From: Erythrobacter sp. YJ-T3-07
GTDB taxonomy: Bacteria > Pseudomonadota > Alphaproteobacteria > Sphingomonadales > Sphingomonadaceae
Assembly: GCF_015999305.1 (NCBI RefSeq)
Contig: NZ_JAEAGP010000001.1
Coordinates: forward strand, 1,860,001-1,924,000
DNA: 64,000 bases
Reading direction: 5' to 3'
Shown: positions 1 through 64,000 of the stretch, one piece after another
Layout: each line of letters begins with the position of its first letter
How positions within the stretch are numbered: position 1 is the first letter of the stretch
Program-made: the position numbers and the translations under genes
The notes under the pieces: model-generated
Told to the model about the DNA's origin: nothing
Databases searched by the model: none
The model's input: only the letters and a program-made list of their open reading frames with translations

Positions 1-111
1 GCGGGCTATTTCGTCGACAAGAACGACAACTGCGACGGTTACGACCGCGACGGCTATCTGGACGAGGATTGCTTCGGCACGCGCGGCTATCCGGCCGATC
101 CGCGTCGCTAA
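1..111 (+). CDS. C-terminal end of an unidentified protein (partial)
   Basis: The first 36 codons of the window read openly in frame 1 to a TAA at 109-111. The start lies outside the window. The visible tail is rich in Asp, Gly and Tyr, with two Cys and Asp-Tyr/Asp-Gly pairs such as DGYDRDGYLDED, and it ends in two Arg. That composition suggests a secreted or surface-exposed tail, but no family can be named. A strong hairpin terminator follows 20 bases later, as expected for the end of a transcription unit. Confidence 0.6.
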   Translation, partial: AGYFVDKNDNCDGYDRDGYLDEDCFGTRGYPADPRR

Positions 112-131
112 ATCGCGCAATGCAATGAATG

Positions 132-161
132 AAGGGCCGCCCCGCGAAGGGCGGCCCTTTT
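132..161. terminator. Bidirectional intrinsic terminator
   Basis: A perfect 10-bp inverted repeat (AAGGGCCGCC at 132-141, GGCGGCCCTT at 150-159) with an 8-base loop is followed by T residues on the + strand and preceded by A residues. It sits between the partial + strand gene and the - strand dioxygenase gene, so it can end both transcripts. Confidence 0.8.
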
Positions 162-165
162 CGTA

Positions 166-1329
166 TCAGTCGACCACCTGTGCGCGGTTCTCGTCGCGGT
201 GCTTCTTCAGATACTTCATGAAGGGCGTGCCGCCGGTACCGACATCGGGGTCGTTCCCCGCGATGCTGCCCGCCTGCTTGTTGATGTAGCTCGCCGCATA
301 TTCGAGATGCCGCGTGCGGAACCGCGCCGCCTGTTCGAGGCAGGCGTTGAACGCGTCCTTCAGCGCCGTATTGCCGCTCTCGGCCACAAAGCTGCGCAGC
401 GTCGATTGCGCGGCGAGGTCTTCGATGAAGCGCCGATGCTCGACCGGACGATAGGCGTGCAGCTCATCGAGGAAGCTCTTGAGCGGGTCGTCGCTGTGGC
501 CGACCTGGAACAGCGCATCCATCGCCGGAACGATGGAGGACTGCGATCCGGTCTGCCCGCGAAACGCCTGCGGCTTGCCGCCGAATGTCTCGATCCCTTC
601 GTACACCAGTCCGCCGTCCAGCGCGGGGTTGTTGGCCCAGCCGTGGATGTAGGGGCGCACCCGGTGGAAATAGACGTACGGATCGCACCGCTCGGGCATC
701 CGCGCGAAGTGCGCGTAGATCCGCTCCCACGCTTCATCCATCTCCTTCAGCAGGGTGAGCGCGGTATCCTCGTCGCCATCGCGGCACACGGTGACCAGCT
801 TGGCCGCATTGTCGAGCAGCACGCCCGCCTCGGCCTCGATCGCGACGTGGACCAGCACGAACCAGTTCTCGTCCGCACCGCCGAGGAAGTTCTGGTGCAT
901 GGCGATATTGTCGAGCGCGATCGGGCCCGACTTGTCGAGCCGGTACCAGTTGTCGAGCACATACCCCGAATAGGGCAGCAGCGGCGCCTGGCCGAGCCGG
1001 TCGGCCAGCGCGACCATCGGGCGGGAAAGGTTGGCGGGAAGGTGCGCGGGGGGATCGTCCTCGCCCCACACGTAGGCCTGCACCAGGAAGGAATAGTGCA
1101 CCATCGCGGTGCGGACCTCTTCCTCGGGTGCGTCCTTGGCCCATTCGCCGATCTGCGGATCGGGCAGCGCGTCCAGCCAGTGACGCACGCGGCCAGTGGT
1201 CAGCAGGGCGGAAAGATTGCCTGCGGCCTGCACAATCGGATCAAACTGTGAGGGGAGGGTGATCGCGTCGATTTCGTAATGCGAAAGGTAGCCGCGTTCC
1301 CGCGACATGCCGTAATTGCTCAGCTCCAT
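166..1329 (-). CDS. Indoleamine 2,3-dioxygenase family heme protein
   Basis: This protein of about 387 residues matches the indoleamine 2,3-dioxygenase (IDO) family, whose members use heme to open the indole ring of tryptophan or related indoles with O2. Visible family marks are FRGQTGSQSS in the middle (the family's F-x-G-x-S-x-x-QSS segment), a DELHAYRP-HRRFIEDL stretch, RTRHLEYAASYI carrying the likely proximal heme His, and a C-terminal PFMKYLKKHRDENR. The first in-frame Met lies 48 bases upstream (1377), but that extension is Arg/Pro-rich and unlike the family. I therefore place the start at 1329; no clear Shine-Dalgarno decides it. No kynureninase or kynurenine formamidase gene is nearby, so the physiological substrate is open. 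Confidence 0.8.
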   Translation of the reverse strand: MELSNYGMSRERGYLSHYEIDAITLPSQFDPIVQAAGNLSALLTTGRVRHWLDALPDPQIGEWAKDAPEEEVRTAMVHYSFLVQAYVWGEDDPPAHLPANLSRPMVALADRLGQAPLLPYSGYVLDNWYRLDKSGPIALDNIAMHQNFLGGADENWFVLVHVAIEAEAGVLLDNAAKLVTVCRDGDEDTALTLLKEMDEAWERIYAHFARMPERCDPYVYFHRVRPYIHGWANNPALDGGLVYEGIETFGGKPQAFRGQTGSQSSIVPAMDALFQVGHSDDPLKSFLDELHAYRPVEHRRFIEDLAAQSTLRSFVAESGNTALKDAFNACLEQAARFRTRHLEYAASYINKQAGSIAGNDPDVGTGGTPFMKYLKKHRDENRAQVVD

Positions 1330-1420
1330 TGTTGGGACCATTCGCCGGGCGCGGGTTGGGCCGCCCGGACGGCACATCGACTAACAAGCGGCGCGGGGCC
1401 GCTCAAGCCGTGACGCTACG

Positions 1421-1993
1421 TCATCGCAGATAGATCACCAGATAGCGGATAATCAGCGCGACCAGCACCACCGCGTGAACCTGCCGGTTTCGGACAAACA
1501 GCAGCGTGCCCATCAGGCCCACGAACAATGCGGTTACCCAGATGACCATCGGGGACAGCAAGTTCTCCCGCAGCTGCGGCAGGCTGAGCAGAAAAGCCCA
1601 CTGCACGACAACCAGCGCGATCAGCATCCCCATCACCGTGCGGCAGACGCGGAAGTAATGCGTGTCGAGATCGCGAAACCGCTCCGGGTCGCCGGGGAAT
1701 ACGAGCCTTGCCGCAAGGTAACAGGCGCTCGCGAAGCCGACCACGGCGAGCAGCGTGGCGGGATTGACCGCCATCACATCGCGCACCGTCCACGAGAACA
1801 TCCAGAACGACAGCAGGTCGAGGATGACGAATATTGCGAGCAGCGGTGTCAGCCAGCCGATCGAGAACCGCTCACCTCCGGCATCGCGGGCGAAACGCAA
1901 TTCCAGCGTGCGCCCGAGGCCAGAGAGAATCTCGACCAGCGAAAGGCCGAGGAGCAGCGCGTAGAGCGCGAAGATAAACTCGTAATCGGTCAA
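1421..1993 (-). CDS. Uncharacterised multi-pass membrane protein
   Basis: This 190-residue protein has about five hydrophobic segments, for example near residues 5-25, 48-70, 79-98, 120-140 and 147-165. Charged loops (ELRFARDAGGERF, FPGDPERFRDLDTHYFR) separate them. It is an inner-membrane protein of unknown role. The start codon is TTG at 1993, overlapping the TGA of the upstream vgr-related gene, so the two are probably translationally coupled. No catalytic motif is visible. Confidence 0.65.
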   Translation of the reverse strand: MTDYEFIFALYALLLGLSLVEILSGLGRTLELRFARDAGGERFSIGWLTPLLAIFVILDLLSFWMFSWTVRDVMAVNPATLLAVVGFASACYLAARLVFPGDPERFRDLDTHYFRVCRTVMGMLIALVVVQWAFLLSLPQLRENLLSPMVIWVTALFVGLMGTLLFVRNRQVHAVVLVALIIRYLVIYLR

Positions 1994-2517
1994 GGCTTTG
2001 CCCCCGGAAAGCGCACCAGCAGATCATAGGTCTCGCGGCTGGCGATGCCCGCCACGCGCACGCCGTTCCTCAGCCAGAAGGCATGCTTCACGATCTCGGC
2101 CTGCTGTTCGATCCCGTATTTTGCGAGGCCCCAGCCGGGTTTGATGCTGTAGTCGTAACGGCACCAGGGATGGCGGTGGAGCGGCAGGTACCACTCGCCC
2201 CTGGTCTGGGTCTGCCACACGTGCGTCATCTCGTGGATGAAATGGCCCTGCGAATGGTGATTTCCGGCGGAGAAATCGTCGCAATACCCTGCCGCATCGG
2301 GGTGGAAATGCAGGTGGCCGCGCGGGGCCATGGTGGTGTTCTTCGGCTGGAAGAACGCCCACTTGCGCCGCCGGATGGTGACCTTGCGATAATCGATTGC
2401 GGTGCCGAACACCGATTGCGCCAGCGCGACCTCGCTCGGTGTCAGCCGCCGCTCCCCACCCGCAGGGCAGGGAGCGACGCGGGTCTCATGCGTCTCGGTA
2501 TCTATCGGGTGATCCAT
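1990..2517 (-). CDS. Vgr-related protein with HExxH-like motif
   Basis: A protein of 175 residues whose centre contains HFIHEMTHVWQ, a zinc-protease-like HExxH variant (HEMTH). Other His and Trp residues follow (LPLHRHPWCRYDY). Proteins like this are annotated in sphingomonads as vgr-related, and the link to type VI secretion is only nominal. It lies between a copper-chaperone lipoprotein gene (23-base gap) and the membrane-protein gene, all on the - strand and probably one operon. Whether it acts as a peptidase cannot be told from sequence alone. Confidence 0.65.
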   Translation of the reverse strand: MDHPIDTETHETRVAPCPAGGERRLTPSEVALAQSVFGTAIDYRKVTIRRRKWAFFQPKNTTMAPRGHLHFHPDAAGYCDDFSAGNHHSQGHFIHEMTHVWQTQTRGEWYLPLHRHPWCRYDYSIKPGWGLAKYGIEQQAEIVKHAFWLRNGVRVAGIASRETYDLLVRFPGAKP

Positions 2518-2540
2518 GACGCTCGTCGATTGATCGCGCT

Positions 2541-3005
2541 TCAGCGTTCCGCGTCGGCGGGCAGCACGTCGACGTCGAACGACATCGTCTTGCCCCCGGC
2601 CATGGTCAGGGTGACCGAGGTGGCGCTTTCAGGCTTGAGATCGGGCGAGAGGTCGAACGCCATCACGTGCTTGCCGCCCGGTTCGAAGGAGACGGTTTCG
2701 CCCGGCTGCACGGTGACCACGCCGATCGATCCCATCTCGGTATCGTCATATTCCATGTAATCGTGCAATTCCGCGCTTCCCGCGCCTTCCACGTCGGCCT
2801 TGCGGACCGAAATCGCCTTGTCGCCCGGGTTCTCCAGCTTGAAATAGACCGCCCCCGGATTGCCTGAAACCGCGGGCAGGAACAGCTTGCCCTCGCTGGC
2901 GGTCAGCGGTGCGGCGGCGACCTCTTCCTCGGCGGGTTTCTGATCGCATCCGGCCAGTGTCACGGCACCAAGGCCAAGTGCGCAGGCGAGGTAAATCGAT
3001 TTCAT
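2541..3005 (-). CDS. PCu(A)C-type periplasmic copper chaperone lipoprotein
   Basis: This 154-residue protein has a lipoprotein signal ending in LAGC (Cys about residue 20). Its body fits the PCu(A)C/DUF461 copper chaperone family, which delivers Cu(I) to cytochrome oxidase CuA sites. The copper ligands are recognisable as an H-D-Y-M segment followed by a later Met (DTEMGSIG) and a downstream HVM ([10 protein letters not shown]), the family's spaced His/Met pattern. A strong ribosome site (GGGAGGAG, 7 bases before ATG) supports the start. It is divergent from dnaK, and its operon continues into the vgr-related gene. Confidence 0.8.
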
Positions 3006-3057
3006 GTCAGGCTCCTCCCAGGTTTGTGTCCCGCTTGACGACTAGGCGCTGGCATCT

Positions 3058-3085
3058 CTTGTGCCAAGAACAAGCGCACCTATAT
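3058..3085 (+). promoter_or_regulatory. Heat-shock (sigma-32/RpoH) promoter of dnaK
   Basis: CTTG at 3058-3061, 17 bases, then CCTATAT at 3079-3085 match the alphaproteobacterial RpoH consensus CTTG-N17/18-CYTATNT at every fixed position. It lies about 94 bases before the dnaK ATG, in the divergent gap with the copper-chaperone gene. The match is seen directly; promoter activity is inferred. Confidence 0.7.
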
Positions 3086-3178
3086 CCGCCGCTCAACCAG
3101 AGCTGCCGAGCGGCATCGCCCACTGACGGGGTGTCGCGAAGGGCAGTGTCCAACATAGCCAAACGGATGCGGGGTATC

Positions 3179-5131
3179 ATGGCAAAAGTAATTGGTATCG
3201 ACCTCGGTACGACGAACTCGTGTGTCGCGGTCATGGATGGGGGCAAACCCAAGGTCATCGAGAACGCGGAAGGTGCACGCACCACGCCCTCGATCGTGGC
3301 CTTCACCAAGGATGGCGAGCGCCTGATCGGCCAGCCGGCCAAGCGCCAGGCCGTCACCAATCCGGACAACACCGTTTTCGCGGTGAAGCGCCTGATCGGT
3401 CGCCGGTTCGAAGACCCGCTGACCAAGAAGGACATGGAGCTGGTCCCCTACAACATCGTCAAGGGCAACAATGGCGATGCATGGGTCGAAGCGGGCGGCG
3501 ACAAGTATTCGCCCAGCCAGATTTCCGCCTTCATCCTGCAGAAGATGAAGGAAACCGCCGAGAGCTATCTCGGTGAGACCGTGACGCAGGCGGTCATCAC
3601 CGTGCCTGCGTACTTCAACGACGCACAGCGTCAGGCGACCAAGGACGCCGGCCAGATCGCAGGCCTCGAAGTTCTGCGCATTATCAACGAGCCGACCGCG
3701 GCCGCGCTCGCCTACGGCCTCGACAAGGACGAGAACAAGACCATCGCGGTCTATGACCTTGGCGGCGGTACGTTCGACATCTCGATCCTCGAAGTCGGCG
3801 ACGGCGTGTTCGAAGTGAAGTCGACCAACGGCGACACCTTCCTCGGCGGTGAAGACTTCGACAGCGCGATCGTCGAATATCTGGCCGAGCAGTTCAAATC
3901 CAAGGAAAACATGGATTTGAAGCAGGACAAGCTGGCCCTGCAGCGCCTCAAGGAAGCCGCCGAAAAGGCGAAGATCGAGCTTTCGAGCGCACAGCAGACC
4001 GAAGTGAACCTGCCCTTCATCACCGCGCGCATGGAAGGCGGCAGCTCCACGCCGCTGCACCTCGTCGAAACGCTGACCCGCTCGAAGCTGGAACAGCTGG
4101 TCGGCGATCTGGTCAAGCGTACGCTCGATCCGTGCAAGAAGGCGCTCGAAGACGCAGGCCTCAAGACCGGCGAAATCGACGAAGTGATCCTGGTCGGCGG
4201 GATGACCCGCATGCCCAAGGTCCGCGAAGTCGTGGAAGAGTTCTTCGGCAAGAAGCCACACACCGGCGTGAACCCCGACGAAGTCGTCGCCATGGGTGCA
4301 GCGATCCAGGCGGGCGTCCTGCAGGGCGACGTCAAGGACGTGCTGCTGCTCGACGTGACGCCGCTGTCGCTGGGTATCGAAACGCTGGGCGGGATCATGA
4401 CCAAGATGATCGACCGCAACACGACGATCCCGACCAAGAAGACGCAGGTCTATTCGACTGCCGAGGACAACCAGCAGGCGGTGACGATCCGCGTGTTCCA
4501 GGGCGAGCGCGAGATGGCAGCGGACAACAAGCTGCTCGGCCAGTTCGATCTGGTCGGCATCCCGCCCGCACCGCGCGGCGTGCCGCAGGTGGAAGTTACC
4601 TTCGACATCGACGCCAACGGCATCGTGAACGTGTCCGCCAAGGACAAGGGCACGGGCAAGGAACAGCAGATCCGCATCCAGGCCTCGGGCGGTCTGTCGG
4701 ACAACGACATCGAATCGATGGTCAAGGACGCCGAACGCTTCGCCGAAGAGGACAAGAAGCGGCGCGAAGCTGCCGAGGCGCGCAACCAGGCCGATAACCT
4801 GGTCCACGCGACCGAGAAGCAGGTTCAGGAAAACGGCGACAAGATCGACGCTTCGCTCAAGTCCGATGTCGAGGCAGCTATTGCCGAGACCAAGACCGCG
4901 CTCGAAGGCGACGATGTCGACGCGATCAATGCCAAGGCTCAGGCGCTGACCGAAGTGGCCATGAAGATGGGCCAGCAGATCTACGAGAAGGAACAGGCCA
5001 GCGGCGGCGCAGATGCCGGGCAGGCCGGCGATGCAGGCGCATCGTCCTCGCAGGACGAAGACGTCGTCGACGCCGAGTTCTCCGAAGTAGACGACAGCGC
5101 TGGCGACAGCGACAACGCCGACCGGTCCTGA
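3179..5131 (+). CDS. dnaK: Chaperone DnaK (Hsp70)
   Basis: A 650-residue Hsp70 that binds exposed hydrophobic peptide segments under ATP control, with DnaJ and GrpE as partners. The N-terminal ATPase domain begins with [12 protein letters not shown] and contains [15 protein letters not shown] and [10 protein letters not shown]. The substrate-binding domain follows the linker region ([18 protein letters not shown]), and the acidic tail ends with a [18 protein letters not shown] segment. The reading frame is open 90 codons further upstream, but the family start MAKVIGID is at 3179. The gene sits behind a good RpoH promoter and is followed 86 bases later by dnaJ, the standard operon. Confidence 0.98.
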
Positions 5132-5151
5132 GCCGGACGGTCATGAGAAAC

Positions 5152-5186
5152 GGGCTCCGCGCAGACCACCCGGCCTGCGCGGGCCC
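5152..5186 (+). promoter_or_regulatory. Intergenic hairpin between dnaK and dnaJ
   Basis: CCGCGCAG at 5157-5164 pairs perfectly with CTGCGCGG at 5175-5182. Flanking GGGC and GCCC extend the stem past a one-base bulge. There is no strong T-run, so it may be a processing or partial-attenuation hairpin that sets the dnaK:dnaJ ratio. The fold is seen; the function is inferred. Confidence 0.45.
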
Positions 5187-5217
5187 GCCTATGTTTGTTG
5201 CACCGGTGCTCTGAATA

Positions 5218-6333
5218 ATGGCTTCCGAACCCGATCTTTACGAATTGCTTGGCGTCTCGCGCGATGCGGATGCGGCGGCGATCAAGGCCGCCTATCGCAA
5301 GATGGCGATGCAGTATCACCCCGATCGCAACCCCGGCGATGCCGAGGCTGAGGCGCGCTTCAAGGCGATCGGCGCTGCTTACGAGGTGTTGAAAGACCCT
5401 CAGAAACGCGCCGCCTACGACCAGTATGGCCATGCCGCCTTCCAGCACGGCGGGGGTGGCGGCCGCGGCGGCCATCAGGCCGACTTCGGCGATATCGGCG
5501 ATATTTTCGAAACGATCTTCGGCAGCGCCTTTGGCGGAATGCGTCAGGGCGCACGGCGCGGGGCGGACCTGCGCTACGACCTCGAAATCACGCTGGAAGA
5601 AGCTTTCCACGGCAAATCGACCACCATCGAAATCGAAGTCTCGCAGCAATGCGAGGTGTGCACTGGCACCGGCGCAGAGCCGGGCACCGGCACGCGGGCG
5701 TGCAACATGTGCGCCGGTTATGGCAAGGTGCGTGCGCAGCAGGGCCTGTTCGTGGTCGAGCGGCCATGCCCCAATTGCCACGGTCGCGGCGAGGTGATCG
5801 AGACCCCGTGCCGCAATTGTCGCGGGGATGGGCGCGTCGATGCGCCGCAGTCGCTCTCGGTCGATATTCCGCCGGGCGTCGATACCGGCACCCGCATCCG
5901 CCTGTCCGGCAAGGGAGAGGCAGGCCCGCGCGGCGCGCCTCCGGGCGATCTCTACATCTTCATCCACATCCGCGCGCACAGCGTGTTCGCGCGCGACGGA
6001 TCGAACCTGATCGCGCGCGTGCCGATCAGCTTCACGACTGCCGCGCTGGGCGGCAAGGTCGAGATGCCCGACCTCGACGGATCAACCAACACGATCGAGA
6101 TTCCCGCCGGGATCCAGTCGGGCAAGCAGCTGCGCCGTCGCGGTGCGGGCATGCCCGTGCTGCAGGGTCGCGGTCGGGGCGATCTGGTCGCGGAGATCAC
6201 GGTGGAAACGCCGACCAAGCTGACCAAGCGCCAGCGCGAAATCCTCGAAGAATTCAGCGAGACCGAGACGGGCGAGGAATGCCCCGAAAGCCGCGGCTTC
6301 TTCGACCGGATCAAGGATGCGTTCGGGGCCTGA
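5218..6333 (+). CDS. dnaJ: Co-chaperone DnaJ (Hsp40)
   Basis: A full-length type I DnaJ of 371 residues. The J-domain occupies residues 1-70 with the HPD motif (QYHPDRNPGD) that stimulates DnaK ATPase, followed by a Gly-rich linker (GGGGGRGG). The zinc region has four CxxCxGxG repeats (CEVCTGTG, CNMCAGYG, CPNCHGRG, CRNCRGDG). Two C-terminal substrate-binding domains complete it. The zinc repeats separate it from CbpA-type co-chaperones. It is downstream of dnaK in the same orientation. The ribosome site before its ATG is weak, so translation may depend on coupling or on the preceding hairpin. Confidence 0.95.
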   Translation: MASEPDLYELLGVSRDADAAAIKAAYRKMAMQYHPDRNPGDAEAEARFKAIGAAYEVLKDPQKRAAYDQYGHAAFQHGGGGGRGGHQADFGDIGDIFETIFGSAFGGMRQGARRGADLRYDLEITLEEAFHGKSTTIEIEVSQQCEVCTGTGAEPGTGTRACNMCAGYGKVRAQQGLFVVERPCPNCHGRGEVIETPCRNCRGDGRVDAPQSLSVDIPPGVDTGTRIRLSGKGEAGPRGAPPGDLYIFIHIRAHSVFARDGSNLIARVPISFTTAALGGKVEMPDLDGSTNTIEIPAGIQSGKQLRRRGAGMPVLQGRGRGDLVAEITVETPTKLTKRQREILEEFSETETGEECPESRGFFDRIKDAFGA

Positions 6334-6342
6334 CGCCCCGCG

Positions 6343-8658
6343 CTATCCCAACCGCGCCTCGATCTCGTCGCGCAATGCCTTCAGCGTGCCGTCCGCGCAG
6401 CGTTTCGCCTCGCGCTCTTCCTCGATGATCGCGAGGAAGGCGCTGAGCAGGATCGCGCGACGTTCCTCGAAGGGAATCGCCTCGTCGCTGGTCGACAGCA
6501 CGATGTCGATCATCCGCTCGCAGCCGTGCAGGCGGCCCCACAGGTAGTCGTTCTCGCGATAGGCGCGGCTGAAGAAGGCGCCGAAATCGTAGAATTCGAT
6601 GCCCCGCAGCGTCTCCGGCGCGCCGCCTTCGCGGACCGCCTGCGCATCTTCGGGGCTGATCCGGTCGACCTTGACCGGCTCGAACTCGTTCATCCCCTGC
6701 GTGCCGAGGATCGGCAGGGTCGCGACATCGTAGAACGGGAAGCCGAGATAGGCGTACATCATCCGCCGCCGCAGGCTGCGGGGCATATCGCTAAGCGCGA
6801 GGCACAGCGCCTCTTCGGCCTGCGTATCCAGATCCTTCAGCCCGCGCCGCTGCGCAATATGATCGAGCAGCGCGCCCGGGTCCGACACCGCATTGCGCGC
6901 CAGATCGCGAAAGTCGGGGCCCATCGGGCTCAGTCCGTCCCGCTCGAAATAGGCAGACAGGATCGTGTAGATCGCCTCGCGCGCGCTATCGAGCGCCTCG
7001 TTGGGGATGTCCGGATCCGCCTCCCAGTCGCGCGCAGTGCGACGGGCGAGCAGGCGCAGGCGGCGGATGCGGAACGCCAGATCGTATGTCCGGAAGAACT
7101 CGATCGCCCCCGGGCTCGCCCCACCGGTCGCCCCGCCGAGGCTTTCCAGCCCCCGTTCGCGCAGGCAGGCGCGCAGCACCACGGCCAGCACCTGCGGATC
7201 GGGCTCGGCATCCTTGGGCGCGGCCTTGCGCGCCAGCTCTGCAATCCGTTCGACGATCCCGACATATTTCAGCTCGGCATAGCCCGCGAAGGTGTAGCCC
7301 GCCTGTTCCGCCGCAGCCTGTTGCGCTTTCCTGCGCCAGTTGGACAGCCGCTTGGGCGTAGGCCGGTCGAAGAACACCGTGCGGTCGAACAGCTTCTCGA
7401 CCGCGCCCTCCACCTGCGGGCGCAGTTCGGTGATCATCGCCTGAAGCCGCGCCGCATGGCGCGACTGCTCCCCGATCGCTTCCAGGTTGTCGCGGATCGG
7501 CTGTTCGCGGGGGAGGGTGGAGAGCGAGCCGAAGATATTCTCGAAGAAGCCGACCGGCGCGCGCATCTTCTCCTTATCGCGCATATAGCGATCGGGCCGC
7601 GGATCGACATAGGCGAAGCGCCGCTCCACCTCGCGCACCGCAGGCCGCCCGCGCAGCGCGTCGATCGCGCCTTCGAACGGGCGATTGACCAGCACCGACC
7701 CGTCGATCAGCGAGACGCCTTCCGCCGACCCGTCGTCGCAATGCACCGGCATGACCCGGCGCAGGAACCGGTCGCGGCCATGCCACGACAGGTTCTTCTC
7801 CGCCGCGATCGTATCGATCTCGCCCACCTGCAGCGGCGGGAAGGCTCCGGGGAAACTGGCGGTCGCGCGTGCGGCGAAGGTCAGTTCGAGCGGGTCGGCA
7901 AGCCAGCCCCCCGCCAATTCAGGCGTGCGCCCGGTGAAGGAGATCGGCATGCGATGCTCGCTCTCCAGCACCACCGGCGGGCTGTTGAGCCGCAGCCGGG
8001 CGAGGTAGCCGTGGAAGTCCGTGGTCGGCACGTAGAGGTCGACCGGGTGGCCCGGCGGCAGCAGCGGCCCGTCGGCGGGCGAGCCGTCCATCGCCTCCAG
8101 CGCTTCGAGCAGCATGCGCGACATCGTCTCGCCGGAGAACGGCGGCTGGAACCAGCGCCCGCGCACCAGCTTGGAGACTTTCTCGCGCACTTCGGACCGC
8201 GTCTCCGGCGCGACGCTTTCCGACACAAGATTGCCCGGCTGCCTGAGCACGAAGGTGGCCAGTGGCTGCGCCCACACCTTGGCGAAACGCCACCCCGGCC
8301 GCGCGTCCTCGGCGGTCAGCCGGTCGATATCGGCATTGTCGAGCCACAGGTTGGTGAGTGGCTCCAGCGATCGGCCCGAGAAGATCGCCTGCGCCAGGAA
8401 CACCGCGTTGATCCCGCCCGCGCTCGCCCCGCTGAAGATGTCGGGCAGCACGCGCAGGCGGAGATCGTGGCGGTCGGCAAGCAGGTCGAGCAGGCGGCGA
8501 TATTCGCCCGCGACCCCGTGGCTGGAATGGCCGGGTGTATGGAAGTCGCGGCTCGCGCGCGCCAGGTTCCACAACTCCTTGGTCACGCCATGCATGTAAA
8601 CGGCGAGGCTGACCCCGCCGTAGCAGACAAGACCGATCCTCAATTCCTTTTGCCGCAT
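6343..8658 (-). CDS. Patatin-like phospholipase family protein
   Basis: A large (771 residues) protein with an N-terminal patatin domain. The oxyanion-type glycine segment is VCYGGVSLAVYMHG, the nucleophile elbow G-x-S-x-G is FSGASAGGIN (about residue 78), and the partner Asp is in LIDGSVLVNRP. Its length and C-terminal half match the patatin-like subfamily with a DUF3376-type extension. These enzymes hydrolyse membrane lipids with a Ser-Asp dyad; the natural substrate is unknown. It is convergent with dnaJ (9-base gap) and divergent from radA, sharing an 86-base regulatory gap that contains a LexA-type box. Confidence 0.8.
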   Translation of the reverse strand: MRQKELRIGLVCYGGVSLAVYMHGVTKELWNLARASRDFHTPGHSSHGVAGEYRRLLDLLADRHDLRLRVLPDIFSGASAGGINAVFLAQAIFSGRSLEPLTNLWLDNADIDRLTAEDARPGWRFAKVWAQPLATFVLRQPGNLVSESVAPETRSEVREKVSKLVRGRWFQPPFSGETMSRMLLEALEAMDGSPADGPLLPPGHPVDLYVPTTDFHGYLARLRLNSPPVVLESEHRMPISFTGRTPELAGGWLADPLELTFAARATASFPGAFPPLQVGEIDTIAAEKNLSWHGRDRFLRRVMPVHCDDGSAEGVSLIDGSVLVNRPFEGAIDALRGRPAVREVERRFAYVDPRPDRYMRDKEKMRAPVGFFENIFGSLSTLPREQPIRDNLEAIGEQSRHAARLQAMITELRPQVEGAVEKLFDRTVFFDRPTPKRLSNWRRKAQQAAAEQAGYTFAGYAELKYVGIVERIAELARKAAPKDAEPDPQVLAVVLRACLRERGLESLGGATGGASPGAIEFFRTYDLAFRIRRLRLLARRTARDWEADPDIPNEALDSAREAIYTILSAYFERDGLSPMGPDFRDLARNAVSDPGALLDHIAQRRGLKDLDTQAEEALCLALSDMPRSLRRRMMYAYLGFPFYDVATLPILGTQGMNEFEPVKVDRISPEDAQAVREGGAPETLRGIEFYDFGAFFSRAYRENDYLWGRLHGCERMIDIVLSTSDEAIPFEERRAILLSAFLAIIEEEREAKRCADGTLKALRDEIEARLG

Positions 8659-8700
8659 GGTTGATATTCTAGCGGGGGAGGGGGCCGAATAGCAACTTGC

Positions 8701-8715
8701 GTTCCATTAATGTTC
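8701..8715 (+). promoter_or_regulatory. LexA (SOS) box upstream of radA
   Basis: GTTC at 8701-8704, 7 bases, GTTC at 8712-8715 is an exact match to the alphaproteobacterial LexA operator GTTCN7GTTC. It lies 29 bases before the radA start, in the gap shared with the divergent patatin gene. Roughly one chance match is expected in 64 kb of this composition, so the position is the main support. Confidence 0.55.
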
Positions 8716-8744
8716 CACCTAACTCCCCGGCTTAAGGAGGTGGC

Positions 8745-10109
8745 ATGGCCAAGCCGAAGAAACGCTATGTCTGTCAGGCCTGCGGCGGTGTCTCGCCGCG
8801 CTGGCAGGGACAATGCCCGGACTGCGCGGAATGGAACACGCTGGTGGAGGATGCCCCCGCGACCGTTTTCAGCCAGAAGCACGACCTGTCTGGCGGCGGG
8901 CGCAGGCTGGAATTCGTCTCGCTGAGCGATGCGGTGAAGCCGCCCGAGCGGGCGACCACCGGGCTCAAGGAATTCGACCGCGCGCTGGGCGGCGGGCTGG
9001 TGCCGGGCGCGGCGATCCTGATCGGCGGCGATCCGGGGATCGGCAAGTCGACCCTTCTGCTGCAAACCGCGGGCGCGATCGCGCGCAAGGGCGGCGATGT
9101 CGTCTATGTCAGCGGGGAGGAAGCCTCCGCGCAGGTGCGTCTGCGGGCGGAGCGATTGGGGCTGGCCGATGCGCCGGTCCGGCTCGCCTCCAGCACCAAT
9201 GTGCGCGATATCCTGACCACGCTGGGCGCGCAGGAGGAAGCGCCCGACCTGCTGGTCGTCGATTCGATCCAGACCATGTATTCGGACACGATCGAAGGCG
9301 CGCCGGGCACGGTCAGCCAGGTGCGCGGCTGCGCGTTCGAACTGATCCGCTACGCCAAGGAGCGCGGCACCGCGCTGGTGCTGGTCGGCCACGTGACCAA
9401 GGACGGCAATATCGCGGGCCCCCGCGTGCTCGAACACATGGTCGACGTGGTGATGAGCTTCGAAGGCGAACGCAGCCACCAGTACCGCATCCTGCGCGCG
9501 CTCAAGAACCGCTTCGGCGCGGTCGACGAGATCGGCGTGTTCGCGATGGCGACCGAGGGGCTGGAGGAGGTCGAAAACCCCTCCATGCTGTTCCTCTCCG
9601 GACGCGACGCGCCGCTGGCAGGCAGCGCGGTCTTCCCCGCGATGGAAGGCACGCGGCCCGTACTGGTCGAGATCCAGGCGCTGATCGTGCGCCTGCAATC
9701 GGGCGCAACCCCGCGGCGTGCGGTGGTGGGGTGGGACAATGGCCGCCTCGCGATGCTCCTCGCGGTTCTCGAATCGCGCTGCGGCCTCAATTTCAGCGCG
9801 GCGGAGGTCTATCTCAACGTCGCGGGCGGCTACCGCCTGGCGGACCCTGCGGCGGATCTTGCGGTGGCCGCTGCGCTCGTCTCCGCGCTTGCCGACCGGC
9901 CCCTGAAGGATCGCTCTGTCTGGTTCGGTGAAGTCTCGCTCGCCGGGGAAATCCGCCCCGTCGCCCATGGCGGGCTGCGGCTGCGCGAGGCGGCCAAGCT
10001 CGGTTTTTCGAGCGCGCAGGGCCCTTTCATGGAAGAAAAGGCTTCACGCGGCATTCAATTCGACGGAATAAGGCAGCTATCGCAACTGGTGGATCGCGTG
10101 ATGCGATAG
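8745..10109 (+). CDS. radA: DNA repair protein RadA
   Basis: RadA is a RecA-related ATPase and branch-migration helicase that processes recombination intermediates. All three family parts are visible in its 454 residues: an N-terminal zinc finger (Cys 10, 13, 24 and 27), a RecA-like core with Walker A GGDPGIGKST near residue 94 and the RadA-specific KNRFG near residue 254, and a C-terminal Lon-like domain (LNVAGGYRLADPAADLAVA). A strong ribosome site (AAGGAGGTGGC then ATG) fixes the start. The LexA-type box just upstream suggests SOS induction, which would be notable for this gene. Confidence 0.96.
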   Translation: MAKPKKRYVCQACGGVSPRWQGQCPDCAEWNTLVEDAPATVFSQKHDLSGGGRRLEFVSLSDAVKPPERATTGLKEFDRALGGGLVPGAAILIGGDPGIGKSTLLLQTAGAIARKGGDVVYVSGEEASAQVRLRAERLGLADAPVRLASSTNVRDILTTLGAQEEAPDLLVVDSIQTMYSDTIEGAPGTVSQVRGCAFELIRYAKERGTALVLVGHVTKDGNIAGPRVLEHMVDVVMSFEGERSHQYRILRALKNRFGAVDEIGVFAMATEGLEEVENPSMLFLSGRDAPLAGSAVFPAMEGTRPVLVEIQALIVRLQSGATPRRAVVGWDNGRLAMLLAVLESRCGLNFSAAEVYLNVAGGYRLADPAADLAVAAALVSALADRPLKDRSVWFGEVSLAGEIRPVAHGGLRLREAAKLGFSSAQGPFMEEKASRGIQFDGIRQLSQLVDRVMR

Positions 10110-10134
10110 CAATGGCGTGCTAGGCTGAAATTCT

Positions 10135-10686
10135 ATGACCGGGTTCGACATCATCGTGCTGCTGATCGTCGCGGTGGCCGCTGTGGGCGGCTTCATGCGC
10201 GGCTTCGTTCAGGAAATGCTCTCGCTCGCCGCGTGGATTCTCGCGCTGCTCGCGATCCGGCAGTTTCACACGCAGGTGCAGGCGCTGCTCGAACCGCAGG
10301 TCGGCTCGGCGACCACCGCCGCGATCGTCGCCTTCGCGCTGCTGCTGCTGATCCCCTTCGGCGTGGTCAAGCTGATCGCAACGATGGTCGGCACCAGAGC
10401 GCGCGATTCGCTGCTCGGCCCGCTCGACCGGGTGCTCGGCTTCGGTTTCGGCGCGGTGAAGGGCGCGATCATTGTGGTGATCGGCTTTGCGCTGCTGGTG
10501 CTCGGCTACGATACGGTCTGGGGCGAAGAGGGCCGCCCGAACTGGATCGTCACCGCGCGCACCTACCCCTCGATCAACGCGGGCAGCGAAGCGCTGGTCG
10601 GCTATATCCACGATCGCCGCGCCGAAGTGCGCCGGGCTCGGTCGGAGGATAATGGCCCCGTGACCGGCGATACCGCCAGCCAGTGA
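10135..10686 (+). CDS. CvpA family membrane protein
   Basis: The 183-residue sequence has four hydrophobic segments near residues 4-22, 27-45, 62-82 and 98-120. The N-terminal half (FDIIVLLIVAVAAVGGFMRG) is typical of CvpA, named for a role in colicin V production and now linked to envelope stress and cell-surface functions. It follows radA by 25 bases and overlaps the next gene (GTGA), suggesting one transcript. The C-terminal 30 residues are charged and cytosolic. Confidence 0.8.
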   Translation: MTGFDIIVLLIVAVAAVGGFMRGFVQEMLSLAAWILALLAIRQFHTQVQALLEPQVGSATTAAIVAFALLLLIPFGVVKLIATMVGTRARDSLLGPLDRVLGFGFGAVKGAIIVVIGFALLVLGYDTVWGEEGRPNWIVTARTYPSINAGSEALVGYIHDRRAEVRRARSEDNGPVTGDTASQ

Positions 10687-11111
10687 CGAAGCTCTACACG
10701 CCCGAAATCCTCTCGCTTGCGGTGTCGCTGGCCGATTACCCGCGCCTGCCCGCGCCCGATGCGAGCGCGGAAGCACGCTCGCGCACCTGCGGCGGCACGC
10801 TGACGATGGACCTGGCACTCGATGCCGAGGATCGGGTGGAGGCGCTGGGCCTTGCCGTCTCCGCCTGCGCAATCGGGCAGGCGGCGGCGGCAGTGTTCGC
10901 GCAAGCGGCGCAGGGCCGTACTGCGGAAGAGATGCGCGCCAGCCTTGAGGGAATCGAGGCATGGCTGGGCGATGAGAACGCCGAGTTGCCTGGCTGGCCC
11001 GGCTTTGCCGTGCTGGAACCCGCGCGCGCCTTCCCCGGACGACACGGCGCGATCCTGCTCCCCTGGCGCGCGGCGACAGACGCGCTTTGCAAGGCCGGGC
11101 AGCCGCGTTAG
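10683..11111 (+). CDS. NifU/IscU-like iron-sulfur cluster scaffold
   Basis: This 142-residue protein resembles the IscU/NifU N-terminal scaffold on which Fe-S clusters are assembled. Two cluster-ligand Cys segments are present (RSRTCGG near residue 36, SACAIGQ near residue 62). The third expected Cys near the C-terminus is absent (GRHGAILLPWRA there instead), which seems to be a variant of the family and could change cluster handling. The start is GTG at 10683, overlapping the cvpA stop. No isc or suf genes are adjacent. Confidence 0.75.
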   Translation: MTKLYTPEILSLAVSLADYPRLPAPDASAEARSRTCGGTLTMDLALDAEDRVEALGLAVSACAIGQAAAAVFAQAAQGRTAEEMRASLEGIEAWLGDENAELPGWPGFAVLEPARAFPGRHGAILLPWRAATDALCKAGQPR

Positions 11112-11146
11112 ACCAACTCCATAAAACGGAGGGGGAAAATCGGAAT

Positions 11147-12781
11147 ATGAGCGCGTCCGTCGCAGCATCGGCCAACCGTGAGCCGACCGACAAGGAAATC
11201 CGGCTCGTCATCGCCGCCAGTTCGGCGGGGACGATCTTCGAATGGTACGATTTCTTCATCTACGGCACGCTCGCCGGGCTGATCGGCGCGGCGTTCTTCC
11301 CCAGCGGTAACGAGACACTGCAGATCCTGCTGGTGTGGGCCGGCTTCGCGGTCGGCTTCGGCTTTCGTCCGCTGGGCGCGATCCTGTTCGGCTTTCTGGG
11401 CGACAGGCTGGGGCGCAAGTACACCTTCCTCGTCACCGTCACGCTGATGGGCATCGCCACCGCCGGGGTCGGCCTGATCCCCGACGCGGCGACCATCGGG
11501 ATTGCCGCGCCGATCATCGTGATCGGCTTCCGCATCCTGCAGGGTCTTGCGCTGGGCGGCGAATATGGCGGCGCGGCGATCTATGTCGCGGAACACGCCC
11601 CGCCCGAGAAGCGCGGGTTCTACACCAGCTTCATTCAGGCCAGCGTGGTCGGCGGCTTCGTGCTGTCGATCATCGTGGTGCTGACCTGCCGCTGGCTGAT
11701 CCCGGAGGAGGAATTCGCCGCCTGGGGCTGGCGGGTGCCGTTCCTGCTGTCGATCATCCTGCTCGCCATCTCGCTGTGGATGCGCCTCAAACTCTCCGAA
11801 AGCCCGGTGTTCAAGGCGATGAAGGAGGCGGGCGAGACCAGCGGCAATCCCTTCATCGAAAGCTTTACCTACCCCGGCAACAAGAAGCGCATCTTCGTCG
11901 CGCTGTTCGGTATCACCGGCGTGCTGACCACGATCTGGTACACCGCCTTCTTCAGCAGCCTGTCGTTCCTGCGCGGGCCGATGCGGGTGGACGAAAGCGT
12001 GGTCGAATGGATGCTGCTGGCAGGCGGGCTGATCTCGATGAGCTTCTACCTCGTCATCGGCCGCTGGTCGGACAGGATCGGGCGCAAGCTCCCGATCATC
12101 TTGGGTGCCGGGCTCTCGCTCGCCCTGCTGTTCCCGGTCTTCTGGGGGATGGGCCATCTCGCCAATCCGGGCCTGTCCGCCGCCGCCGAGCGCACGCCGG
12201 TGGTGGTGACGGGCCAGAACTGCACGCCCGACCCCTTCGCCGAACTGTTCGGCCGCGAACAGACCGATTGCGGCAAGCTGCTCGACGCGCTGACCTCCAG
12301 CGGCGTGCGCTACGAGTTGCGTGAGGGCGGGGCGCTCGGGCTGTCCGTGGGCGGAGAGGCGCAGCCCCTCGACCCGGCGCTGTTCGCCAAGGGCGGGCTG
12401 CTGCGCGACGGGGTGCGGGAGGCATTGACCGTCAAGGGCTTCGATTTCAGCACGCAGGTACCGCCGTTCACGAATATCCTCGGCATCGTCGGCCTGCTGC
12501 TGGTGATGGGGATGCTCTCCGCGCTGACCTACGGATCGGTCGCGGCCTTGCTGACCGAGATGTTCCCGCCGCAGATCCGCTATTCCTCGATGTCGATCCC
12601 CTATCACATCGGCGCTGGATACCTTGGCGGGTTCCTGCCGCTGATCGCGGGGATCATCGTCGCGCGCAGCGGGGATATCTACGCAGGCCTATGGTATACG
12701 TGGATCGTGGTCGCTTTCGGCCTGCTTGTCGCATGGTGGGGCTTGCCGAGCGGGCCGCCACGTGATTTCGGGGATGCGTGA
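11147..12781 (+). CDS. MFS transporter, metabolite:H+ symporter (MHS) type
   Basis: A 544-residue major facilitator protein. The N-terminal FEWYDFFIYG and GDRLGRKYTF segments are hallmarks of the MHS branch (proton-coupled organic acid or osmolyte uptake, e.g. ProP, KgtP). It is about 100 residues longer than usual: between the eighth and ninth membrane spans (roughly residues 330-425) there is a polar insertion with two Cys. A strong ribosome site (GGAGGGGG) precedes the ATG at 11147; an in-frame upstream ATG at 11087 lies inside the previous gene and is less likely. The gene overlaps alr. Confidence 0.85.
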   Translation: MSASVAASANREPTDKEIRLVIAASSAGTIFEWYDFFIYGTLAGLIGAAFFPSGNETLQILLVWAGFAVGFGFRPLGAILFGFLGDRLGRKYTFLVTVTLMGIATAGVGLIPDAATIGIAAPIIVIGFRILQGLALGGEYGGAAIYVAEHAPPEKRGFYTSFIQASVVGGFVLSIIVVLTCRWLIPEEEFAAWGWRVPFLLSIILLAISLWMRLKLSESPVFKAMKEAGETSGNPFIESFTYPGNKKRIFVALFGITGVLTTIWYTAFFSSLSFLRGPMRVDESVVEWMLLAGGLISMSFYLVIGRWSDRIGRKLPIILGAGLSLALLFPVFWGMGHLANPGLSAAAERTPVVVTGQNCTPDPFAELFGREQTDCGKLLDALTSSGVRYELREGGALGLSVGGEAQPLDPALFAKGGLLRDGVREALTVKGFDFSTQVPPFTNILGIVGLLLVMGMLSALTYGSVAALLTEMFPPQIRYSSMSIPYHIGAGYLGGFLPLIAGIIVARSGDIYAGLWYTWIVVAFGLLVAWWGLPSGPPRDFGDA

Positions 12782-13875
12782 ACACGCACCCGCAAACTCC
12801 GCCGCCCCCGACGCTCCGCCTCGCGATCGACACCGCCGCACTGGCGCATAACTGGCGCGCGCTCGACAGGCTGTCGGGCACCGCGCGGGCGGGCGCGGCG
12901 GTCAAGGCGGACTGTTACGGTCTGGGTACGCACAACTGCGTACCTGCGCTGGTCGAAGCGGGCGCGCGCGATTTCTTCGTCGCGCACTGGAGCGAGGTCG
13001 CGCCCGTGCTGGACCATGTCGCACCGCAGCAGGTGGCGGTGCTGCACGGCGTGATGACCGGCGAGGAAGCGCGCTACGCCATCGCGACCGGCGTGCGCCC
13101 GGTGATCAACTCGCTCCACCAGGCGAAGGTCTGGCTCGATGCCGGAGGGGGCACGTGCAACCTGATGATCGATACCGGGATCAACCGGCTCGGCCTTGCC
13201 CCCACCGAGCTGAGCGACCCGCTGCTCGCCCGGCTCGACGTGCAGGTGCTGATGTCGCACCTGTCCTCTGCGGAAGAGCACTCGGCGGCCAATGGACACC
13301 AGCTCGCCGCCTTCCGCGCCGCGCAGGCGCTGTTGCCGCACCGCGAGACGAGCCTCGCCAACAGCGCCGGGATAGCGCTGGGCCGCGATTATAGTTGCGA
13401 TCTCACCCGCCCGGGCCTCGCGCTCTATGGCGGGGTGCCGACGCCCGATCTTGCCGATCACATCCGCCAGGTGGCCTTCCCGCAGGCCGCGATCATCCAT
13501 GTCCGCCGTCTCGAAGCGGGCGATGCGGTCGGCTATAATCGCGAATTCACCGCCAGCGGGCCGATGCGTGTCGGCACCGTCTCGCTCGGCTATGCCGACG
13601 GGTTCCTGCGCAGCTGGGGCGCGGAGGGCTTCCTGCGCCACCAGGGTCGCACGCTGCGCCTGCTGGGCAAGGTCTCGATGGACATGGTGGTGGTGGACCT
13701 TGCTCAGGCACCCGATTTGGGTGTCGGCGACTGGCTCGACGTGCCGTATCACCTGCCCGATGCTGCGCAGCATTCCGGCCTGTCGCAGTATGAATTGCTG
13801 ACCACGCTCGGCCACCGGTTCGAACGTAGCGTCAAGGCGCATTGCCCAAGCGATGCTGCAAATGCTAAGGCCTGA
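12778..13875 (+). CDS. alr: Alanine racemase
   Basis: A PLP enzyme that converts L- to D-alanine for peptidoglycan (EC 5.1.1.1). The PLP lysine is Lys43 in AAVKADCYGLG. The second catalytic base region is seen in GTVSLGYADGF, with the usual C-terminal beta-domain ending in YELLTTLGHRF. Length (365 residues) is normal. The start is GTG at 12778, overlapping the transporter's TGA. The 3' end carries one of two identical palindromes discussed under phaR. Confidence 0.93.
   Translation: MNTHPQTPPPPTLRLAIDTAALAHNWRALDRLSGTARAGAAVKADCYGLGTHNCVPALVEAGARDFFVAHWSEVAPVLDHVAPQQVAVLHGVMTGEEARYAIATGVRPVINSLHQAKVWLDAGGGTCNLMIDTGINRLGLAPTELSDPLLARLDVQVLMSHLSSAEEHSAANGHQLAAFRAAQALLPHRETSLANSAGIALGRDYSCDLTRPGLALYGGVPTPDLADHIRQVAFPQAAIIHVRRLEAGDAVGYNREFTASGPMRVGTVSLGYADGFLRSWGAEGFLRHQGRTLRLLGKVSMDMVVVDLAQAPDLGVGDWLDVPYHLPDAAQHSGLSQYELLTTLGHRFERSVKAHCPSDAANAKA
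13759..13775. repeat. Palindromic motif copy 1, possible PhaR operator
   Basis: GATGCTGCGCAGCATTC at 13759-13775 contains the perfect 14-bp palindrome ATGCTGCGCAGCAT (13760-13773). An identical 17-base copy lies at 13874-13890, 115 bases downstream. It falls within the end of alr. CTGC/GCAG dyads are known PhaR targets, although the published ones have 3-4 bases between half-sites. Confidence 0.4.
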
Positions 13876-13890
13876 TGCTGCGCAGCATTC
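13874..13890. repeat. Palindromic motif copy 2, possible PhaR operator
   Basis: This is the second exact copy of GATGCTGCGCAGCATTC. It covers the alr stop and an in-frame upstream ATG (13875) of phaR, and lies 24 bases before the preferred phaR start. A further half-site, GATGCTGC, is at 13852-13859. The spacing suggests an autoregulatory operator cluster. Confidence 0.45.
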
Positions 13891-13913
13891 AGTACTGGAG
13901 CCCGGCACTCTTC

Positions 13914-14483
13914 ATGCCTAACAAGAAATACGCCGAGGGCGACACGATCGTCATCAAGAAATACGCCAACCGGCGACTCTACAACACCCATTCCTCAAGC
14001 TACATCACGCTCGAAGACCTGGCGAAGATGACCCGCGAGGGGCTGGAATTCACGGTGGTCGACGCGAAGAGCGGGGATGACATCACCCATTCCATCCTGA
14101 CCCAGATCATCGTCGAGGAAGAGGCCAATGGCGAACATATCCTGCCGGTCAGCTTCCTGCGCGATCTGATCTCGATGTATGGCAATTCGATGCAGTCGAT
14201 GATGCCCAGCTATCTCGAAGCGAGCATGGCCAATTTCCGCGCCAACCAGGCGAAGATCGCCGAAGCGTGGCAAAGCGGCATGGCGGGCAATCCCTTCGCC
14301 AAGATGGCCGAGACCAATCTGGCGATGATGCGCGCCGCGACCGACGCCTTCACCGGGCAGGCCGGCGCGGGCAAGAGCGCGCAGCGCGCCGAAAGCCCGT
14401 CGGACGATACCGCACAGGAACTCGCCTCGATGCGCGACCAGATGGCCGCGATGCAAAAAAAGCTCGACGAGCTGGGCAAGTAG
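13914..14483 (+). CDS. phaR: Polyhydroxyalkanoate synthesis repressor PhaR
   Basis: This 189-residue protein has the PHB/PHA accumulation regulator DNA-binding domain at its N-terminus (IVIKKYANRRLYNT, SSYITLEDLAKM). A central region follows (HSILTQIIVEEEANG), and a C-terminal Met- and Gln-rich tail is likely to form helices. PhaR binds polymer granules and represses phasin and its own gene. I start it at 13914 because family proteins begin a few residues before IIKKYANRRLYNT and because the alternative ATG at 13875 lies inside the palindrome. It is downstream of alr. No phaC or phaP is in the window. Confidence 0.85.
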   Translation: MPNKKYAEGDTIVIKKYANRRLYNTHSSSYITLEDLAKMTREGLEFTVVDAKSGDDITHSILTQIIVEEEANGEHILPVSFLRDLISMYGNSMQSMMPSYLEASMANFRANQAKIAEAWQSGMAGNPFAKMAETNLAMMRAATDAFTGQAGAGKSAQRAESPSDDTAQELASMRDQMAAMQKKLDELGK

Positions 14484-14521
14484 CGCGACACCCTCCCGCT
14501 CAGCACGGGAAGGGATTGTTG

Positions 14522-15115
14522 ATGCGAGGAATATCGATGGCGATGAGCGCGCTGCTCATCGTGGCAATGCCTGCCGGGCCAGTCGGCGCGCAGAACGACG
14601 GGCCGTTGATCCGCAACTACCAGATGGAGGGCGACCTCGAGAGCCCGAACGATATCGGCTGCATCTCGATCGATCAGGCAAGGCCCGCCTATAATCCGGT
14701 CGATCTCTACCGCGGCGCGGCCGCCTGTATCGCGCGCGAGGAATGGGGCGACGCGGCCAGCCTGTTTGCGCTGGGCGGGGTCTATGGCCGCTACGACATG
14801 CGCCGCGTGTCCGACCGGACTGCGCATCAGGCGGTGATGGTCGCGCAGATGAGCGCGTTCGGCGATCTCGAAGAGGCGCAGCAGGCGAAGCTGTCCGAAA
14901 CGGTCGGGCGCATTGCCGACGATCCGGCGCAACTGGGCGCGCTGTGCAGCGCGATCGCCGCACTCGGCCCGCCGACCTATCGGCCGCGCTACATGTCGCG
15001 CCACGGGCTCGGCGCATTCACGGGTAACGAGGGGAGCGCGCCGGAGGGTTTCGACCCGCAGGCCACCTTCAAGGAAGTGATGACCAGCTTCCTCCACTGC
15101 CCGGCCGCCGAATAA
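14522..15115 (+). CDS. Uncharacterised secreted protein
   Basis: A 197-residue protein with a signal peptide (MSALLIVAMPAGPVGA then QNDG) and so probably periplasmic. The mature part has four Cys and repeats Ala-rich helical segments (EEAQQAKLSETVGRIADD). No catalytic motif or known family is recognisable. The reading frame is open further upstream into phaR, but the ATG at 14522 has a ribosome site (AAGGG, 7 bases away) and gives the signal peptide at the N-terminus. Confidence 0.65.
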   Translation: MRGISMAMSALLIVAMPAGPVGAQNDGPLIRNYQMEGDLESPNDIGCISIDQARPAYNPVDLYRGAAACIAREEWGDAASLFALGGVYGRYDMRRVSDRTAHQAVMVAQMSAFGDLEEAQQAKLSETVGRIADDPAQLGALCSAIAALGPPTYRPRYMSRHGLGAFTGNEGSAPEGFDPQATFKEVMTSFLHCPAAE

Positions 15116-15199
15116 CGCCGGTCGAAGGCTTGGCGCGGGCCGATGCCTCGCCTATCGAGCCTGCCCTACCGATCACCCAGCCAACAGGACGCCATCACC

Positions 15200-16744
15200 G
15201 TGCCCGCAATCCGTCACGCCCTCTCCGTCAAACGCGAAGACGATTTCGCCGCCTGGTATCAGGCCGCCATTGCCGAAGGGCAGATGGCCGAGGAATCGGG
15301 GGTGCGTGGGTGCATGGTCATCAAGCCGTGGGGCTATGGCATCTGGGAACGCATCCAGCGCCTGCTCGATGACCGGATCAAGGCCACCGGCCACGACAAT
15401 GCCTATTTCCCGCTGTTCATTCCGCTCTCCAATTTCGAGCGGGAGGCAGATCACGTCGAAGGTTTCGCCAAGGAAATGGCGGTCGTCACCCACCACCGGC
15501 TGATCGCGGACGGGAAGGGCGGGCTGATCCCCGATCCCGAAGCGAAGCTGGAAGAACCGCTTGTTGTCCGTCCGACCTCCGAAACGATCATCGGCGATGC
15601 GATGGCGCGCTGGGTTCAGAGCTGGCGTGATCTTCCGCTCAAGCTCAACCAGTGGGCCAACGTGGTCCGCTGGGAAATGCGTACCCGCATGTTCCTGCGC
15701 ACCAGCGAATTCCTCTGGCAGGAAGGCCACACCGCGCACGCCACCGCCGAAGAGGCGAAGGACCACACGCTGACCATGCTCGAAGTCTATCGCGCAATGG
15801 CCGAGGAAGACCTCGCACTGCCGGTGATCGCGGGCGAGAAGCCCGAGCACGAGCGGTTCCCCGGCGCGGTCGAAACCTGGTCGATTGAGGCGATGATGCA
15901 GGATGGCAAGGCGCTGCAGGCGGGCACGAGCCACTATCTCGGCACCAATTTCGCCAAGGCCTCGGGCATCAAGTATCAGGCGCAGGAAGGCGGCGAGCAA
16001 TTCGCGCGCACTACCAGCTGGGGTGTCTCGACCCGGCTGATCGGCGGCATCATCATGACTCACGGCGACGACGACGGCCTGCGCGTACCGCCCAAGCTCG
16101 CGCCTTGGCAGGTCGTGATCCTGCCCATGCTGCGCGGTAACGACGACGATGCAGCGCTGATCGACTATTGCGAAGGCCTTCGCGCCACGCTCGCGGGTCA
16201 GCATGCGCTGGGCGAGCCGGTCCGCGTGCTGCTCGACACGAAACCCGGCAAGCCTGCGCAAAAGCGGTGGGACTGGGTGCGCAAGGGTGCTCCGGTGATC
16301 GTCGAGGTCGGCGGACGCGATATGGAGAACGGCGTCGTCACGCTGATCCGCCGCGACAATCTGTGGGACATGGAAACGGGCAAGCTCAACGCGCAGGCCC
16401 CGACGCGCGAGATCGCCGGCCAGACCATCCCCGGCCTGCTGGGCGACATCCAGCAGGCGCTGTTTACCGAAGCCGCCGAACGCCGCGACGCGAATATCGC
16501 GACCGGCATCGACAGCTGGGACGGCGTTGTCGAGTTCTTCGCCAATAACGGCAAGTATCCCGGCTGGGTCGAGGTGCAGTGGGCCAAGCCGACCGGCGAT
16601 GCGCTGGAGCAGGTGGTCGAGAAGCTGAAGGATCAGAAGCTGACCGTGCGCAACGTGCCGCGCGACGCGACGCCTGCGGACGGCACCTGCATCTTCACCG
16701 GCGAGCCTGCGGTCGAGCGGGTCTACGTCGCGCGGGCATATTGA
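15200..16744 (+). CDS. proS: Prolyl-tRNA synthetase
   Basis: This class II synthetase charges tRNA-Pro (EC 6.1.1.15). At 514 residues it is the shorter type without the editing insertion found in the E. coli form. Visible class II elements include VRPTSETIIGDAMARW (motif 1 to 2 region), NVVRWEMRTRMFLRTSEFLWQEGH cut by motif 2 residues RTSEFLWQEGHT, and motif 3 GVSTRLIGGIIMTHGDDDGL (about residue 273). The frame opens at an ATG at 15143, but the GTG at 15200 has a better ribosome site (AGGA) and gives the usual family start PAIRHALSVKREDDF. The neighbouring AT-rich gene overlaps its stop. Confidence 0.93.
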   Translation: MPAIRHALSVKREDDFAAWYQAAIAEGQMAEESGVRGCMVIKPWGYGIWERIQRLLDDRIKATGHDNAYFPLFIPLSNFEREADHVEGFAKEMAVVTHHRLIADGKGGLIPDPEAKLEEPLVVRPTSETIIGDAMARWVQSWRDLPLKLNQWANVVRWEMRTRMFLRTSEFLWQEGHTAHATAEEAKDHTLTMLEVYRAMAEEDLALPVIAGEKPEHERFPGAVETWSIEAMMQDGKALQAGTSHYLGTNFAKASGIKYQAQEGGEQFARTTSWGVSTRLIGGIIMTHGDDDGLRVPPKLAPWQVVILPMLRGNDDDAALIDYCEGLRATLAGQHALGEPVRVLLDTKPGKPAQKRWDWVRKGAPVIVEVGGRDMENGVVTLIRRDNLWDMETGKLNAQAPTREIAGQTIPGLLGDIQQALFTEAAERRDANIATGIDSWDGVVEFFANNGKYPGWVEVQWAKPTGDALEQVVEKLKDQKLTVRNVPRDATPADGTCIFTGEPAVERVYVARAY

Positions 16745-17382
16745 CCTTGGACGTCTCACAATTCTTTTCGGCCTCAATTGTAATCGCTATTGTCATCTTC
16801 TCTCTCAGGGAGGGATTAGCTGAATATAGAGAGGCTAGAGGGCGCAGGCGAAGGTATCGAGCTCTCAAACTTGCTCTCACTGGAGAGATGCGCTCGAACA
16901 TTCACGCTTATCAATCTACTGTGTCAGCGCTCCTGGCCGCGAAAGATCGCGTGATCGAGGAGAAGGGAGCAAAACTCATCGTGCAAACTCGTCCGAGCGG
17001 GAAGGTTGATTACCGCGCGGTCGATAAAGATAAAAGTTTGATGTCTGGCGGGCGGGTAACACTAGTGAAAACCGAGGTATCGGATAGGTTGTACCTCGAT
17101 ATTTTTGAGATTGATAAGGGGCTAATCGAGTGGTTTAAAAATTACCGCACTTTCGTCGATGACCTTATTCATCTTCAAAACGGCCTGTTCGATTACACAG
17201 AAGAAGGCACTGACGACAACATTATATTTTTTGATGGGTTTGTCGATTGGGCTCTTAACCAAATGCCTGAATTGAAATCTCGAATGCTGCCTCTTTTCGA
17301 GCAAATATCGGACCGGGAGGAGCTTGGGTATGAACTCATCGACGTTCCCCAGAACCTTCTCTGGGACGATAAAGAGACGTAG
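16741..17382 (+). CDS. AT-rich orphan gene: single-pass membrane protein of unknown function
   Basis: About 213 residues. The likely start is TTG at 16741, overlapping the proS stop, or TTG at 16747. An N-terminal membrane anchor (SASIVIAIVIFSL) is followed by a basic helix (EYREARGRRRRYRALK) and a long cytosolic region rich in Ile, Asp, Phe and Lys. Base composition is clearly lower in GC than proS and rnr on either side, and AT-ending codons (att, aaa, ttt) are common, which points to recent acquisition. No family is recognised. It sits alone between two conserved housekeeping genes, a common position for small cargo insertions. Confidence 0.65.
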   Translation: MTLDVSQFFSASIVIAIVIFSLREGLAEYREARGRRRRYRALKLALTGEMRSNIHAYQSTVSALLAAKDRVIEEKGAKLIVQTRPSGKVDYRAVDKDKSLMSGGRVTLVKTEVSDRLYLDIFEIDKGLIEWFKNYRTFVDDLIHLQNGLFDYTEEGTDDNIIFFDGFVDWALNQMPELKSRMLPLFEQISDREELGYELIDVPQNLLWDDKET

Positions 17383-17456
17383 CTATTCGTTTTGATCGGG
17401 GGGCAGGGGGTGTGTGCGGGATAGCACCGCCCCTCCCATGCGTTTAGAGCCATGAT

Positions 17457-19811
17457 ATGGCCAAACGCGCAAACAACCTCCCCAAAGGACTGCCCACCCA
17501 GAAGCAGGTCCTCGAATTCATCCAGACATCCGACACCACGGTCGGCAAGCGCGAGATCGCCAAGGCCTTCGGGCTGAAGGGGCAGGAGAAGATCGCGCTC
17601 AAGAAACTGCTGAAGGACATGGCCGAGGAAGGCCTGATCGACGGCAAGAAGACCGCCTATCACCGGATGGGCGGCGTGCCCAAGGTGACCGTGCTGCGCG
17701 TGGTCGAGCTGGACGACGGCGACCCGATCGCCGTGCCCGAGAAGTGGGAGCCCGACGACGGGGCCAAGCCGCCGCGGCTGACGATTATCGAGAAATCGCG
17801 CGGGAGAGGCTCGAAGGGCATGCCCGCGCTCAAGGTCGGCGACCGGGTGCTTGCACGGACGGAAGAGACGCCGCGCGGCTGGCGCGCGCATCCGATGAAG
17901 AAGCTCGCTCAGCAGACCGAAGGGCTGATCGGCGTGGTCGAGAAGGACGGGCGCGGCAAGTTCTGGCTCGCGCCGGTGGACAAGAAGGTCCGCAATTCCT
18001 CGCCCATCTCCGATGTCGGCACGGCAGAGGAAGGCCAGCTGGTCTCCGCCGAACCGGTCGGGCGTGGCACGCGTTCGGGCGTCCGCGTGACCGAAGTGCT
18101 GGGCGATCCGCTCGCCCCCAACAGCTTCTCCATGATCGCGATCGCCAAGCATGGCATCCCGCATGTGTTCCCCGAAGCCGTGCTGAACGAGGCGCAGCTG
18201 GCGGCCAAGCTGCCGGTGACCACCGACAAGCGCGAGGATCTGCGCGATGTGCCGATCGTCGCAATCGACCCTGCCGACGCGCGCGACCACGACGACGCGA
18301 TCTGGGCCGCTCCCGACGATGACGAGAACAACGCAGGCGGCTTCCGCGCGATCGTCGCGATTGCCGATGTTTCGCACTACGTGCGCCCCGGCAGCGCGCT
18401 CGACCGCGAGGCGAGGAAGCGCGGCAACTCGGTCTATTTCCCCGACCGAGTCATCCCGATGCTGCCCGAAGTCCTCTCCGCCGATGTCTGCTCGCTCAAG
18501 TCGGGCGAGGATCGCGCGGCGATGGTCTGCCACATGACAATCTCGGCCGACGGCGAGCTGCTGAAGTGGCGTTTCACCCGCGCGGTGGTGCGGATCGCCG
18601 AGGTCATGGCCTACGAGGAAGCCCAGCGCCGGATCGATGACAAGGCTGGGGACGAACGGCTGGACAACCTGTGGAAAGCCTGGGGAGCGCTGTGGAAAGC
18701 CCGCGAGGCGCGCGACCCGCTCGACCTCGATCTGCCCGAACGGCAGGTGGTGCTCGACGCAGAAGGCGGGATCGACGAGATCGTCGTGCGCGAACGGCTC
18801 GATGCTCACCGCGTGGTCGAGGAATTCATGATCTCGGCCAATGTCGCGGCGGCGAAGGCGCTGGAGAGCAAGAACTCGCCGGTGGTGTACCGCGTGCACG
18901 AACAGCCGAGCCGGGAGAAGCTGCTCGCGCTGAAGGAATACCTCGGAACGCAGGACAAGAAGCTGGCGCTGGGTCAGGTCATCACGCCGACCTTGTTCAA
19001 CCGCTTCCTCAAGGATGTCAGCGACGAGCAGGAAAAGGCGCTGCTGATGGAGGCGGTGCTGCGCACGCAGACGCAGGCCTATTACGGGCCGGACAACCAG
19101 GGGCACTTCGGCCTCTCGCTTGGCAGCTACGCGCACTTCACCTCGCCGATCCGCCGCTATGCCGACCTGCTGGTGCACCGCGCGCTGGTCGATGCGTTCA
19201 AGCTTGAGCAGCCCAAGCCGAAATCAAAGCTGCCTGAGAGTAGCGGGCTGAGCGATGTCGACCGCGACGATCTGGGCAAGATCAGCGAAGCGATCAGCCG
19301 GACCGAGCGCCGCGCGATGGAGGCGGAGCGCGATACGATCGACCGCTACGTCGCCGCATGGCTTTCAGGCCGGGTGGGCGAGACGTTCGAGACGCGCATC
19401 ACCGGCGTGCAGAACTTCGGCTTCTTCGCCACCATCGTGGGGCTGGGGGGCGACGGGCTGGTCCCGATCTCGACCATCGGCGACGAGTACTTCCATTACG
19501 ACGAAGCAGCCAAGGCGCTGATCGGCGCGGATAGCGGGACCCGCTACGAGACCGGGCAGCGGCTCAAGATGAAGCTGGTCGAGGCCAATGCGTTGACCGG
19601 CGCGCTGCGGTTCGAAGTGCCCGGCGGCGATGCCTCCAAGGCGCGCGAAGGGCGTCCGCTGCGTAGCGGGCCGAAGGGTCCGCGCAAGGATGGCCCAGGC
19701 AACGGCGGCCCGCGCAAGAACGGCGTGAGGAAGGATAAGGCGGGCAAGCATCAGGTCGGCAAGCGCGGCAGGCCGGGCAATATTCGCCACCAGGGGCGCG
19801 GCAAGAAGTAG
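17457..19811 (+). CDS. rnr: Ribonuclease R
   Basis: RNase R is a processive 3'-to-5' exoribonuclease of the RNB/RNase II superfamily, able to degrade structured RNA. The 784-residue product shows an N-terminal winged-helix region (QVLEFIQTSDTTVGKREIAKAFGL), cold-shock-type OB domains and the RNB active site IDPADARDHDDAIWA, with the Asp cluster that binds Mg. A C-terminal S1 domain follows (VGETFETRITGVQNFGFFA), then a very basic Lys/Gly/Arg tail. It begins with ATG 74 bases after the AT-rich gene. Confidence 0.95.
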   Translation: MAKRANNLPKGLPTQKQVLEFIQTSDTTVGKREIAKAFGLKGQEKIALKKLLKDMAEEGLIDGKKTAYHRMGGVPKVTVLRVVELDDGDPIAVPEKWEPDDGAKPPRLTIIEKSRGRGSKGMPALKVGDRVLARTEETPRGWRAHPMKKLAQQTEGLIGVVEKDGRGKFWLAPVDKKVRNSSPISDVGTAEEGQLVSAEPVGRGTRSGVRVTEVLGDPLAPNSFSMIAIAKHGIPHVFPEAVLNEAQLAAKLPVTTDKREDLRDVPIVAIDPADARDHDDAIWAAPDDDENNAGGFRAIVAIADVSHYVRPGSALDREARKRGNSVYFPDRVIPMLPEVLSADVCSLKSGEDRAAMVCHMTISADGELLKWRFTRAVVRIAEVMAYEEAQRRIDDKAGDERLDNLWKAWGALWKAREARDPLDLDLPERQVVLDAEGGIDEIVVRERLDAHRVVEEFMISANVAAAKALESKNSPVVYRVHEQPSREKLLALKEYLGTQDKKLALGQVITPTLFNRFLKDVSDEQEKALLMEAVLRTQTQAYYGPDNQGHFGLSLGSYAHFTSPIRRYADLLVHRALVDAFKLEQPKPKSKLPESSGLSDVDRDDLGKISEAISRTERRAMEAERDTIDRYVAAWLSGRVGETFETRITGVQNFGFFATIVGLGGDGLVPISTIGDEYFHYDEAAKALIGADSGTRYETGQRLKMKLVEANALTGALRFEVPGGDASKAREGRPLRSGPKGPRKDGPGNGGPRKNGVRKDKAGKHQVGKRGRPGNIRHQGRGKK

Positions 19812-19870
19812 CGGCAGCCGGAACGCGCCATCGCTCGCACCGTTCGCATGGGCAAAGGAGTAACCTGCCC

Positions 19871-20386
19871 ATGCTGTCCCCCGGCCAGAACGTGCCCGAT
19901 CTAGACCTGGAACTGACTATCGACGCACGCTTTCAGCTCTCCAAGCAGAAGCCCGAAAACTTCACCATGCTGGTGTTCTACCGCGGCAAGCACTGCCCGA
20001 TCTGCAAGCGCTATCTGGAAGAACTGGGCGGCAAGCTGGACAAGTTCACCGCGCTGGGCGTCACGCCCTTCGCAATCTCGATGGACAGCCGCGAGCGGGC
20101 CATGGTCACGCACGAGGAGTGGGATACCCACGACCTGCCGCTGGCGTTGGGCCTATCGGAAGACCAGGCGCGCGAGTGGGGCCTGTTCATCTCCGAAAAG
20201 CGCGAAGGCAGCGACGAGCCGGAGCGGTTTTCCGAACCCGGCCTGTTCCTGATCAGGCCCGACGGCACGCTCTATTTCGAGGAGGTGCAGAGCGCGCCCT
20301 TCGCGCGCCCGCCGCTCGACGAGATGCTCAGCGCGATCCAGTTCGTGCTGGAGAACGATTATCCGGTGCGCGGCACCGCGAGCTAG
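19871..20386 (+). CDS. Peroxiredoxin-like (AhpC/TSA family) protein
   Basis: A 171-residue thioredoxin-fold protein whose active-site region YRGKHCPICKRYLEELG has a CxxC pair, unlike the single peroxidatic Cys of classical AhpC. This fits the peroxiredoxin-like group related to AhpC/TSA, thought to reduce peroxides or act as a thiol oxidoreductase. The C-terminal part (PGLFLIRPDGTLYF) is the usual beta-strand pair. The ribosome site AGGAG is 10 bases before ATG. It is a single gene between rnr and the convergent uspA-like gene. Confidence 0.8.
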   Translation: MLSPGQNVPDLDLELTIDARFQLSKQKPENFTMLVFYRGKHCPICKRYLEELGGKLDKFTALGVTPFAISMDSRERAMVTHEEWDTHDLPLALGLSEDQAREWGLFISEKREGSDEPERFSEPGLFLIRPDGTLYFEEVQSAPFARPPLDEMLSAIQFVLENDYPVRGTAS

Positions 20387-20410
20387 GCAGCGATGGCGTT
20401 TACCGCTCCC

Positions 20411-20869
20411 TTACGCGCTCGCGATCCGCTCGATATCCTCCATCGGCATCGCGCCGGGCAGGATCACCAGCGGGCAGGGCAGGGAACCCGAATGGGCGGA
20501 GAAGTGCGTCACCAGCGGCCCCGGCGCACCGTCGCCGCCCGCGCCCAGCACCAGCGCGAGCACGTCGGGGTGGTCGGCCAGATAGTCGCGCACGATCCGG
20601 CTCGCTTCGCCCACCTTCACCGCGATCGCGGGCATCTTCCCGCTTTCGGAAAAGACATTGCCCGCCGCGCTGGTCGCGATCGCCTCGGCGCGGTCGCGCG
20701 CTTCTTCCTCGATGGTCGCCTGCACGCCGCCGAAGGCGTTGAAGTTCTGCGGCTGGACGATCGCGAGGATCTGCACCGATCCCCCGCTCGACTGCGCCCA
20801 GTGCATCGCGAAACGCAGCGCTTTTCGCGCCTCTTCGGTTTCGTCGATAATGACCAGATATTTGCCCAT
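20411..20869 (-). CDS. Universal stress protein (UspA family)
   Basis: A 152-residue UspA-fold protein, starting [18 protein letters not shown]. The C-terminal segment [18 protein letters not shown] corresponds to the family's G-x2-G-x9-G(S/T) ATP-binding loop, somewhat degenerate. It probably binds nucleotide and acts in stress survival. The frame opens 23 codons further upstream, but the ATG at 20869 has a good ribosome site (AGGGAG about 8 bases away). It is divergent from pdhC. Confidence 0.85.
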
Positions 20870-21039
20870 TCGGATATCTCCCTGAGGCCAGCATTGGGCA
20901 CAGATCGTGTGGTAGGGCAAGGTGCTTGCCCCCGCCAATCAAATTGGCCAAAGCGGCGCAAGACTCACACCGTGCCGCTACGGCGGGGGCCAATCTCCCG
21001 CACGACGCAAAGCTGACGCAACCGCAGGACACGCCATTT

Positions 21040-22350
21040 ATGCCCACTCCGATCAAGATGCCCGCGCTTTCGCCGACCATGGAGGAGGGCACGCTTGCCC
21101 GCTGGCTGGTCAAGGTGGGTGACAGCGTGGCCGCCGGCGACCTGCTCGCCGAGATCGAGACCGACAAGGCGACGATGGAGTTCGAAGCGGTCGACGAGGG
21201 CACGATCGCGTCGATCGAAATCGACGAAGGCACAGAAGGCGTTGCCGTCGGCACCGTGATCGCCATGCTAGCCGCCGATGGCGAAAGCGTGGAAGACGCG
21301 GCAAAGGCTGCGCCGGGCGACAAGCCCGAAGCGAAGAAGGCCGAAGAGACCAAGGCCGACGACTCCGGCAAGAAGAAGAGCGAAGCCCCGGCCGAACCGG
21401 CCAAGGCACAGCCGCGCGAGAGCGCCGAGCCGCAGAAGGCGCCGCCTGCGCCAAAGAATGACGGGGAGCGTATCTTCGCATCGCCGCTCGCCCGCCGGAT
21501 CGCCGACCAGAAGGGCCTCGACCTCAGCGACGTCAAGGGCAGCGGCCCGCACGGCCGGATCGTGAAGGCCGACGTCGAAGGTGCCGAGGGCGGCCGCCCG
21601 GCGAACGAAGCGAAGCCCGGCGCTGTCGCAGGCTCTGCCAACACCTCGATGGATGGCGATGCGCCGTTCGAGGAGGAGAAGGTCTCCGGCGTGCGCAAGG
21701 TCGTCGCCAAGCGGCTTACCGCTGCCAAGCAGGAAGTGCCGCACTACTACCTAAGCGTGGACATCCGGCTCGACGCGCTGCTCGCCGCGCGCAAGGATCT
21801 GAACGCGATGCTGGAGGCCGAGGGCGTGAAGCTCTCCGTCAACGATCTGCTGATCAAGGCGCTGGCCAAGGCGCTGATGCGCACCCCGCAGGCGCATGTC
21901 AGCTTCCAGGGCGATACGCTCCACCGCTACCAGCGCGCCGATATCAGCGTCGCCGTCGCCTCGCCCAAGGGCCTCATCACGCCGATCATTCGCGGCGCGG
22001 ATCGCAAGAGCCTGCCCGAGATCGCGACCGAGATGAAGGAACTCGCGGGCAAGGCGCGCGAGGGCAAGCTGCAGCCGCACGAATATCAGGGCGGGACCGC
22101 CAGCATCTCCAACCTCGGCATGTTCGGGATCAAGCAGTTCGACGCGGTCATCAACCCGCCGCAGGGCATGATCATGGCGGTCGGCGCGGGCGAGCAGCGC
22201 CCGTGGGTGATCGACGGCCAGATCGCGCCCGCCACCATCATGACCGCCAGCGGCAGCTTCGATCACCGCGCGATCGACGGCGCGGAAGGCGCGCAGCTGA
22301 TGGAAGCGTTCAAGCAGATGTGCGAACAACCGATGGGAATGATGCTGTGA
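21040..22350 (+). CDS. pdhC: Pyruvate dehydrogenase E2, dihydrolipoamide acetyltransferase
   Basis: The E2 core of the pyruvate dehydrogenase complex transfers the acetyl group from lipoate to CoA. Its 436 residues have one lipoyl domain (residues 1-75, lipoylated Lys43 in [11 protein letters not shown]), an Ala/Lys/Glu-rich linker, a peripheral-subunit-binding domain ([20 protein letters not shown]) and the catalytic acyltransferase domain ending with the active site [16 protein letters not shown]. The start at 21040 gives the canonical [17 protein letters not shown]. The E3 gene lpd lies 1.6 kb downstream. The E1 genes are not in the window. Confidence 0.92.
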
Positions 22351-22847
22351 GAATTGCACTCGCCACGATTGCCACGCTGGGTCTCTCGCTCGCCGCGTGC
22401 GAGCGGGCGCCCGCCGACGGAACCGCGGAAGAGCCCGCGCCCAAGGTTGCCACCGAGGCGCCCACCGATAGTGCGGTGCCTGCCCAGACCGAGCCTGCGC
22501 CCTATGACGGCCCGATTCCCAAGCCGATCCGCGTGGGGTTGAAGGGCCCGAACATGGATTCCTGCGCCAGCTATGGCGAGGTCTACGATCTGGAGTCCGG
22601 CGGCGAGACCTACCTCTCCGTCCGCGACGCGCCCAGCACGCAGGTCAAGGAACGCGACCGGCTCGATCCCGGCCAGGGCGTGCACATCTGCTCCGAGGAT
22701 GGCGACTGGTTCGGCGTGGTCTACGACAAGGGTGACGAGGGCAAGGATTGCCAGGTCGACGAAACGCTCGACACCCCGCGTAACTACACCGGTCCCTGCG
22801 CGCAGGGCTGGGTCGAAGCGAAGTACGTGAACGTCACGGCGGGGTGA
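22347..22847 (+). CDS. Lipoprotein with SH3-like domain
   Basis: A 166-residue protein with a lipoprotein signal (LGLSLAAC). A Pro/Ala/Glu-rich linker follows, then a small domain with [20 protein letters not shown] and [14 protein letters not shown], typical of bacterial SH3 folds that bind cell-wall peptides. The start is GTG at 22347, overlapping the pdhC stop. Four Cys in the domain could form disulfides in the periplasm. Function is unknown beyond envelope location. Confidence 0.75.
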
Positions 22848-22866
22848 TGGTGGAAACGCCTAAACT

Positions 22867-22929
22867 CTCCTCTCCCCTCGCGGGAGAGGAAGGGGCCCGC
22901 GCGCACCAGCGCGTGGGAAGGGGAGGGGG
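22867..22929 (+). repeat. REP-like repeat, copy A (63 bp)
   Basis: This 63-base sequence matches 23319-23381 at all but three positions. It contains a hairpin (CTCTCCC/GGGAGAG) and a second dyad (CGCGC/GCGCG). Its 3' part, AAGGGGAGGGGG, also acts as the ribosome site for the DUF559 remnant. It lies in the gap after the lipoprotein gene. Confidence 0.75.
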
Positions 22930-22930
22930 C

Positions 22931-23302
22931 ATGACGCATACGCTCTCTCACGCGAAGGAAATGCGGGACGCCCCCACCGATGCTGAACGTCAACTCTGGA
23001 GCCGCCTTCGGGCCAAGCGACTGAGTGGCTGGAAGTTCAGGCGCCAACAGCCCATCGGGCCCTACATTGCCGATTTTGCGTGTCTCGAAGCGCGCCTGAT
23101 CGTCGAGGTCGATGGTTCGCAGCATGCGGACAGCGCACGCGATGCAGCCCGCGACGAGTAGCTTGGCGCACAGGGATTCCGTATCATGCGCTTTTGGAAC
23201 AACGAGGTGTTGGAGAATGAGGACGGTGTTCTGGTGACGATTCTTGCGGCGCTGGAGCCCCCTCTCCCCAACCCCTCTCCCGCAAGGGGAGAGGGGCTAT
23301 GA
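22931..23302 (+). pseudogene. DUF559 (Vsr-like endonuclease) gene broken by a stop codon
   Basis: The frame starts at ATG 22931 and encodes a DUF559 domain, related to very-short-patch-repair endonucleases: AERQLWSRLRAKRLSGWKFRRQQ, cut here to its key part RLRAKRLSGWKFRRQ, then GPYIADFACLEARLIVEVDG. A TAG at 23159-23161 interrupts it where the family normally has Trp (TGG would need one change). Reading through continues with LGAQGFRIMRFWNNEVL and ends in a repeat-encoded tail (PLPNPSPARGEGL) at 23302. I call it a pseudogene; a truncated product is possible but would lack the last helix of the nuclease fold. Confidence 0.75.
23257..23296 (-). repeat. REP-like repeat, inverted unit
   Basis: This unit is related in inverted orientation to the CTCTCCCCTTGCGGGAGAGG core of copies A and B. 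It includes a perfect 11-bp stem (CCCCTCTCCCC at 23271-23281, GGGGAGAGGGG at 23286-23296) with a GCAA loop. It encodes the last residues of the DUF559 frame. Confidence 0.7.
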
Positions 23303-23318
23303 TCGATCGCGCCAATAT

Positions 23319-23381
23319 CTCCTCTCCCCTTGCGGGAGAGGAAGGGGCCCGCGCGCGCCAGCGCGTGGGAAGGAGAGGGGG
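23319..23381 (+). repeat. REP-like repeat, copy B (63 bp)
   Basis: This is the second direct copy of the 63-base unit, differing from copy A at three positions. Its end, AAGGAGAGGGGG, is the only visible ribosome site for the thioesterase that starts at 23391. The mobile repeat therefore now provides the translation signal of a host gene. Confidence 0.75.
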
Positions 23382-23390
23382 AGAAACACT

Positions 23391-23810
23391 TTGACCGATC
23401 GCCAACCCCAGATCCGCGTCACCGCGATGCCGACCGACATGAACCCCTACGGGGGCGTGTTCGGCGGGTGGCTGATGAGCCAGATGGCGCTCGGCGCAGG
23501 CTCGCTCGCCAGTCGTGAGGGGCAGGGCAAGGCCGTCGTGGTCTCGGCCACCGACTTCGCCTTTCCCGGCGCGATGGCGCTGGGCGACGAGCTCAATGTC
23601 TATTGCGAGATTTTGAGAGAGGGGAACACCTCGATCACCATCGCCGCAGAGGGCATCGCCCGCGCGCGCCAAGGCGAAGAGACCAAGCTGGTGTGCAAGG
23701 GCACCTTCGTCTTCGTGCTGGCCGACGACGACGGCAAACCGCGCCCGGTGCGGATGCAGGGCGCAGCCGCGCAGCGCGCGCCAGGTCATGCGTCGGACAA
23801 TGATGGGTGA
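23391..23810 (+). CDS. Acyl-CoA thioesterase (YciA-like hotdog fold)
   Basis: A 139-residue hotdog-fold protein. The family signature TDMNPYGGVFGGWLMSQM near residues 15-32 matches YciA/BFIT-type acyl-CoA thioesterases, where the pattern is N-x-x-G-x-(I/V)-FGGWLM-x-x-M. A VSATDFAFPGAMALGD strand pair follows. It hydrolyses acyl-CoAs; chain preference is unknown. The start is TTG at 23391, with a ribosome site contributed by repeat copy B. Confidence 0.82.
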   Translation: MTDRQPQIRVTAMPTDMNPYGGVFGGWLMSQMALGAGSLASREGQGKAVVVSATDFAFPGAMALGDELNVYCEILREGNTSITIAAEGIARARQGEETKLVCKGTFVFVLADDDGKPRPVRMQGAAAQRAPGHASDNDG

Positions 23811-23969
23811 GGGCCTGTCCTACACCTGTGCAACTGGCCATGGTGGGAGCGTGACCGCCATGACCTTCTCCCTTAAGCGCCCGATAGTGGCGCCCGTGCG
23901 GCCCCTGATTTTCTGGTCCCTGGACTGTGTGTCAGGTGTGTCAGGGCAGTGAACTGAAAAGAGGATTCG

Positions 23970-25394
23970 ATGGCTGAGAAATACGACCTTATCGTGCTGG
24001 GCAGCGGGCCGGGCGGCTATGTCGCTGCAATCCGGGGTGCGCAGCTGGGGCTGAAGGTCGCCATCGTGGAGCGCGAGCTGCTCGGCGGGATCTGCCTCAA
24101 CTGGGGCTGCATCCCGACCAAGGCGCTGCTGCGCTCGGCGGAAATCCTGCACTACGCGCAGAACGCCAAGGATTACGGGCTGAAGATCGCGGGCGAAATC
24201 GAGGCAGACCTCGAAGCCGTGGTGAAGCGTTCGCGCGGCGTTGCCAATCAGCTCAACAAGGGCGTCACCGGGCTGATGAAGAAGAACAAGATCACGGTGC
24301 ATATGGGCGAGGGCAAGCTGACCGGCCCCACCAGCCTGACCGTGAAGGGCGGCGCCTCCGGTTCTGGGGCAGAGGAAAAGCTCGAAGCCAAGCACGTCAT
24401 CGTCGCCACCGGTGCCCGCGCGCGCGACCTGCCCTTCGCCAAGGCCGATGGCGAGCGGATCTGGACCTATCGCCACGCCATGACGCCCAAGGAAATGCCG
24501 AAGAAACTGCTGGTCATCGGATCGGGCGCGATCGGCATCGAATTCGCCAGCTTCTACAACGACATGGGCGTCGATGTGACCGTGGTCGAAATGCTCGACC
24601 GGATCGTGCCGGTGGAAGACAAGGACGTCTCCGCCTTCCTTCACAAGAGCCTGACCAAGCAGGGCATCACGATCATGACCGGCGCGGGTGTCGAGGACAT
24701 CAAGGCGGACGGCAAGGGCGTGAAGGCCAAGATCAAGGACAAGGACGGCAAGGTGAGCGAGAGCGAATTCTCGCACTGCATCACCGCCATCGGGATCGTC
24801 CCCAATACCGAGAATATCGGGCTCGAAAAGCTGGCCGAGATGGAGAAGGGCTTCATCCAGATCGACCCCTACGGCCGCACCAAGTCCAAGGGCCTGTGGG
24901 CGATCGGCGACTGCACGCCCGGCCCGTGGCTGGCGCACAAGGCGAGCCATGAGGGCGTGACCGCGGCCGAGGCGATCGCGCAGGAGCTGGGCAACAAGGA
25001 TGTCCATCCGCACCCGCTCGACCGGCGTAACATCCCGGGCTGCACCTATTGCCACCCGCAGATCGCCTCGGTCGGCCTGACCGAGGAAAAGGCGAAGGAA
25101 GCCGGGTACGACGTGAAGGCGGGCACCTTCCCCTTCATCGGCAACGGCAAGGCGATCGCGCTGGGCGAGGCGGAAGGCTTCACCAAGACCGTGTTCGACG
25201 CGAAGACCGGCGAACTGCTGGGCGCCCACATGGTGGGCGCGGAAGTGACAGAGATGATCCAGGGCTTCGTCGTCGGCAAGACGCTGGAGACCACGGAAGC
25301 CGAACTGATGCAGACGGTCTTCCCGCACCCGACGATCTCTGAGTCGATGCACGAGAGCGTGCTCGCCAGCTACGGGCGCGCGCTGCACATCTGA
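23970..25394 (+). CDS. lpd: Dihydrolipoamide dehydrogenase (E3)
   Basis: This flavoprotein reoxidises dihydrolipoamide for the pyruvate and 2-oxoglutarate dehydrogenase complexes (EC 1.8.1.4). Its 474 residues show the FAD-binding GSGPGGYVAAIRGAQLG, the redox-active disulfide Cys42 and Cys47 (GGICLNWGCIP), the NAD-binding IGSGAIGIEFASFY, and the C-terminal His-Glu pair HPTISESMHE. A clear ribosome site (AGAGGA) precedes the ATG. With pdhC nearby it probably serves the pyruvate complex. Confidence 0.95.
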   Translation: MAEKYDLIVLGSGPGGYVAAIRGAQLGLKVAIVERELLGGICLNWGCIPTKALLRSAEILHYAQNAKDYGLKIAGEIEADLEAVVKRSRGVANQLNKGVTGLMKKNKITVHMGEGKLTGPTSLTVKGGASGSGAEEKLEAKHVIVATGARARDLPFAKADGERIWTYRHAMTPKEMPKKLLVIGSGAIGIEFASFYNDMGVDVTVVEMLDRIVPVEDKDVSAFLHKSLTKQGITIMTGAGVEDIKADGKGVKAKIKDKDGKVSESEFSHCITAIGIVPNTENIGLEKLAEMEKGFIQIDPYGRTKSKGLWAIGDCTPGPWLAHKASHEGVTAAEAIAQELGNKDVHPHPLDRRNIPGCTYCHPQIASVGLTEEKAKEAGYDVKAGTFPFIGNGKAIALGEAEGFTKTVFDAKTGELLGAHMVGAEVTEMIQGFVVGKTLETTEAELMQTVFPHPTISESMHESVLASYGRALHI

Positions 25395-25425
25395 AACCTG
25401 CGGGCCTCTCGCCCGTTGGTAGGGC

Positions 25426-25617
25426 ATGAGCGAACAGGACAAGAGCAGCACGCCACCGCGCGGCGACAAGCCCGATGGCAAGAACGACAGCGAAATCACG
25501 CGCGAACATCGCGCGCTGATGAACCAGAGCTCCGCCAAGCCGGAGGATTACCCGGAAAGCGAGCGCGCCGCGCAATCGCTGGTCCAGAAAGACAAACGGC
25601 GCGATCAGCCTGACTGA
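25426..25617 (+). CDS. Small hydrophilic protein of unknown function
   Basis: A 63-residue, highly charged protein rich in Lys, Asp, Ser and Pro with no hydrophobic segment, likely disordered. It starts with ATG at 25426 behind a GGTAGGG element, and its stop codon lies inside a strong hairpin. The codon pattern is plausible for this genome, but there is no recognisable family. Confidence 0.5.
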   Translation: MSEQDKSSTPPRGDKPDGKNDSEITREHRALMNQSSAKPEDYPESERAAQSLVQKDKRRDQPD

Positions 25618-25624
25618 TCGCGCC
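25598..25624. terminator. Hairpin between convergent genes
   Basis: GGCGCGATCAG at 25598-25608 pairs perfectly with CTGATCGCGCC at 25614-25624 around a CCTGA loop. It separates the 63-residue + strand gene from the convergent DUF1328 gene. No long T-run follows, so efficiency is uncertain. Confidence 0.55.
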
Positions 25625-25647
25625 GCCGGTCTTGCATTAAAGCAGGG

Positions 25648-25803
25648 TCAGACGTTCCGACGCAGGAACGCGATCACCGCCAGCACCAGGAACACGACGA
25701 ACAGGATCCAGGCGATGTTGGACGATACGCCCGCGATTCCCCCGAAGCCGAGTACGGCGGCGACCAGTGCGATAATCAGGAAGATGATAGCCCAGCGAAG
25801 CAT
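25648..25803 (-). CDS. DUF1328 family small membrane protein (YtjA-like)
   Basis: A 51-residue protein, [19 protein letters not shown] at the N-terminus and [15 protein letters not shown] near the C-terminus, with two membrane segments and a central GGIAG. This is the pattern of the DUF1328/UPF0391 (YtjA) family, found near stress genes in many proteobacteria. The ribosome site AAGGGG is 8 bases before ATG. Function is unknown. Before the element inserted, this gene would have lain just downstream of tRNA-Ser. Confidence 0.8.
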
Positions 25804-25927
25804 TTGGTTTCCCCTTGGTAGAACCTTGCATTGAACCTAGCCCATATGCCGGACGGGCGGGTGCGGCCCCGCTCTAAACATTTGTTATGCAAGAAAAGGC
25901 CGCGGCGGATTGGCGATGCTGGGGAAA

Positions 25928-25942
25928 ATGGCGGACAGGGTG
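25928..25942 (+). repeat. attL of the integrated element
   Basis: ATGGCGGACAGGGTG is identical to 43399-43413, which holds the 3' end of tRNA-Ser (on the - strand, CACCCTGTCCGCCAT). The two copies are in direct orientation, as expected from site-specific insertion into the tRNA gene. Confidence 0.8.
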
Positions 25943-26119
25943 TCCGTCGAAACACCCTCATAAATCGCGGAAATACGTGGCCCGAAAGAATCGACCCCAC
26001 TAAAATTCGCCAATCGGAAAAATCTTGGGATCCGTCGCACATCACGCCCGTAAGCGGCGAAAAAGCCTCTAGCGACGCAGAATTAATTGGTGACAGCGAG
26101 CTCAGGGCCCCAGCGACTT
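25943..26119. other. Gene-free left end of the element
   Basis: These 177 bases between attL and the first gene are AT-richer than the chromosome. An open frame covers much of the region (25831-26166, + strand), but it crosses attL, has no ribosome site and lacks protein-like composition, so I see no gene. The stretch may hold arm-type integrase sites. Confidence 0.5.
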
Positions 26120-26824
26120 CTATTCGTCTGCAGGGTCGTCCTCTGCTGCAGTGCCGGTCGCATTGACTGATGTGATCCCTGCAGGCTGGGCCAGCTCGAC
26201 CCGCTTGGGCGGGGTGATTGCGCTCGCTTCGATTGCCACCGGGATCGCCTCTTCCGTGTAAGCCTTCAGCTCGCGACCCGCCGGCATGGCGCCACTCTTT
26301 CCGGTGATGAAAAAGCCACTGATCGGCACCAGCACTACACCGCCTACTGTGGCCAACGTGTTGCCCTCACCCTCCTGCCGGTAGGTGCCGTTGATCGGGA
26401 GGCGGCGGCCGCCGAGCTCGATGTAATCCATCTCGATATCGAACTTGCCGGATTTCCCGAACATTCCTTTGTCCGTCATCCAGGTGATTGTGCCGACCGC
26501 GCGCGTGCCACGAGGAATCACGATATACTCGCCCAGCATGACATCTTCCTCGACGGTCATGTCGAACTTGTCGCCCTCGCTCCAAGTATTGCCCTTGGTG
26601 GTGACTTCTTGGTTGAGCGATACGATAATTTCGGTGTTCGCGGGCAGTTCGGCGAGCCCTGGCTGCTCATCCCGGCGATATACTTGGATGGGCGTTGGCG
26701 CAGGCTGCGCGGTGCCCGTAGGGGCCTCTTGGCTCTCAGTTTCCTGAACAGCTACTTCCTGCCCAAGCGCGACTGCAGGCGCGCCAACAATCAAAAGCGC
26801 AAGCGCGCTAGTAGTGCGAATCAT
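26120..26824 (-). CDS. Secreted protein of unknown function (element cargo)
   Basis: A 234-residue protein with a signal peptide (LALLIVGAPAVALG). The mature domain runs LPANTEIIVSLNQEVTT, GDKFDMTVEEDVMLGEYIVI and PRGTRAVGTI. Its beta-strand pattern resembles the C-terminal barrel of VirB10/TrbI-like proteins, but the similarity is only by eye. A second half has GGVVLVPISGFFITGKSG. The start at 26824 follows a GGGGGC ribosome-like site; an alternative ATG lies 12 bases upstream. It is the last gene before attL, a position typical of phage cargo affecting the host envelope. Confidence 0.6.
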   Translation of the reverse strand: MIRTTSALALLIVGAPAVALGQEVAVQETESQEAPTGTAQPAPTPIQVYRRDEQPGLAELPANTEIIVSLNQEVTTKGNTWSEGDKFDMTVEEDVMLGEYIVIPRGTRAVGTITWMTDKGMFGKSGKFDIEMDYIELGGRRLPINGTYRQEGEGNTLATVGGVVLVPISGFFITGKSGAMPAGRELKAYTEEAIPVAIEASAITPPKRVELAQPAGITSVNATGTAAEDDPADE

Positions 26825-27013
26825 GTGAGCCCCCATCTTCCCCCTGGAGCAAAGATGCCCCGCGCGATGACTTAGCACGCGAGCTGCATTAGCCAAGCCG
26901 CTTATAATCTTAGGTTTATCTTCGGGCGGGCCTCAGGCCGCGCGCTACTTCTTGTCATATAGGCTCGAACCGAGCTGACACTTAGCGGCACGCGGGTGCA
27001 GATCGGTCGCCCA

Positions 27014-27271
27014 CTAAGCATTCCCCTCTACGTCTTTCGCCAGAGCCGTCGCCACTTCCGGATCGAGGCGAGCCCAAGCTTCCTGCATCCTCGCATGCGC
27101 ATCCATTAGGAGGTTGGCCACGGCGGTGGGCTGTGTGCTTCCCGACACCTTGTCCATGATGCGAATGAAAAGCTCCTTTTCGAAATCGTCAGGAGATTCC
27201 GCGCCTTCGCGCGCCAGCGCCTGAGCCAAGGCTCTCGCTGACGCCGCCTGATACTGATAAAAAGTCTTCAT
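27014..27271 (-). CDS. Small helical phage protein
   Basis: An 85-residue, Ala-rich, probably all-helical protein (YQAASARALAQALAREG, NLLMDAHARMQEAWARL) directly after the tape measure gene. The ATG at 27271 has a strong AGGAGG ribosome site 5 bases away; the upstream in-frame ATG overlaps that site. It is unrecognised. Its position after the tape measure would suit a tail accessory protein, which is inference only. Confidence 0.6.
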   Translation of the reverse strand: MKTFYQYQAASARALAQALAREGAESPDDFEKELFIRIMDKVSGSTQPTAVANLLMDAHARMQEAWARLDPEVATALAKDVEGNA

Positions 27272-27320
27272 CTCGACCTCCTGCATTTCTCGAAGCTCAA
27301 TAGCACCGCCACCCGAAAGG

Positions 27321-30257
27321 TCACAGCTTGGGTCTCGTCAGTTGCTGGGTGGTCTTGCTGACCGAAGCGTCGATGATCGTGGGCGCGCTGGCCCGAACCA
27401 CCTCCACCGCGACGCCGCTGGCTTCGGTGCGAACCCGGGCGGCGAAACCGGGCGCTTCCTCAATCATCACGCGAACCACCCCGCCCGACTGCCCGCTGTT
27501 CTGCATCGCGGCCATCTTCCCGAGTGGGATGATGTCGCCCGAGCCCTGCGGGACAAAGCCCTCAACACGGCCCGGGGATGCGCTTTCGTTGACACGATAG
27601 AGGCGTCCGCCCTCGACGCGACCACCCGACGCGCGCCCGAACACGCCGGAGAGCGAGCCACTGCTGGCATGGCCCACACCGCCGCCGCCGAAAATCCCGC
27701 CGATCGCAGACAGGAAACCGCCGACTCCGCCGCCAGCACCGCGCGCATCGGCCAGCGCGTTGGCGATCGGGCGCAGCAGGACTTGCTCGATCAGAATATC
27801 GAGCAAACCGGAAATAAGCGGATCGTCTGTCCCGATGGCGTCCTGCAACGCGTCTTTCATGCCGCGCCGAACGCCATCAATTTCGTCGACCACCACGCGC
27901 TCCGCTTCGTCGCGTAGCTGGCCTTCGGTCTTGTTGATGAGGCGGCGATAGCGCTGCAACGGGCTTTCGTATTCGCGGTCTAGGCCCTCACGCTCATTGG
28001 CCTGCACTTCTTCGATCAGCGCAAGGCGACGGCGGGCTGCGGCGAGCTCGGCCTCCTTCGCTCCGGCGATTTCGAGCTGCGCAATCGAGGTGCGCAGTTC
28101 GTTTCGCTCCTGCTCGTGCTGCAGGTCGAGGATCGAGCGCTCAAGCCGGGCACGTTCCTCGCGATCATCTACAAGTGCGGCCTGCGACGAGAGCAAGTCT
28201 TGCTGCGTGCGGTTGATTTCGGTGGAGAGTTGGAGCCCGCGGCGAATAACCTCTGCCTGCTCATCCTGAGCGACCTGCCGGGCGTAGAGCGACTTGTTGG
28301 CCTCGACCACGATCCGGCCTTGCTCGTCGACCTGAGAGGCAACGCCGTAGAGGTTACGGATGATTTCGATCTGCGCAGCCTTCTGCTCGCCGCTTAGTTC
28401 CTTGTCCCCCTGAATCTGCCGAATGCGCTGGTCGCGCTCAATCTCGAGCAGTTCGCGCTGCAGCTGCGCCCGATCTTCAGCATCGGAGGTCAGCTGAATA
28501 CGGGCCTGCAATTCCTCCGTTTGCAAACGCGCGATCTCGTCCGCCTGGCGGGCAGCGATATCAGAGGAGGTCGGTCCGGACGCTGCGGCGCGAGAGGAAG
28601 GGGAGCGGGCAGGCTTGGCGGCTGTGGCAACTGCTGTCGGCGTGATACCCGTACCATCGAGGTCCACGCCGTTCTCGATGGCGAGCCGGACGCCTTCGGC
28701 GCGCGCCTCAAGGGCGTCTTGCTCATCGCGAAGGAGGCGAAGCTCGCGCTGGTCCTGCAACACCTGGTTGGCCACCCCGAGATAGGCCTGCCCGCTATTG
28801 GTCTGGGCGAGGAAGGGGTTGCCACGGCGCCTCTCGCCTTCGCGGGCAAGGTCTCGGTTCCGATTGATCCGCTGAACAAGATCGTTCTGTCGGCCCAGGT
28901 TGTTCTGAAGGTCGGTGTAGATCCCGAGTTCTTTCAGCCGAGCGGTGAGCTCGGCGGCGCGCTGCGCGGCTACGCTCATGTTGCGCGACAGGCTGGCGAC
29001 CTTGTTCGATGCACCGGCAGCGAAACGGCCCATGCTGTCGGTAGCGACGCCCGCTTCATCAAGTCTCTGCGCAGCGTCACGCGCTGCGTCCGCCGTGGAC
29101 TTGGTGCGATCCTCAATCGCCTTCATCCGGCTTTCAGCAGTGGAAGCATTGTTCGCGACAAGGATCAGGCCTGCGGCAAGCGCGGTGATTGCTACTCCTA
29201 CAGGGCCGCCGAGGGCGGTGAGGAGAGCGGCGCCAGCCGATCGAGCAGCAAGAGCCGTGCCCGCGAGGCTGGTGGTTGCAATCGTGGCGTGGGCGGAGAT
29301 CGCCCGAAGCGCGGTGCCCCCAGCAAATGCACTCGCGACGAACCTTCCACCAAGGTTGGCAGCAAGGATCGCGATTGCCGGGATAAGCACGTCGATATTG
29401 TCGGCGAGCTTCTGGATGCCGGCGGCCACAGCTGCGCTCGCCCCGTTCGCCTTGTCGGCCTCGCCGATATAGAGCGTGAGCGCGTTGCGCAGGTTCGTGA
29501 ATGCTTGGCTGATCGTGCCATCTGCGGAGGCTGCTTGATCTTTCAGATTGCCAAGTGCAGCGACAATCCCGCGCATGAGCTCGACATTGGTGACGCCCGC
29601 GCCGTTGGTGTCCTTGATCTTGCGCGTGAGCCCGTCGAGCGAACCGCCCGTGCCGTCGATGAACTTCGCCGCTTCCTTCAAGAGCGGGCGCAGGCTGTCG
29701 ATCAGGCTGTTGTATTCCTCGGCTTGGATCCGCGACGAGCCGAATGCTTGCCCAAGTTGCAGGAGCGCGCCCTGCGCTTCGGTGGCGCTGATCCCGGAGA
29801 TGCGAAGTGAGGCCGAAACCGCTTCTGTGACGGCGAGCAAGTCTGCCTCGCTCGCCTGCAGGCTGTCAGCGCTCTGCGCGGCACGCGAATAGAGCGTGCC
29901 GACCGATTCGAGTTCGACGCCATACTGCTGGGCGAGGGCGAAAAGCTTTTCCTGAGTGGCGGCGAGACCAGCGCCTTCGAGGCCAGCTACCCGGAGGCTG
30001 TTCTGAAAGCGTGTGAACGTATCGACGAGGTTGATTAGCTCGCGCCCGGTGAAGGCGGTTGCCAGTGTTCCGGCGAGGCCTTTGAGCGTGTTGCTGATCT
30101 GTCCGGACGAGCGCTGGAATTGCTGCTCGAGCATGCGGACCCGCTTCTCTTGCGTGCCGAGTTCGCGATCCACCGTGCGCGTGGTGAGGCGCACCCCGTT
30201 TAGGTAGGCTTCGTGCCTCACCTTCAATTCGAGCACCACCGGGTCAATCTCCGGCAT
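27321..30257 (-). CDS. Phage tail tape measure protein
   Basis: Tape measure proteins set tail length and pass through the tail tube during DNA injection. This 978-residue protein has the N-terminal tape-measure domain (LINLVDTFTRFQNSLRVAG, SRAAQSADSLQAS, QLGQAFGSSRIQAEEYNSL). A hydrophobic middle spans residues 290-370 (IPAIAILAANLGG, GPVGVAITALAAGLILVA), followed by long coiled coils (residues about 560-830) and a Gly-rich C-terminus (GAGGGVGGFLSAIGGIFGGGG). The start is ATG 30257, or GTG 30260, behind GGAG. It is intact, although no tail tube, chaperone or baseplate genes are recognised nearby. Confidence 0.88.
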   Translation of the reverse strand: MPEIDPVVLELKVRHEAYLNGVRLTTRTVDRELGTQEKRVRMLEQQFQRSSGQISNTLKGLAGTLATAFTGRELINLVDTFTRFQNSLRVAGLEGAGLAATQEKLFALAQQYGVELESVGTLYSRAAQSADSLQASEADLLAVTEAVSASLRISGISATEAQGALLQLGQAFGSSRIQAEEYNSLIDSLRPLLKEAAKFIDGTGGSLDGLTRKIKDTNGAGVTNVELMRGIVAALGNLKDQAASADGTISQAFTNLRNALTLYIGEADKANGASAAVAAGIQKLADNIDVLIPAIAILAANLGGRFVASAFAGGTALRAISAHATIATTSLAGTALAARSAGAALLTALGGPVGVAITALAAGLILVANNASTAESRMKAIEDRTKSTADAARDAAQRLDEAGVATDSMGRFAAGASNKVASLSRNMSVAAQRAAELTARLKELGIYTDLQNNLGRQNDLVQRINRNRDLAREGERRRGNPFLAQTNSGQAYLGVANQVLQDQRELRLLRDEQDALEARAEGVRLAIENGVDLDGTGITPTAVATAAKPARSPSSRAAASGPTSSDIAARQADEIARLQTEELQARIQLTSDAEDRAQLQRELLEIERDQRIRQIQGDKELSGEQKAAQIEIIRNLYGVASQVDEQGRIVVEANKSLYARQVAQDEQAEVIRRGLQLSTEINRTQQDLLSSQAALVDDREERARLERSILDLQHEQERNELRTSIAQLEIAGAKEAELAAARRRLALIEEVQANEREGLDREYESPLQRYRRLINKTEGQLRDEAERVVVDEIDGVRRGMKDALQDAIGTDDPLISGLLDILIEQVLLRPIANALADARGAGGGVGGFLSAIGGIFGGGGVGHASSGSLSGVFGRASGGRVEGGRLYRVNESASPGRVEGFVPQGSGDIIPLGKMAAMQNSGQSGGVVRVMIEEAPGFAARVRTEASGVAVEVVRASAPTIIDASVSKTTQQLTRPKL

Positions 30258-30622
30258 CACGCCGTCTCCTTCAAATATCCGCCGCCCAGGCTTTTCCGAA
30301 AGATCGGGAAGAGGGCGGAAGCGCGTCGGGTTAGCCGTAGATCGTGCCAGTGCCCGGCTCGCCCTTCGCCAAGCTGCTCGATCGTCGCGTTGCGCACGGC
30401 GCGGTGAAAGCGGACCTCGTGCGGTTCATGGCCCGGTGCCTTGATGTCGATAGCCCGTGCCAGCCGACGGAACGGCGAGACCGACTGATCGTCGAGCTTG
30501 CACAGGTCGACCAGCGCAGCGGCCTTGAACGCCGCGATGATTTCGAGATGATCGGTGTCTATCCAGGCAGGCTCGGTCGCAAGGATCGAGGCGCCGATGC
30601 TCTCGGCCAGCTTCGTGCTCAT
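30257..30622 (-). CDS. Phage protein of unknown function
   Basis: A 121-residue, mixed-charge protein (STKLAESIGASILATEPAW, EIIAAFKAAALVDLCKL, several His later). It starts at ATG 30622 behind GGAGG, overlaps the stop of the 50-residue gene before it, and ends in the start of the tape measure gene. The position before a tape measure gene is where tail assembly chaperones usually lie, but the sequence is not recognisably one. Confidence 0.65.
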   Translation of the reverse strand: MSTKLAESIGASILATEPAWIDTDHLEIIAAFKAAALVDLCKLDDQSVSPFRRLARAIDIKAPGHEPHEVRFHRAVRNATIEQLGEGRAGHWHDLRLTRRASALFPIFRKSLGGGYLKETA

Positions 30623-30771
30623 CGACCGCCTCCGAAGCGCATATCCCAAGCCGCGCGCTGGGCGTCGGTAAAAAGGCGTTCGCGAACCTCGATCGGTGTC
30701 GACCGCGCCGCCTCGGGATAAGCGTCCGCCATGCGTTGCAGGTCGGCCTGGTCAGATGGTCGAGAGGTCAT
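30619..30771 (-). CDS. 50-residue protein between terL and the tail genes
   Basis: A small gene too short for usual ORF cut-offs. ATG at 30771 follows GGAGGG. It begins MTSRPSDQADLQRMADAYPE, continues with an IEVRERLFTDAQRAAWDMRF segment and ends in GGGR. Its start overlaps the terL stop by 20 bases, and its stop overlaps the next ATG. This tight coupling supports it as real. No family is recognised. Confidence 0.65.
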   Translation of the reverse strand: MTSRPSDQADLQRMADAYPEAARSTPIEVRERLFTDAQRAAWDMRFGGGR

Positions 30772-32041
30772 AAACCCTCCCGCTGCCTTGAAGCTCGGTC
30801 AGCGCCCAGACCAGCGCATCGGCACGGTCGGGGGAGCCTTCGCCGACGTAGCCAGACGGTGTCATCGAACAGAGCTGATCCTCGAGTTCCTTGAAGTGGC
30901 CGACGTGTGAAACCTTCTCCTGCTCGTAGAGTGCGGCTACCGGCTCGGCTCGCACTGCCTTGCCGCGGCTCGCGGTGACCGTCCTGACCGGCAATTCCTT
31001 TGCCACGCTTCGCAAGACTGCCTCGACCATGGCCCCGCCGAAGTTCTTCTCGGCGACCACGCGATCGGCGGCCCACTTGTCGTAGAGGTGCGCGACCCGG
31101 CGGGCCCAGCCTTCGGGCGATAGCTTGCAGCTGCCGTCCTCCAAGACGAAGTATCGGCCGTCCTGAGCCTTTCCGGCCACAACGATTCCGATCTCGTCGC
31201 CGGCATCCTTGCCGCTCGTCCCGCTAGGATCGACCGCGACCACGATGCGCTTGAGGTCGGGTGCACCCTTTACGCGGTGCGGCTCGATCATAGCCGTCGT
31301 CCACAGAGCGCCTTGCACGTCCTCAAGCAACTCGGCGAAGAGCTCCTGCCTGCCCAGGCGCGTGCCCTCGTAGCGTTCCCGCAGCCGATCGAGCGTGCCG
31401 GCAGGGAGGTTGTCGGAATTGTCGAAGGTCGAGCCGCGCGTGACCATTGCGCCAGCCGTGCGCAGGATCGTTCGGATCAGCGGCGTCGGCTTCGGGGTAG
31501 TCGTGGCGACCACCTGCGGATTTTCACCTAAGCGAAGCCCGAAAAGCAACTGATCCCATGCGGACGGGTCCGGCCACGCGGCGACCTCATCGCCCCATGC
31601 GCGATGATGCTGAGGGCCGCGCAGGCGCTCGGGTTCCGTTGCCGAGAAGAGCTTGAAGCGCGAGCCGTTCCATAGCGTGACTTCGCCGATCGACCGGTTC
31701 CAGTTCTCGACACAGATCTGCGGCAGGACGGCGAGCAAGCCGCTCTCCCCTTCGACGCAGGTGTCTCGCGCATCGGCAGCAGTGGGCGCGACGATAGCGA
31801 CGCGGACGCCCGGGTTCGCGCATGCGAACCATGCCACGTCTTCTGCACCCGTGCGGGTCTTTCCCCAGCCACGACCCGCCAGGGCAAGCCAGACAGGCCA
31901 GTCAATCCCCGGCGGTGTGATCTGATCCGGGCGGGCTTGAGAGAGCCACTTGCTGCGTGCTGTCAGCGCGGCTTGCAATTCCGGCTGCAGCCCGCTCAAG
32001 TGCTTCGGCGAAAGCTCCGAAGGCATCGTTTCCGGCGACAT
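30752..32041 (-). CDS. Phage terminase large subunit
   Basis: The DNA-packaging motor of tailed phages, with ATPase and nuclease activity. Its 429 residues show Walker A AGRGWGKTRTGAED (from about residue 55) and the Walker B acidic pair in HRAWGDEVAAW. The C-terminal RNase H-like nuclease has acidic residues in VVAVDPSGTSGKD, VAEKNFGGAM and DRADALVWAL. Length is normal and the motifs are intact. The start at 32041 has ribosome site AAGGGA 7 bases away, which makes it overlap the TerS gene by 140 bases. Confidence 0.9.
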   Translation of the reverse strand: MSPETMPSELSPKHLSGLQPELQAALTARSKWLSQARPDQITPPGIDWPVWLALAGRGWGKTRTGAEDVAWFACANPGVRVAIVAPTAADARDTCVEGESGLLAVLPQICVENWNRSIGEVTLWNGSRFKLFSATEPERLRGPQHHRAWGDEVAAWPDPSAWDQLLFGLRLGENPQVVATTTPKPTPLIRTILRTAGAMVTRGSTFDNSDNLPAGTLDRLRERYEGTRLGRQELFAELLEDVQGALWTTAMIEPHRVKGAPDLKRIVVAVDPSGTSGKDAGDEIGIVVAGKAQDGRYFVLEDGSCKLSPEGWARRVAHLYDKWAADRVVAEKNFGGAMVEAVLRSVAKELPVRTVTASRGKAVRAEPVAALYEQEKVSHVGHFKELEDQLCSMTPSGYVGEGSPDRADALVWALTELQGSGRVYDLSTI

Positions 32042-32384
32042 TCACAGTCCCTTCGATGAGGGGTTTGTCGCGGAAGGCGATCGACAGCTTGCCCAGCTTC
32101 CACCGAACAGCATCGAATGCGAGCCGAGCAGCTTGCGGATCAGTAGGGTTCTCGGCAGCGGGCGCGAGTGCGATCGCCATCCCCTCTTCGGCCAAGGCGA
32201 GATACCCGATTTCGCGTGCTTCTCGAAGGCGACCGGCAAGCTCGTCGTTTCCTTCGCACCAACGCCACACCGTCGTCTTGGCCGGGAAGCCGTCGAGCCG
32301 GCAGATTTCGGACAGCGACTTACCCTCTTCGAGAAGGGCTGCGATGCGGTCGATGACCGCGGGAGGATACTTGGTCGGCTGCAT
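31902..32384 (-). CDS. Phage terminase small subunit-like protein
   Basis: A 160-residue protein with an N-terminal helix-turn-helix (PAVIDRIAALLEEGKSLSEI, FPAKTTVWRWCEG), as in TerS proteins that recognise the packaging site. A helical middle (LAEEGMAIALAPAAENP) and a C-terminal coil follow. It sits directly before terL. The frame is open far upstream, but the ATG at 32384 has a GAGAGG site and starts the recognisable domain. Its last 46 codons overlap terL in another frame. Confidence 0.75.
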   Translation of the reverse strand: MQPTKYPPAVIDRIAALLEEGKSLSEICRLDGFPAKTTVWRWCEGNDELAGRLREAREIGYLALAEEGMAIALAPAAENPTDPQAARLAFDAVRWKLGKLSIAFRDKPLIEGTVNVAGNDAFGAFAEALERAAAGIASRADSTQQVALSSPPGSDHTAGD

Positions 32385-32514
32385 TTGCCTCTCTCGTTCG
32401 AACCGGCGGGGATGCCACCAACAAGCACCCCCGCCGGACAGGTTACGCCGCGCGGGGCGAAGATCGTGAAACCCCGCGCGGCGACCAAGACGGCGTGGTC
32501 GCGGACCGCCTGGT

Positions 32515-33396
32515 TCACTGTTCCTGCTCCCCGCCGATCGCCTCCACGTTAAGGTGGGGAACGTCGCGCAACTCAACGGCGACGGCGTGGGCGATTTCAC
32601 CGGTCCAAGGCGTCCCGTAGAACAGGCTCCTTGGCAGATTATGCTGCTCGGCAACCTGGCTGGGGAGGATCACCGGCTTTCCCACGAGGCCGGTGGACAA
32701 GCGATACGCGCCATGAAGCCGATTGTGCTCGGCAGCCGCGCGCCTCGCTCGCTCTTCACGCTTTTCACGTTCCAACCGGCTGTCCCGCATAGCTTTGCCG
32801 TAATCGAACTCGGCCACCGCCGCTCTGGTCTTCGGCCATGCGCGTCCAGCGCCATCGAAGTTAGGGAGCTTGAGTTTGACGAAGGCTTCAGCGGAGTTGA
32901 CCTCCATCATTCCATTTCCTGGGATGCCTCGCGCGTGCCACTCTGCATTCGCTTCGTGGACGCCAGCGAGCCTCATGCGCTCGGCGTTGGCGTTGACTGC
33001 CTCGAAGAGGTCGATCAACTCCGAAACAATCGCAGGCACGCGCTCCGCGAACCGTGCTGAAATCTCGTCGCGTTGGACCAACGCAGCTCGCGCTTCGGCA
33101 CGCTTGGCCTGTTGGGTGTCGCTCTCGCGCTTCTGCTCGAGCTTGCCGATAAACTGGGGGAGTAGCTTTGCGAGCCCTGCAATGTCGCGACTGTATTTCG
33201 CCGCCTTCGCGGCTGCCTCATCGCGATCATCTTCGTTTAGCGCAAAATCGATGCTCTCTGCGCTGGCTTGTTCGTGCGCGGTGGAGAGGCGATCCTGTTC
33301 GAGCTCGATATCCGCAATGAGCTGTTCGAGTGTTTCAATGGTGACGCGATCGGTCGACCGCGCACTGGCGATGCGTTCTTGCAGCGATTTTGCCAT
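32515..33396 (-). CDS. Coiled-coil phage protein of unknown function
   Basis: A 293-residue protein. The first 120 residues form long charged helices (ETLEQLIADIELEQDRL, AKAAKYSRDIAGLAKLL), and a second helical block runs from about 120 to 160. The C-terminal third is more globular with HNLPRSLFYGTPWTGEIA. It starts six bases after the end of the 151-residue gene and precedes TerS. Scaffold and phage head-associated proteins can look like this, but nothing identifies it. Confidence 0.65.
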   Translation of the reverse strand: MAKSLQERIASARSTDRVTIETLEQLIADIELEQDRLSTAHEQASAESIDFALNEDDRDEAAAKAAKYSRDIAGLAKLLPQFIGKLEQKRESDTQQAKRAEARAALVQRDEISARFAERVPAIVSELIDLFEAVNANAERMRLAGVHEANAEWHARGIPGNGMMEVNSAEAFVKLKLPNFDGAGRAWPKTRAAVAEFDYGKAMRDSRLEREKREERARRAAAEHNRLHGAYRLSTGLVGKPVILPSQVAEQHNLPRSLFYGTPWTGEIAHAVAVELRDVPHLNVEAIGGEQEQ

Positions 33397-33402
33397 GAAG
33401 CA

Positions 33403-33858
33403 TCACCCGCCGTAACGCATGTCGCGAACATAGTCGCGAACCTGCTGACCATTGCCCACCTTGGCAGTGTTACCGGACGCAGAGGGCTTATGTGCCTCAG
33501 GGATCCCGCTCATAACCGAATCTCGGATGGCCGCTGATCTGGCGGCGACGCGCCGTTGACGGGCAAGAAACTCGGCACGCTCACGATCAAACGCGGGAGC
33601 TGCGTCACCGAGAAAGGCGAACTTGGTGACATGGACCGCCAGCTCGCGGTCGACTTCGGCGCGAATGGCGTCTTCCGATCCATCGTCCTTGAGGAAGATC
33701 CCGCGCGAGCTCGAAGGCGCGCTATCCACGAAGGCGAGGTCGAAGCGCAGGCTTTCGCCGGGTGCGAGGATTTCCTTGTAGCCTGGACGAAGGCGGCCTG
33801 CGGTCATCGCCTCGTCGGCGGTGCAGGGTGAACCGGTAGGGGAAAGGTAATTCGGCAT
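33403..33858 (-). CDS. Phage protein of unknown function
   Basis: A 151-residue protein with an N-terminal beta-rich half (LAPGESLRFDLAFVD, GIFLKDDGS) and a C-terminal helical Arg-rich half (ERAEFLARQRRVAARSAAIR). It is the first gene of the leftward late operon, after a divergent gap containing a terminator-like hairpin. It is not recognised. Its tail QQVRDYVRDMRYGG resembles the ends of other small genes in this operon. Confidence 0.6.
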   Translation of the reverse strand: MPNYLSPTGSPCTADEAMTAGRLRPGYKEILAPGESLRFDLAFVDSAPSSSRGIFLKDDGSEDAIRAEVDRELAVHVTKFAFLGDAAPAFDRERAEFLARQRRVAARSAAIRDSVMSGIPEAHKPSASGNTAKVGNGQQVRDYVRDMRYGG

Positions 33859-33897
33859 TGTCTTGCTCCGGTGCCCGCGGCTGCGCGACGGGCGGCG

Positions 33898-33924
33898 CTG
33901 ACGGCCCGATGCCGTCAGATTTTT
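33898..33924 (+). terminator. Rightward intrinsic terminator without an evident upstream gene
   Basis: CTGACGG at 33898-33904 pairs with CCGTCAG at 33912-33918, followed by ATTTTT. It lies between the divergent 151-residue gene and the DUF2939 gene, so it faces no annotated + strand gene. It may attenuate the DUF2939 transcript or end an antisense RNA. Confidence 0.6.
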
Positions 33925-33978
33925 GATGACAGGAGCGAACGCGTTGAATTACCTCCGGCAAGAGGGGGAGAAGACACC

Positions 33979-34542
33979 ATGAATAGAAACGTGATCATCG
34001 CAGCCGTTGTCGGGTTGGTGCTGGTGTTGGGCGCTGGCTGGTATTTCGCCTCGCCTGCAATGGCGCTGTCACAGCTTAGGCAGGCGGCGATCGACGGGGA
34101 CGCCGAGAAGCTCGAAGAGAGCATCGACTTTCCGGCTGTCCGCGAATCCTTGCAGGCGGAACTGCGTGCGGCCATGGCGGCGGAGATGGCCCGTCAGCAG
34201 GAAGCAGGTGAAGATGGCTTCGGGATGCTCGGAGGCGCGCTCGCGATGGGCATGGTCGACCCGATGGTGGACGGTTTCGTGAACCCCCAATCGATGGCCA
34301 GCATGATCGAAAAGGGGAAGATGGACCGCATGAGAGCGGGTGAGGCGGGTGATGAACCTGAGACGGAAGCCAACGCGGAGCCTACCGATTGGGATATCGC
34401 GCGTGATGGGTTCAGCCGTTTTACCGCAACGCCGGTTGCTCCCGAAGGCGAGCGGGTGCCGACTATGGTCTTCGAACGTGACGGCTTTGGATGGAAGCTT
34501 GCCGGCATCGATCTGCCAGAAGGGCCGTTGAACGCCGATTAA
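33979..34542 (+). CDS. DUF2939 domain protein (membrane-anchored)
   Basis: A 187-residue protein. An N-terminal membrane anchor (NVIIAAVVGLVLVLGAGWYF) is followed by the DUF2939 pattern ASPAMALSQLRQAAIDGDAE then IDFPAVRESLQ, with Met-rich middle and acidic stretch and a C-terminal beta segment (VFERDGFGWKLAGIDLP). The function of the family is unknown; it is found in envelopes of many proteobacteria. The ribosome site GGGGGAG is 9 bases upstream. It is one of only two clearly rightward genes in the element and looks like host-envelope cargo. Confidence 0.75.
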   Translation: MNRNVIIAAVVGLVLVLGAGWYFASPAMALSQLRQAAIDGDAEKLEESIDFPAVRESLQAELRAAMAAEMARQQEAGEDGFGMLGGALAMGMVDPMVDGFVNPQSMASMIEKGKMDRMRAGEAGDEPETEANAEPTDWDIARDGFSRFTATPVAPEGERVPTMVFERDGFGWKLAGIDLPEGPLNAD

Positions 34543-34557
34543 GGCTGAGTGGTCGCC

Positions 34558-34884
34558 TTATTGGCAGTGGAGCGCTTCCAATTCCTTGGCGCGTTCGATT
34601 GCCTTCGCCGGGCGCGCTTCGTCGCCGCCATGATCAGCCGCATCGATAAGCTTGCCATCGCGAAGCAGGAGAGGTTCGGTCGCCACCGACGCCATGACTG
34701 CGCTGGTCAGGTCGGCGCCGATCGATATGCGGCCCCAGCCGGGCGTATCGGCTGTTGCTGCGAAGGTCGCGGGCTCGCGCTCCACCGCCACGATCTCGCC
34801 GGAAGAGCTGATCGAGACGCGATGCAGCGCTACTCGTTCACCGTTGTTGATCATGCGGAAGGCGTTGAAGGTTGGGGAGGGCAT
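34558..34884 (-). CDS. Small protein of unknown function
   Basis: A 108-residue protein with beta-strand-like first half (NGERVALHRVSISSSGEIVA) and a helical end (AKAIERAKELEALHCQ). GGAG six bases before the ATG supports the start. It is convergent with the DUF2939 gene and follows the TonB-C-terminal gene in the same direction. No family is recognised. Confidence 0.55.
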   Translation of the reverse strand: MPSPTFNAFRMINNGERVALHRVSISSSGEIVAVEREPATFAATADTPGWGRISIGADLTSAVMASVATEPLLLRDGKLIDAADHGGDEARPAKAIERAKELEALHCQ

Positions 34885-34953
34885 CGGCGGCTCCGTCGTC
34901 AGGGGTGGGCTGCAAGGATGCGTGGGGAGGGGCCGGACGCTTACCGCCGTTGA

Positions 34954-35796
34954 TCAGTCAGGGATGGTCCAATTCACCGAGCCCTCGAACACGCCAGGCA
35001 CCTCGTTGCCTCCTTCATCGATCGCTGGCCGGAAACGTGCTCGTCGGCTGACGAGTGTGCAGGTGAGCTCATCAAGCTCAGCGTTGCCCGAACTTTCGGC
35101 AATCTCGCAACTGTCGGCACGCCCGGCGGTGTTCACGGCAAGGCGAAAGGCGACACGCCCCTCAACCCTGGCGGCAATCATCGAAGACCTGTAATCCGAG
35201 CCACTGATCCAGAGTCGATTGACAGGGACTGGCTCACGCGGCCCCATGGGCTTAGCGGCCGCGAAGGGGTCGCGAGGCAAGTCAGCATATCGTGCCTCGT
35301 ATGCCTTTTGCTCAGCTATCTCCTGGCGAACCTTGGCGACGCATTGGTTCAAGGTGACGAGAGCATTGGCGGTGCCATCGAGGGAGAGTTTATCGATCCG
35401 GTCTTCGCCAAGGAAGACATGAAGGGTTGAACCTTTGGCAAAGTCCCGTTCGAAGCCATCTCCCATATTCAGCACCAGGCCTCCACCAAGGCTGCGCTTG
35501 AAGCCAATGGCACCGGCTCCCCCGTATTCCTTCCCATTCAGGACAAGAGATGCATCGTAATTCTCTTGATCCTTCACGCTCCAGTTGTCGTTGCCAACCG
35601 AAACGGCCACGGTTCCATCAACGCCTTTGATCAGGCCCAATGTAGACGATCCAGGCCCCTCGTATTCGAGCCACATACTGCAATCGTCGTCATCTTTGAG
35701 GATCACCCAGTCCGAACGCTCGGCGTAAAAGTCGGCAGCAAGAACTGGGGAGGTGAGGAGGCTCGCCGAAGCGATGAGTATGACTGCCGTTCGCAT
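34954..35796 (-). CDS. Secreted protein with TonB C-terminal domain
   Basis: A 280-residue protein with a cleavable signal peptide (LIASASLLTSPVLA). A beta-rich N-terminal domain is followed by a C-terminal TonB-type domain (ARVEGRVAFRLAVNTAGRAD, SGNAELDELTCTLVSRRARF, ending in a beta strand EGSVNW). It lacks the N-terminal membrane anchor and Pro-rich spacer of a true energy-transducing TonB, so it is probably a periplasmic protein using the fold for another purpose. Such a gene on a phage-like element may modify the host envelope. Confidence 0.7.
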   Translation of the reverse strand: MRTAVILIASASLLTSPVLAADFYAERSDWVILKDDDDCSMWLEYEGPGSSTLGLIKGVDGTVAVSVGNDNWSVKDQENYDASLVLNGKEYGGAGAIGFKRSLGGGLVLNMGDGFERDFAKGSTLHVFLGEDRIDKLSLDGTANALVTLNQCVAKVRQEIAEQKAYEARYADLPRDPFAAAKPMGPREPVPVNRLWISGSDYRSSMIAARVEGRVAFRLAVNTAGRADSCEIAESSGNAELDELTCTLVSRRARFRPAIDEGGNEVPGVFEGSVNWTIPD

Positions 35797-35980
35797 TGCA
35801 TCCCCCCGTGGTCTGTTGGGATAATCCCGCTCGATCGGCGCTTGGTCAAGGGCGTGAAAATCGGGTTAGGCGGATACCAGGTCCGCAACACCTATCCTTC
35901 AAACTCCTGACCTGTGGTCTTTTTTAGGATGGGGCTCATGCCATCCCCACCAACGTCACCACGTTCCGGTCAGAATGCAA

Positions 35981-36175
35981 CTAGCCCCACCTCCTCAGAT
36001 ACCGCTCAACCGCCTGTCTAAAAGCGAGCCAGCGTGCCCTTTCGTCAGAATATCGCTCCGGAAACTCCTTCACACGATCATAGGCCTCCATAAGGTTCGT
36101 CATCTCGTCGCTCGCCCGATGCGCAGGCCGGTCAGCATTCCGCTGGTTGACCGAATCAAGACGTTGACGAACCAT
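35981..36175 (-). CDS. Small helical protein, divergent from SRAP
   Basis: A 64-residue basic helical protein (LMEAYDRVKEFPERYSDERA then RWLAFRQAVERYLRRWG). The ATG at 36175 is 11 bases from the LexA box that also precedes SRAP on the other strand, so both could be SOS-controlled. The ribosome site is weak. It is not recognised. Confidence 0.5.
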   Translation of the reverse strand: MVRQRLDSVNQRNADRPAHRASDEMTNLMEAYDRVKEFPERYSDERARWLAFRQAVERYLRRWG

Positions 36176-36185
36176 ACGCGGATTG

Positions 36186-36200
36186 GAACGAAACTGGAAC
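36186..36200 (+). promoter_or_regulatory. LexA (SOS) box upstream of SRAP
   Basis: GAAC at 36186-36189, 7 bases, GAAC at 36197-36200 is an exact alphaproteobacterial LexA operator. It lies 15 bases before the SRAP ATG and 11 bases from the divergent small gene. SRAP genes are known SOS members in many bacteria, which supports function. Confidence 0.75.
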
Positions 36201-36215
36201 AGAGCGCAAGACCCG

Positions 36216-36818
36216 ATGTGCAACCTCTACCGCATGACGAAGGCGCAGGCCGAGATAGCGAGGATGTTCAACGCGAGCAGCACCGCTGGCGCGAACTTCG
36301 CAGATGAGGTCTACCCCGGCTATTCCGGCGCGGTGATCGCCGGTGGCGAGCTGCGGTCCATGGTGTGGGGCTTCCCCCTCACCCAGAAGAGCAAGAAGAC
36401 CGGTGAGCCACTCAAGCCGCGCCCGGTGAACAACGCGCGATCGGACAACCTGGGAAGCTTCATGTGGCGCTACAGCTTCGAGGAGCGGCGGTGCCTGATC
36501 CCGCTGACCGCGTGGGCAGAGGCGGAAGGAAAGCGGGGAGCGATGACGCGCACCTGGCTATCCCTGTCAGGCGACGACGCTTTCGCGGTTGCGGGCATCT
36601 GGCGCACAAGCGACGAATGGGGCGACTGCTATTCGATGGTGATGACCGACGCGGCCGGCGCGGCTGCCGAGGTCCACAATCGCATGCCGGTGATCCTCTC
36701 GCCCGATCAATACGAAGAGTGGCAGGAAGGATCGCCGGAAGAGGCTCTGTCATTGTGCCGACCATGGGATGGCCTGCTGAAGATCGATCGCACCGGAGAG
36801 CATTGGGCGAGGCGCTGA
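36216..36818 (+). CDS. SOS response-associated peptidase (SRAP/YedK/HMCES family)
   Basis: A 200-residue SRAP protein. The family covalently traps abasic sites in single-stranded DNA through the N-terminal Cys. The catalytic set is present: Cys2 directly after Met, Asn73 (VNNARSD), the Glu in TAWAEAEGK (about 102) and His154 in EVHNRMPVIL. The ATG at 36216 is required so that Cys2 is exposed. It may protect replicating phage or host DNA during SOS induction, or have an anti-defence role. It is convergent with the primase gene. Confidence 0.9.
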   Translation: MCNLYRMTKAQAEIARMFNASSTAGANFADEVYPGYSGAVIAGGELRSMVWGFPLTQKSKKTGEPLKPRPVNNARSDNLGSFMWRYSFEERRCLIPLTAWAEAEGKRGAMTRTWLSLSGDDAFAVAGIWRTSDEWGDCYSMVMTDAAGAAAEVHNRMPVILSPDQYEEWQEGSPEEALSLCRPWDGLLKIDRTGEHWARR

Positions 36819-36951
36819 ACTCGCGCGCGCGATACCTGTCCCTCCGGGTTGCGGGGGCTATTTGCATCGCGCGCGTATCGGTGCGGTCCGGTCGGGGTGC
36901 ACGAACAATCGCCTCGAGAGCAATCCGTTCCACACCATACCTGCTGGTAGT

Positions 36952-37037
36952 TGCTGCTTGCGCGCGCGAAGCGATTAAGAAGTTGCCTGCGAAAGAGGGA
37001 CAGAAGAATTTTTTGTATCTCACGCGCGCAAGCAGCA
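36952..37037. repeat. 15-bp inverted repeat between SRAP and primase
   Basis: TGCTGCTTGCGCGCG at 36952-36966 is the exact reverse complement of CGCGCGCAAGCAGCA at 37023-37037, with a 56-base AT-richer spacer that includes TTTTTT. It could be a large terminator between convergent genes or a replication origin element beside the primase. Confidence 0.6.
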
Positions 37038-37049
37038 TCTGACAGCACC

Positions 37050-39341
37050 TTACGAACTTAATGCGGTACGGATCATCTCGCGAGCGACAGCACGGCGAGC
37101 GAGTTCCTCCTTGCCCCGGTCAACAAACCGCTCATGCACAAGGGGATTTACTAGGAAACGAGGCTTATTGCTCTTCCGCGCCGGCTCTGCCCATTCACCC
37201 CAGCCAAAAGCCTCGAGCTTTTCGCATAGAAGCCTGACTTCATCGGCTGTGAAGTGGCGGAAGGATTGTGATGAGCTTTGCACATCGCGAGCCTTCACCT
37301 CCTGAACCCCAGACCCTACTATCCATGACGCAAGGTCGACCAGCTGCTCATGGCCCGCCGACATGCCCAACATCCCGGCGTAGAATGCGATCGCGCTCGG
37401 ACGGAGGAATTGTTCCATAAAGGATGCGACTCGCTCCGCAGTGTTGCCGGAGATTTCCAGAGGTGGCTGTATCTGGTCGGAGTGATCGACGCAGTGCCAG
37501 AGAACGCAGAGCCGGGCGAACAGGCCATCGTATTTACCGAAATGGGCGGCAAGCTTCGGGGAGATGGCCTCAAGTGCGGACACGAGATCAAGATGCTCTT
37601 GTTCGAGCCGCTCGCGTATGGCTCGAGCATTGTCGTCCAAGCGAAGGGAGGAAGTGAAATTTCCGTGCCCGATGGCGCCACTTCGCTCGGATGGGCGCAT
37701 AACTTCTAGGCGCTCAATCAGCCTTTCGTAGTCAGCGAGGGTGTTGTCGGTCGGAACGTCGCGACCAACTTTCCCTGGGCGCAAAATGACGGGCAATAGT
37801 CGCTGCACTAAGCCGTCATCGTGGGTATCGTTGGCAATAGAACGGATCGGCTCCGGTTGGATGCCGCCAAGTAAGCTGATCGAACAATTTGGGATGTAGG
37901 AGGCACCACGTGCGATACGGTTCAGGCTGTAGCTCCCGCCATTGAAGGCTTGAAGCCAGAACCCACGATCGGCTTGAGAGCCCTTTCCGGGCGCGTATTT
38001 ATCCATCGCCCCGAACCAACCGGACAATTCATCCTGTGCAGACAGAACACCCCGCGGCGAGTCTCGCAGCACTTCCTGCGCCGCCTCGATCGTTGCGTCC
38101 GCAATGACGCGACGTTCCTGCCTGGGCGGCTCGGCTGCCTTCCTCTCTTTGGTGCTCAGAGCGTCGTATTCTTGGCGCTTGCCCACATAGACGCGCATGA
38201 GGTTCGCATCGATCCGCTTCAAAGGACGCAGAGCTGCACTCATAATCGGCGTCTTCTTCATCGAAGGTGAGCCGACCAAGCCAACCCAAAGTCGAGCGCT
38301 CTCTTTCCACGTGGGGTCATGGCGCTTCACCTGCAGCTTGATCTCGTCTGTGATCGCGGCCGCACAGACGCACAGGGTGGCCATCGCCAAGCCGGCAGGA
38401 TCGACGCCCATGATTTCAGCGTGCCCGCGGGCGAATCGTTCAACGGCTTCTGGAAGCAATCCTTCAGGCAACTCCGGCGCCGCGTAATGGCGCCAGAGAT
38501 CCACCGGCTCTGGGTGGCACGAGGGCTGGGCAAGTTTGTCTGCGATCAAGGCGTGGAGTTCCTTCGAACCGCTCTCCCAATCCAGAATATCGCCCCCATC
38601 TGGCAGCCCGGGAAGGCGAAGCAAGGTTGGCGATCCTTCCGCCCGCTCGACCGCCTCGACCGTCGACTGCGCCTGCTTCTCGCCGGCCTCATCGTTGTCG
38701 GGCAGGATGAAAACCGTCCGCCCCTTTACATAGCCGGAGAATTCGAACCCCTTCCAATCCTTGTGGCTGGTGGCGAGGAAGCCCCATCCAGCAAGCCGAT
38801 CGGCCTTCGCCTCGCCCTCGACCATGAGGATAGGCAGGTCTCGCGGAGCAGCAAGCAGGTCGGGCAGGCGATAGGGGACACGGTCGTCGCCAGCGCCGCG
38901 AACCCATCCACCCTTTCCGTTCGGGCGATCGTATCGGAACGACTTCGACCGTCCGTCCGGTCCTGGTTCGATGCGATGTTTCCGATACAGCAGAGCACCG
39001 TCGGCCGCCAGAAACTCGAAAGTCGCGACGATCTTCTGCCCGGGGCCAAGCCCAACGGCGTGATCGGGTGGAGGTGTTGTATCCCGCTGAGGAGGTGACC
39101 AGGGGATTCGGTCCCCGGGGGCCTGCAGCGGGGGCAGGAAGTTGTCTGCGCGCAGCCTGTCCTTCTCCGCGAGCGGGTCTCCGCCGTTGAAGCAATGAAC
39201 AAGGCACCCGTCCGGCGCATCGTCCGCAGCCCGAACAGCAACACCCCTATCGCGGGCACTATGCCCGATGGCAGGGATGAGCGCCTGGCCACCCGAAACT
39301 TCGCCGCCGTAGTGCCGCGCGATGGCGTGGATATCGATCAT
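37050..39341 (-). CDS. DUF3987/TOPRIM primase-helicase of the element
   Basis: A replication protein of 763 residues. The N-terminus has a primase-like region, and a TOPRIM domain is visible as ILMVEGEAKADRL and TVFILPDNDEAGEK. The C-terminal two thirds match DUF3987 helicase-like domains (SARLWVGLVGSPSMKKTPIM, where a Walker-type GSPSMKKT stands for the P-loop; LSAQDELSGWFGAMDKY, SISLLGGIQPEPI). Such proteins start replication of satellites and prophages. The start at 39341 overlaps the stop of the 77-residue gene. The three overlapping upstream genes form one operon with it. Confidence 0.8.
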   Translation of the reverse strand: MIDIHAIARHYGGEVSGGQALIPAIGHSARDRGVAVRAADDAPDGCLVHCFNGGDPLAEKDRLRADNFLPPLQAPGDRIPWSPPQRDTTPPPDHAVGLGPGQKIVATFEFLAADGALLYRKHRIEPGPDGRSKSFRYDRPNGKGGWVRGAGDDRVPYRLPDLLAAPRDLPILMVEGEAKADRLAGWGFLATSHKDWKGFEFSGYVKGRTVFILPDNDEAGEKQAQSTVEAVERAEGSPTLLRLPGLPDGGDILDWESGSKELHALIADKLAQPSCHPEPVDLWRHYAAPELPEGLLPEAVERFARGHAEIMGVDPAGLAMATLCVCAAAITDEIKLQVKRHDPTWKESARLWVGLVGSPSMKKTPIMSAALRPLKRIDANLMRVYVGKRQEYDALSTKERKAAEPPRQERRVIADATIEAAQEVLRDSPRGVLSAQDELSGWFGAMDKYAPGKGSQADRGFWLQAFNGGSYSLNRIARGASYIPNCSISLLGGIQPEPIRSIANDTHDDGLVQRLLPVILRPGKVGRDVPTDNTLADYERLIERLEVMRPSERSGAIGHGNFTSSLRLDDNARAIRERLEQEHLDLVSALEAISPKLAAHFGKYDGLFARLCVLWHCVDHSDQIQPPLEISGNTAERVASFMEQFLRPSAIAFYAGMLGMSAGHEQLVDLASWIVGSGVQEVKARDVQSSSQSFRHFTADEVRLLCEKLEAFGWGEWAEPARKSNKPRFLVNPLVHERFVDRGKEELARRAVAREMIRTALSS

Positions 39342-39571
39342 GCCGCCGCCTCGCTTTCGAGGTCGTCGACAATCACGATGGGCAGGCCATTCCGGCCGGG
39401 CCATTGCTTCAAGAGCTCGAGCAGCCCATCGAGCGGTAGCACCGGCTTGAAGTCGATCGAGTCAGTCCATTCGTCTCCGGCATATGCCGCAACCCAATGG
39501 GTTCGATCGCGGTTGAAAGGCTCTACGCGGATGGCGCGCGAAGGCGCCTTGGGGAAGCGGATGAGTGTCAC
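39338..39571 (-). CDS. Small protein upstream of the primase
   Basis: A 77-residue protein (TLIRFPKAPSRAIRVEPFNR, LDGLLELLKQWPGRN, ending IVIVDDLESEAAA). Both ends overlap neighbours by four bases (ATGA), a strong sign that it is translated as part of the primase operon. No family is recognised. Confidence 0.65.
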   Translation of the reverse strand: MTLIRFPKAPSRAIRVEPFNRDRTHWVAAYAGDEWTDSIDFKPVLPLDGLLELLKQWPGRNGLPIVIVDDLESEAAA

Positions 39572-39849
39572 GTGTCACCGTCCAGCGCGACGAATGCGCC
39601 GCACCATCCCGATGCGCTAACCCACGGCCATGCACCTTCAGAGAGACCATCTTGAACAAGGCTGGGGGGAAGGGCACGACACTCGCCAAAACCGCCATCG
39701 CCAGGCTCGAAGTTACAGCATCGGCCGCAACTGCGGCTTGCCGCCGCGCCGTTTTGCGGGTATGCTTCGGTTCGAATTTCGCCCCTGACAAGACGATTTT
39801 CAGAGCCGCCCTTGCAGGGGCGGCTTTTTCGTTCAGGCGGTCCGATCAT
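39568..39849 (-). CDS. Small Cys-rich phage protein
   Basis: A 93-residue protein whose second half has the recurring phage pattern C-x2-C-x-F ... G-x-CR-x2-PP ... WP ... WCG-x-F (SCGRCCNFEPGDGGFGECRA, then WPWVSASGWCGAFVAL), likely a small zinc-binding fold. The ATG at 39849 overlaps the HTH gene's stop and has GAGGA before it. A rightward terminator hairpin lies across codons 8-16, an unusual feature. Confidence 0.65.
   Translation of the reverse strand: MIGPPERKSRPCKGGSENRLVRGEIRTEAYPQNGAAASRSCGRCCNFEPGDGGFGECRALPPSLVQDGLSEGAWPWVSASGWCGAFVALDGDT
39804..39829 (+). terminator. Rightward intrinsic terminator inside the Cys-rich gene
   Basis: AGCCGCCC at 39804-39811 pairs perfectly with GGGCGGCT at 39818-39825, followed by TTTT. 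It is oriented against the primase operon. No + strand protein gene precedes it, so it could end an antisense or small RNA. Confidence 0.6.
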
Positions 39850-40028
39850 GCTTCCTCGCGATCGGGTTCAACGCCCAGATATTCATGCAGCGAGCGCGCA
39901 TCGATAAGCCGTCGCCGACCGACGAGCTTCGAGCGGATTTTGTTGGCCATCAACGCTCGATGGATAGTGATTTGATGAAGGCCAGTCAGCTCGCTGGCTT
40001 CTTTCACGCTGTAGGTCAGCTTATTCAA
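39846..40028 (-). CDS. Excisionase/AlpA-like helix-turn-helix protein
   Basis: A 60-residue DNA-binding protein. KEASELTGLHQITIHRALMA and KLVGRRRLIDARSLHEYLG give the winged-HTH pattern of the excisionase/MerR-like family (helix-turn-helix type 17). It begins the primase operon. It may be the element's excisionase or a transcription factor for the operon; the sequence alone cannot separate these. Confidence 0.75.
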   Translation of the reverse strand: MNKLTYSVKEASELTGLHQITIHRALMANKIRSKLVGRRRLIDARSLHEYLGVEPDREEA

Positions 40029-40084
40029 TGATGCCTCCTGTCAGTAACCCACAGGAGTTGTCATCGGTTAGTGGGGAAGCGTTT

Positions 40085-40702
40085 TCAGCCTTCCTGTAAA
40101 AAGTCGCGGAGGCTCTTCATGTCGGTGAGACCCTTTCCAACCACAAAGCAGCAGAATACCGCGCGAGTTAGGAAATCTTTCTCACTCGCGTCGGCCAGAT
40201 CGAAATATTCGCTCAGTTCTCTGGGTTCCTTGCCCGCCCAAGTTAACATCATTCGGTGGAAAGCGATGGCGTCTTGCAAGAGCTTCCGTTGACGCTGATC
40301 AATGCCCATCCTTCCTGACTTAAGGTATGCAGGTTGCGACAGCTCGCTTGCGAGAAAATCATCCGCCAAGGCGAGCCAAGCTCGCCGCTGATCGATAAGG
40401 CCGCCGGCGGATTTCGGGCCAACGCCGCCAGCGAATAACAGCCTCGGATGATTGGCGTTGGTGCCCGCAAGCGCCTCGGCGATGCGCTCCCGCACTTCGG
40501 TGCTGATCTCGACGCCGCTTACCAAGAGCTCAATGAGGCTGACCTGAGGTTGCGCCTGATAGCCGTCTAACGCGAGAACCGCTCGGGTGTTCAATGTCGA
40601 GGCAAGCTCGCTATCGGTATTTTCGGTCACAAACGTTTTCCGAAGTCCTTCGATCGCCTCGACAGCTCGCCTCCGTTCCGTAGTTTGCTCCCAATCGCTC
40701 AC
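40085..40702 (-). CDS. Unknown protein of the early cassette (205 residues)
   Basis: Starts at GTG 40702, overlapping the previous stop. It is largely helical and lacks transmembrane segments (TTERRRAVEAIEGLRKTFV, STEVRERIAEALAGTNANHP, ending MKSLRDFLQEG). A Gly-rich segment LLFAGGVGPKSAGG may be a loop. It is unrecognised, and is the last of four coupled genes between the integrase and the HTH gene. Confidence 0.65.
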   Translation of the reverse strand: MSDWEQTTERRRAVEAIEGLRKTFVTENTDSELASTLNTRAVLALDGYQAQPQVSLIELLVSGVEISTEVRERIAEALAGTNANHPRLLFAGGVGPKSAGGLIDQRRAWLALADDFLASELSQPAYLKSGRMGIDQRQRKLLQDAIAFHRMMLTWAGKEPRELSEYFDLADASEKDFLTRAVFCCFVVGKGLTDMKSLRDFLQEG

Positions 40703-41133
40703 GGCCGGTAAATCCCGACGACCTCGCCCACGACGTTGTGGCCGACCGCCCAAGCCTTAATCGGTCCATCGGCAAAGCCGCTTTCGTGGATGAACCACCA
40801 AGCATCCCCGGTCGCTTCACGGCGCACAGCCCGGATCACTCGGCGGGAGGTCTTGAGTAGAGTGCGCGGGCCACCGTCCATGTCGTATCGCTGCACATGC
40901 TCGTCATACGTCTGCCATACCATGCCACCTGGCGGATGCTGTGTCTCGACGACGTAAAAACCGCCTTCGACCATCTCCAGCCATTTCGGGTGCGATACTG
41001 CCACCATTCCGCACAGCGGAACGACATCGTGGCCAGAGGGCACACGGTCGAAAATTCGGAGTGCATGCGTGCCGGATGAGAACTCGCCGTTCGGCATTGC
41101 AAGCTTGGAGGTCGCGACTGCGAGCGCGCTCAT
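40699..41133 (-). CDS. Unknown protein of the early cassette (144 residues)
   Basis: A beta-rich protein (PLCGMVAVSHPKWLEMVEGG, FYVVETQHPPGGMVWQ) ending in VGEVVGIYRP. That end recalls S24/LexA-like peptidase C-termini, but the Ser-Lys dyad and an N-terminal HTH are not seen, so I do not call it a repressor. Four-base overlaps join it to both neighbours. Confidence 0.6.
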   Translation of the reverse strand: MSALAVATSKLAMPNGEFSSGTHALRIFDRVPSGHDVVPLCGMVAVSHPKWLEMVEGGFYVVETQHPPGGMVWQTYDEHVQRYDMDGGPRTLLKTSRRVIRAVRREATGDAWWFIHESGFADGPIKAWAVGHNVVGEVVGIYRP

Positions 41134-41546
41134 TGCTGCCGCTCCATCTCTGCTCGAAGGGCAGTGCTTTGCCCGATGGTCATATCGGTCAGCCGCGCGA
41201 AGGAATAGGCCTCCAAGCCACCGACGGTCTCCTGCATTTCCGCCAGCCTATCGATGATCCTGCGGCGATCCTCTTTTGGGAACTCTTGCAGGATCATCAG
41301 CGAGAGCAGCATCTCTGACGAGCGGCCATGCTTCCGCATAGCGCGGGCATACGGCTCCTCGGCCCGCAAGTGCGGGTGTCGATATGGAAACGACTGGCCT
41401 TGCGATTCGCGCAAGTCGCGCTTGGCGCGACGCGCTTGCTGATTGTGCCGCTGCTGGACCTTCCGCGGTGCCGCAGTTGGCAGGATCTCGACATTGGAAG
41501 GCCGGCGTGCTCGCAACTCGCGTAGGGTGGGCGTTCGGATGCTCAT
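41130..41546 (-). CDS. Unknown protein of the early cassette (138 residues)
   Basis: A strongly basic N-terminal half (QRHNQQARRAKRDLRESQGQ) that could bind nucleic acid, and a helical C-terminal half (MLLSLMILQEFPKEDRRRII, DRLAEMQETVGGLEAY). It overlaps both neighbours by four bases. It is not recognised. Confidence 0.6.
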   Translation of the reverse strand: MSIRTPTLRELRARRPSNVEILPTAAPRKVQQRHNQQARRAKRDLRESQGQSFPYRHPHLRAEEPYARAMRKHGRSSEMLLSLMILQEFPKEDRRRIIDRLAEMQETVGGLEAYSFARLTDMTIGQSTALRAEMERQQ

Positions 41547-41896
41547 TTCACCCCTCCCACTTGGCCATAGTAGCTTTCCAGAGCATGCGCCCGCATGTGG
41601 CTCTGCAGGGCTCGTCGCGCGTGCGGCACGGAATCGAGCATCGCAATCATCGCCCGCATTCTGCCGCCATGATGCGCGGAGTTATAGGCCCTTGTGTTCT
41701 CTCTCATTCCTTTCGGCAGGTCGGCGCTTGGTTTGGCATAGCCAGGTCCAGTAGGCTCGGGGTTCCAGCCGATTGAGCCGGTTCCGTCCCGCTGCGCGAA
41801 CACTGATCCGCCATACCGGGTCCACTCTTCCAGCCATGCGGCGACAAACAGGTCTAGCCCTGGCGCGATCGCATCGGGTATCGGGTTCGCAGTCAT
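41543..41896 (-). CDS. Unknown protein of the early cassette (117 residues)
   Basis: First gene of the coupled cassette after the integrase. ATG at 41896 follows AGGAG by 9 bases. The N-terminal helix contains LDLFVAAWLEEWTRYGGS, and the C-terminal half is His/Arg-rich (SAHHGGRMRAMIAMLDSVPH). It is not recognised; small early genes at this position in phages are often regulators or anti-defence factors. Confidence 0.6.
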   Translation of the reverse strand: MTANPIPDAIAPGLDLFVAAWLEEWTRYGGSVFAQRDGTGSIGWNPEPTGPGYAKPSADLPKGMRENTRAYNSAHHGGRMRAMIAMLDSVPHARRALQSHMRAHALESYYGQVGGVK

Positions 41897-41974
41897 CTTT
41901 CGGCACTCCTTTTGCCGTTGGTGGTAGGCCGGGCCGAGGGCTCCACCCCTCGAGCTCGGCCGCTCTAAGCCGGG

Positions 41975-43243
41975 TCACTCCGGCGAAGCTTGTTGCACTC
42001 CTGCAGCTGCCCGCATCCGCGCGCGATAGGCAGCATCGAGACCATGCCGGACCTTCGTCCGGCCTTCGAGAAAATCATCCCATTGCTGCATGAGGTCGAG
42101 GCGCTGATCGAGAAAAAGGGTTCGCTGATAGGCGGCCTTCACCTCGTTTTCGAGCGCATGGGCCATCGCAGCGTCGATCACTGCGGCCTCGAAATTGGTG
42201 TGCTCTGCCGCCCAATCCTCGAAGGTCGATCGCCACCCGTGAAGGGTTGCGCCATCGATAAACTCGTCTTGCACCTTCTTGAGACTGGTATCGCTGATCG
42301 CGCTCTTGGCCGGTTTCATGGGGCTGGGAAAAACGAAATCGGCGTCTTCTTCGTCGGGCAGCGGAATAGCCTTGACGATTTTCAGGATATCGATCGCACC
42401 TTCGGGAAGCGGAACGACGTGAGGTTCGTCTGTTTTCATTCGTTGCGCAGGGATCGACCAAAGCCCGTTTTCCAAGTCCATTTCGTCCCAGCGCGCCGCC
42501 CGCCCGATGCCAGGGCGTAAGGCCGTCAGAATCTGGAAGCGCAGAGCCTCGGCCGCTCGCGTCCCCTTTTTCTTGAGCTCGCCATAGACGCGAGGAGCCT
42601 CCTCGATCGGCACGGCCGGGAAGTGCCTCACCTTCTTCTTCTGTCGCCCCAGGGCAGAGCGGATCACGTCCCGCGGCAGTTCGGCATCGCGCAGGCCTTC
42701 GCCAACCGCCCAGCGCGCAACGTCGCAAATGCGCTGCAGCGTCCGCCGGGCTGTCTCTTTCTTCTCGAGCCAGATCGGCTGGAGAGCAGCCTTCACGTCA
42801 GAGTGATGAACGTCGGCGATCGAGATCTCGCCGAGGGTAGGGTAGGCATAAGCACGGAGCGTGTTGATCCATTGATCGACGTGCTTGCCGTTCTTGAACG
42901 CCCCTTTTCGCTCTTCCCAGCATTGCTCCGCGGCCATCCTGAAAGTGAAGGCACGGCGGCGTGCCTTCCGCTTCTCCTCGATCGGATCGAGCCCGTCCCG
43001 AACCATACGGCGATATTGCGCTGCACGTTCGCGAGCCTCGGCAAGGGTGACTTCTGGATAGGCACCCAACCCCAGGTCGCGTCGCCTCCCGCTCGGCACC
43101 CTGATGCGACAGGTCCACGATTTCGCTCGACCCGACGGCGCCACATTGAGAATCAGTCCGTCGCCGATCGAATGGCGCCCAGTCTCTTTCGCTAGAGCTT
43201 CGAGCTCTCTTACGGTAATAGGACGAGGGCGGAGATAGGGCAT
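41975..43243 (-). CDS. P4-type tyrosine integrase
   Basis: A 422-residue site-specific recombinase of the P4/DUF4102 group. The N-terminal arm-binding domain (LGLGAYPEVTLAEARERAAQ) and core-binding region are normal for the family. Catalytic residues are visible as Arg in ILTALRPGIG, the HGWRSTFEDWAAE His-x-x-Arg, the later His in MAHALEN, and the nucleophile Tyr in VKAAYQRTLF. It lies next to attR in tRNA-Ser, which it presumably recognised. It is probably active because all catalytic positions are kept. Confidence 0.92.
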   Translation of the reverse strand: MPYLRPRPITVRELEALAKETGRHSIGDGLILNVAPSGRAKSWTCRIRVPSGRRRDLGLGAYPEVTLAEARERAAQYRRMVRDGLDPIEEKRKARRRAFTFRMAAEQCWEERKGAFKNGKHVDQWINTLRAYAYPTLGEISIADVHHSDVKAALQPIWLEKKETARRTLQRICDVARWAVGEGLRDAELPRDVIRSALGRQKKKVRHFPAVPIEEAPRVYGELKKKGTRAAEALRFQILTALRPGIGRAARWDEMDLENGLWSIPAQRMKTDEPHVVPLPEGAIDILKIVKAIPLPDEEDADFVFPSPMKPAKSAISDTSLKKVQDEFIDGATLHGWRSTFEDWAAEHTNFEAAVIDAAMAHALENEVKAAYQRTLFLDQRLDLMQQWDDFLEGRTKVRHGLDAAYRARMRAAAGVQQASPE

Positions 43244-43313
43244 GCGCTTCCTAGAGGATCGATTTCATCCCCACCACTTTCCGCCGATTTGAGGCGCTAT
43301 GTCAAGCGCCTTT

Positions 43314-43393
43314 CTGCATATCCTCGATAATGCGAAACGCGAATTGCGCCGCAATTCCGGGCTTTATGCTTCCCCCTGCATATTCCTGCATAT
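43314..43393. repeat. Three CTGCATAT repeats beside attR
   Basis: CTGCATAT occurs at 43314-43321, 43376-43383 and 43386-43393. The last two start 10 bases apart, about one helical turn, just outside the attR core. They are candidate arm-type binding sites for the integrase or excisionase. Confidence 0.45.
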
Positions 43394-43398
43394 GGTAT

Positions 43399-43413
43399 AT
43401 GGCGGACAGGGTG
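43399..43413 (+). repeat. attR of the integrated element
   Basis: ATGGCGGACAGGGTG, identical to attL. It covers the CCA end, discriminator, acceptor 3' strand and the first T-stem bases of tRNA-Ser, so insertion keeps the tRNA complete. Confidence 0.8.
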
Positions 43414-43489
43414 GGATTCGAACCCACGGTGAGCGTAAACCCACGGCGGTTTTCAAGACCGCTGCCTTAAACCACTCGGCCACCTGTCC
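43400..43489 (-). tRNA. tRNA-Ser (UGA anticodon)
   Basis: A 90-base serine tRNA. The acceptor stem is GGACAGG paired with CCTGTCC, with discriminator G and an encoded CCA end (43400-43402). The anticodon arm GCGGT-CTTGAAA-ACCGC contains TGA. A long variable arm follows, and the T-loop TTCGAAT is canonical. Its 3' end is the attachment site of the integrated element. Confidence 0.95.
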
Positions 43490-43605
43490 GCACTGGGAAT
43501 GTCGGCTAACGCTTCATCGCGCGTTTGTCACTCTCCGGCACGCTGGCTAGGCCCACCTTATCTAAGTCATTGGCGAGTCATGTGGGGTGTGACACAGATA
43601 CCGGC

Positions 43606-44625
43606 ATGAGTTTGCGCCGCTCCCTCCTCCCCCTCGCCGCGTGCTTCGCCGCGCTTGCCGCAACTCCTGCCGCCGCGCAGGACATGCCTTTCGATGCCTA
43701 CATGCAGCTGGTTATCGCCAAGGCGCGTGCCCAGGGGGTGAGCGAGGATACGATACGGCGGATGACCTCGGACCTCACGCCCAATCCGCGCGTGATCGAG
43801 CTCGACCAGTCGCAGCCCGGCTCGTCCTCGTCGCCCGGATATCCACCGCTGAGGCCCTATCTGGACCGTCACGTCGACAATGCGCGGATCGGCGGCGGGC
43901 GCTCGGTCTACAACGAGACCACCTACCTCCACGATCGCATCCGCCAGCAATACGGCGTGCCGCCCGAGATCATCATCGCGATCTGGGGGCACGAGACCAA
44001 TTACGGCGGCTATCGCGGCAATTTCGATCTCGCCCGCTCGCTCGCCACGCTGGCGTGGGAAGGGCGTCGGCGCGAGCTGTTCGAGAGCGAGTTCATTGCG
44101 CTGCTCAAGGTGGCGGACAAAGGCTATTCGCGCGAACGGCTGGTCGGCAGCTGGGCGGGTGCCTTCGGCAATCCGCAATTCCTGCCGAGCGTCTATCTGC
44201 GCCTCGCCACCGATGGCGATGGTGACGGGATGGCGAACATCTTCACCAACCAGGCCGACACGATGGCCTCGATCGCGCGCTATTTCCAGGATGCGGGCTG
44301 GCGGCCCGGAATTCCGTGGGGCGTGGGCGCAAGCGTGCCCTCGGGCTTCGATGTCGATGCCTACCGCACCCAACTGGTCGCCCCGGTCTGCCCGCGCGTG
44401 CACGAGCGGCACAGCCAGTGGAAGACGGTGGAGGAATGGCGCGCGCTGGGCGTTACGCCGCATCGCAGCCTGCCGCCCGGCACGCTCACCAGCTTGTTCC
44501 AGCCCGACGGGCCGGGAACTCCTGCGTGGCTGTTAACCTCAAATTATCGCGTTATCCTCGAATATAACTGCTCCAATTACTACGCCATGAGTGTGGGGCT
44601 GCTAGCCGATGAGATTGCCCGGTAA
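43606..44625 (+). CDS. Lytic murein transglycosylase (MltB-like)
   Basis: A 339-residue periplasmic enzyme with a signal peptide (LLPLAACFAALAATPAAA). The SLT/MltB-type domain has the catalytic Glu130 in IWGHETNYGGYRG, followed by SWAGAFGNPQFLPSVY, where the usual Gln of GAMGQ is Asn. It cleaves glycan strands to form 1,6-anhydromuramic ends. The start at 43606 gives the signal peptide. Its end overlaps the RlpA-like gene by 17 bases, suggesting joint expression. Confidence 0.88.
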   Translation: MSLRRSLLPLAACFAALAATPAAAQDMPFDAYMQLVIAKARAQGVSEDTIRRMTSDLTPNPRVIELDQSQPGSSSSPGYPPLRPYLDRHVDNARIGGGRSVYNETTYLHDRIRQQYGVPPEIIIAIWGHETNYGGYRGNFDLARSLATLAWEGRRRELFESEFIALLKVADKGYSRERLVGSWAGAFGNPQFLPSVYLRLATDGDGDGMANIFTNQADTMASIARYFQDAGWRPGIPWGVGASVPSGFDVDAYRTQLVAPVCPRVHERHSQWKTVEEWRALGVTPHRSLPPGTLTSLFQPDGPGTPAWLLTSNYRVILEYNCSNYYAMSVGLLADEIAR

Positions 44626-45796
44626 CCTCCGGATTTTGGGAATTGCGTTTGGTCTGATCGCCAGCCTTTCCGCCTGTTCGGGCGGGGGAGGGAGCGGCGA
44701 TCTGGCGCCCAATGCAGATTACTACGCGGTCGATCGCGCCGCGCCGACGCCTGTCGGTGCGATCAATGGCCCGCAGGCGGATTACCCGCAGGTGCTGGGC
44801 GAGCCCTATGTGGTCGACGGACAGACCTACACCCCGGCAGACGTACTCAGCTACGATGCGGTCGGCTATGCGACGATCGATGACGCTGCCGGGCCGGGCA
44901 TCACCATTTCGCACAAGACCCTGCCGCTGCCAAGCTATGTCGAGCTGACCTCGCTCGACACCGGGCGCACCATCCTGGCGCGTGCGGAACGGCGCGGGCC
45001 GATGACGTCGAGCCGGATTCTCGGCCTGTCACCCGGTGCCGCGCAGGAACTTGGCGCGGGCGAGGGCGCTCCGATTCGGGTTCGCCGGGTCAATCCGCCC
45101 GAATACGAACGCGCGGCCCTGCGCTCCGGCCAGCCCGCCGGATCGCGGCTCGATACGCCCGACACGCTGCTGGCGGTGCTGCGCAAGCAATTGCCTGCCA
45201 CCGGATCGGTCAGCCTTGCGCGAGCCGACGCGCGCAGTACCTCGGCACGACCCAGCGGCGCGGCGGACACAGATTACCGCACGGTGGAGCGCGAATTCGA
45301 CACGACCTTCGCCGAAGTCGACCCGGGGCCGTCCAGTGCGGTCGCCGACGCATTCGAGGAATATGAGACGCTTCCGCCCGCTCCTGCGGCGCCAACCCGC
45401 TACGCGCTCGCCCCGATCGGGGAAACGCCGACCGGGGCAGGGCGTCCCGCGCCGGTCGAGGTCGCGCGGATGGAAACGCCGCGCCCGGCCCCTGCGCCGC
45501 GCGCCACGCCGCCGCCCGCACGAGCGACGCCTGCGCCGCCCGTCACGCGCTCCGTACCTGCGCGAACGACGCAATCGACCGCCAGACGCGGCCGTTACGT
45601 CATCCAGGTCGCGTCATTCTCCAGCAAGAACAATGCGATCGAAGCGGCCGACAAGCTGGGCGGATTCGTGGTCCAGTCGGGCCGCTTCTACCGCGTGCGC
45701 ACGGGGCCCTTCGCGAGCCGTGGAGAAGCCGATGCCGCCCTCGCCAGCGCGCGCCGGGTCGGCTATAGGGACGCCTTCATAGACACGAGCGAATAG
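44609..45796 (+). CDS. RlpA-like lipoprotein with SPOR domain, altered active site
   Basis: A 395-residue protein with lipoprotein signal (LIASLSAC). A double-psi beta-barrel region (about 80-165) keeps SHKTLPLPSYVELTSLDTGR and the LSPGAAQELG end. However, the normal INDRGPF is RAERRGPM, and the upstream G-E/FD region is replaced, so the known catalytic Glu and Asp of RlpA are missing. A long Pro/Ala linker leads to a C-terminal SPOR domain (GRYVIQVASFSSKNNAIEAA) that targets denuded septal glycan. It is probably a septum-binding, catalytically inactive relative. Confidence 0.82.
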   Translation: MRLPGNLRILGIAFGLIASLSACSGGGGSGDLAPNADYYAVDRAAPTPVGAINGPQADYPQVLGEPYVVDGQTYTPADVLSYDAVGYATIDDAAGPGITISHKTLPLPSYVELTSLDTGRTILARAERRGPMTSSRILGLSPGAAQELGAGEGAPIRVRRVNPPEYERAALRSGQPAGSRLDTPDTLLAVLRKQLPATGSVSLARADARSTSARPSGAADTDYRTVEREFDTTFAEVDPGPSSAVADAFEEYETLPPAPAAPTRYALAPIGETPTGAGRPAPVEVARMETPRPAPAPRATPPPARATPAPPVTRSVPARTTQSTARRGRYVIQVASFSSKNNAIEAADKLGGFVVQSGRFYRVRTGPFASRGEADAALASARRVGYRDAFIDTSE

Positions 45797-45849
45797 CGGC
45801 TGCGCCGATCCCCCGACGGCGCAAACTCGCCGTAGCAGGAGCAACCGCA

Positions 45850-47016
45850 TTGTCTTCATCTCTGGTGAACCGGGCCCGGGTAGTGGGTTTTCTCGCCGCC
45901 CTGTCGCTCGCGTTGCCAACCGGGCTCAGCGCCCAGCCTTCGCCCCCGACCCCCGAACAGGCGCCGATCGCCTACATGATCGATCTGTCGAGCGGACAGA
46001 CGCTCTATGCGCGCGATATCGACCGCCGCTTCGTCCCCGCGTCGATCACCAAGGTGATGACCACGCTGGTGGCGTTCGACATGCTCGCCGATGGCAAGCT
46101 GCGGCGCGACCAGCGCATGCCCTATCGCGACGCCAGCTTCGACGAATGGCATCGCAAGGGATCGACGCTGTTCCTCCCGCGCCGTGCGCGGCCCTCGGTG
46201 AACGAGCTGCTGATCGGGATCACCACGGTCTCTGCCAATGACGCAGCGGTCGTGCTGGCCGAAGGCGCGGCGGGCAGCGTGGACAAGTGGACCGCGCGGA
46301 TGAACGCCACCGCCCGTTCCATCGGCATGCACGACAGCTATTTCGGGACGCCCAATGGCTGGCCGGACGAGGGGCATACCTTCACCAGTGCACGCGATCT
46401 GGGGCTGCTGGCAAAGCGGATCATCCGCGGCCATCCAGACTTTTTCGACTATTACTACGGTCGCACCGGGCTGAAGGCCTACGGCATCGCGCAGGACAAT
46501 CACGATCCGATCACCGGCCGGGTGGACGGCGCGGACGGGTTGAAGACCGGCTATACCGATCAGGCGGGCTACGGCTTCCTCGGCACGGCGGAGCGCGACG
46601 GACGGCGGCTGGTGATGGTGGTTGCGGGGGCCGATCGCGGCCAGGTGCGCAACCGGGCCGCGCGCGATTTCATCGAATGGGGTTTCGACGCGTTCGACAG
46701 CACCCTGCTGGTCAGGAAAGGCAAGCCTGCCGCCACCGCGCAGGTTCAGAACGGCGCGGTCGACCAGCTGCCGCTGGTGGCGGCGCAGGATATCCGCGTC
46801 GCGACCCCGCGCGGCGACGGTGCACGGCCTGAACTCACGGTCCGCTACGACGGGCCGCTGCGGGCTCCAATCGCCAAGGGCGAAGCGGTCGCCACGCTGG
46901 AGATCGCGGTGCCGGGGATGGAGCGTTCCACCCTGCCGCTCTACGCCGCGCGCGACGTGCCCGAGGCAGGCCTGTTCCAGCGGATCGGCAACGGTTTTGC
47001 CGGGCTGTTCCGGTGA
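45850..47016 (+). CDS. D-alanyl-D-alanine carboxypeptidase (PBP5/6 family)
   Basis: A low-molecular-mass penicillin-binding protein that trims pentapeptides. The active-site SxxK is Ser65-Ile-Thr-Lys68 (PASITKVM), SxN is in TTVSANDAAV (about 128) and KTG is in GLKTGYTD (about 232). A signal peptide is at the N-terminus, and a C-terminal beta domain ends in an amphipathic helix (LFQRIGNGFAGLF) that anchors these proteins to the membrane. The start is TTG at 45850 with AGGAG 8 bases away. It is followed directly by tmk. Confidence 0.9.
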   Translation: MSSSLVNRARVVGFLAALSLALPTGLSAQPSPPTPEQAPIAYMIDLSSGQTLYARDIDRRFVPASITKVMTTLVAFDMLADGKLRRDQRMPYRDASFDEWHRKGSTLFLPRRARPSVNELLIGITTVSANDAAVVLAEGAAGSVDKWTARMNATARSIGMHDSYFGTPNGWPDEGHTFTSARDLGLLAKRIIRGHPDFFDYYYGRTGLKAYGIAQDNHDPITGRVDGADGLKTGYTDQAGYGFLGTAERDGRRLVMVVAGADRGQVRNRAARDFIEWGFDAFDSTLLVRKGKPAATAQVQNGAVDQLPLVAAQDIRVATPRGDGARPELTVRYDGPLRAPIAKGEAVATLEIAVPGMERSTLPLYAARDVPEAGLFQRIGNGFAGLFR

Positions 47017-47660
47017 CGCATCACGACATCAAGGCGCGCTTCATCGCGTTCGAGGGCGGCGAGGGCGTCGGCAAGTCGACCCAGGCGAAACGGCTGGTCG
47101 AAGCGCTCGCGAATCGCGGGATCGACGCGCTGCTGACGCGTGAGCCGGGCGGCACCACCGGGGCGGAAATGATCCGCAAGCTGCTGCTCGAACCGCCGGG
47201 CACCGGCTGGCGCGTACAGGCCGAAGCGCTGCTTTTCGCCGCCGCCCGGTCGGACCATGTGGCCAAGGCGATCAAGCCCGCTCTGATGGCGGGCCGCTGG
47301 GTTGTGTGCGACCGCTTCGTATTGTCGAGCCGCGCCTATCAGGGCCTCGCCGGGGGCCTCGGCGATGAAGAAGTGCGCACGCTCCACCAGATCGGCAGCG
47401 GCGGCTTGCTGCCGTGTCGGACCTTCCTGCTCGAAGCGCCGGGCGACGACGTGGCCGAGAGGCTGCGCAAGCGCGACGGGGACGAGGTGGACGCCATCGG
47501 CGGGCGCGATGCGCGCTATCACGCGGATGTCGCGCGCGGCTTCGCCGGGCTGGCGCAGGATGACGACACCATCATCCAGATCGATGCATCGGGCAGCGCC
47601 GACGCGGTTCACGAAGCGGTGATGAGGGAGCTTGCTCCGCTGCTCGTCGGCGAAGCGTGA
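47013..47660 (+). CDS. tmk: Thymidylate kinase
   Basis: Phosphorylates dTMP to dTDP (EC 2.7.4.9). The 215-residue product has the P-loop FEGGEGVGKSTQAK and the DR(Y/F/H) motif in VVCDRFVLSSRAYQG. The lid region carries LRKRDGDEVDAI. The start is GTG at 47013, overlapping the dacC-type gene stop, and the stop overlaps holB. The tmk-holB-metG-tatD order is common in proteobacteria. Confidence 0.95.
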   Translation: MTHHDIKARFIAFEGGEGVGKSTQAKRLVEALANRGIDALLTREPGGTTGAEMIRKLLLEPPGTGWRVQAEALLFAAARSDHVAKAIKPALMAGRWVVCDRFVLSSRAYQGLAGGLGDEEVRTLHQIGSGGLLPCRTFLLEAPGDDVAERLRKRDGDEVDAIGGRDARYHADVARGFAGLAQDDDTIIQIDASGSADAVHEAVMRELAPLLVGEA

Positions 47661-48616
47661 ACGATCATCACGCCCCCCAATGGCGCGAATGGCGCGCCGC
47701 GCTCGCCAGTCCGCGCATGCACCACGCGTGGATTCTCGCGGGCAAGAAGGGGCTGGGCAAGCACGACTTCGCCTTCGCCGCCGCGCGCGAACTGGTCGCG
47801 ATCGGGCGCGATACGCCGGTGGCGGATAACGACCCCGACATCCAACTGCTGACCCACCTGCCCAAGGACGACAAGGAAGCGAAGAAGGCGGAGAAGGGCG
47901 AGGCTTTCGAAACCAAGCGCAATATTTCGATCGATCAGATTCGCGCGATGCAGGCGCGGCTGACCACGCGGCCGACGCTGGGCGCCTTTCGCGCGATCAT
48001 CATCGAACCGGCGGACGATCTTGAGCGCAGCGCGGCCAACGCGCTGCTCAAGAGCCTGGAGGAACCGCCGGCGGGCACGTTCTTCCTGCTGGTGACCCAT
48101 CGCCCCGGCCTGCTTCTGCCCACGATCCGTTCGCGCGCCCGGATTCTCCGGTTCAATCCACTGTCCATGGGCGCGGTAGAGGATGCCCTGCGCGCCGCCG
48201 GCGACCATGCCGACCCGGCCGAGATCGCGCTGGCCGCGCGTGCCAGTGGCGGAGCGCCGGGGGCCGCGCTGTCGTTCATCGCGCAGGACCTGGCCCCCGC
48301 GGAGGCGCTGATGCGCCAGATCGCGAGCGAGGGAGATCCGGCTTTCGTGCTGCGCGGCAAACTGGGCGAAGAAATCGGCGCGCGGCCCGACCGGGCGCGG
48401 CTGTCCGCCACGCTCGACCTCGCGCGCACCGTGTTGGCGCAAAAGCTGGAAACGCCCGACTCGATCGACATTCCCGCTCTGGTCGACGCGCATGCCCGTT
48501 TGGTGACGATCTCCGGCCAGGCGCGAAGCTATAATTTCGACCCCGGTTTCCTCGCGATGGAAATCGGCACCTTGCTCGCTTCGGCTGCGCCGAATAGAGC
48601 CGCTTCCGATGGCTGA
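47657..48616 (+). CDS. holB: DNA polymerase III delta' subunit
   Basis: A clamp-loader subunit of 319 residues. The N-terminal AAA+ domain shows HHAWILAGKKGLGKHDFAFA (P-loop), IRAMQARLTTRPTLGAFRAI and the sensor region NALLKSLEEPPAGTFFLLVT. The family's zinc Cys cluster is not seen, which is usual for alphaproteobacteria. The start is GTG, overlapping tmk; the end overlaps metG by 8 bases. Confidence 0.92.
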   Translation: MNDHHAPQWREWRAALASPRMHHAWILAGKKGLGKHDFAFAAARELVAIGRDTPVADNDPDIQLLTHLPKDDKEAKKAEKGEAFETKRNISIDQIRAMQARLTTRPTLGAFRAIIIEPADDLERSAANALLKSLEEPPAGTFFLLVTHRPGLLLPTIRSRARILRFNPLSMGAVEDALRAAGDHADPAEIALAARASGGAPGAALSFIAQDLAPAEALMRQIASEGDPAFVLRGKLGEEIGARPDRARLSATLDLARTVLAQKLETPDSIDIPALVDAHARLVTISGQARSYNFDPGFLAMEIGTLLASAAPNRAASDG

Positions 48617-50171
48617 ACCCTACTACATTACCACCGCGATCCATTACCCCAACGGCAAGCCGCATATCGGCCACGCCTACGAAACGGTCGCTGCCGACGT
48701 AATCGCGCGATTCCAGCGCCTGAACGGCCGCGATGTGCGGTTCCAGACGGGCACGGACGAGCATGGGCTGAAGATGGCCCGCAAGGCGGAGGAGCAGGGC
48801 AAGACCCCGCGCGAACTCGCCGACGAGATGAGCGGCTATTTCCGCGACCTGTTCGACCGGCTGAACATTTCCTACGACCGCTTCATCCGCACCACCGAAG
48901 CGGGGCACCACACCGCCAGCCAGGCGCTGTGGCGCAGGATGGAAGCCAATGGCGACCTCTATCTCGACCGTTACGAGGGCTGGTATTCGGTTCGCGACGA
49001 AGCTTTCTACGACGAGAAGGAGCTGGTCGAAGGGGAAGGGGGAGAGAAACTTTCCCCGCAGGGCACTCCGGTCGAATGGACCGTTGAGGAAAGCTGGTTC
49101 TTCCGCCTGTCGAAATACCAGGACAAGCTGCTCGACCTCTATGCATCGCAGCCGGATTTCATCCAGCCCGACAGCCGCCGCAACGAAGTGATGCGCTTCG
49201 TCGAAGGCGGCCTGCGCGATCTTTCGGTCAGCCGCACCAGCTTCGACTGGGGGGTGCAGGTGCCCGGCGCGGAAGACCACGTGATGTACGTGTGGGTCGA
49301 CGCGCTGACCAACTACATCAGCGGGCTCGGCTACCCGGAAGAGGGCGCGGACTGGAAATACTGGCCCGCCGACCTTCACCTGATCGGCAAGGACATCATC
49401 CGCTTCCACACGGTCTACTGGCCGGCCTTCCTGATGAGCGCGGGGGTGGAGCTGCCCAAGCAGGTCTATGGCCACGGCTTCCTGCTCAACCGCGGGCAGA
49501 AGGAATCGAAGTCGCTCGGCAATGTGACCGATCCGAACATGCTGGCCGAACAGTTCGGCGTGGACGCGCTGCGGTATTTCCTGATGCGCGAAATCGCCTT
49601 CGGGCAGGATGGCAGCTATTCCCCCGATGCGATCGTCACCCGCGCCAATGCGGAGCTGGCCAACAGCTTCGGCAACCTCGCGCAGCGCACGCTTTCGATG
49701 ATCTCCAAGAACCTCGACGGCGAACTGGGTGCCTATTCGCCCGCAGGCGATGACAAGACGCTGCTGACCACGGTGCAGGATGCCTGCCGCGAAGGTCTGC
49801 CCAAGCAGTTCGAGAAGCTCGCCTTCTCGACCGGGATCGAGGCGTGGATGAAGGCGGTCTACGCCTGCAACCAGTATGTCGACGAGCAGGCGCCGTGGGC
49901 GCTCAAGAAGACCGATCCGGAGCGGATGCGCACCGTGCTGCAGACGCTGTTCATCGCGCTGCGAGACCTCGCCATCGCGATCCAGCCTGTGATTCCGGAG
50001 AAAGCGGACCACCTGCTGACCATGCTGGGAATTGCCGAGGACGCGCGAACTTTCGAGGATCTGGCCGATGAGGGCTGGTATGGCGCGCTGGTGCGCACCG
50101 GATACCGCGTCGCACCGCCGAGCCCGCTATTCCCCCGCCTCGAACTGCCAGAGGCTGAGGACGCAGGCTGA
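48609..50171 (+). CDS. metG: Methionyl-tRNA synthetase
   Basis: A class I synthetase (EC 6.1.1.10) of 520 residues. The HIGH motif is GKPHIGHAYE (about 18-24) and the KMSKS-type loop is QKESKSLGN (about 299-305). Zinc-ligand Cys are absent and there is no C-terminal dimerisation/tRNA-binding domain, as in the shorter alphaproteobacterial form. The anticodon-binding helix bundle fills the C-terminal third. Overlaps at both ends support an operon. Confidence 0.95.
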   Translation: MAEPYYITTAIHYPNGKPHIGHAYETVAADVIARFQRLNGRDVRFQTGTDEHGLKMARKAEEQGKTPRELADEMSGYFRDLFDRLNISYDRFIRTTEAGHHTASQALWRRMEANGDLYLDRYEGWYSVRDEAFYDEKELVEGEGGEKLSPQGTPVEWTVEESWFFRLSKYQDKLLDLYASQPDFIQPDSRRNEVMRFVEGGLRDLSVSRTSFDWGVQVPGAEDHVMYVWVDALTNYISGLGYPEEGADWKYWPADLHLIGKDIIRFHTVYWPAFLMSAGVELPKQVYGHGFLLNRGQKESKSLGNVTDPNMLAEQFGVDALRYFLMREIAFGQDGSYSPDAIVTRANAELANSFGNLAQRTLSMISKNLDGELGAYSPAGDDKTLLTTVQDACREGLPKQFEKLAFSTGIEAWMKAVYACNQYVDEQAPWALKKTDPERMRTVLQTLFIALRDLAIAIQPVIPEKADHLLTMLGIAEDARTFEDLADEGWYGALVRTGYRVAPPSPLFPRLELPEAEDAG

Positions 50172-50965
50172 TGCTGATCGATAGCCACTGCCATCTCGAA
50201 TACGAAGGCCTGGTCGACGATCAGGACGCGGTGCTCTCCCGCGCCCGCGAGGCCGGGGTTCAGGGCTTCCTGAACATCTCCACCAAGCAGGACGAGTGGG
50301 ACCAGGTCGTCGCCACCGCCGCACGCGAGCCGGATGTGTGGGCGAGCGTCGGCATCCATCCGCACAATGCCGATGGCCACGCCGATCTCGCGCGCGAGAC
50401 CCTGTTCGAAGCGACGCAGCACTCCAAAGTGGTCGGGATCGGCGAGACCGGGCTCGATTACTTCTACGACAAGTCCGACCGGGCAACGCAGCAGGCGCTG
50501 TTCCGCATGCATATCGACGTCGCGCGCGAGACCGGGCTGCCGCTGATCATCCACACCCGCGATGCCGAGGATGATACCGCCGCGATCCTTGAGGAAGAGA
50601 TGGGGAAGGGGGCCTACCCCGCGCTGATCCATTGCTTCACCGCATCGGAAAGCTTCGGGCGCAAGGTGCTTGATCTGGGCCTGTCGATCTCGCTTTCCGG
50701 CATCGTCACCTTCAAGAATGCGAAGGATCTGCAGGAGGTCGCCAAGATCATTCCGACGGACCGGCTGCTGGTCGAAACCGACAGCCCGTTCCTCGCGCCC
50801 GTGCCGCATCGCGGGAAGACCTGCGAGCCGGCCTTCGTCGCCAATACCGCGCAATTCGTGGCGGATTTGCGCGAGACCAGCGTAGAGGAACTGGCCGAGC
50901 AGACCACTCACAACTTCCACGCGCTGTTCGCGAAGACGCGCCAGCAAGGCAAGGCGACGGCGTGA
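50171..50965 (+). CDS. TatD family metal-dependent DNase
   Basis: A TIM-barrel hydrolase of 264 residues. The first metal motif is IDSHCHLEYEGL, the central Glu is in IGETGLDYFY, and later His are in PLIIHTRDAED and ALIHCFTAS. The last Asp is in LLVETDSPFLAPVPHRGKTC. The group includes 3'-5' exonucleases and D-aminoacyl-tRNA deacylase-like enzymes (YcfH/TatD). The ATG overlaps the metG stop. Confidence 0.9.
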   Translation: MLIDSHCHLEYEGLVDDQDAVLSRAREAGVQGFLNISTKQDEWDQVVATAAREPDVWASVGIHPHNADGHADLARETLFEATQHSKVVGIGETGLDYFYDKSDRATQQALFRMHIDVARETGLPLIIHTRDAEDDTAAILEEEMGKGAYPALIHCFTASESFGRKVLDLGLSISLSGIVTFKNAKDLQEVAKIIPTDRLLVETDSPFLAPVPHRGKTCEPAFVANTAQFVADLRETSVEELAEQTTHNFHALFAKTRQQGKATA

Positions 50966-51729
50966 AGGTCACGCTGCTCGGCTCGGGTACGTCGACGGGC
51001 GTTCCGCGCATCAATGGCGACTGGGGTGCGTGCGATCCGTCCGAACCGCGCAACCGGCGCACGCGGGTGTCGATCGTGGTGGAGAACGACGCAGGCGCAC
51101 GCCTGCTGGTCGATACCCCGCCGGATCTGCGCGACCAGTTCCTGCGCAACAAGATCACCAATGTCGACGGCGTTTTCTGGACCCACGACCATGCCGACCA
51201 CTGCCACGGAATCGACGATCTGCGCGCGCTGCGATACGGCCGCAGCGGCCCGATCCCGGGCTATGGCGTAGAGGAGACGGTGCGCAGGCTGAAGGCGCGC
51301 TTTTCCTACGTTTTCGCGGGCGAGCATGGCTATCCCACGATCGTGAAGCTGGAGGTGCTCGACCGGCTGCGGCTGTTTGCGGGCTTCACCGTCAACTGGT
51401 GCGTGATGCCGCATGGCCCCGCGAAAAGTACCGGCTATCGCTTCGGATGTGATGACAAGTCCATCGGTTATGCCACTGATTTCAGTGAGATAACCAGCGA
51501 GATGGTGACGCTATTCAAGGGCGTGGACCTGCTGGTGTGCGATTGCCTCCGCCGGGAAGAACACCCGACCCATGCGAACCTCGCCATGGCGCTCGAGCTC
51601 GGCAAGCGCTGCAAGGTTGGCAAGATCGTCCTGACGCATCTCGATAAAAGCATGGATTACAATACTTTATCGGGCGAAGTTCCAGCAGGCGTCCAGGTCG
51701 GCTACGACGGAATGGTGGTCGCCGCGTGA
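50962..51729 (+). CDS. MBL-fold metallohydrolase (PhnP-like)
   Basis: A metallo-beta-lactamase-fold protein of 255 residues. The metal motif HxHxDH is THDHADHCHGIDDL, with a later His in MPHGPAK and HLDKSMDYNTL. The GSGTSTGVPRING start is typical of PhnP-like phosphodiesterases, usually found next to tatD. The start is GTG, overlapping tatD; its TGA overlaps the next small gene. Confidence 0.88.
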   Translation: MKVTLLGSGTSTGVPRINGDWGACDPSEPRNRRTRVSIVVENDAGARLLVDTPPDLRDQFLRNKITNVDGVFWTHDHADHCHGIDDLRALRYGRSGPIPGYGVEETVRRLKARFSYVFAGEHGYPTIVKLEVLDRLRLFAGFTVNWCVMPHGPAKSTGYRFGCDDKSIGYATDFSEITSEMVTLFKGVDLLVCDCLRREEHPTHANLAMALELGKRCKVGKIVLTHLDKSMDYNTLSGEVPAGVQVGYDGMVVAA

Positions 51730-51893
51730 ACCGGTTCGAAGTCGTCCAGGTCATCGCGCTGGTCGGCTGGCTGATCCTGGCGGTCAGCGCGTTCGCAGCG
51801 CGCGGGCTTAACTGGAAGACGTCGCTGCGCCACGCGCTTATGTGGGCCGTGATCATAACAGGGCTGATGCTGCTGATTACGATGGTGCGATAG
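51726..51893 (+). CDS. 55-residue membrane protein
   Basis: A short gene starting with GTG at 51726, overlapping the MBL gene's TGA. It encodes MNRFEVVQVIALVGWLILAV near the N-terminus and WAVIITGLMLLITMV near the C-terminus, two membrane spans joined by a basic loop (RGLNWKTSLRH). Positive charges in the loop place it in the cytosol. It overlaps the convergent MFS gene end by 17 bases. Function is unknown. Confidence 0.7.
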   Translation: MNRFEVVQVIALVGWLILAVSAFAARGLNWKTSLRHALMWAVIITGLMLLITMVR

Positions 51894-53103
51894 CATCCTG
51901 ACCCAAGGCGCGGCGCGACCCGCGTCGCTCAAGCGAAAACGCCACCAGCAGTATCGCAATACCCCCCAGCGCCAGACCGAAACCGACCCACCCAGGGGCC
52001 GTCCAGCCCAGTCCGGCGGTGATCGCCAGACCCGCCAGCCATGGGCCCAGCGCATTGGCGAGATTGAAGGCGGCATGATGCAGCGCCGCAGCCATCGTCT
52101 GCGCTTCGCCAGCGACATCCATGAGGCGCACCTGAAGGATCGGCCCGAGCCCGCCACCCATGCCGATGGCGAAGCAGACCAGCGAAATCAGCCAGATATT
52201 GCTGGCAGCGAAGGCGAACGCGGCCAGGAAAACCGCGCTCCATGCGAGGAGGCCGACCGCCGCAGTCTTGAGCGAAATGTCCGCCGCCCAGCCTCCCAGC
52301 AGGTTTCCCGCCAGAATGCCGAAGCCGAACACGACGAACACCCACGGAACCGATGCCGGCGCAACGCCGGTATATTCGGTCAGGACGGGCGCAAGGAAGC
52401 TGTAGACCGCGAAAAGCCCGCCAAACCCGACTGCGCCAGCACCGAGCGTCAACAGCACCTGCGGATGCGCCAGCGCGCTGAGCTCCCTGCGCACGCTTCG
52501 ACCGGATTCAGCGGGTTGCAGCGGCGCCAGTAGCTGAAGCGCGGCCGCAGTCGCCAGCGCAATCCCCGATACGCCGCCAAACACGACCCGCCAGCCCATC
52601 GTAAGGCCCAGCCAGTTGGCCAGCGGCGCGCCGATGACGGTGGCGACGGCGAGGCCGGCCATCACGTAAGAAGCTGCGGCCGCTCGTCTTTCCGGCATGA
52701 GCGAGGCGGCAAGCAGCGCTGCTACTCCGAAATAGGCGCCGTGCGGCAAGCCGCTCAGGAAGCGAAAAGGCAGGAGCGCATAATAACCGGGCGCCATCAC
52801 GGTCGCTGCATTGCCGAGAGCGATCAGGACCATGAGTACGACCAGCAGGCGCCGCCGGGGCCAGTTTGCGCCGAACAATCCGAGGATTGGCGCTCCTACG
52901 ACCACGCCCAGTGCATAGGCGCTGACCGCGTGCGCGGCGACGGGTTCGGTAATTGCAAAGTCTGCCGCGTAGAACGGCAGCAGGCTCATCGCGGCAAACT
53001 CCGTCGTCCCGATCGCGAATCCGCCGAGGGCGAGCGCGAGGATGACGAAAGCGATGCGACCCGCTGAAAGCGGCTGCGAGTTTGCGGTCATTGTGCTTGT
53101 CAT
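51877..53103 (-). CDS. MFS transporter (AraJ/DHA1-like efflux)
   Basis: A 408-residue major facilitator with twelve predicted spans. The start region GGFAIGTTEFAAMSLLPFYA is the hallmark of the AraJ/YdhP-type subgroup of drug:H+ antiporters or sugar effluxers. PFRFLSGLPHGAYFGVAALL is the conserved fourth-to-fifth span. Substrate is unknown. It reads towards the MBL operon and away from an AT-rich palindrome at 53211. Confidence 0.85.
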   Translation of the reverse strand: MTSTMTANSQPLSAGRIAFVILALALGGFAIGTTEFAAMSLLPFYAADFAITEPVAAHAVSAYALGVVVGAPILGLFGANWPRRRLLVVLMVLIALGNAATVMAPGYYALLPFRFLSGLPHGAYFGVAALLAASLMPERRAAAASYVMAGLAVATVIGAPLANWLGLTMGWRVVFGGVSGIALATAAALQLLAPLQPAESGRSVRRELSALAHPQVLLTLGAGAVGFGGLFAVYSFLAPVLTEYTGVAPASVPWVFVVFGFGILAGNLLGGWAADISLKTAAVGLLAWSAVFLAAFAFAASNIWLISLVCFAIGMGGGLGPILQVRLMDVAGEAQTMAAALHHAAFNLANALGPWLAGLAITAGLGWTAPGWVGFGLALGGIAILLVAFSLERRGSRRALGQDAIAPS

Positions 53104-53210
53104 TCCGAGGGGCGAGAAGAGAGCGTGCTACATTGGGTGCGGCGGCACGGCGTCAAGTCCGGCCTTTTCGCGGGACCTACGCAATCTGCCACCAATCAGC
53201 TAGATTTAAC

Positions 53211-53224
53211 ATAATATATATTAT
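53211..53224. promoter_or_regulatory. AT-rich perfect palindrome
   Basis: ATAATATATATTAT at 53211-53224 is a perfect 14-base palindrome in an otherwise GC-rich genome, located in the gap between the divergent MFS and mazG genes. It could be an operator or an AT-rich promoter element. Confidence 0.45.
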
Positions 53225-53286
53225 CCATCTAATGTGTTGAGCAATCCGCTGCTGACGCGGCGTGCTCTTGGCCCTACTCGTGCGTC

Positions 53287-54054
53287 ATGACGCACACACC
53301 GACACCCCAGATCGATCGCCTGCTCGCCATCATGGCGCGGCTGCGCGATCCCGACCATGGCTGCGAATGGGATCTGGCGCAGGATTTCGCCAGCATCGCG
53401 CCGTACACGATCGAGGAAGCCTACGAGGTCGCCGACGCGATCGAGCGTGACGCCATGGCGGAACTGCGCGAGGAACTGGGCGACCTTTTGCTGCAGGTCG
53501 TGTTCCATGCGCGCATGGCCGAGGAGCGCGGCCTGTTCGGCTTCGAGGACGTGGCGCAGGCGATTTCGGACAAGATGGAGGCCCGCCATCCGCACATCTT
53601 CGGCGGCAGCGACGGCACGATGGACGAGACCCGCTGGGAAGCGCTGAAGGCGCAGGAGCGGGAGGCCAAGGGCCAGCAAAGCGCGATGGACGGCGTCGCC
53701 CGCGCCCTGCCCGCACTGCTCCGCGCGGAAAAACTGCAGAAGCGCGCGGCACGCGACGGGTTCGACTGGCCCGATCCCTCCGGCGCGGCGGCAAAGATCG
53801 CTGAGGAAACGCAGGAACTGGCCGAAGCGGACGAGGCAACGCGCGAGGAGGAGGCGGGCGATCTGCTGTTCGCCGCGGTCAATCTGGTCCGCGCATATGG
53901 AATCCAGCCCGAGGCTGCGCTGCGCGCGGCGAACGACAAGTTCGAACGGCGCTATCGCGGGATGGAAGCGCTGGCCGAAGGGGATTTTGCCACGCTCGAC
54001 CTCGATGCGCAGGAGGCGCTGTGGCAGGCGGTCAAGCGCACGGAGAAGGGTTGA
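53287..54054 (+). CDS. mazG: Nucleoside triphosphate pyrophosphohydrolase MazG
   Basis: A house-cleaning NTP pyrophosphatase of 255 residues with two MazG domains. The first has CEWDLAQDFASIAPYTIEEA and EELGDLLLQVVFHARM (the E-x2-E-x12-E-x2-D metal set). The second has KIAEETQELAEADEATREEE and GDLLFAAVNLVRAYG. The usual C-P-WD start is here GCEWD. It is a single gene before the repeat element and hflX. Confidence 0.92.
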   Translation: MTHTPTPQIDRLLAIMARLRDPDHGCEWDLAQDFASIAPYTIEEAYEVADAIERDAMAELREELGDLLLQVVFHARMAEERGLFGFEDVAQAISDKMEARHPHIFGGSDGTMDETRWEALKAQEREAKGQQSAMDGVARALPALLRAEKLQKRAARDGFDWPDPSGAAAKIAEETQELAEADEATREEEAGDLLFAAVNLVRAYGIQPEAALRAANDKFERRYRGMEALAEGDFATLDLDAQEALWQAVKRTEKG

Positions 54055-54063
54055 GCGCCTATC

Positions 54064-54228
54064 GATCCTCCCCGTTTTCGATCCGGAGCGCAGCGAAGGG
54101 GCGAAAATGGGGAGGTGGCAGCCGCCGCCAGGCGGATGACGGAGGGGCAAACCATGCACCAATGCCCCCTCCACCACCCTGCGGGTGGTCCCCCTCCCCA
54201 TTTATCCTTTGGAGAAACGGGGAGGATC
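54064..54228. repeat. 165-bp repeat with 14-bp terminal inverted repeats
   Basis: GATCCTCCCCGTTT at 54064-54077 and its exact reverse complement AAACGGGGAGGATC at 54215-54228 bound a region with further internal dyads (GGGGAGGTGG; CCACCCTGCGGGTGG; CCCCTCCCC). It fills the mazG-hflX gap. The form is that of a MITE-like or compound REP element; open frames through it are not protein-like. Confidence 0.65.
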
Positions 54229-54239
54229 ATCAAAAAAGG

Positions 54240-55556
54240 TCACGTCACCCCGAAACTCTCGAACTGGCCGCGTTCCTTTGGGCCGAGGCGGACCAGCAGC
54301 CGGTGGCGGGGCGTACCGCCCTCCCCGGCAGGAAGCTCCTCTTCCTCCAGCACATCGCCATGCGCGTGGAGCCACGCGATCTCGCGCCCGGCCGATGTCG
54401 GCAGCACGAACTCGCACACGCTCGCCTCGCGGGTCAGCGCATCGCCGATCCGCGTCTCGAGCGCGTCCATATTGAACCCGGTTTCGGCGGACAGCGGCAC
54501 CACGCCATCATCCTCCGCAGCGCGCGCGGCGAGGTCTTCGCGGGCATCTTCCGCCAGCAGATCCCACTTGTTCCACACTTCGAGCATGGGGATCGAACTG
54601 ACCGGTTCCTCCCCCTCCTCGCCCCCGGAAACCACGCCGAGCCCGCGCAGCACCTCCAGCACCTGCGTCTTCTGTGCCGCGCTCGCCGGATTGGCGATGT
54701 CGCGCACGTGCAGGATCAGATCGGCATTGGTGACCTCTTCCAGCGTCGCGCGGAAGGCGGCGACCAGCTGCGTCGGCAGGTCGGAAATGAAGCCCACCGT
54801 GTCGGACAAAATCGCCTTCTCGACAGCGGGCAGGCTGATCGCGCGCATCGTGGGGTCGAGCGTGGCGAACAGCAGGTCTTCGGCCATCACGTCCGCGCCG
54901 GTCAGGCGGTTGAAGATGGTCGACTTGCCCGCGTTGGTGTAGCCGACCAGCGCGATCACCGGCCAGGGCGCACGGGTGCGCCGCTCGCGGTGGAGCGCGC
55001 GGGTCTTCTTGACCTGTTCGAGGTCGCGCCGCAGCCGCGCCATGCGCGTGCGGATCATCCGCCGGTCGGCCTCGATCTGGGTTTCGCCCGGCCCGCCGAG
55101 GAAGCCGTAGCCGCCGCGCTGGCGTTCAAGGTGGGTCCAGCTGCGCACCAGGCGGCTGGCCTGATAGTCGAGATGGGCAAGCTCTACCTGAAGGCGCCCT
55201 TCGGCGGTCGCCGCGCGTTCACCGAAGATTTCGAGGATCAACCCGGTCCGGTCGATCACCTTGCGCGCCAGCTTCTCTTCCAGCGTACGCTGCTGGATCG
55301 CGGTGAGCGCGCCATCGACGATGATCAGCTCCGCCTCGGCCAGTTCGGCCTGGGTGCCGATCTGTTCGACCTGCCCCGCCCCGAACAGCGTGGCGGGCCG
55401 CACGTCGCGGATCGGCTGGATATAGCTTTCCGCCACCTCGATCCCGATCGCGTGCGCGAGGCCGACCGCCTCGGCGAGGCGCTCCTCGGCCGGCAGGTCG
55501 TGGATCTGGCCGCGAATGTCGGGGCAGATGACGAGGGCACGCGCACCGCGCGTCAC
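54240..55556 (-). CDS. hflX: GTPase HflX
   Basis: A ribosome-splitting GTPase of the OBG-HflX class, 438 residues. The N-terminal HflX domain (IQPIRDVRPATLFGAGQVEQ), the GERAATAEGRLQVELAHLDY coil and GGPGETQIEADRR are diagnostic. The G domain has G1 GYTNAGKSTIFNRL, G3 DTVGFISDLP and G4 VWNKWDLL. The start is GTG at 55556; a few upstream in-frame codons (after TAG) have no standard start. It is the last gene of the dusB-ntrYX-hfq-hflX run. Confidence 0.93.
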   Translation of the reverse strand: MTRGARALVICPDIRGQIHDLPAEERLAEAVGLAHAIGIEVAESYIQPIRDVRPATLFGAGQVEQIGTQAELAEAELIIVDGALTAIQQRTLEEKLARKVIDRTGLILEIFGERAATAEGRLQVELAHLDYQASRLVRSWTHLERQRGGYGFLGGPGETQIEADRRMIRTRMARLRRDLEQVKKTRALHRERRTRAPWPVIALVGYTNAGKSTIFNRLTGADVMAEDLLFATLDPTMRAISLPAVEKAILSDTVGFISDLPTQLVAAFRATLEEVTNADLILHVRDIANPASAAQKTQVLEVLRGLGVVSGGEEGEEPVSSIPMLEVWNKWDLLAEDAREDLAARAAEDDGVVPLSAETGFNMDALETRIGDALTREASVCEFVLPTSAGREIAWLHAHGDVLEEEELPAGEGGTPRHRLLVRLGPKERGQFESFGVT

Positions 55557-55597
55557 CTCGCCTTGCAGGTCATCTTCGAAAATCTAGGTCGTTCCTG

Positions 55598-56248
55598 TCA
55601 ATCGTCGTCGTCGTCGTGATCCGGCTCGTCCTCTTCCCAGTCGCTCAGGTCGACAGGTTCGGCGGGCTGGATGGTCGATACAGCGTGCTTGTAGGCGAGC
55701 TGGACGTAACCGTCGCGCTCGAGCAGCGTGCAGAACAGGTCGTAGGCCGCGATCCGGCCCTGGAGCATGACCCCGTTGACGAGGAACATGGTCACCTGAA
55801 CCTCCGCCTCGCTCACCCGGCTCAGGAACACGTCCTGAAGCTGGCGCTGCTTGCGGCTGCCGTCCTGGCTGGAAAACTGCTCAGCATCCATTGCGGAAGC
55901 GGGCATGATCGTGCTGATCGCGTGCTTGTAGACCAGCTGCGACTGGCCGTCGCGGCGCAGCAGCAGGCTGAAATTGTCGAACCAGGTGATGATGCCCTGC
56001 AGCTTCACGCCCTTGACCAGAAACACGGTGACCGGCGCCTTTTCACGCCGCAGCAGGTTGAGGAAGGAATCCTGCAGGCCCGGCTGCTTGTCATCCGACG
56101 CACGGGCTCCTCGCGCGCGGGCGGGTGCCGGCCGCGTGGTCTTCCGCGCCGGTGCGGGCGCAGCCGCAGTGGTCTCGGGCACGCTGGCGACTTCGTCGTC
56201 GGCGGCCTTGGGCTTGGTGCGAATGGAGAGCGTTTTTCCTTCGGGCAT
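55598..56248 (-). CDS. hfq: Tandem-domain RNA chaperone Hfq
   Basis: About 216 residues, more than twice a normal Hfq. After a basic Ala/Pro/Arg linker, domain 1 (residues about 58-116) has [20 protein letters not shown] and [10 protein letters not shown]. Domain 2 (about 137-195) has [20 protein letters not shown] and [10 protein letters not shown]. Both keep the Sm1 and YKH Sm2 cores, but domain 2 is more diverged ([14 protein letters not shown] for the conserved FDNFS region). The C-terminus is a run of Asp. A trimer of fused pairs could form the usual six-fold ring. The ATG at 56248 has AGGA before it; longer starts exist. Confidence 0.9.
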
Positions 56249-56372
56249 GACCCTGTTCCTATTGTTCTTGGCCATCCGCGCATAGGGCACGGCTAGCGGG
56301 CGCTCATATATCTGCGGATGTCGCGCACGGGGGAAGGCGACAACCGCTACTCAACCGAAAAATGCGCGCCGC

Positions 56373-56417
56373 GGCCTTGCGTTCCGGTAAGCGGAGTTCG
56401 TTAACTCCCGCAAGGCC
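56373..56417. promoter_or_regulatory. Structured region between ntrX and hfq
   Basis: GGCCTTGC (56373-56380) pairs with GCAAGGCC (56410-56417). Inside lies a second hairpin GGAGTT-CGTT-AACTCC. On the - strand a short T-run follows about 10 bases later. It may be a partial terminator after ntrX or a structured hfq leader. Confidence 0.45.
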
Positions 56418-56431
56418 GGAAAGAGGCGCGT

Positions 56432-57811
56432 TCAGCCGTCGTCCTTGCGATCGGTCATGCCGAGAATCTTCAGCTTTCGGTGCAGGGCCGAGCGTTCCAT
56501 TCCGATAAAACTCGCCGTCTTGGAAATATTGCCCGAAAAGCGCCGGATCTGCACGGTGAGGTATTCACGTTCGAACTCCTCGCGCGCTTCGCGCAGCGGC
56601 ACGCCCATCAGGCTGGACAGGCCGATACCGCCCTTCACCCCGCCCTCGGTAATCTCGCCCGGCAGCATGTCCGGCTCGATCACGCTCATCTGGTCGCGCG
56701 GAGAGAGTATCACCGTGCGCTCCACCACATTGCGCAACTCGCGCACGTTGCCCGGCCAGTCGTAGGCCTGCAGCGTGGCCAGCGCCTCCTCGCTCACCTC
56801 GGGCGGCGGAAGGCCCTGTTCGGCGGCATAGCGGGCGAAGAAATGGGTCGCCAGCGCGGGAATATCGTCGCGCCGGTCGGCCAATGAGGGGATTTCGACC
56901 GGCACCACGTTGAGGCGGTAGAACAGATCCTCGCGAAACCGCTTTTCCTCGATTTCCTTCTGCAGATCGCGCGAGGTGGAGGAGACCACCCGCATGTCGA
57001 CCCCGATCTGCCGGTTGCCACCCACGCGGACGAAGCTCTGTTCGGTCAGCACGCGCAGGATGCGCGCCTGGGTGGAGAGCGGCATATCCGCCACCTCGTC
57101 GAGATAGAGCGTGCCGCCATCGGCCATTTCCAGCAGCCCGGGCCGGACCAGCTTGCCCTCCGCCTCTTCGCCGAACAGCTCCTGTTCGAACCGCTCGGGC
57201 GTGATCCGCGCCGAATTGACGATCACGAAGCCGCCTTCGCTGCGGGGGCTCCAGCTGTGCAGCAGCCGCGCGGCCACTTCCTTGCCCGATCCCGCGGGGC
57301 CGCTGATGAGCACGCGGCTGCCCGTGCTGGCGACCCGTTTGAGCGTCGCGCGAACCTGGTTCACGGCGGCGGAATTGCCGGTGAATTCCTCGCCTGCACC
57401 GCCATTGTCCTGCCGCAGCCGGGTGTTCTCCCGCCGCAGGCGCTCGGTCTCGGTCGCCCGCTCGACCAGCAGCAGCAGCCGCTCGGTCTCGAACGGCTTC
57501 TCGATGAAGTCCATCGCCCCGCGGCTGACCGCAGAAACGGCCGTATCGATATTGCCGTGGCCCGAGAAGATGATCACCGGCAGTTCCGGCTCGCGCGCCT
57601 TGATCGCGTCGAGCACCTCGAGCCCGTCCATCGGGCTGCCGTGGAGCCAAACGTCGAGCAGCACGAGACTGGGCCGCCGTTCGTCGACCAGTCGCAGCGC
57701 GGTCCCGCTGTCGCCCGCGACGCGGCATTCGTAGCCCTCGTCGCTGAGCACGCCGGAGACCAGATCGCGAATGTCGCGTTCGTCGTCGACGACCAGAATA
57801 TCGAGCGCCAT
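56432..57811 (-). CDS. ntrX: Response regulator NtrX without a GAFTGA loop
   Basis: A 459-residue regulator partnered with NtrY. The receiver domain has the phospho-acceptor Asp53 (SLVLLDVWLHGSP), and the AAA+ domain has Walker A GPAGSGKE and Walker B DGGTLYLDEVADMP. A Fis-type HTH follows (ISKTASFIGMERSALHRKL). The loop that carries GAFTGA in sigma-54 activators reads LFGEEAEGKLVRPGLLEMA, so direct sigma-54 activation is unlikely. Family members act in nitrogen, redox and envelope control. Gap to ntrY is 28 bases. Confidence 0.9.
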   Translation of the reverse strand: MALDILVVDDERDIRDLVSGVLSDEGYECRVAGDSGTALRLVDERRPSLVLLDVWLHGSPMDGLEVLDAIKAREPELPVIIFSGHGNIDTAVSAVSRGAMDFIEKPFETERLLLLVERATETERLRRENTRLRQDNGGAGEEFTGNSAAVNQVRATLKRVASTGSRVLISGPAGSGKEVAARLLHSWSPRSEGGFVIVNSARITPERFEQELFGEEAEGKLVRPGLLEMADGGTLYLDEVADMPLSTQARILRVLTEQSFVRVGGNRQIGVDMRVVSSTSRDLQKEIEEKRFREDLFYRLNVVPVEIPSLADRRDDIPALATHFFARYAAEQGLPPPEVSEEALATLQAYDWPGNVRELRNVVERTVILSPRDQMSVIEPDMLPGEITEGGVKGGIGLSSLMGVPLREAREEFEREYLTVQIRRFSGNISKTASFIGMERSALHRKLKILGMTDRKDDG

Positions 57812-57839
57812 CAGCGCCTCCTTCCAAGGGTGTTCGGCA

Positions 57840-60059
57840 TCATGCCGGCGTCTCTTCGGACGCAGGTTCTTCGGGGGTGCGGGCGAAGCGCAGGATCACC
57901 TGCGTGCCGCCATCGGGGGCCGGTGCGAAACTCATCTCCCCCCCGTGCTCCTCCACAATCTTGGTCACGATCGCGAGGCCGAGGCCGGTGCCTTTCTCGC
58001 GCGTGGTCACATAAGGTTCTGCGATCCGGTCGCGGTCGGCGGGTAGCCCCACGCCATTATCGGTTACGCAGATATCGACCATGTCTTCGCCCGGCGCGAT
58101 CGACACCGCGATCTTTCCGGCAAATTCCTCGCCCTCTTCGGCGGCGCGCGCCTCGACCGCTTCGACCGCGTTCTTGAGCACGTTGGTCATCGCCTGGCCG
58201 AACTGGTGCCGATCGCAGCTCAGCGGCACCTCGTCTTCGGAAGTGTCGAAGGTGAAGGCAATGTCCTGATGCGCAACCTCCTGCAGGAAGACCGCCTGAC
58301 GCACCAGGTCGAGAGCATTCTCGTCGCGGAACACCGGCTTGGGCAGCCGCGCGAAGGAGGAGAATTCGTCGACCATTTTGCGCAGCGCGCCGACCTGCCG
58401 CACGATCGTGCTGGTCAGCTCGTCGAACAGCGCAGCGTCATCGCCCACCTTGGTACGGTAGCGGCGCTTCAGGCGCTCGGTCGCGAGCTGGATCGGCGTC
58501 AGCGGGTTCTTGATCTCGTGCGCGATCCGCCGCGCCACATCGGACCATGCGGCACGCCGCTGGTCGAGCAGCTGGCGGGTGATATCCTCGAAAGTGATCA
58601 CCTTGCCGCCGGTTGCGGGCGCGATCCGCACCGCCAGCGTCAGCAGGTCGGCGCCCCTGTTCAGGGTCACAATGCCGCGATCACCGCCCTGCTCCATCAC
58701 CCCCGCGATCTGCGGGGAGATTTCGGAGAAGGCCCTCCCCCGCCCATCCTGCGACGGATCGTCGAACAGCAGCGCCCTGGCCGAGGTGTTCATCAGCTGG
58801 ATCGTCCCATCCTCGTCGATCGAGACGATCCCGGCGGTCATCGATTCCAGCACCGCCTCGATAAAGGCGCGCCGTTCGTCGAGCTCGTGATTGGCGCGCA
58901 CCAGATCGTCTGTCTGCGCCTCCAGCTGCGCGGTCATGCGGTTGAACGCACGGTTGAGCAGGCCGATCTCGTCCGCACCGGTGCGCCCTTCGACCCGCAG
59001 CGAGAAGTTGCCCGCGCCGACCTTGCGCGCGGCGAGCACCAGATTGGTCAGCGGCTCGACCTGCCGGTCCGCAAAGCGCAGCGCGAACCACACCGCAAAG
59101 ATGACCAGGGCGAGCGAGACGAAGAACAGCGCGAGGTTGAAGCGCAGCTGAAGCGCCCGCGCGCGCGTCGTCAGCGCCGCGTACTGCTCGATAATCTGGC
59201 TCGCGAGCTGGTAGTTGTTGAAGGACAGCGCTTCGATGTTGCGAGCATTATAGAGATAGATGCCCGCTGCGGTGTCGATCGGGGTCACCGCCTCGATCCG
59301 CTCCTTGTTGGCGAACACAACCTCGGGCTTGCCCTCCTTGAGCTGGGGAAGAGCGGCAGCACCCTTGCTCGCCGGCTCATTGCCCTCGACCAGGCCGATC
59401 GCGACCGCAGTGGTCATCTTGCCGTCGGGAAATGCCTGCAGGATCGCACTTTCGGTGATCTCGCGCGCCTGCATTTGATAGGTGTAATCCTCCAGAAAGG
59501 CACGATCTGCGAGATCAGGACCCGAGCGCTTCTGCAGCAGGACCAGCATGTCGCCCGCCATCGCGCGCGTTTCCTGAGCGACCTCGTACTGGTTCTGCTC
59601 GAAAAACCCCTCGGCCAGATCGGCGGTGCTTTCGAACAACCCCCGCGAAGGGCCGGAAAACCAGAAATCGACCCCCGACTGGAACAGCACTGCTGCGAAC
59701 ACCGCGACCAGCAGGGTGGGCACTGCCGCGATCATCGAAAACACGAACACAAGGCGCACATGCAACCGCGCCGTGCTGCCCGCTGCGCGGCGCAGGGCAA
59801 GCCGTCGACCGAACAGCACCACCAGAGCCATCGCCGGCACCAACGTGCCGACCAACAGGAAGGAAATCTGCCGCGTCGGCAGCAATTCGGTCTCGTCCGG
59901 TGTCGTGGAAAACGCGGTCCAGGTCGCGACGATCATGATCGCCAGCGCAACCCCGGCGCCGATCTCGAGCCAGCGGAAGAGGTTGGCCCGGCGCGAGGCC
60001 ACGACCATGCGCCGTGCGAGGCGCGATCTGCGTGGAATAGTGCTGCCCGAAGCGCTCAT
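57840..60059 (-). CDS. ntrY: Sensor histidine kinase NtrY
   Basis: A 739-residue membrane kinase. There are about four N-terminal spans (residues 30-130 and near 310-335), a periplasmic loop between them, a HAMP segment (RFADRQVEPLTNLVLAARKV) and a PAS domain (ESMTAGIVSIDEDGTIQLMN). The dimerisation helix has the phospho-His in RRIAHEIKNPLTPIQLATER, and the ATPase has CVTDNGVGLPADR and GTGLGLAIVTKIVEEHGG. It phosphorylates NtrX. The gene follows dusB by 117 bases. Confidence 0.93.
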   Translation of the reverse strand: MSASGSTIPRRSRLARRMVVASRRANLFRWLEIGAGVALAIMIVATWTAFSTTPDETELLPTRQISFLLVGTLVPAMALVVLFGRRLALRRAAGSTARLHVRLVFVFSMIAAVPTLLVAVFAAVLFQSGVDFWFSGPSRGLFESTADLAEGFFEQNQYEVAQETRAMAGDMLVLLQKRSGPDLADRAFLEDYTYQMQAREITESAILQAFPDGKMTTAVAIGLVEGNEPASKGAAALPQLKEGKPEVVFANKERIEAVTPIDTAAGIYLYNARNIEALSFNNYQLASQIIEQYAALTTRARALQLRFNLALFFVSLALVIFAVWFALRFADRQVEPLTNLVLAARKVGAGNFSLRVEGRTGADEIGLLNRAFNRMTAQLEAQTDDLVRANHELDERRAFIEAVLESMTAGIVSIDEDGTIQLMNTSARALLFDDPSQDGRGRAFSEISPQIAGVMEQGGDRGIVTLNRGADLLTLAVRIAPATGGKVITFEDITRQLLDQRRAAWSDVARRIAHEIKNPLTPIQLATERLKRRYRTKVGDDAALFDELTSTIVRQVGALRKMVDEFSSFARLPKPVFRDENALDLVRQAVFLQEVAHQDIAFTFDTSEDEVPLSCDRHQFGQAMTNVLKNAVEAVEARAAEEGEEFAGKIAVSIAPGEDMVDICVTDNGVGLPADRDRIAEPYVTTREKGTGLGLAIVTKIVEEHGGEMSFAPAPDGGTQVILRFARTPEEPASEETPA

Positions 60060-60176
60060 AGTTGCCAGTTTACAACATCGCTGTTGCCATAATACAAGTT
60101 ACAAACGCCGATACGTCCCACTTCGCGTCGCATTTTGGCAACGCTTCGTAGCCTGCATGTTTGCGGGACGGTGGGC

Positions 60177-61196
60177 TCAGGCAGCGTTGCGGACCAGGAA
60201 GGGCTCGTAGAAGCGCTCGATCTCGTCCAGCACCTGTGCCGGATCGTCGATGAAGTTGACCGCCTTGCGGAACTCGGAAGAGCCGTAGAGGCCCTTCACA
60301 TACCAGCCCAGATGCTTGCGCGCGATCTTCACACCGACTTCGGGCGTGTAATGGTCCAGCATCCGGCGGAAATGCTCCACCACCACGGCATATTGCTCGT
60401 TCAGCGGCGGATCGGCGCGCTTCTCGCCCGTCTGCCACCAGTGCATCACCTGGCCGAGCAACCAAGGGCGGCCATAGGCGCCGCGCCCGATCATCAGCCC
60501 GTCCGCGCCCGATTGCTCCAGCGCCTTGGCCGCATCGTCGACACCGCAGATGTCGCCGTTGACGATCACGGGAATGCTCACCGCATCCTTCACCTTGCGG
60601 ATGAAGGACCAGTCGGCATGCCCCTTGTACATCTGGTTGCGGGTGCGGCCGTGGACGGTGATCATCTTCACGCCGAGATCCTCGGCAATCCGCGCCAGTT
60701 CGGGCGCGTTGAGGCTGTCGTGGTCCCAGCCCATCCGCATCTTCACGGTCACCGGCACGTCGACCGCCTTGACCGTCGCTTCCATCAGCCTGGTTGCCAG
60801 CGGCACCTCGCGCATCAGCGCGCTGCCTGCCAGCTGGCCGACGACCTTGCGCACCGGGCAGCCGAAATTGATGTCGATGATCGCCGCGCCGTTGCCTTCC
60901 TGCAATTTCGCAGCCTCGGCCATGCTCGTGGGATCACACCCGACCAGCTGCATGCTGACCGGCTCCTCGATCCGGTCCCACGCGGCCTTCTGCACGCTCT
61001 GGCGCGTCTCGCGGATCGCGGCCTCGCTCGCGATCATCTCGGTCACATTGAGGCCGGAGCCGTAACGGCGGACCAGCGTGCGGAAGGGCATGTCCGTCAC
61101 GCCGGTCATCGGCGCGAGGACCACGGGCGTCTCGACGCGCACGTCGCCGATGGCGATCGGCTTCGGGGCCGAAGGAGGGGTTGGTACTTGCATCAT
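60177..61196 (-). CDS. dusB: tRNA-dihydrouridine synthase DusB
   Basis: An FMN enzyme that reduces uridine in the tRNA D-loop. The FMN-binding start [20 protein letters not shown], the catalytic Cys in [11 protein letters not shown] and [28 protein letters not shown] and [16 protein letters not shown] are family motifs. About 339 residues from the preferred ATG at 61196; the longer frame (61274) runs into the divergent ispDF region. It heads the ntrYX operon, a common arrangement in alphaproteobacteria. Confidence 0.92.
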
Positions 61197-61258
61197 GGGG
61201 AAACGCGCCAAATAGTGGATTGCCGCGCTTCCCGCAAGCGCGTAGCCCTCTCGGCTCC

Positions 61259-62413
61259 ATGCCATCCCCCGCACCAGCCCCCCGCTTCGCAGCGATTATC
61301 GTAGCCGCAGGCTCCGGCACACGTGCCGGGCAGGCGATCCCCAAGCAATATGTCCGCTGGCGCGGCAAGCCGGTGCTGCGCCACTCGGTGGAGCATCTGC
61401 TCGAAGCAGGCGCAGACCGCATCGTGATCGCGATCGCACCCGATGCGAAAGACCTTGCCCGCGAGGCGACCGCCGGGCTCGAAAACATTCTGTTCGTCGA
61501 GGGTGGCGACACCCGCAGGGCCTCGGTCGCCTCCGGGCTGGAGGCGCTCGCGCTCGATCCCCCCGAAGCCGTGCTGATCCACGACGCCGCGCGCCCCTCT
61601 GTGCCGCTAGCTGTCGTTGAACGCGTGTTGAGTGCGCTTGAGCACCATGCTGGCGCAATCCCTGCCCTGCCCCTGGTCGACACCATCGCGCGTACTCAAA
61701 ACGGCGTGATGACGGGTCAGGAAGACCGCTCCACCCTCGCCCGCGTGCAGACCCCGCAGGGTTTCCGCTTTGCAGAGATTCTCGCGGCGCACCGCGCCTG
61801 GGACAGCGAAACGGAACCCACGGATGACGCGCAGGTGCTGCGCCATTCGGGCGGCGAAGTCGCCATCGTCGAAGGCTCGCCGCGCCTTGCCAAACTCACC
61901 TTCGCAGAGGATTTCGCGATGCAGGCACCACCCGTGCGCACCGGCACCGGCTTCGACGTTCACCGCCTCGCCGATGGCGAGGAGCTGTGGCTCGGCGGCC
62001 TGAAAATCGCTCACGATCAAGGGCTAGCAGGCCATAGCGATGCCGACGTCGCGCTCCACGCGCTGGTCGATGCGGTGCTCGGCGCGATCGGCAATGGCGA
62101 CATCGGCACCCACTTCCCGCCCAGCGATGAACGCTGGAAAGGCGCGCGATCCAGCCAGTTTCTGGCCCACGCGGTCAGCCTGGCGAGCGAGGCAGGCTAC
62201 CGGATCGGCAATCTCGACCTCACGATCATCTGCGAAGCCCCCAAGATCGGCCCGCACAAGGACGCGATGCGTGAAATGATCGCGGAAATCGCCGGTGTTC
62301 AGGTCGATGCGATCAGCGTAAAAGCGACCACTACCGAAAAGCTGGGCTTCACCGGCCGCGGCGAAGGCATTGCCGCACAAGCGGTCGCCACGCTGATCAG
62401 GGAGAATTTCTAG
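61259..62413 (+). CDS. ispDF: Bifunctional IspD/IspF of the MEP isoprenoid pathway
   Basis: A fusion of 2-C-methyl-D-erythritol 4-phosphate cytidylyltransferase (IspD, residues about 8-218) and 2,4-cyclodiphosphate synthase (IspF, about 225-384). IspD shows [20 protein letters not shown] and [10 protein letters not shown]. IspF has the zinc residues Asp233 and His235 in [29 protein letters not shown] and the late [20 protein letters not shown]. The fusion is typical of alphaproteobacteria. ATG at 61259 is chosen over an upstream ATG inside the divergent gap. Confidence 0.95.
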
Positions 62414-62416
62414 CGC

Positions 62417-62917
62417 ATGACCGACATCCTGCTCCCCACCAATGTCGTCGAGCTGGCCACCAAGGTGGTCGAGGCGAACCGCGACGCGAACCGCACGCTG
62501 GTGCTGGCCGAAAGCTGCACCGGCGGGCTGGTGAGCGCGGCGATCACCGAAATTCCGGGCTCCTCCTCCGTGCTCGATCGTGGCTTCGTGACCTATTCCA
62601 ACGAATCGAAGATGGAAATGCTGGGGGTTCCGCAGGACATCATCGAGACCTTCGGCGCGGTGTCGATCGCCTGCGTCTGGGCGATGGCGCAGGGCGCGCT
62701 TGCCAACAGCAATGCGGATGTCGCGGTTGCGATCAGCGGAGTGGCCGGCCCCGGCGGCGGAAGTGCGACCAAGCCGGTCGGCACGGTCGTATTCGCGCGG
62801 GCCGTGCGAGGGCACGATGGCGAGCCTGAGGGCGAACTGAAATCCTTCGGCGATCTGGGCCGCGGCGAAATCCGCCGTCAGGCAACGCTGTGCGCGCTGG
62901 AGCTGCTATTGCCGTAG
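62417..62917 (+). CDS. pncC: Nicotinamide-nucleotide amidase (CinA C-terminal domain, PncC)
   Basis: A stand-alone CinA C-terminal domain, 166 residues, that deamidates NMN in pyridine nucleotide recycling. The active Ser is in LAESCTGGLVSAAI (about residue 34), and the partner region is VTYSNESKMEMLGV. AISGVAGPGGGSATKPVGTV is the conserved loop. It starts three bases after ispDF and overlaps the convergent Coq10-like gene end by 40 bases. Confidence 0.9.
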   Translation: MTDILLPTNVVELATKVVEANRDANRTLVLAESCTGGLVSAAITEIPGSSSVLDRGFVTYSNESKMEMLGVPQDIIETFGAVSIACVWAMAQGALANSNADVAVAISGVAGPGGGSATKPVGTVVFARAVRGHDGEPEGELKSFGDLGRGEIRRQATLCALELLLP

Positions 62918-63336
62918 AGTTCGTGGGCGCGATCCTCGAACGCGGCCATCATCCGGCGAAAGGCACGGTCGAAATAGGCCCCGGCCAGCCGCTCGAAAAT
63001 CTTGTTCTTGAACGTGAAATCGACGCAGAAATCGATTTCGCACCCGCCTTCGACCGCGTCGAAACGCCAATCGTTCTGAAGATCGCTCAGCGGCCCGTCG
63101 ATATAGTGGACCCGGATACTCTCGGCCCGATGCTTCTCGACCCGCGAGGTGAACTTCTCGCGGATCGCCTTGAACCCGACCACCATGTCCGCAACCATCT
63201 CCGTCTCGCTGTCGGACTGGATCCGGGTCGCGATCACCCATGGCAGGAACTCGGGGTAACGCTTCACGTCGGCGACCAGATCGAACATCTGTTCGGGCGT
63301 GAACGGCAGCACGCGCTGCTGGTGGATGCCAGGCAT
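62878..63336 (-). CDS. Coq10/RatA-like START domain protein
   Basis: A 152-residue SRPBCC/START-fold protein. RVLPFTPEQMFDLVADVKRY and PEFLPWVIATRIQS are the family start. VGFKAIREKFTSRV and the amphipathic C-terminal helix AYFDRAFRRMMAAFEDRAHE follow. Relatives bind ubiquinone (Coq10) or act on ribosome assembly (RatA). Its position next to lipA is the usual alphaproteobacterial arrangement and favours the Coq10 role. Start overlaps lipA stop (TGATG). Confidence 0.88.
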   Translation of the reverse strand: MPGIHQQRVLPFTPEQMFDLVADVKRYPEFLPWVIATRIQSDSETEMVADMVVGFKAIREKFTSRVEKHRAESIRVHYIDGPLSDLQNDWRFDAVEGGCEIDFCVDFTFKNKIFERLAGAYFDRAFRRMMAAFEDRAHELYGNSSSSAHSVA

Positions 63337-64000
63337 CAGCGGGCTCCGGCGTTTCCGGCCTTGCGCGCCGCGTCGCGCTGAAGACGCTCTTCGCGCGCCG
63401 CCTTCATCTGCGCGAAATCGTCACCCGCGTGATAGCTGGAGCGGGTCAGCGGGCTCGCCGCGACCTGCAGGAAGCCCTTGGCCCGCGCGATCGAACCGAA
63501 CGCGTCGAACGCCTTGGGCGTGACGAAATCCTCCACCTTAGCGTGCTTGGGCGTGGGCTGGAGGTACTGGCCCATGGTGATGAAATCGACGTCGGCACTG
63601 CGCATGTCGTCCATCACCTGATGCACTTCGAGGCGCTGCTCGCCCAGGCCCAGCATGATGCCCGACTTGGTGAAGATCAGCGGGTCGTGGGACTTCACCT
63701 CTTCGAGCAGGCGCAGCGATGCGTAATAGCGCGCACCCGGGCGGATCGTCGGATACAGCCGTGGGACCGTTTCGAGGTTGTGATTGAACACGTCCGGCCC
63801 GGCTTCGCAGATCGCCTCGATCGCGGGGCGCATCTTGCCGCGGAAATCGGGCGTGAGGATTTCGATCGTGGTGTTCGGAGTCTCGCGCCGCAGCGCCTGG
63901 ATCACCTTCACGAACTGCCCCGCCCCACCATCGGGCAGGTCGTCACGATCGACGCTGGTGATGACGATGTGTTCCAGACCCATCTTGCCAGCCGCCACCG
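63336..64000 (-). CDS. lipA: Lipoyl synthase LipA (5' end beyond the window)
   Basis: The C-terminal 221 or so residues of lipoyl synthase, a radical-SAM enzyme that inserts sulfur into octanoyl-E2 proteins such as Pdh[49 protein letters not shown] and [20 protein letters not shown] are conserved. The Cys clusters lie in the missing N-terminal part outside the window. The frame is open to the last base. Confidence 0.95.

Follow-up and report, generated by a model that had tools for sequence, protein, structure and literature searches.

The locus studied here raises the question of whether a phage terminase operon that runs straight into a tape measure gene belongs to a functional mobile element or is left over from a prophage. 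The window, a 64,000-nucleotide stretch of the genome of Erythrobacter sp. YJ-T3-07, harbors this operon on the minus strand. From 33858 to 27321 its genes encode, in this order, a 151-aa protein, a 293-aa protein, TerS, TerL, a 50-aa protein (p50), a 121-aa protein (p121), and a tape measure protein (TMP) of 978 aa.

Organization of the Late Operon

TerS (31902..32384, minus strand) is Sf6-like (PF20901, E 3.7e-19; phrog_1482, E 2.1e-23). This assignment was based on Pfam and PHROG matches and not on our in-house HMMs, in which the TerS seed row from the window was out of frame; the ATG at 32384 is most likely its start. TerL (30752..32041, minus strand) comprises ATPase and nuclease (PF03237, PF17289, phrog_979); its exact start within the overlap with TerS is uncertain. 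The small proteins p50 (30619..30771, minus strand) and p121 (30257..30622, minus strand) gave no hit among Pfam and PHROG families at a cutoff of E 0.1. p50 is 41% like the product of a 56-aa gene of the related satellite L032, and p121, which occupies the slot before TMP, is shared with the relative L118 (42%). A correspondence of p50 to the small phage gene that follows TAC was considered and found unconvincing (25 and 31% identity). TMP (27321..30257, minus strand) comprises 978 residues when read from the ATG and 979 from the GTG at 30260 (PF20155, E 2.4e-38; phrog_339, E 4.5e-56).

Neighboring genes overlap at each junction from TerS through TMP, by 140 bp for TerS/TerL, 20 bp for TerL/p50, 4 bp (ATGA) for p50/p121, and 1 or 4 bp (GTGATG) for p121/TMP. 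The continuous overlap of TerL, two tiny genes, and TMP, on which the preliminary description had laid weight, was thus verified. The same applies to the lack of recognized capsid, portal, and tube genes in this TerS-TerL-TMP operon, which was confirmed by Pfam and PHROG scans. PHROG profiles were run against 20 ORFs of the window, a set that does not include a few small ORFs in the integrase half such as 39338-39571, 39846-40028, and 41543-41896, and no family for capsid, portal, head completion, tail terminator, tail tube, or baseplate was matched.

Ends of the Element

An extent of 26120..33858 had originally been given, which proved too small: att repeats delimit an element of ~17.5 kb, bounded by a 15-bp direct repeat at 25928 and 43399 (exact repeat ATGGCGGACAGGGTG). 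attL (25928..25942) is a remnant of a tRNA-Ser 3' end, and attR (43399..43413) is formed by the 3' end of tRNA-Ser(TGA) at 43400-43489. A tyrosine integrase gene (41975..43243, minus strand; PF22022, PF13356, PF00589, phrog_1) adjoins attR, and a primase-helicase of the DUF3987 type is encoded at 37050..39404 (minus strand; PF13148, E 2.9e-47; phrog_2373). The element therefore combines the features of an integrated phage satellite, namely an integrase with att repeats at a specific site, a replication gene of its own, and a partial set of virion genes.

Occurrence and Gene Content of Related Elements

When 148 related genomes were searched for TMP, 24 gave a match, in most cases a partial one. 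Scanning with TerL retrieved 346 relatives from viral contigs, from which 80 loci were retained, and 12 loci from species genomes; at E 1e-130, a TerL search of 396 order genomes returned only the genome of the window. The 293-aa protein served as the family marker. Carriers of the marker are rare: 5/397 family genomes, 3/396 order genomes, and 1/385 class genomes, the genome of the window being included in each of these overlapping draws. The marker protein alone gave no confirmed match among viral contigs. A primase search of viral contigs led to 12 loci, among which L152 was the only family member by annotation; it is the L033 contig again and was left out of the locus count.

Altogether, 11 marker loci were collected: the window, L118 (a Porphyrobacter MAG), L117 (a Novosphingobium MAG), the viral contigs L033, L034, and L032, and L113/G021, L136/G473, L137/G312, L138/G482, and L157/G355. 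Genes in these loci were predicted with our own script, and the in-house HMMs used to assign them took their seeds from the same loci. TerL was present in 8/11 loci and not seen in the stretches of L137, L138, and L157, and TMP was present in 10/11, once in broken form (L117), and not seen in the stretch of L157. The TerL/TMP pair is thus not universal across the marker loci. In several members, TerL and TMP flank homologs of the phage Neck1 and TAC genes; Neck1 was found in 8/11 and TAC in 3/11 marker loci, and TAC was not recognized in the window. A shortened protease (267-284 aa) occurs in 3/11 marker loci; its phage counterpart measures 367-388 aa in the prophage of G081, L129, and phage Ssp-JY40. 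The element of G482 has a gene for a DNA-invertase-like recombinase (L138:13509-14213) next to its protease and marker genes.

Two further elements could be delimited by repeats. L118 ends in a 47-bp repeat at tRNA-Lys (17.2 kb) and L136/G473 in a 23-bp repeat at tRNA-Asn (19.75 kb), so that, together with the window, three elements are bounded by att repeats, each at a different tRNA gene. Convincing att repeats were found neither for G312 nor for the L032 contig. A 6-kb element of G355 (L157:10226-16245), flanked by a 16-bp repeat at tRNA-Ser(GCT), carries integrase and marker and neither TerL nor TMP.

Seven loci (window, L118, L113, L033, L034, L032, and L136) possess the marker together with TerL and TMP that are both intact. 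In these, the gap between TerL and TMP is 0-1279 bp and contains no head genes, and the fragment L035 shows the order TerL-113 aa-TMP_2. No capsid, portal, or tube was among the best 25 of 34 PHROG families obtained for 86 ORFs from eight loci (L118, L034, L033, L136, L032, L137, L138, and L113), a part of their unassigned ORFs. The order TerL-small genes-TMP without capsid genes, which the preliminary description had named as support for a satellite, accordingly recurs in further family genomes and on viral contigs. Because the same order is found in divergent loci, the arrangement is more than a product of chance.

Comparison with Complete Phages

Complete phages with related TMPs are organized differently. 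TerL and TMP are separated by 12.9 kb in G081 and by 11.1 kb in Ssp-JY40, and these stretches contain portal, protease, capsid, connectors, terminator, and tube. Both phages resemble the satellites in their homologous TMP, Neck1, TAC, and protease, but differ in possessing this full head-tail operon of 11-13 kb, in lacking a marker gene in the stretches examined, and in their TerLs, which are distant from those of the satellites. The preliminary description had held that the satellite reading would be refuted by relatives carrying capsid and tail genes in the interval from terL to tmp. Such relatives were encountered only as marker-less phages whose TerLs lie outside the satellite cluster; the contig L040, with its portal gene after TerL, falls inside that cluster.

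Over the first three hundreds of residues, the TMP of L118 is 81, 95, and 73% identical to that of Ssp-JY40. The idea that TMP ends are matched to the helper was abandoned, as an end-conserved pattern was also present between two phages and is not specific. Ssp-JY40 (L154, PP438430.1) has Synechococcus as its recorded host, which may deserve a check because it is the closest phage in the TMP tree to the satellite from the Porphyrobacter MAG. In the prophage of G081, the final 133 residues of TerL (L168:2021-3403) are ~60% like satellite TerL, but the protein is distant overall, making a mosaic possible. The portal of the same prophage (L112:445-2376) has a C-terminal match to the Acb1 (anti-CBASS) domain (PF23474, E 5.8e-47).

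Selection and Phylogeny

dN/dS values were calculated by the Nei-Gojobori method with our own script. For TerL they amounted to 0.043 (L033/L034), 0.093 (window/L118), and 0.15 (window/L113). In the pair L033/L034, values of 0.025, 0.048, and 0.18 were obtained for TerS, Neck1, and TMP, respectively, and all but one of the amino acid changes in TMP lie behind residue 500. The distant TMP pairs window/L118 (0.40) and window/L113 (0.45) carry little weight at a dS of 1.6-1.7, as do the values for TAC (0.16), the marker (0.25), and the 151-aa protein encoded from 33403 (0.26), determined at dS of at least 1.6; two further pairs were saturated. These ratios show strong purifying selection on TerL and purifying selection on TMP; the preliminary description had named values well below 1 as support for a satellite.

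In a TerL tree of 24 rows, ten satellite rows, counting the short contigs L035 and L036 on which no marker was seen, formed one cluster together with the phage-like L040 (100/100). L040, with a portal gene right after TerL, sits inside this cluster on a long branch, and the portal carriers L037-L039 and L120 are placed next to it. The tree of TMP N termini (20 rows, without L136, whose TMP is of another family) had a different shape. L118 paired with phage Ssp-JY40 (99/100) and L033/L034 with the phage contigs L129/L130 (95/93), and the window adjoined the latter group (100/99). A single clade of eight satellite TMPs (without L137) was rejected (AU, p 0.0005). In L136 (G473) and in the L035 fragment, the TMP slot is filled by TMP_2, another Pfam family. 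Because satellite TMPs interleave with phage TMPs and TMP_2 occupies the slot in L136 and L035, we deduced that the TMP slot persists under changing occupants, through exchange that may have run either way.

These data bear on the plain alternative named in the preliminary description, i.e. that the loci are stripped prophages in slow decay from which head and tail genes were deleted and in which TerL and TMP were left by chance. Some family members do decay, as is evident from L117, where TMP is broken and the locus has neither integrase nor primase. The 6-kb element of L157 looks like a remnant, and full phages with related TMPs exist. Decay does not readily account for the retention of the same gene set in divergent elements at different tRNAs, for low dN/dS, for overlapping genes, for intact att sites in three elements, or for a TMP that was exchanged instead of lost. 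Relaxed selection, judged by TerL and TMP of L033/L034 and TerL of window/L118, and broken genes were not seen outside L117, and the reading frames are open. On these grounds slow decay is disfavored, and we consider it unlikely.

Candidate Cargo Genes

A DUF2939 protein encoded at 33979..34542 on the plus strand is a candidate defence protein of the PDC-S55 type (PF11159, E 1.7e-25; PADLOC PDLC05037, E 1.4e-41). Genes on the opposite strand upstream of the marker region are also present in L118, L033/L034, L113, and L136, and this recurrence suggests that the position is a cargo slot. Other possible cargo comprises a protein with a TonB C-terminal domain (34954..35796, minus strand; PF03544, E 1.2e-10), a SOS-response-associated peptidase (SRAP; 36216..36818, plus strand; PF02586, E 4.9e-26), and a 238-aa protein between TMP and attL (26120..26836, minus strand) that was without matches in Pfam and PHROG (cutoff E 0.1) and in PADLOC. 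Also unmatched in Pfam and PHROG at this cutoff was an 85-90 aa protein encoded downstream of TMP (27014..27286, minus strand).

TAC, TMP, and Neck1 function in tail assembly and joining. With the candidate defence gene inside the element, this fits the notion of a defence island in which virion proteins act as decoys or dominant negatives and poison infecting phages, without transfer of the element. Interference with tail assembly is indeed known as a defence from the cited part of PMC11364771. The notion leaves the full TerS-TerL pair, the primase, the integrase with its att sites, and the low dN/dS of TerL unexplained and is, in our view, improbable.

The Marker Protein and Its Neighbor

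The largest conserved gene near TerL without an assigned family is the marker (32515..33396, minus strand), found in 11 loci. Its AF2 model (pLDDT 83, pTM 0.43) consists of a long coiled coil, with long helices within residues 20-143, and a small C-terminal domain. Neither the PDB nor a viral library contained a fold match at E<=0.001, and tblastn against 50,697 phage records gave no match at E 0.01. The possibility that the marker gene is a hidden capsid or portal gene, raised in the preliminary description, was rejected on the basis of the coiled coil and the missing fold match. In some known satellites, capsid size is redirected by a scaffold-like protein. Because of this precedent, and because the marker adjoins protease-like genes, we infer that it is a candidate capsid-assembly or size factor.

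The adjacent 151-aa protein (33403..33858, minus strand) sits where L032, L033, and L138 have a shortened head protease. A link to the protease over 21 columns is weak (probability 60%), the structural model is poor (pLDDT 59), and the protein is at best a tentative candidate for a trimmed head protease. The marker and the 33403 protein are the best candidates for control of head assembly or capsid size.

That the element makes heads of its own with unrecognized capsid genes, as a divergent cf-PICI would, appears most improbable: cf-PICIs carry TerS and TerL (as described in PMC10690885) and some a putative tmp (according to PMC12987554, as cited), and several genes of the element have no assignment, but the largest of these near TerL is the coiled-coil marker, portal and capsid are absent among the families named in the scans, and the other such genes between 33858 and TMP encode just 50-151 aa.

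Helper and Proposed Mode of Propagation

A helper prophage of this type, which the preliminary description had suggested seeking elsewhere in the same genome, was looked for and not found. A TMP_3 profile search of the window's genome returned a sole match, the element's own TMP, and the capsid (alignment A6) and portal (phrog_146) of this phage type were present in 0/8 satellite-bearing genomes, both being detected in the control G081. The helper would come from outside the genome, as it does for PLE. Phages like Ssp-JY40 are no more than leads, and a fit between the satellite motor and the portal of a G081/Ssp-JY40-type helper is an assumption, since these two phages have TerLs distant from those of the satellites.

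The element is quite probably a phage satellite of an apparently undescribed family that uses its own terminase to fill helper heads with its DNA and assembles chimeric tails on its own TMP. Upon infection by a helper with a G081/Ssp-JY40-type tail, the element would excise and replicate. Its own TerS-TerL would load element DNA into heads whose capsid and portal come from the helper, and its TMP, with p50/p121 (TAC and Neck1 in relatives), would nucleate tails for which the helper supplies tube and tip. The outcome would be chimeric tails like those of PLE satellites. Exchange of TMPs with phages has taken place, presumably to suit the tail of the current helper or to evade defences directed at the TMP of the helper. 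We infer this mechanism and its function from homology and precedent. TMP is a target of injection-stage defence according to the cited part of PMC13190303, which offers one possible reason for TMP exchange.

More tentatively, the combination of a terminase with an exchangeable TMP may be the signature of the family, which would seize the two ends of virion assembly, the motor and the tail core, and swap TMP families along with helpers or with TMP-directed exclusion and defence. If so, TMP swapping could give satellite DNA access to cells from which the helper is barred. The family also shows that carrying only part of the virion genes can be a strategy instead of a sign of prophage decay, which matters for prophage annotation.

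Relation to Known Satellites

PICIs rely on the TerL of their helper; the present element has its own. An element with capsid, portal, connectors, and TerS/TerL would be a cf-PICI, the class on which Alqurainy 2023 reportedly focuses; here, TerS/TerL are present and no capsid or portal was recognized. PICI/SaPI and P4-like satellites, described in part in PMC10690885, share an integrase and a replication gene with the element, and scaffold-like redirection of capsid size in some of them is a possible parallel to the coiled-coil marker, but they depend on helper TerL and helper tails. cf-PICIs are similar in integrase, TerS, and TerL (PMC10690885) and, in some cases, in a putative tmp (PMC12987554), and differ in encoding capsid, portal, protease, and connectors (PMC10690885, as cited), of which capsid and portal were not found here.

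A close parallel is provided by the PLE satellites of Vibrio cholerae, for which a 2026 study reports chimeric tails (PMC12987554). According to the parts of that study cited here, PLE11 forms such tails from its own TMP, TAC, and BhuB, its virions contain the satellite TMP and exclude that of the helper, and transduction falls by 96-99.9% without tmp in three PLEs. The preliminary description had regarded a satellite with its own motor and TMP as an unusual strategy; the reading as a satellite is supported, and the claim to be unprecedented has been overtaken by PLE (PMC12987554). PLEs are integrated satellites of similar size (~18 kb; PMC10803314, as cited) with their own TMP and TAC and a helper capsid (PMC12987554), and the window shares the possession of its own TMP. 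As far as gene descriptions allow the two to be likened, the present family differs in also encoding TerS and TerL, in its Sphingomonadales hosts, in TMPs that interleave with phage TMPs, and in TAC, recognized in 3/11 marker loci and not in the window.

No Sphingomonadales satellite and no TerS-TerL-TMP satellite was described among the literature matches listed, a set to which subscription papers and preprints do not belong. The lineage, the combination of TerS, TerL, and TMP without capsid, and the TMP exchange are thus likely to be new, the strategy itself having recently been recognized. The cited parts of the PLE study, including the legend of Extended Data Fig. 10, assign putative tmp genes to PLE-like elements and to cf-PICIs, note predicted tmp in unrelated satellites, and state that the benefit of altered tails is still to be worked out (PMC12987554). 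An alphaproteobacterial family with a phage-exchanged TMP and its own terminase would be a natural comparison for testing that benefit.
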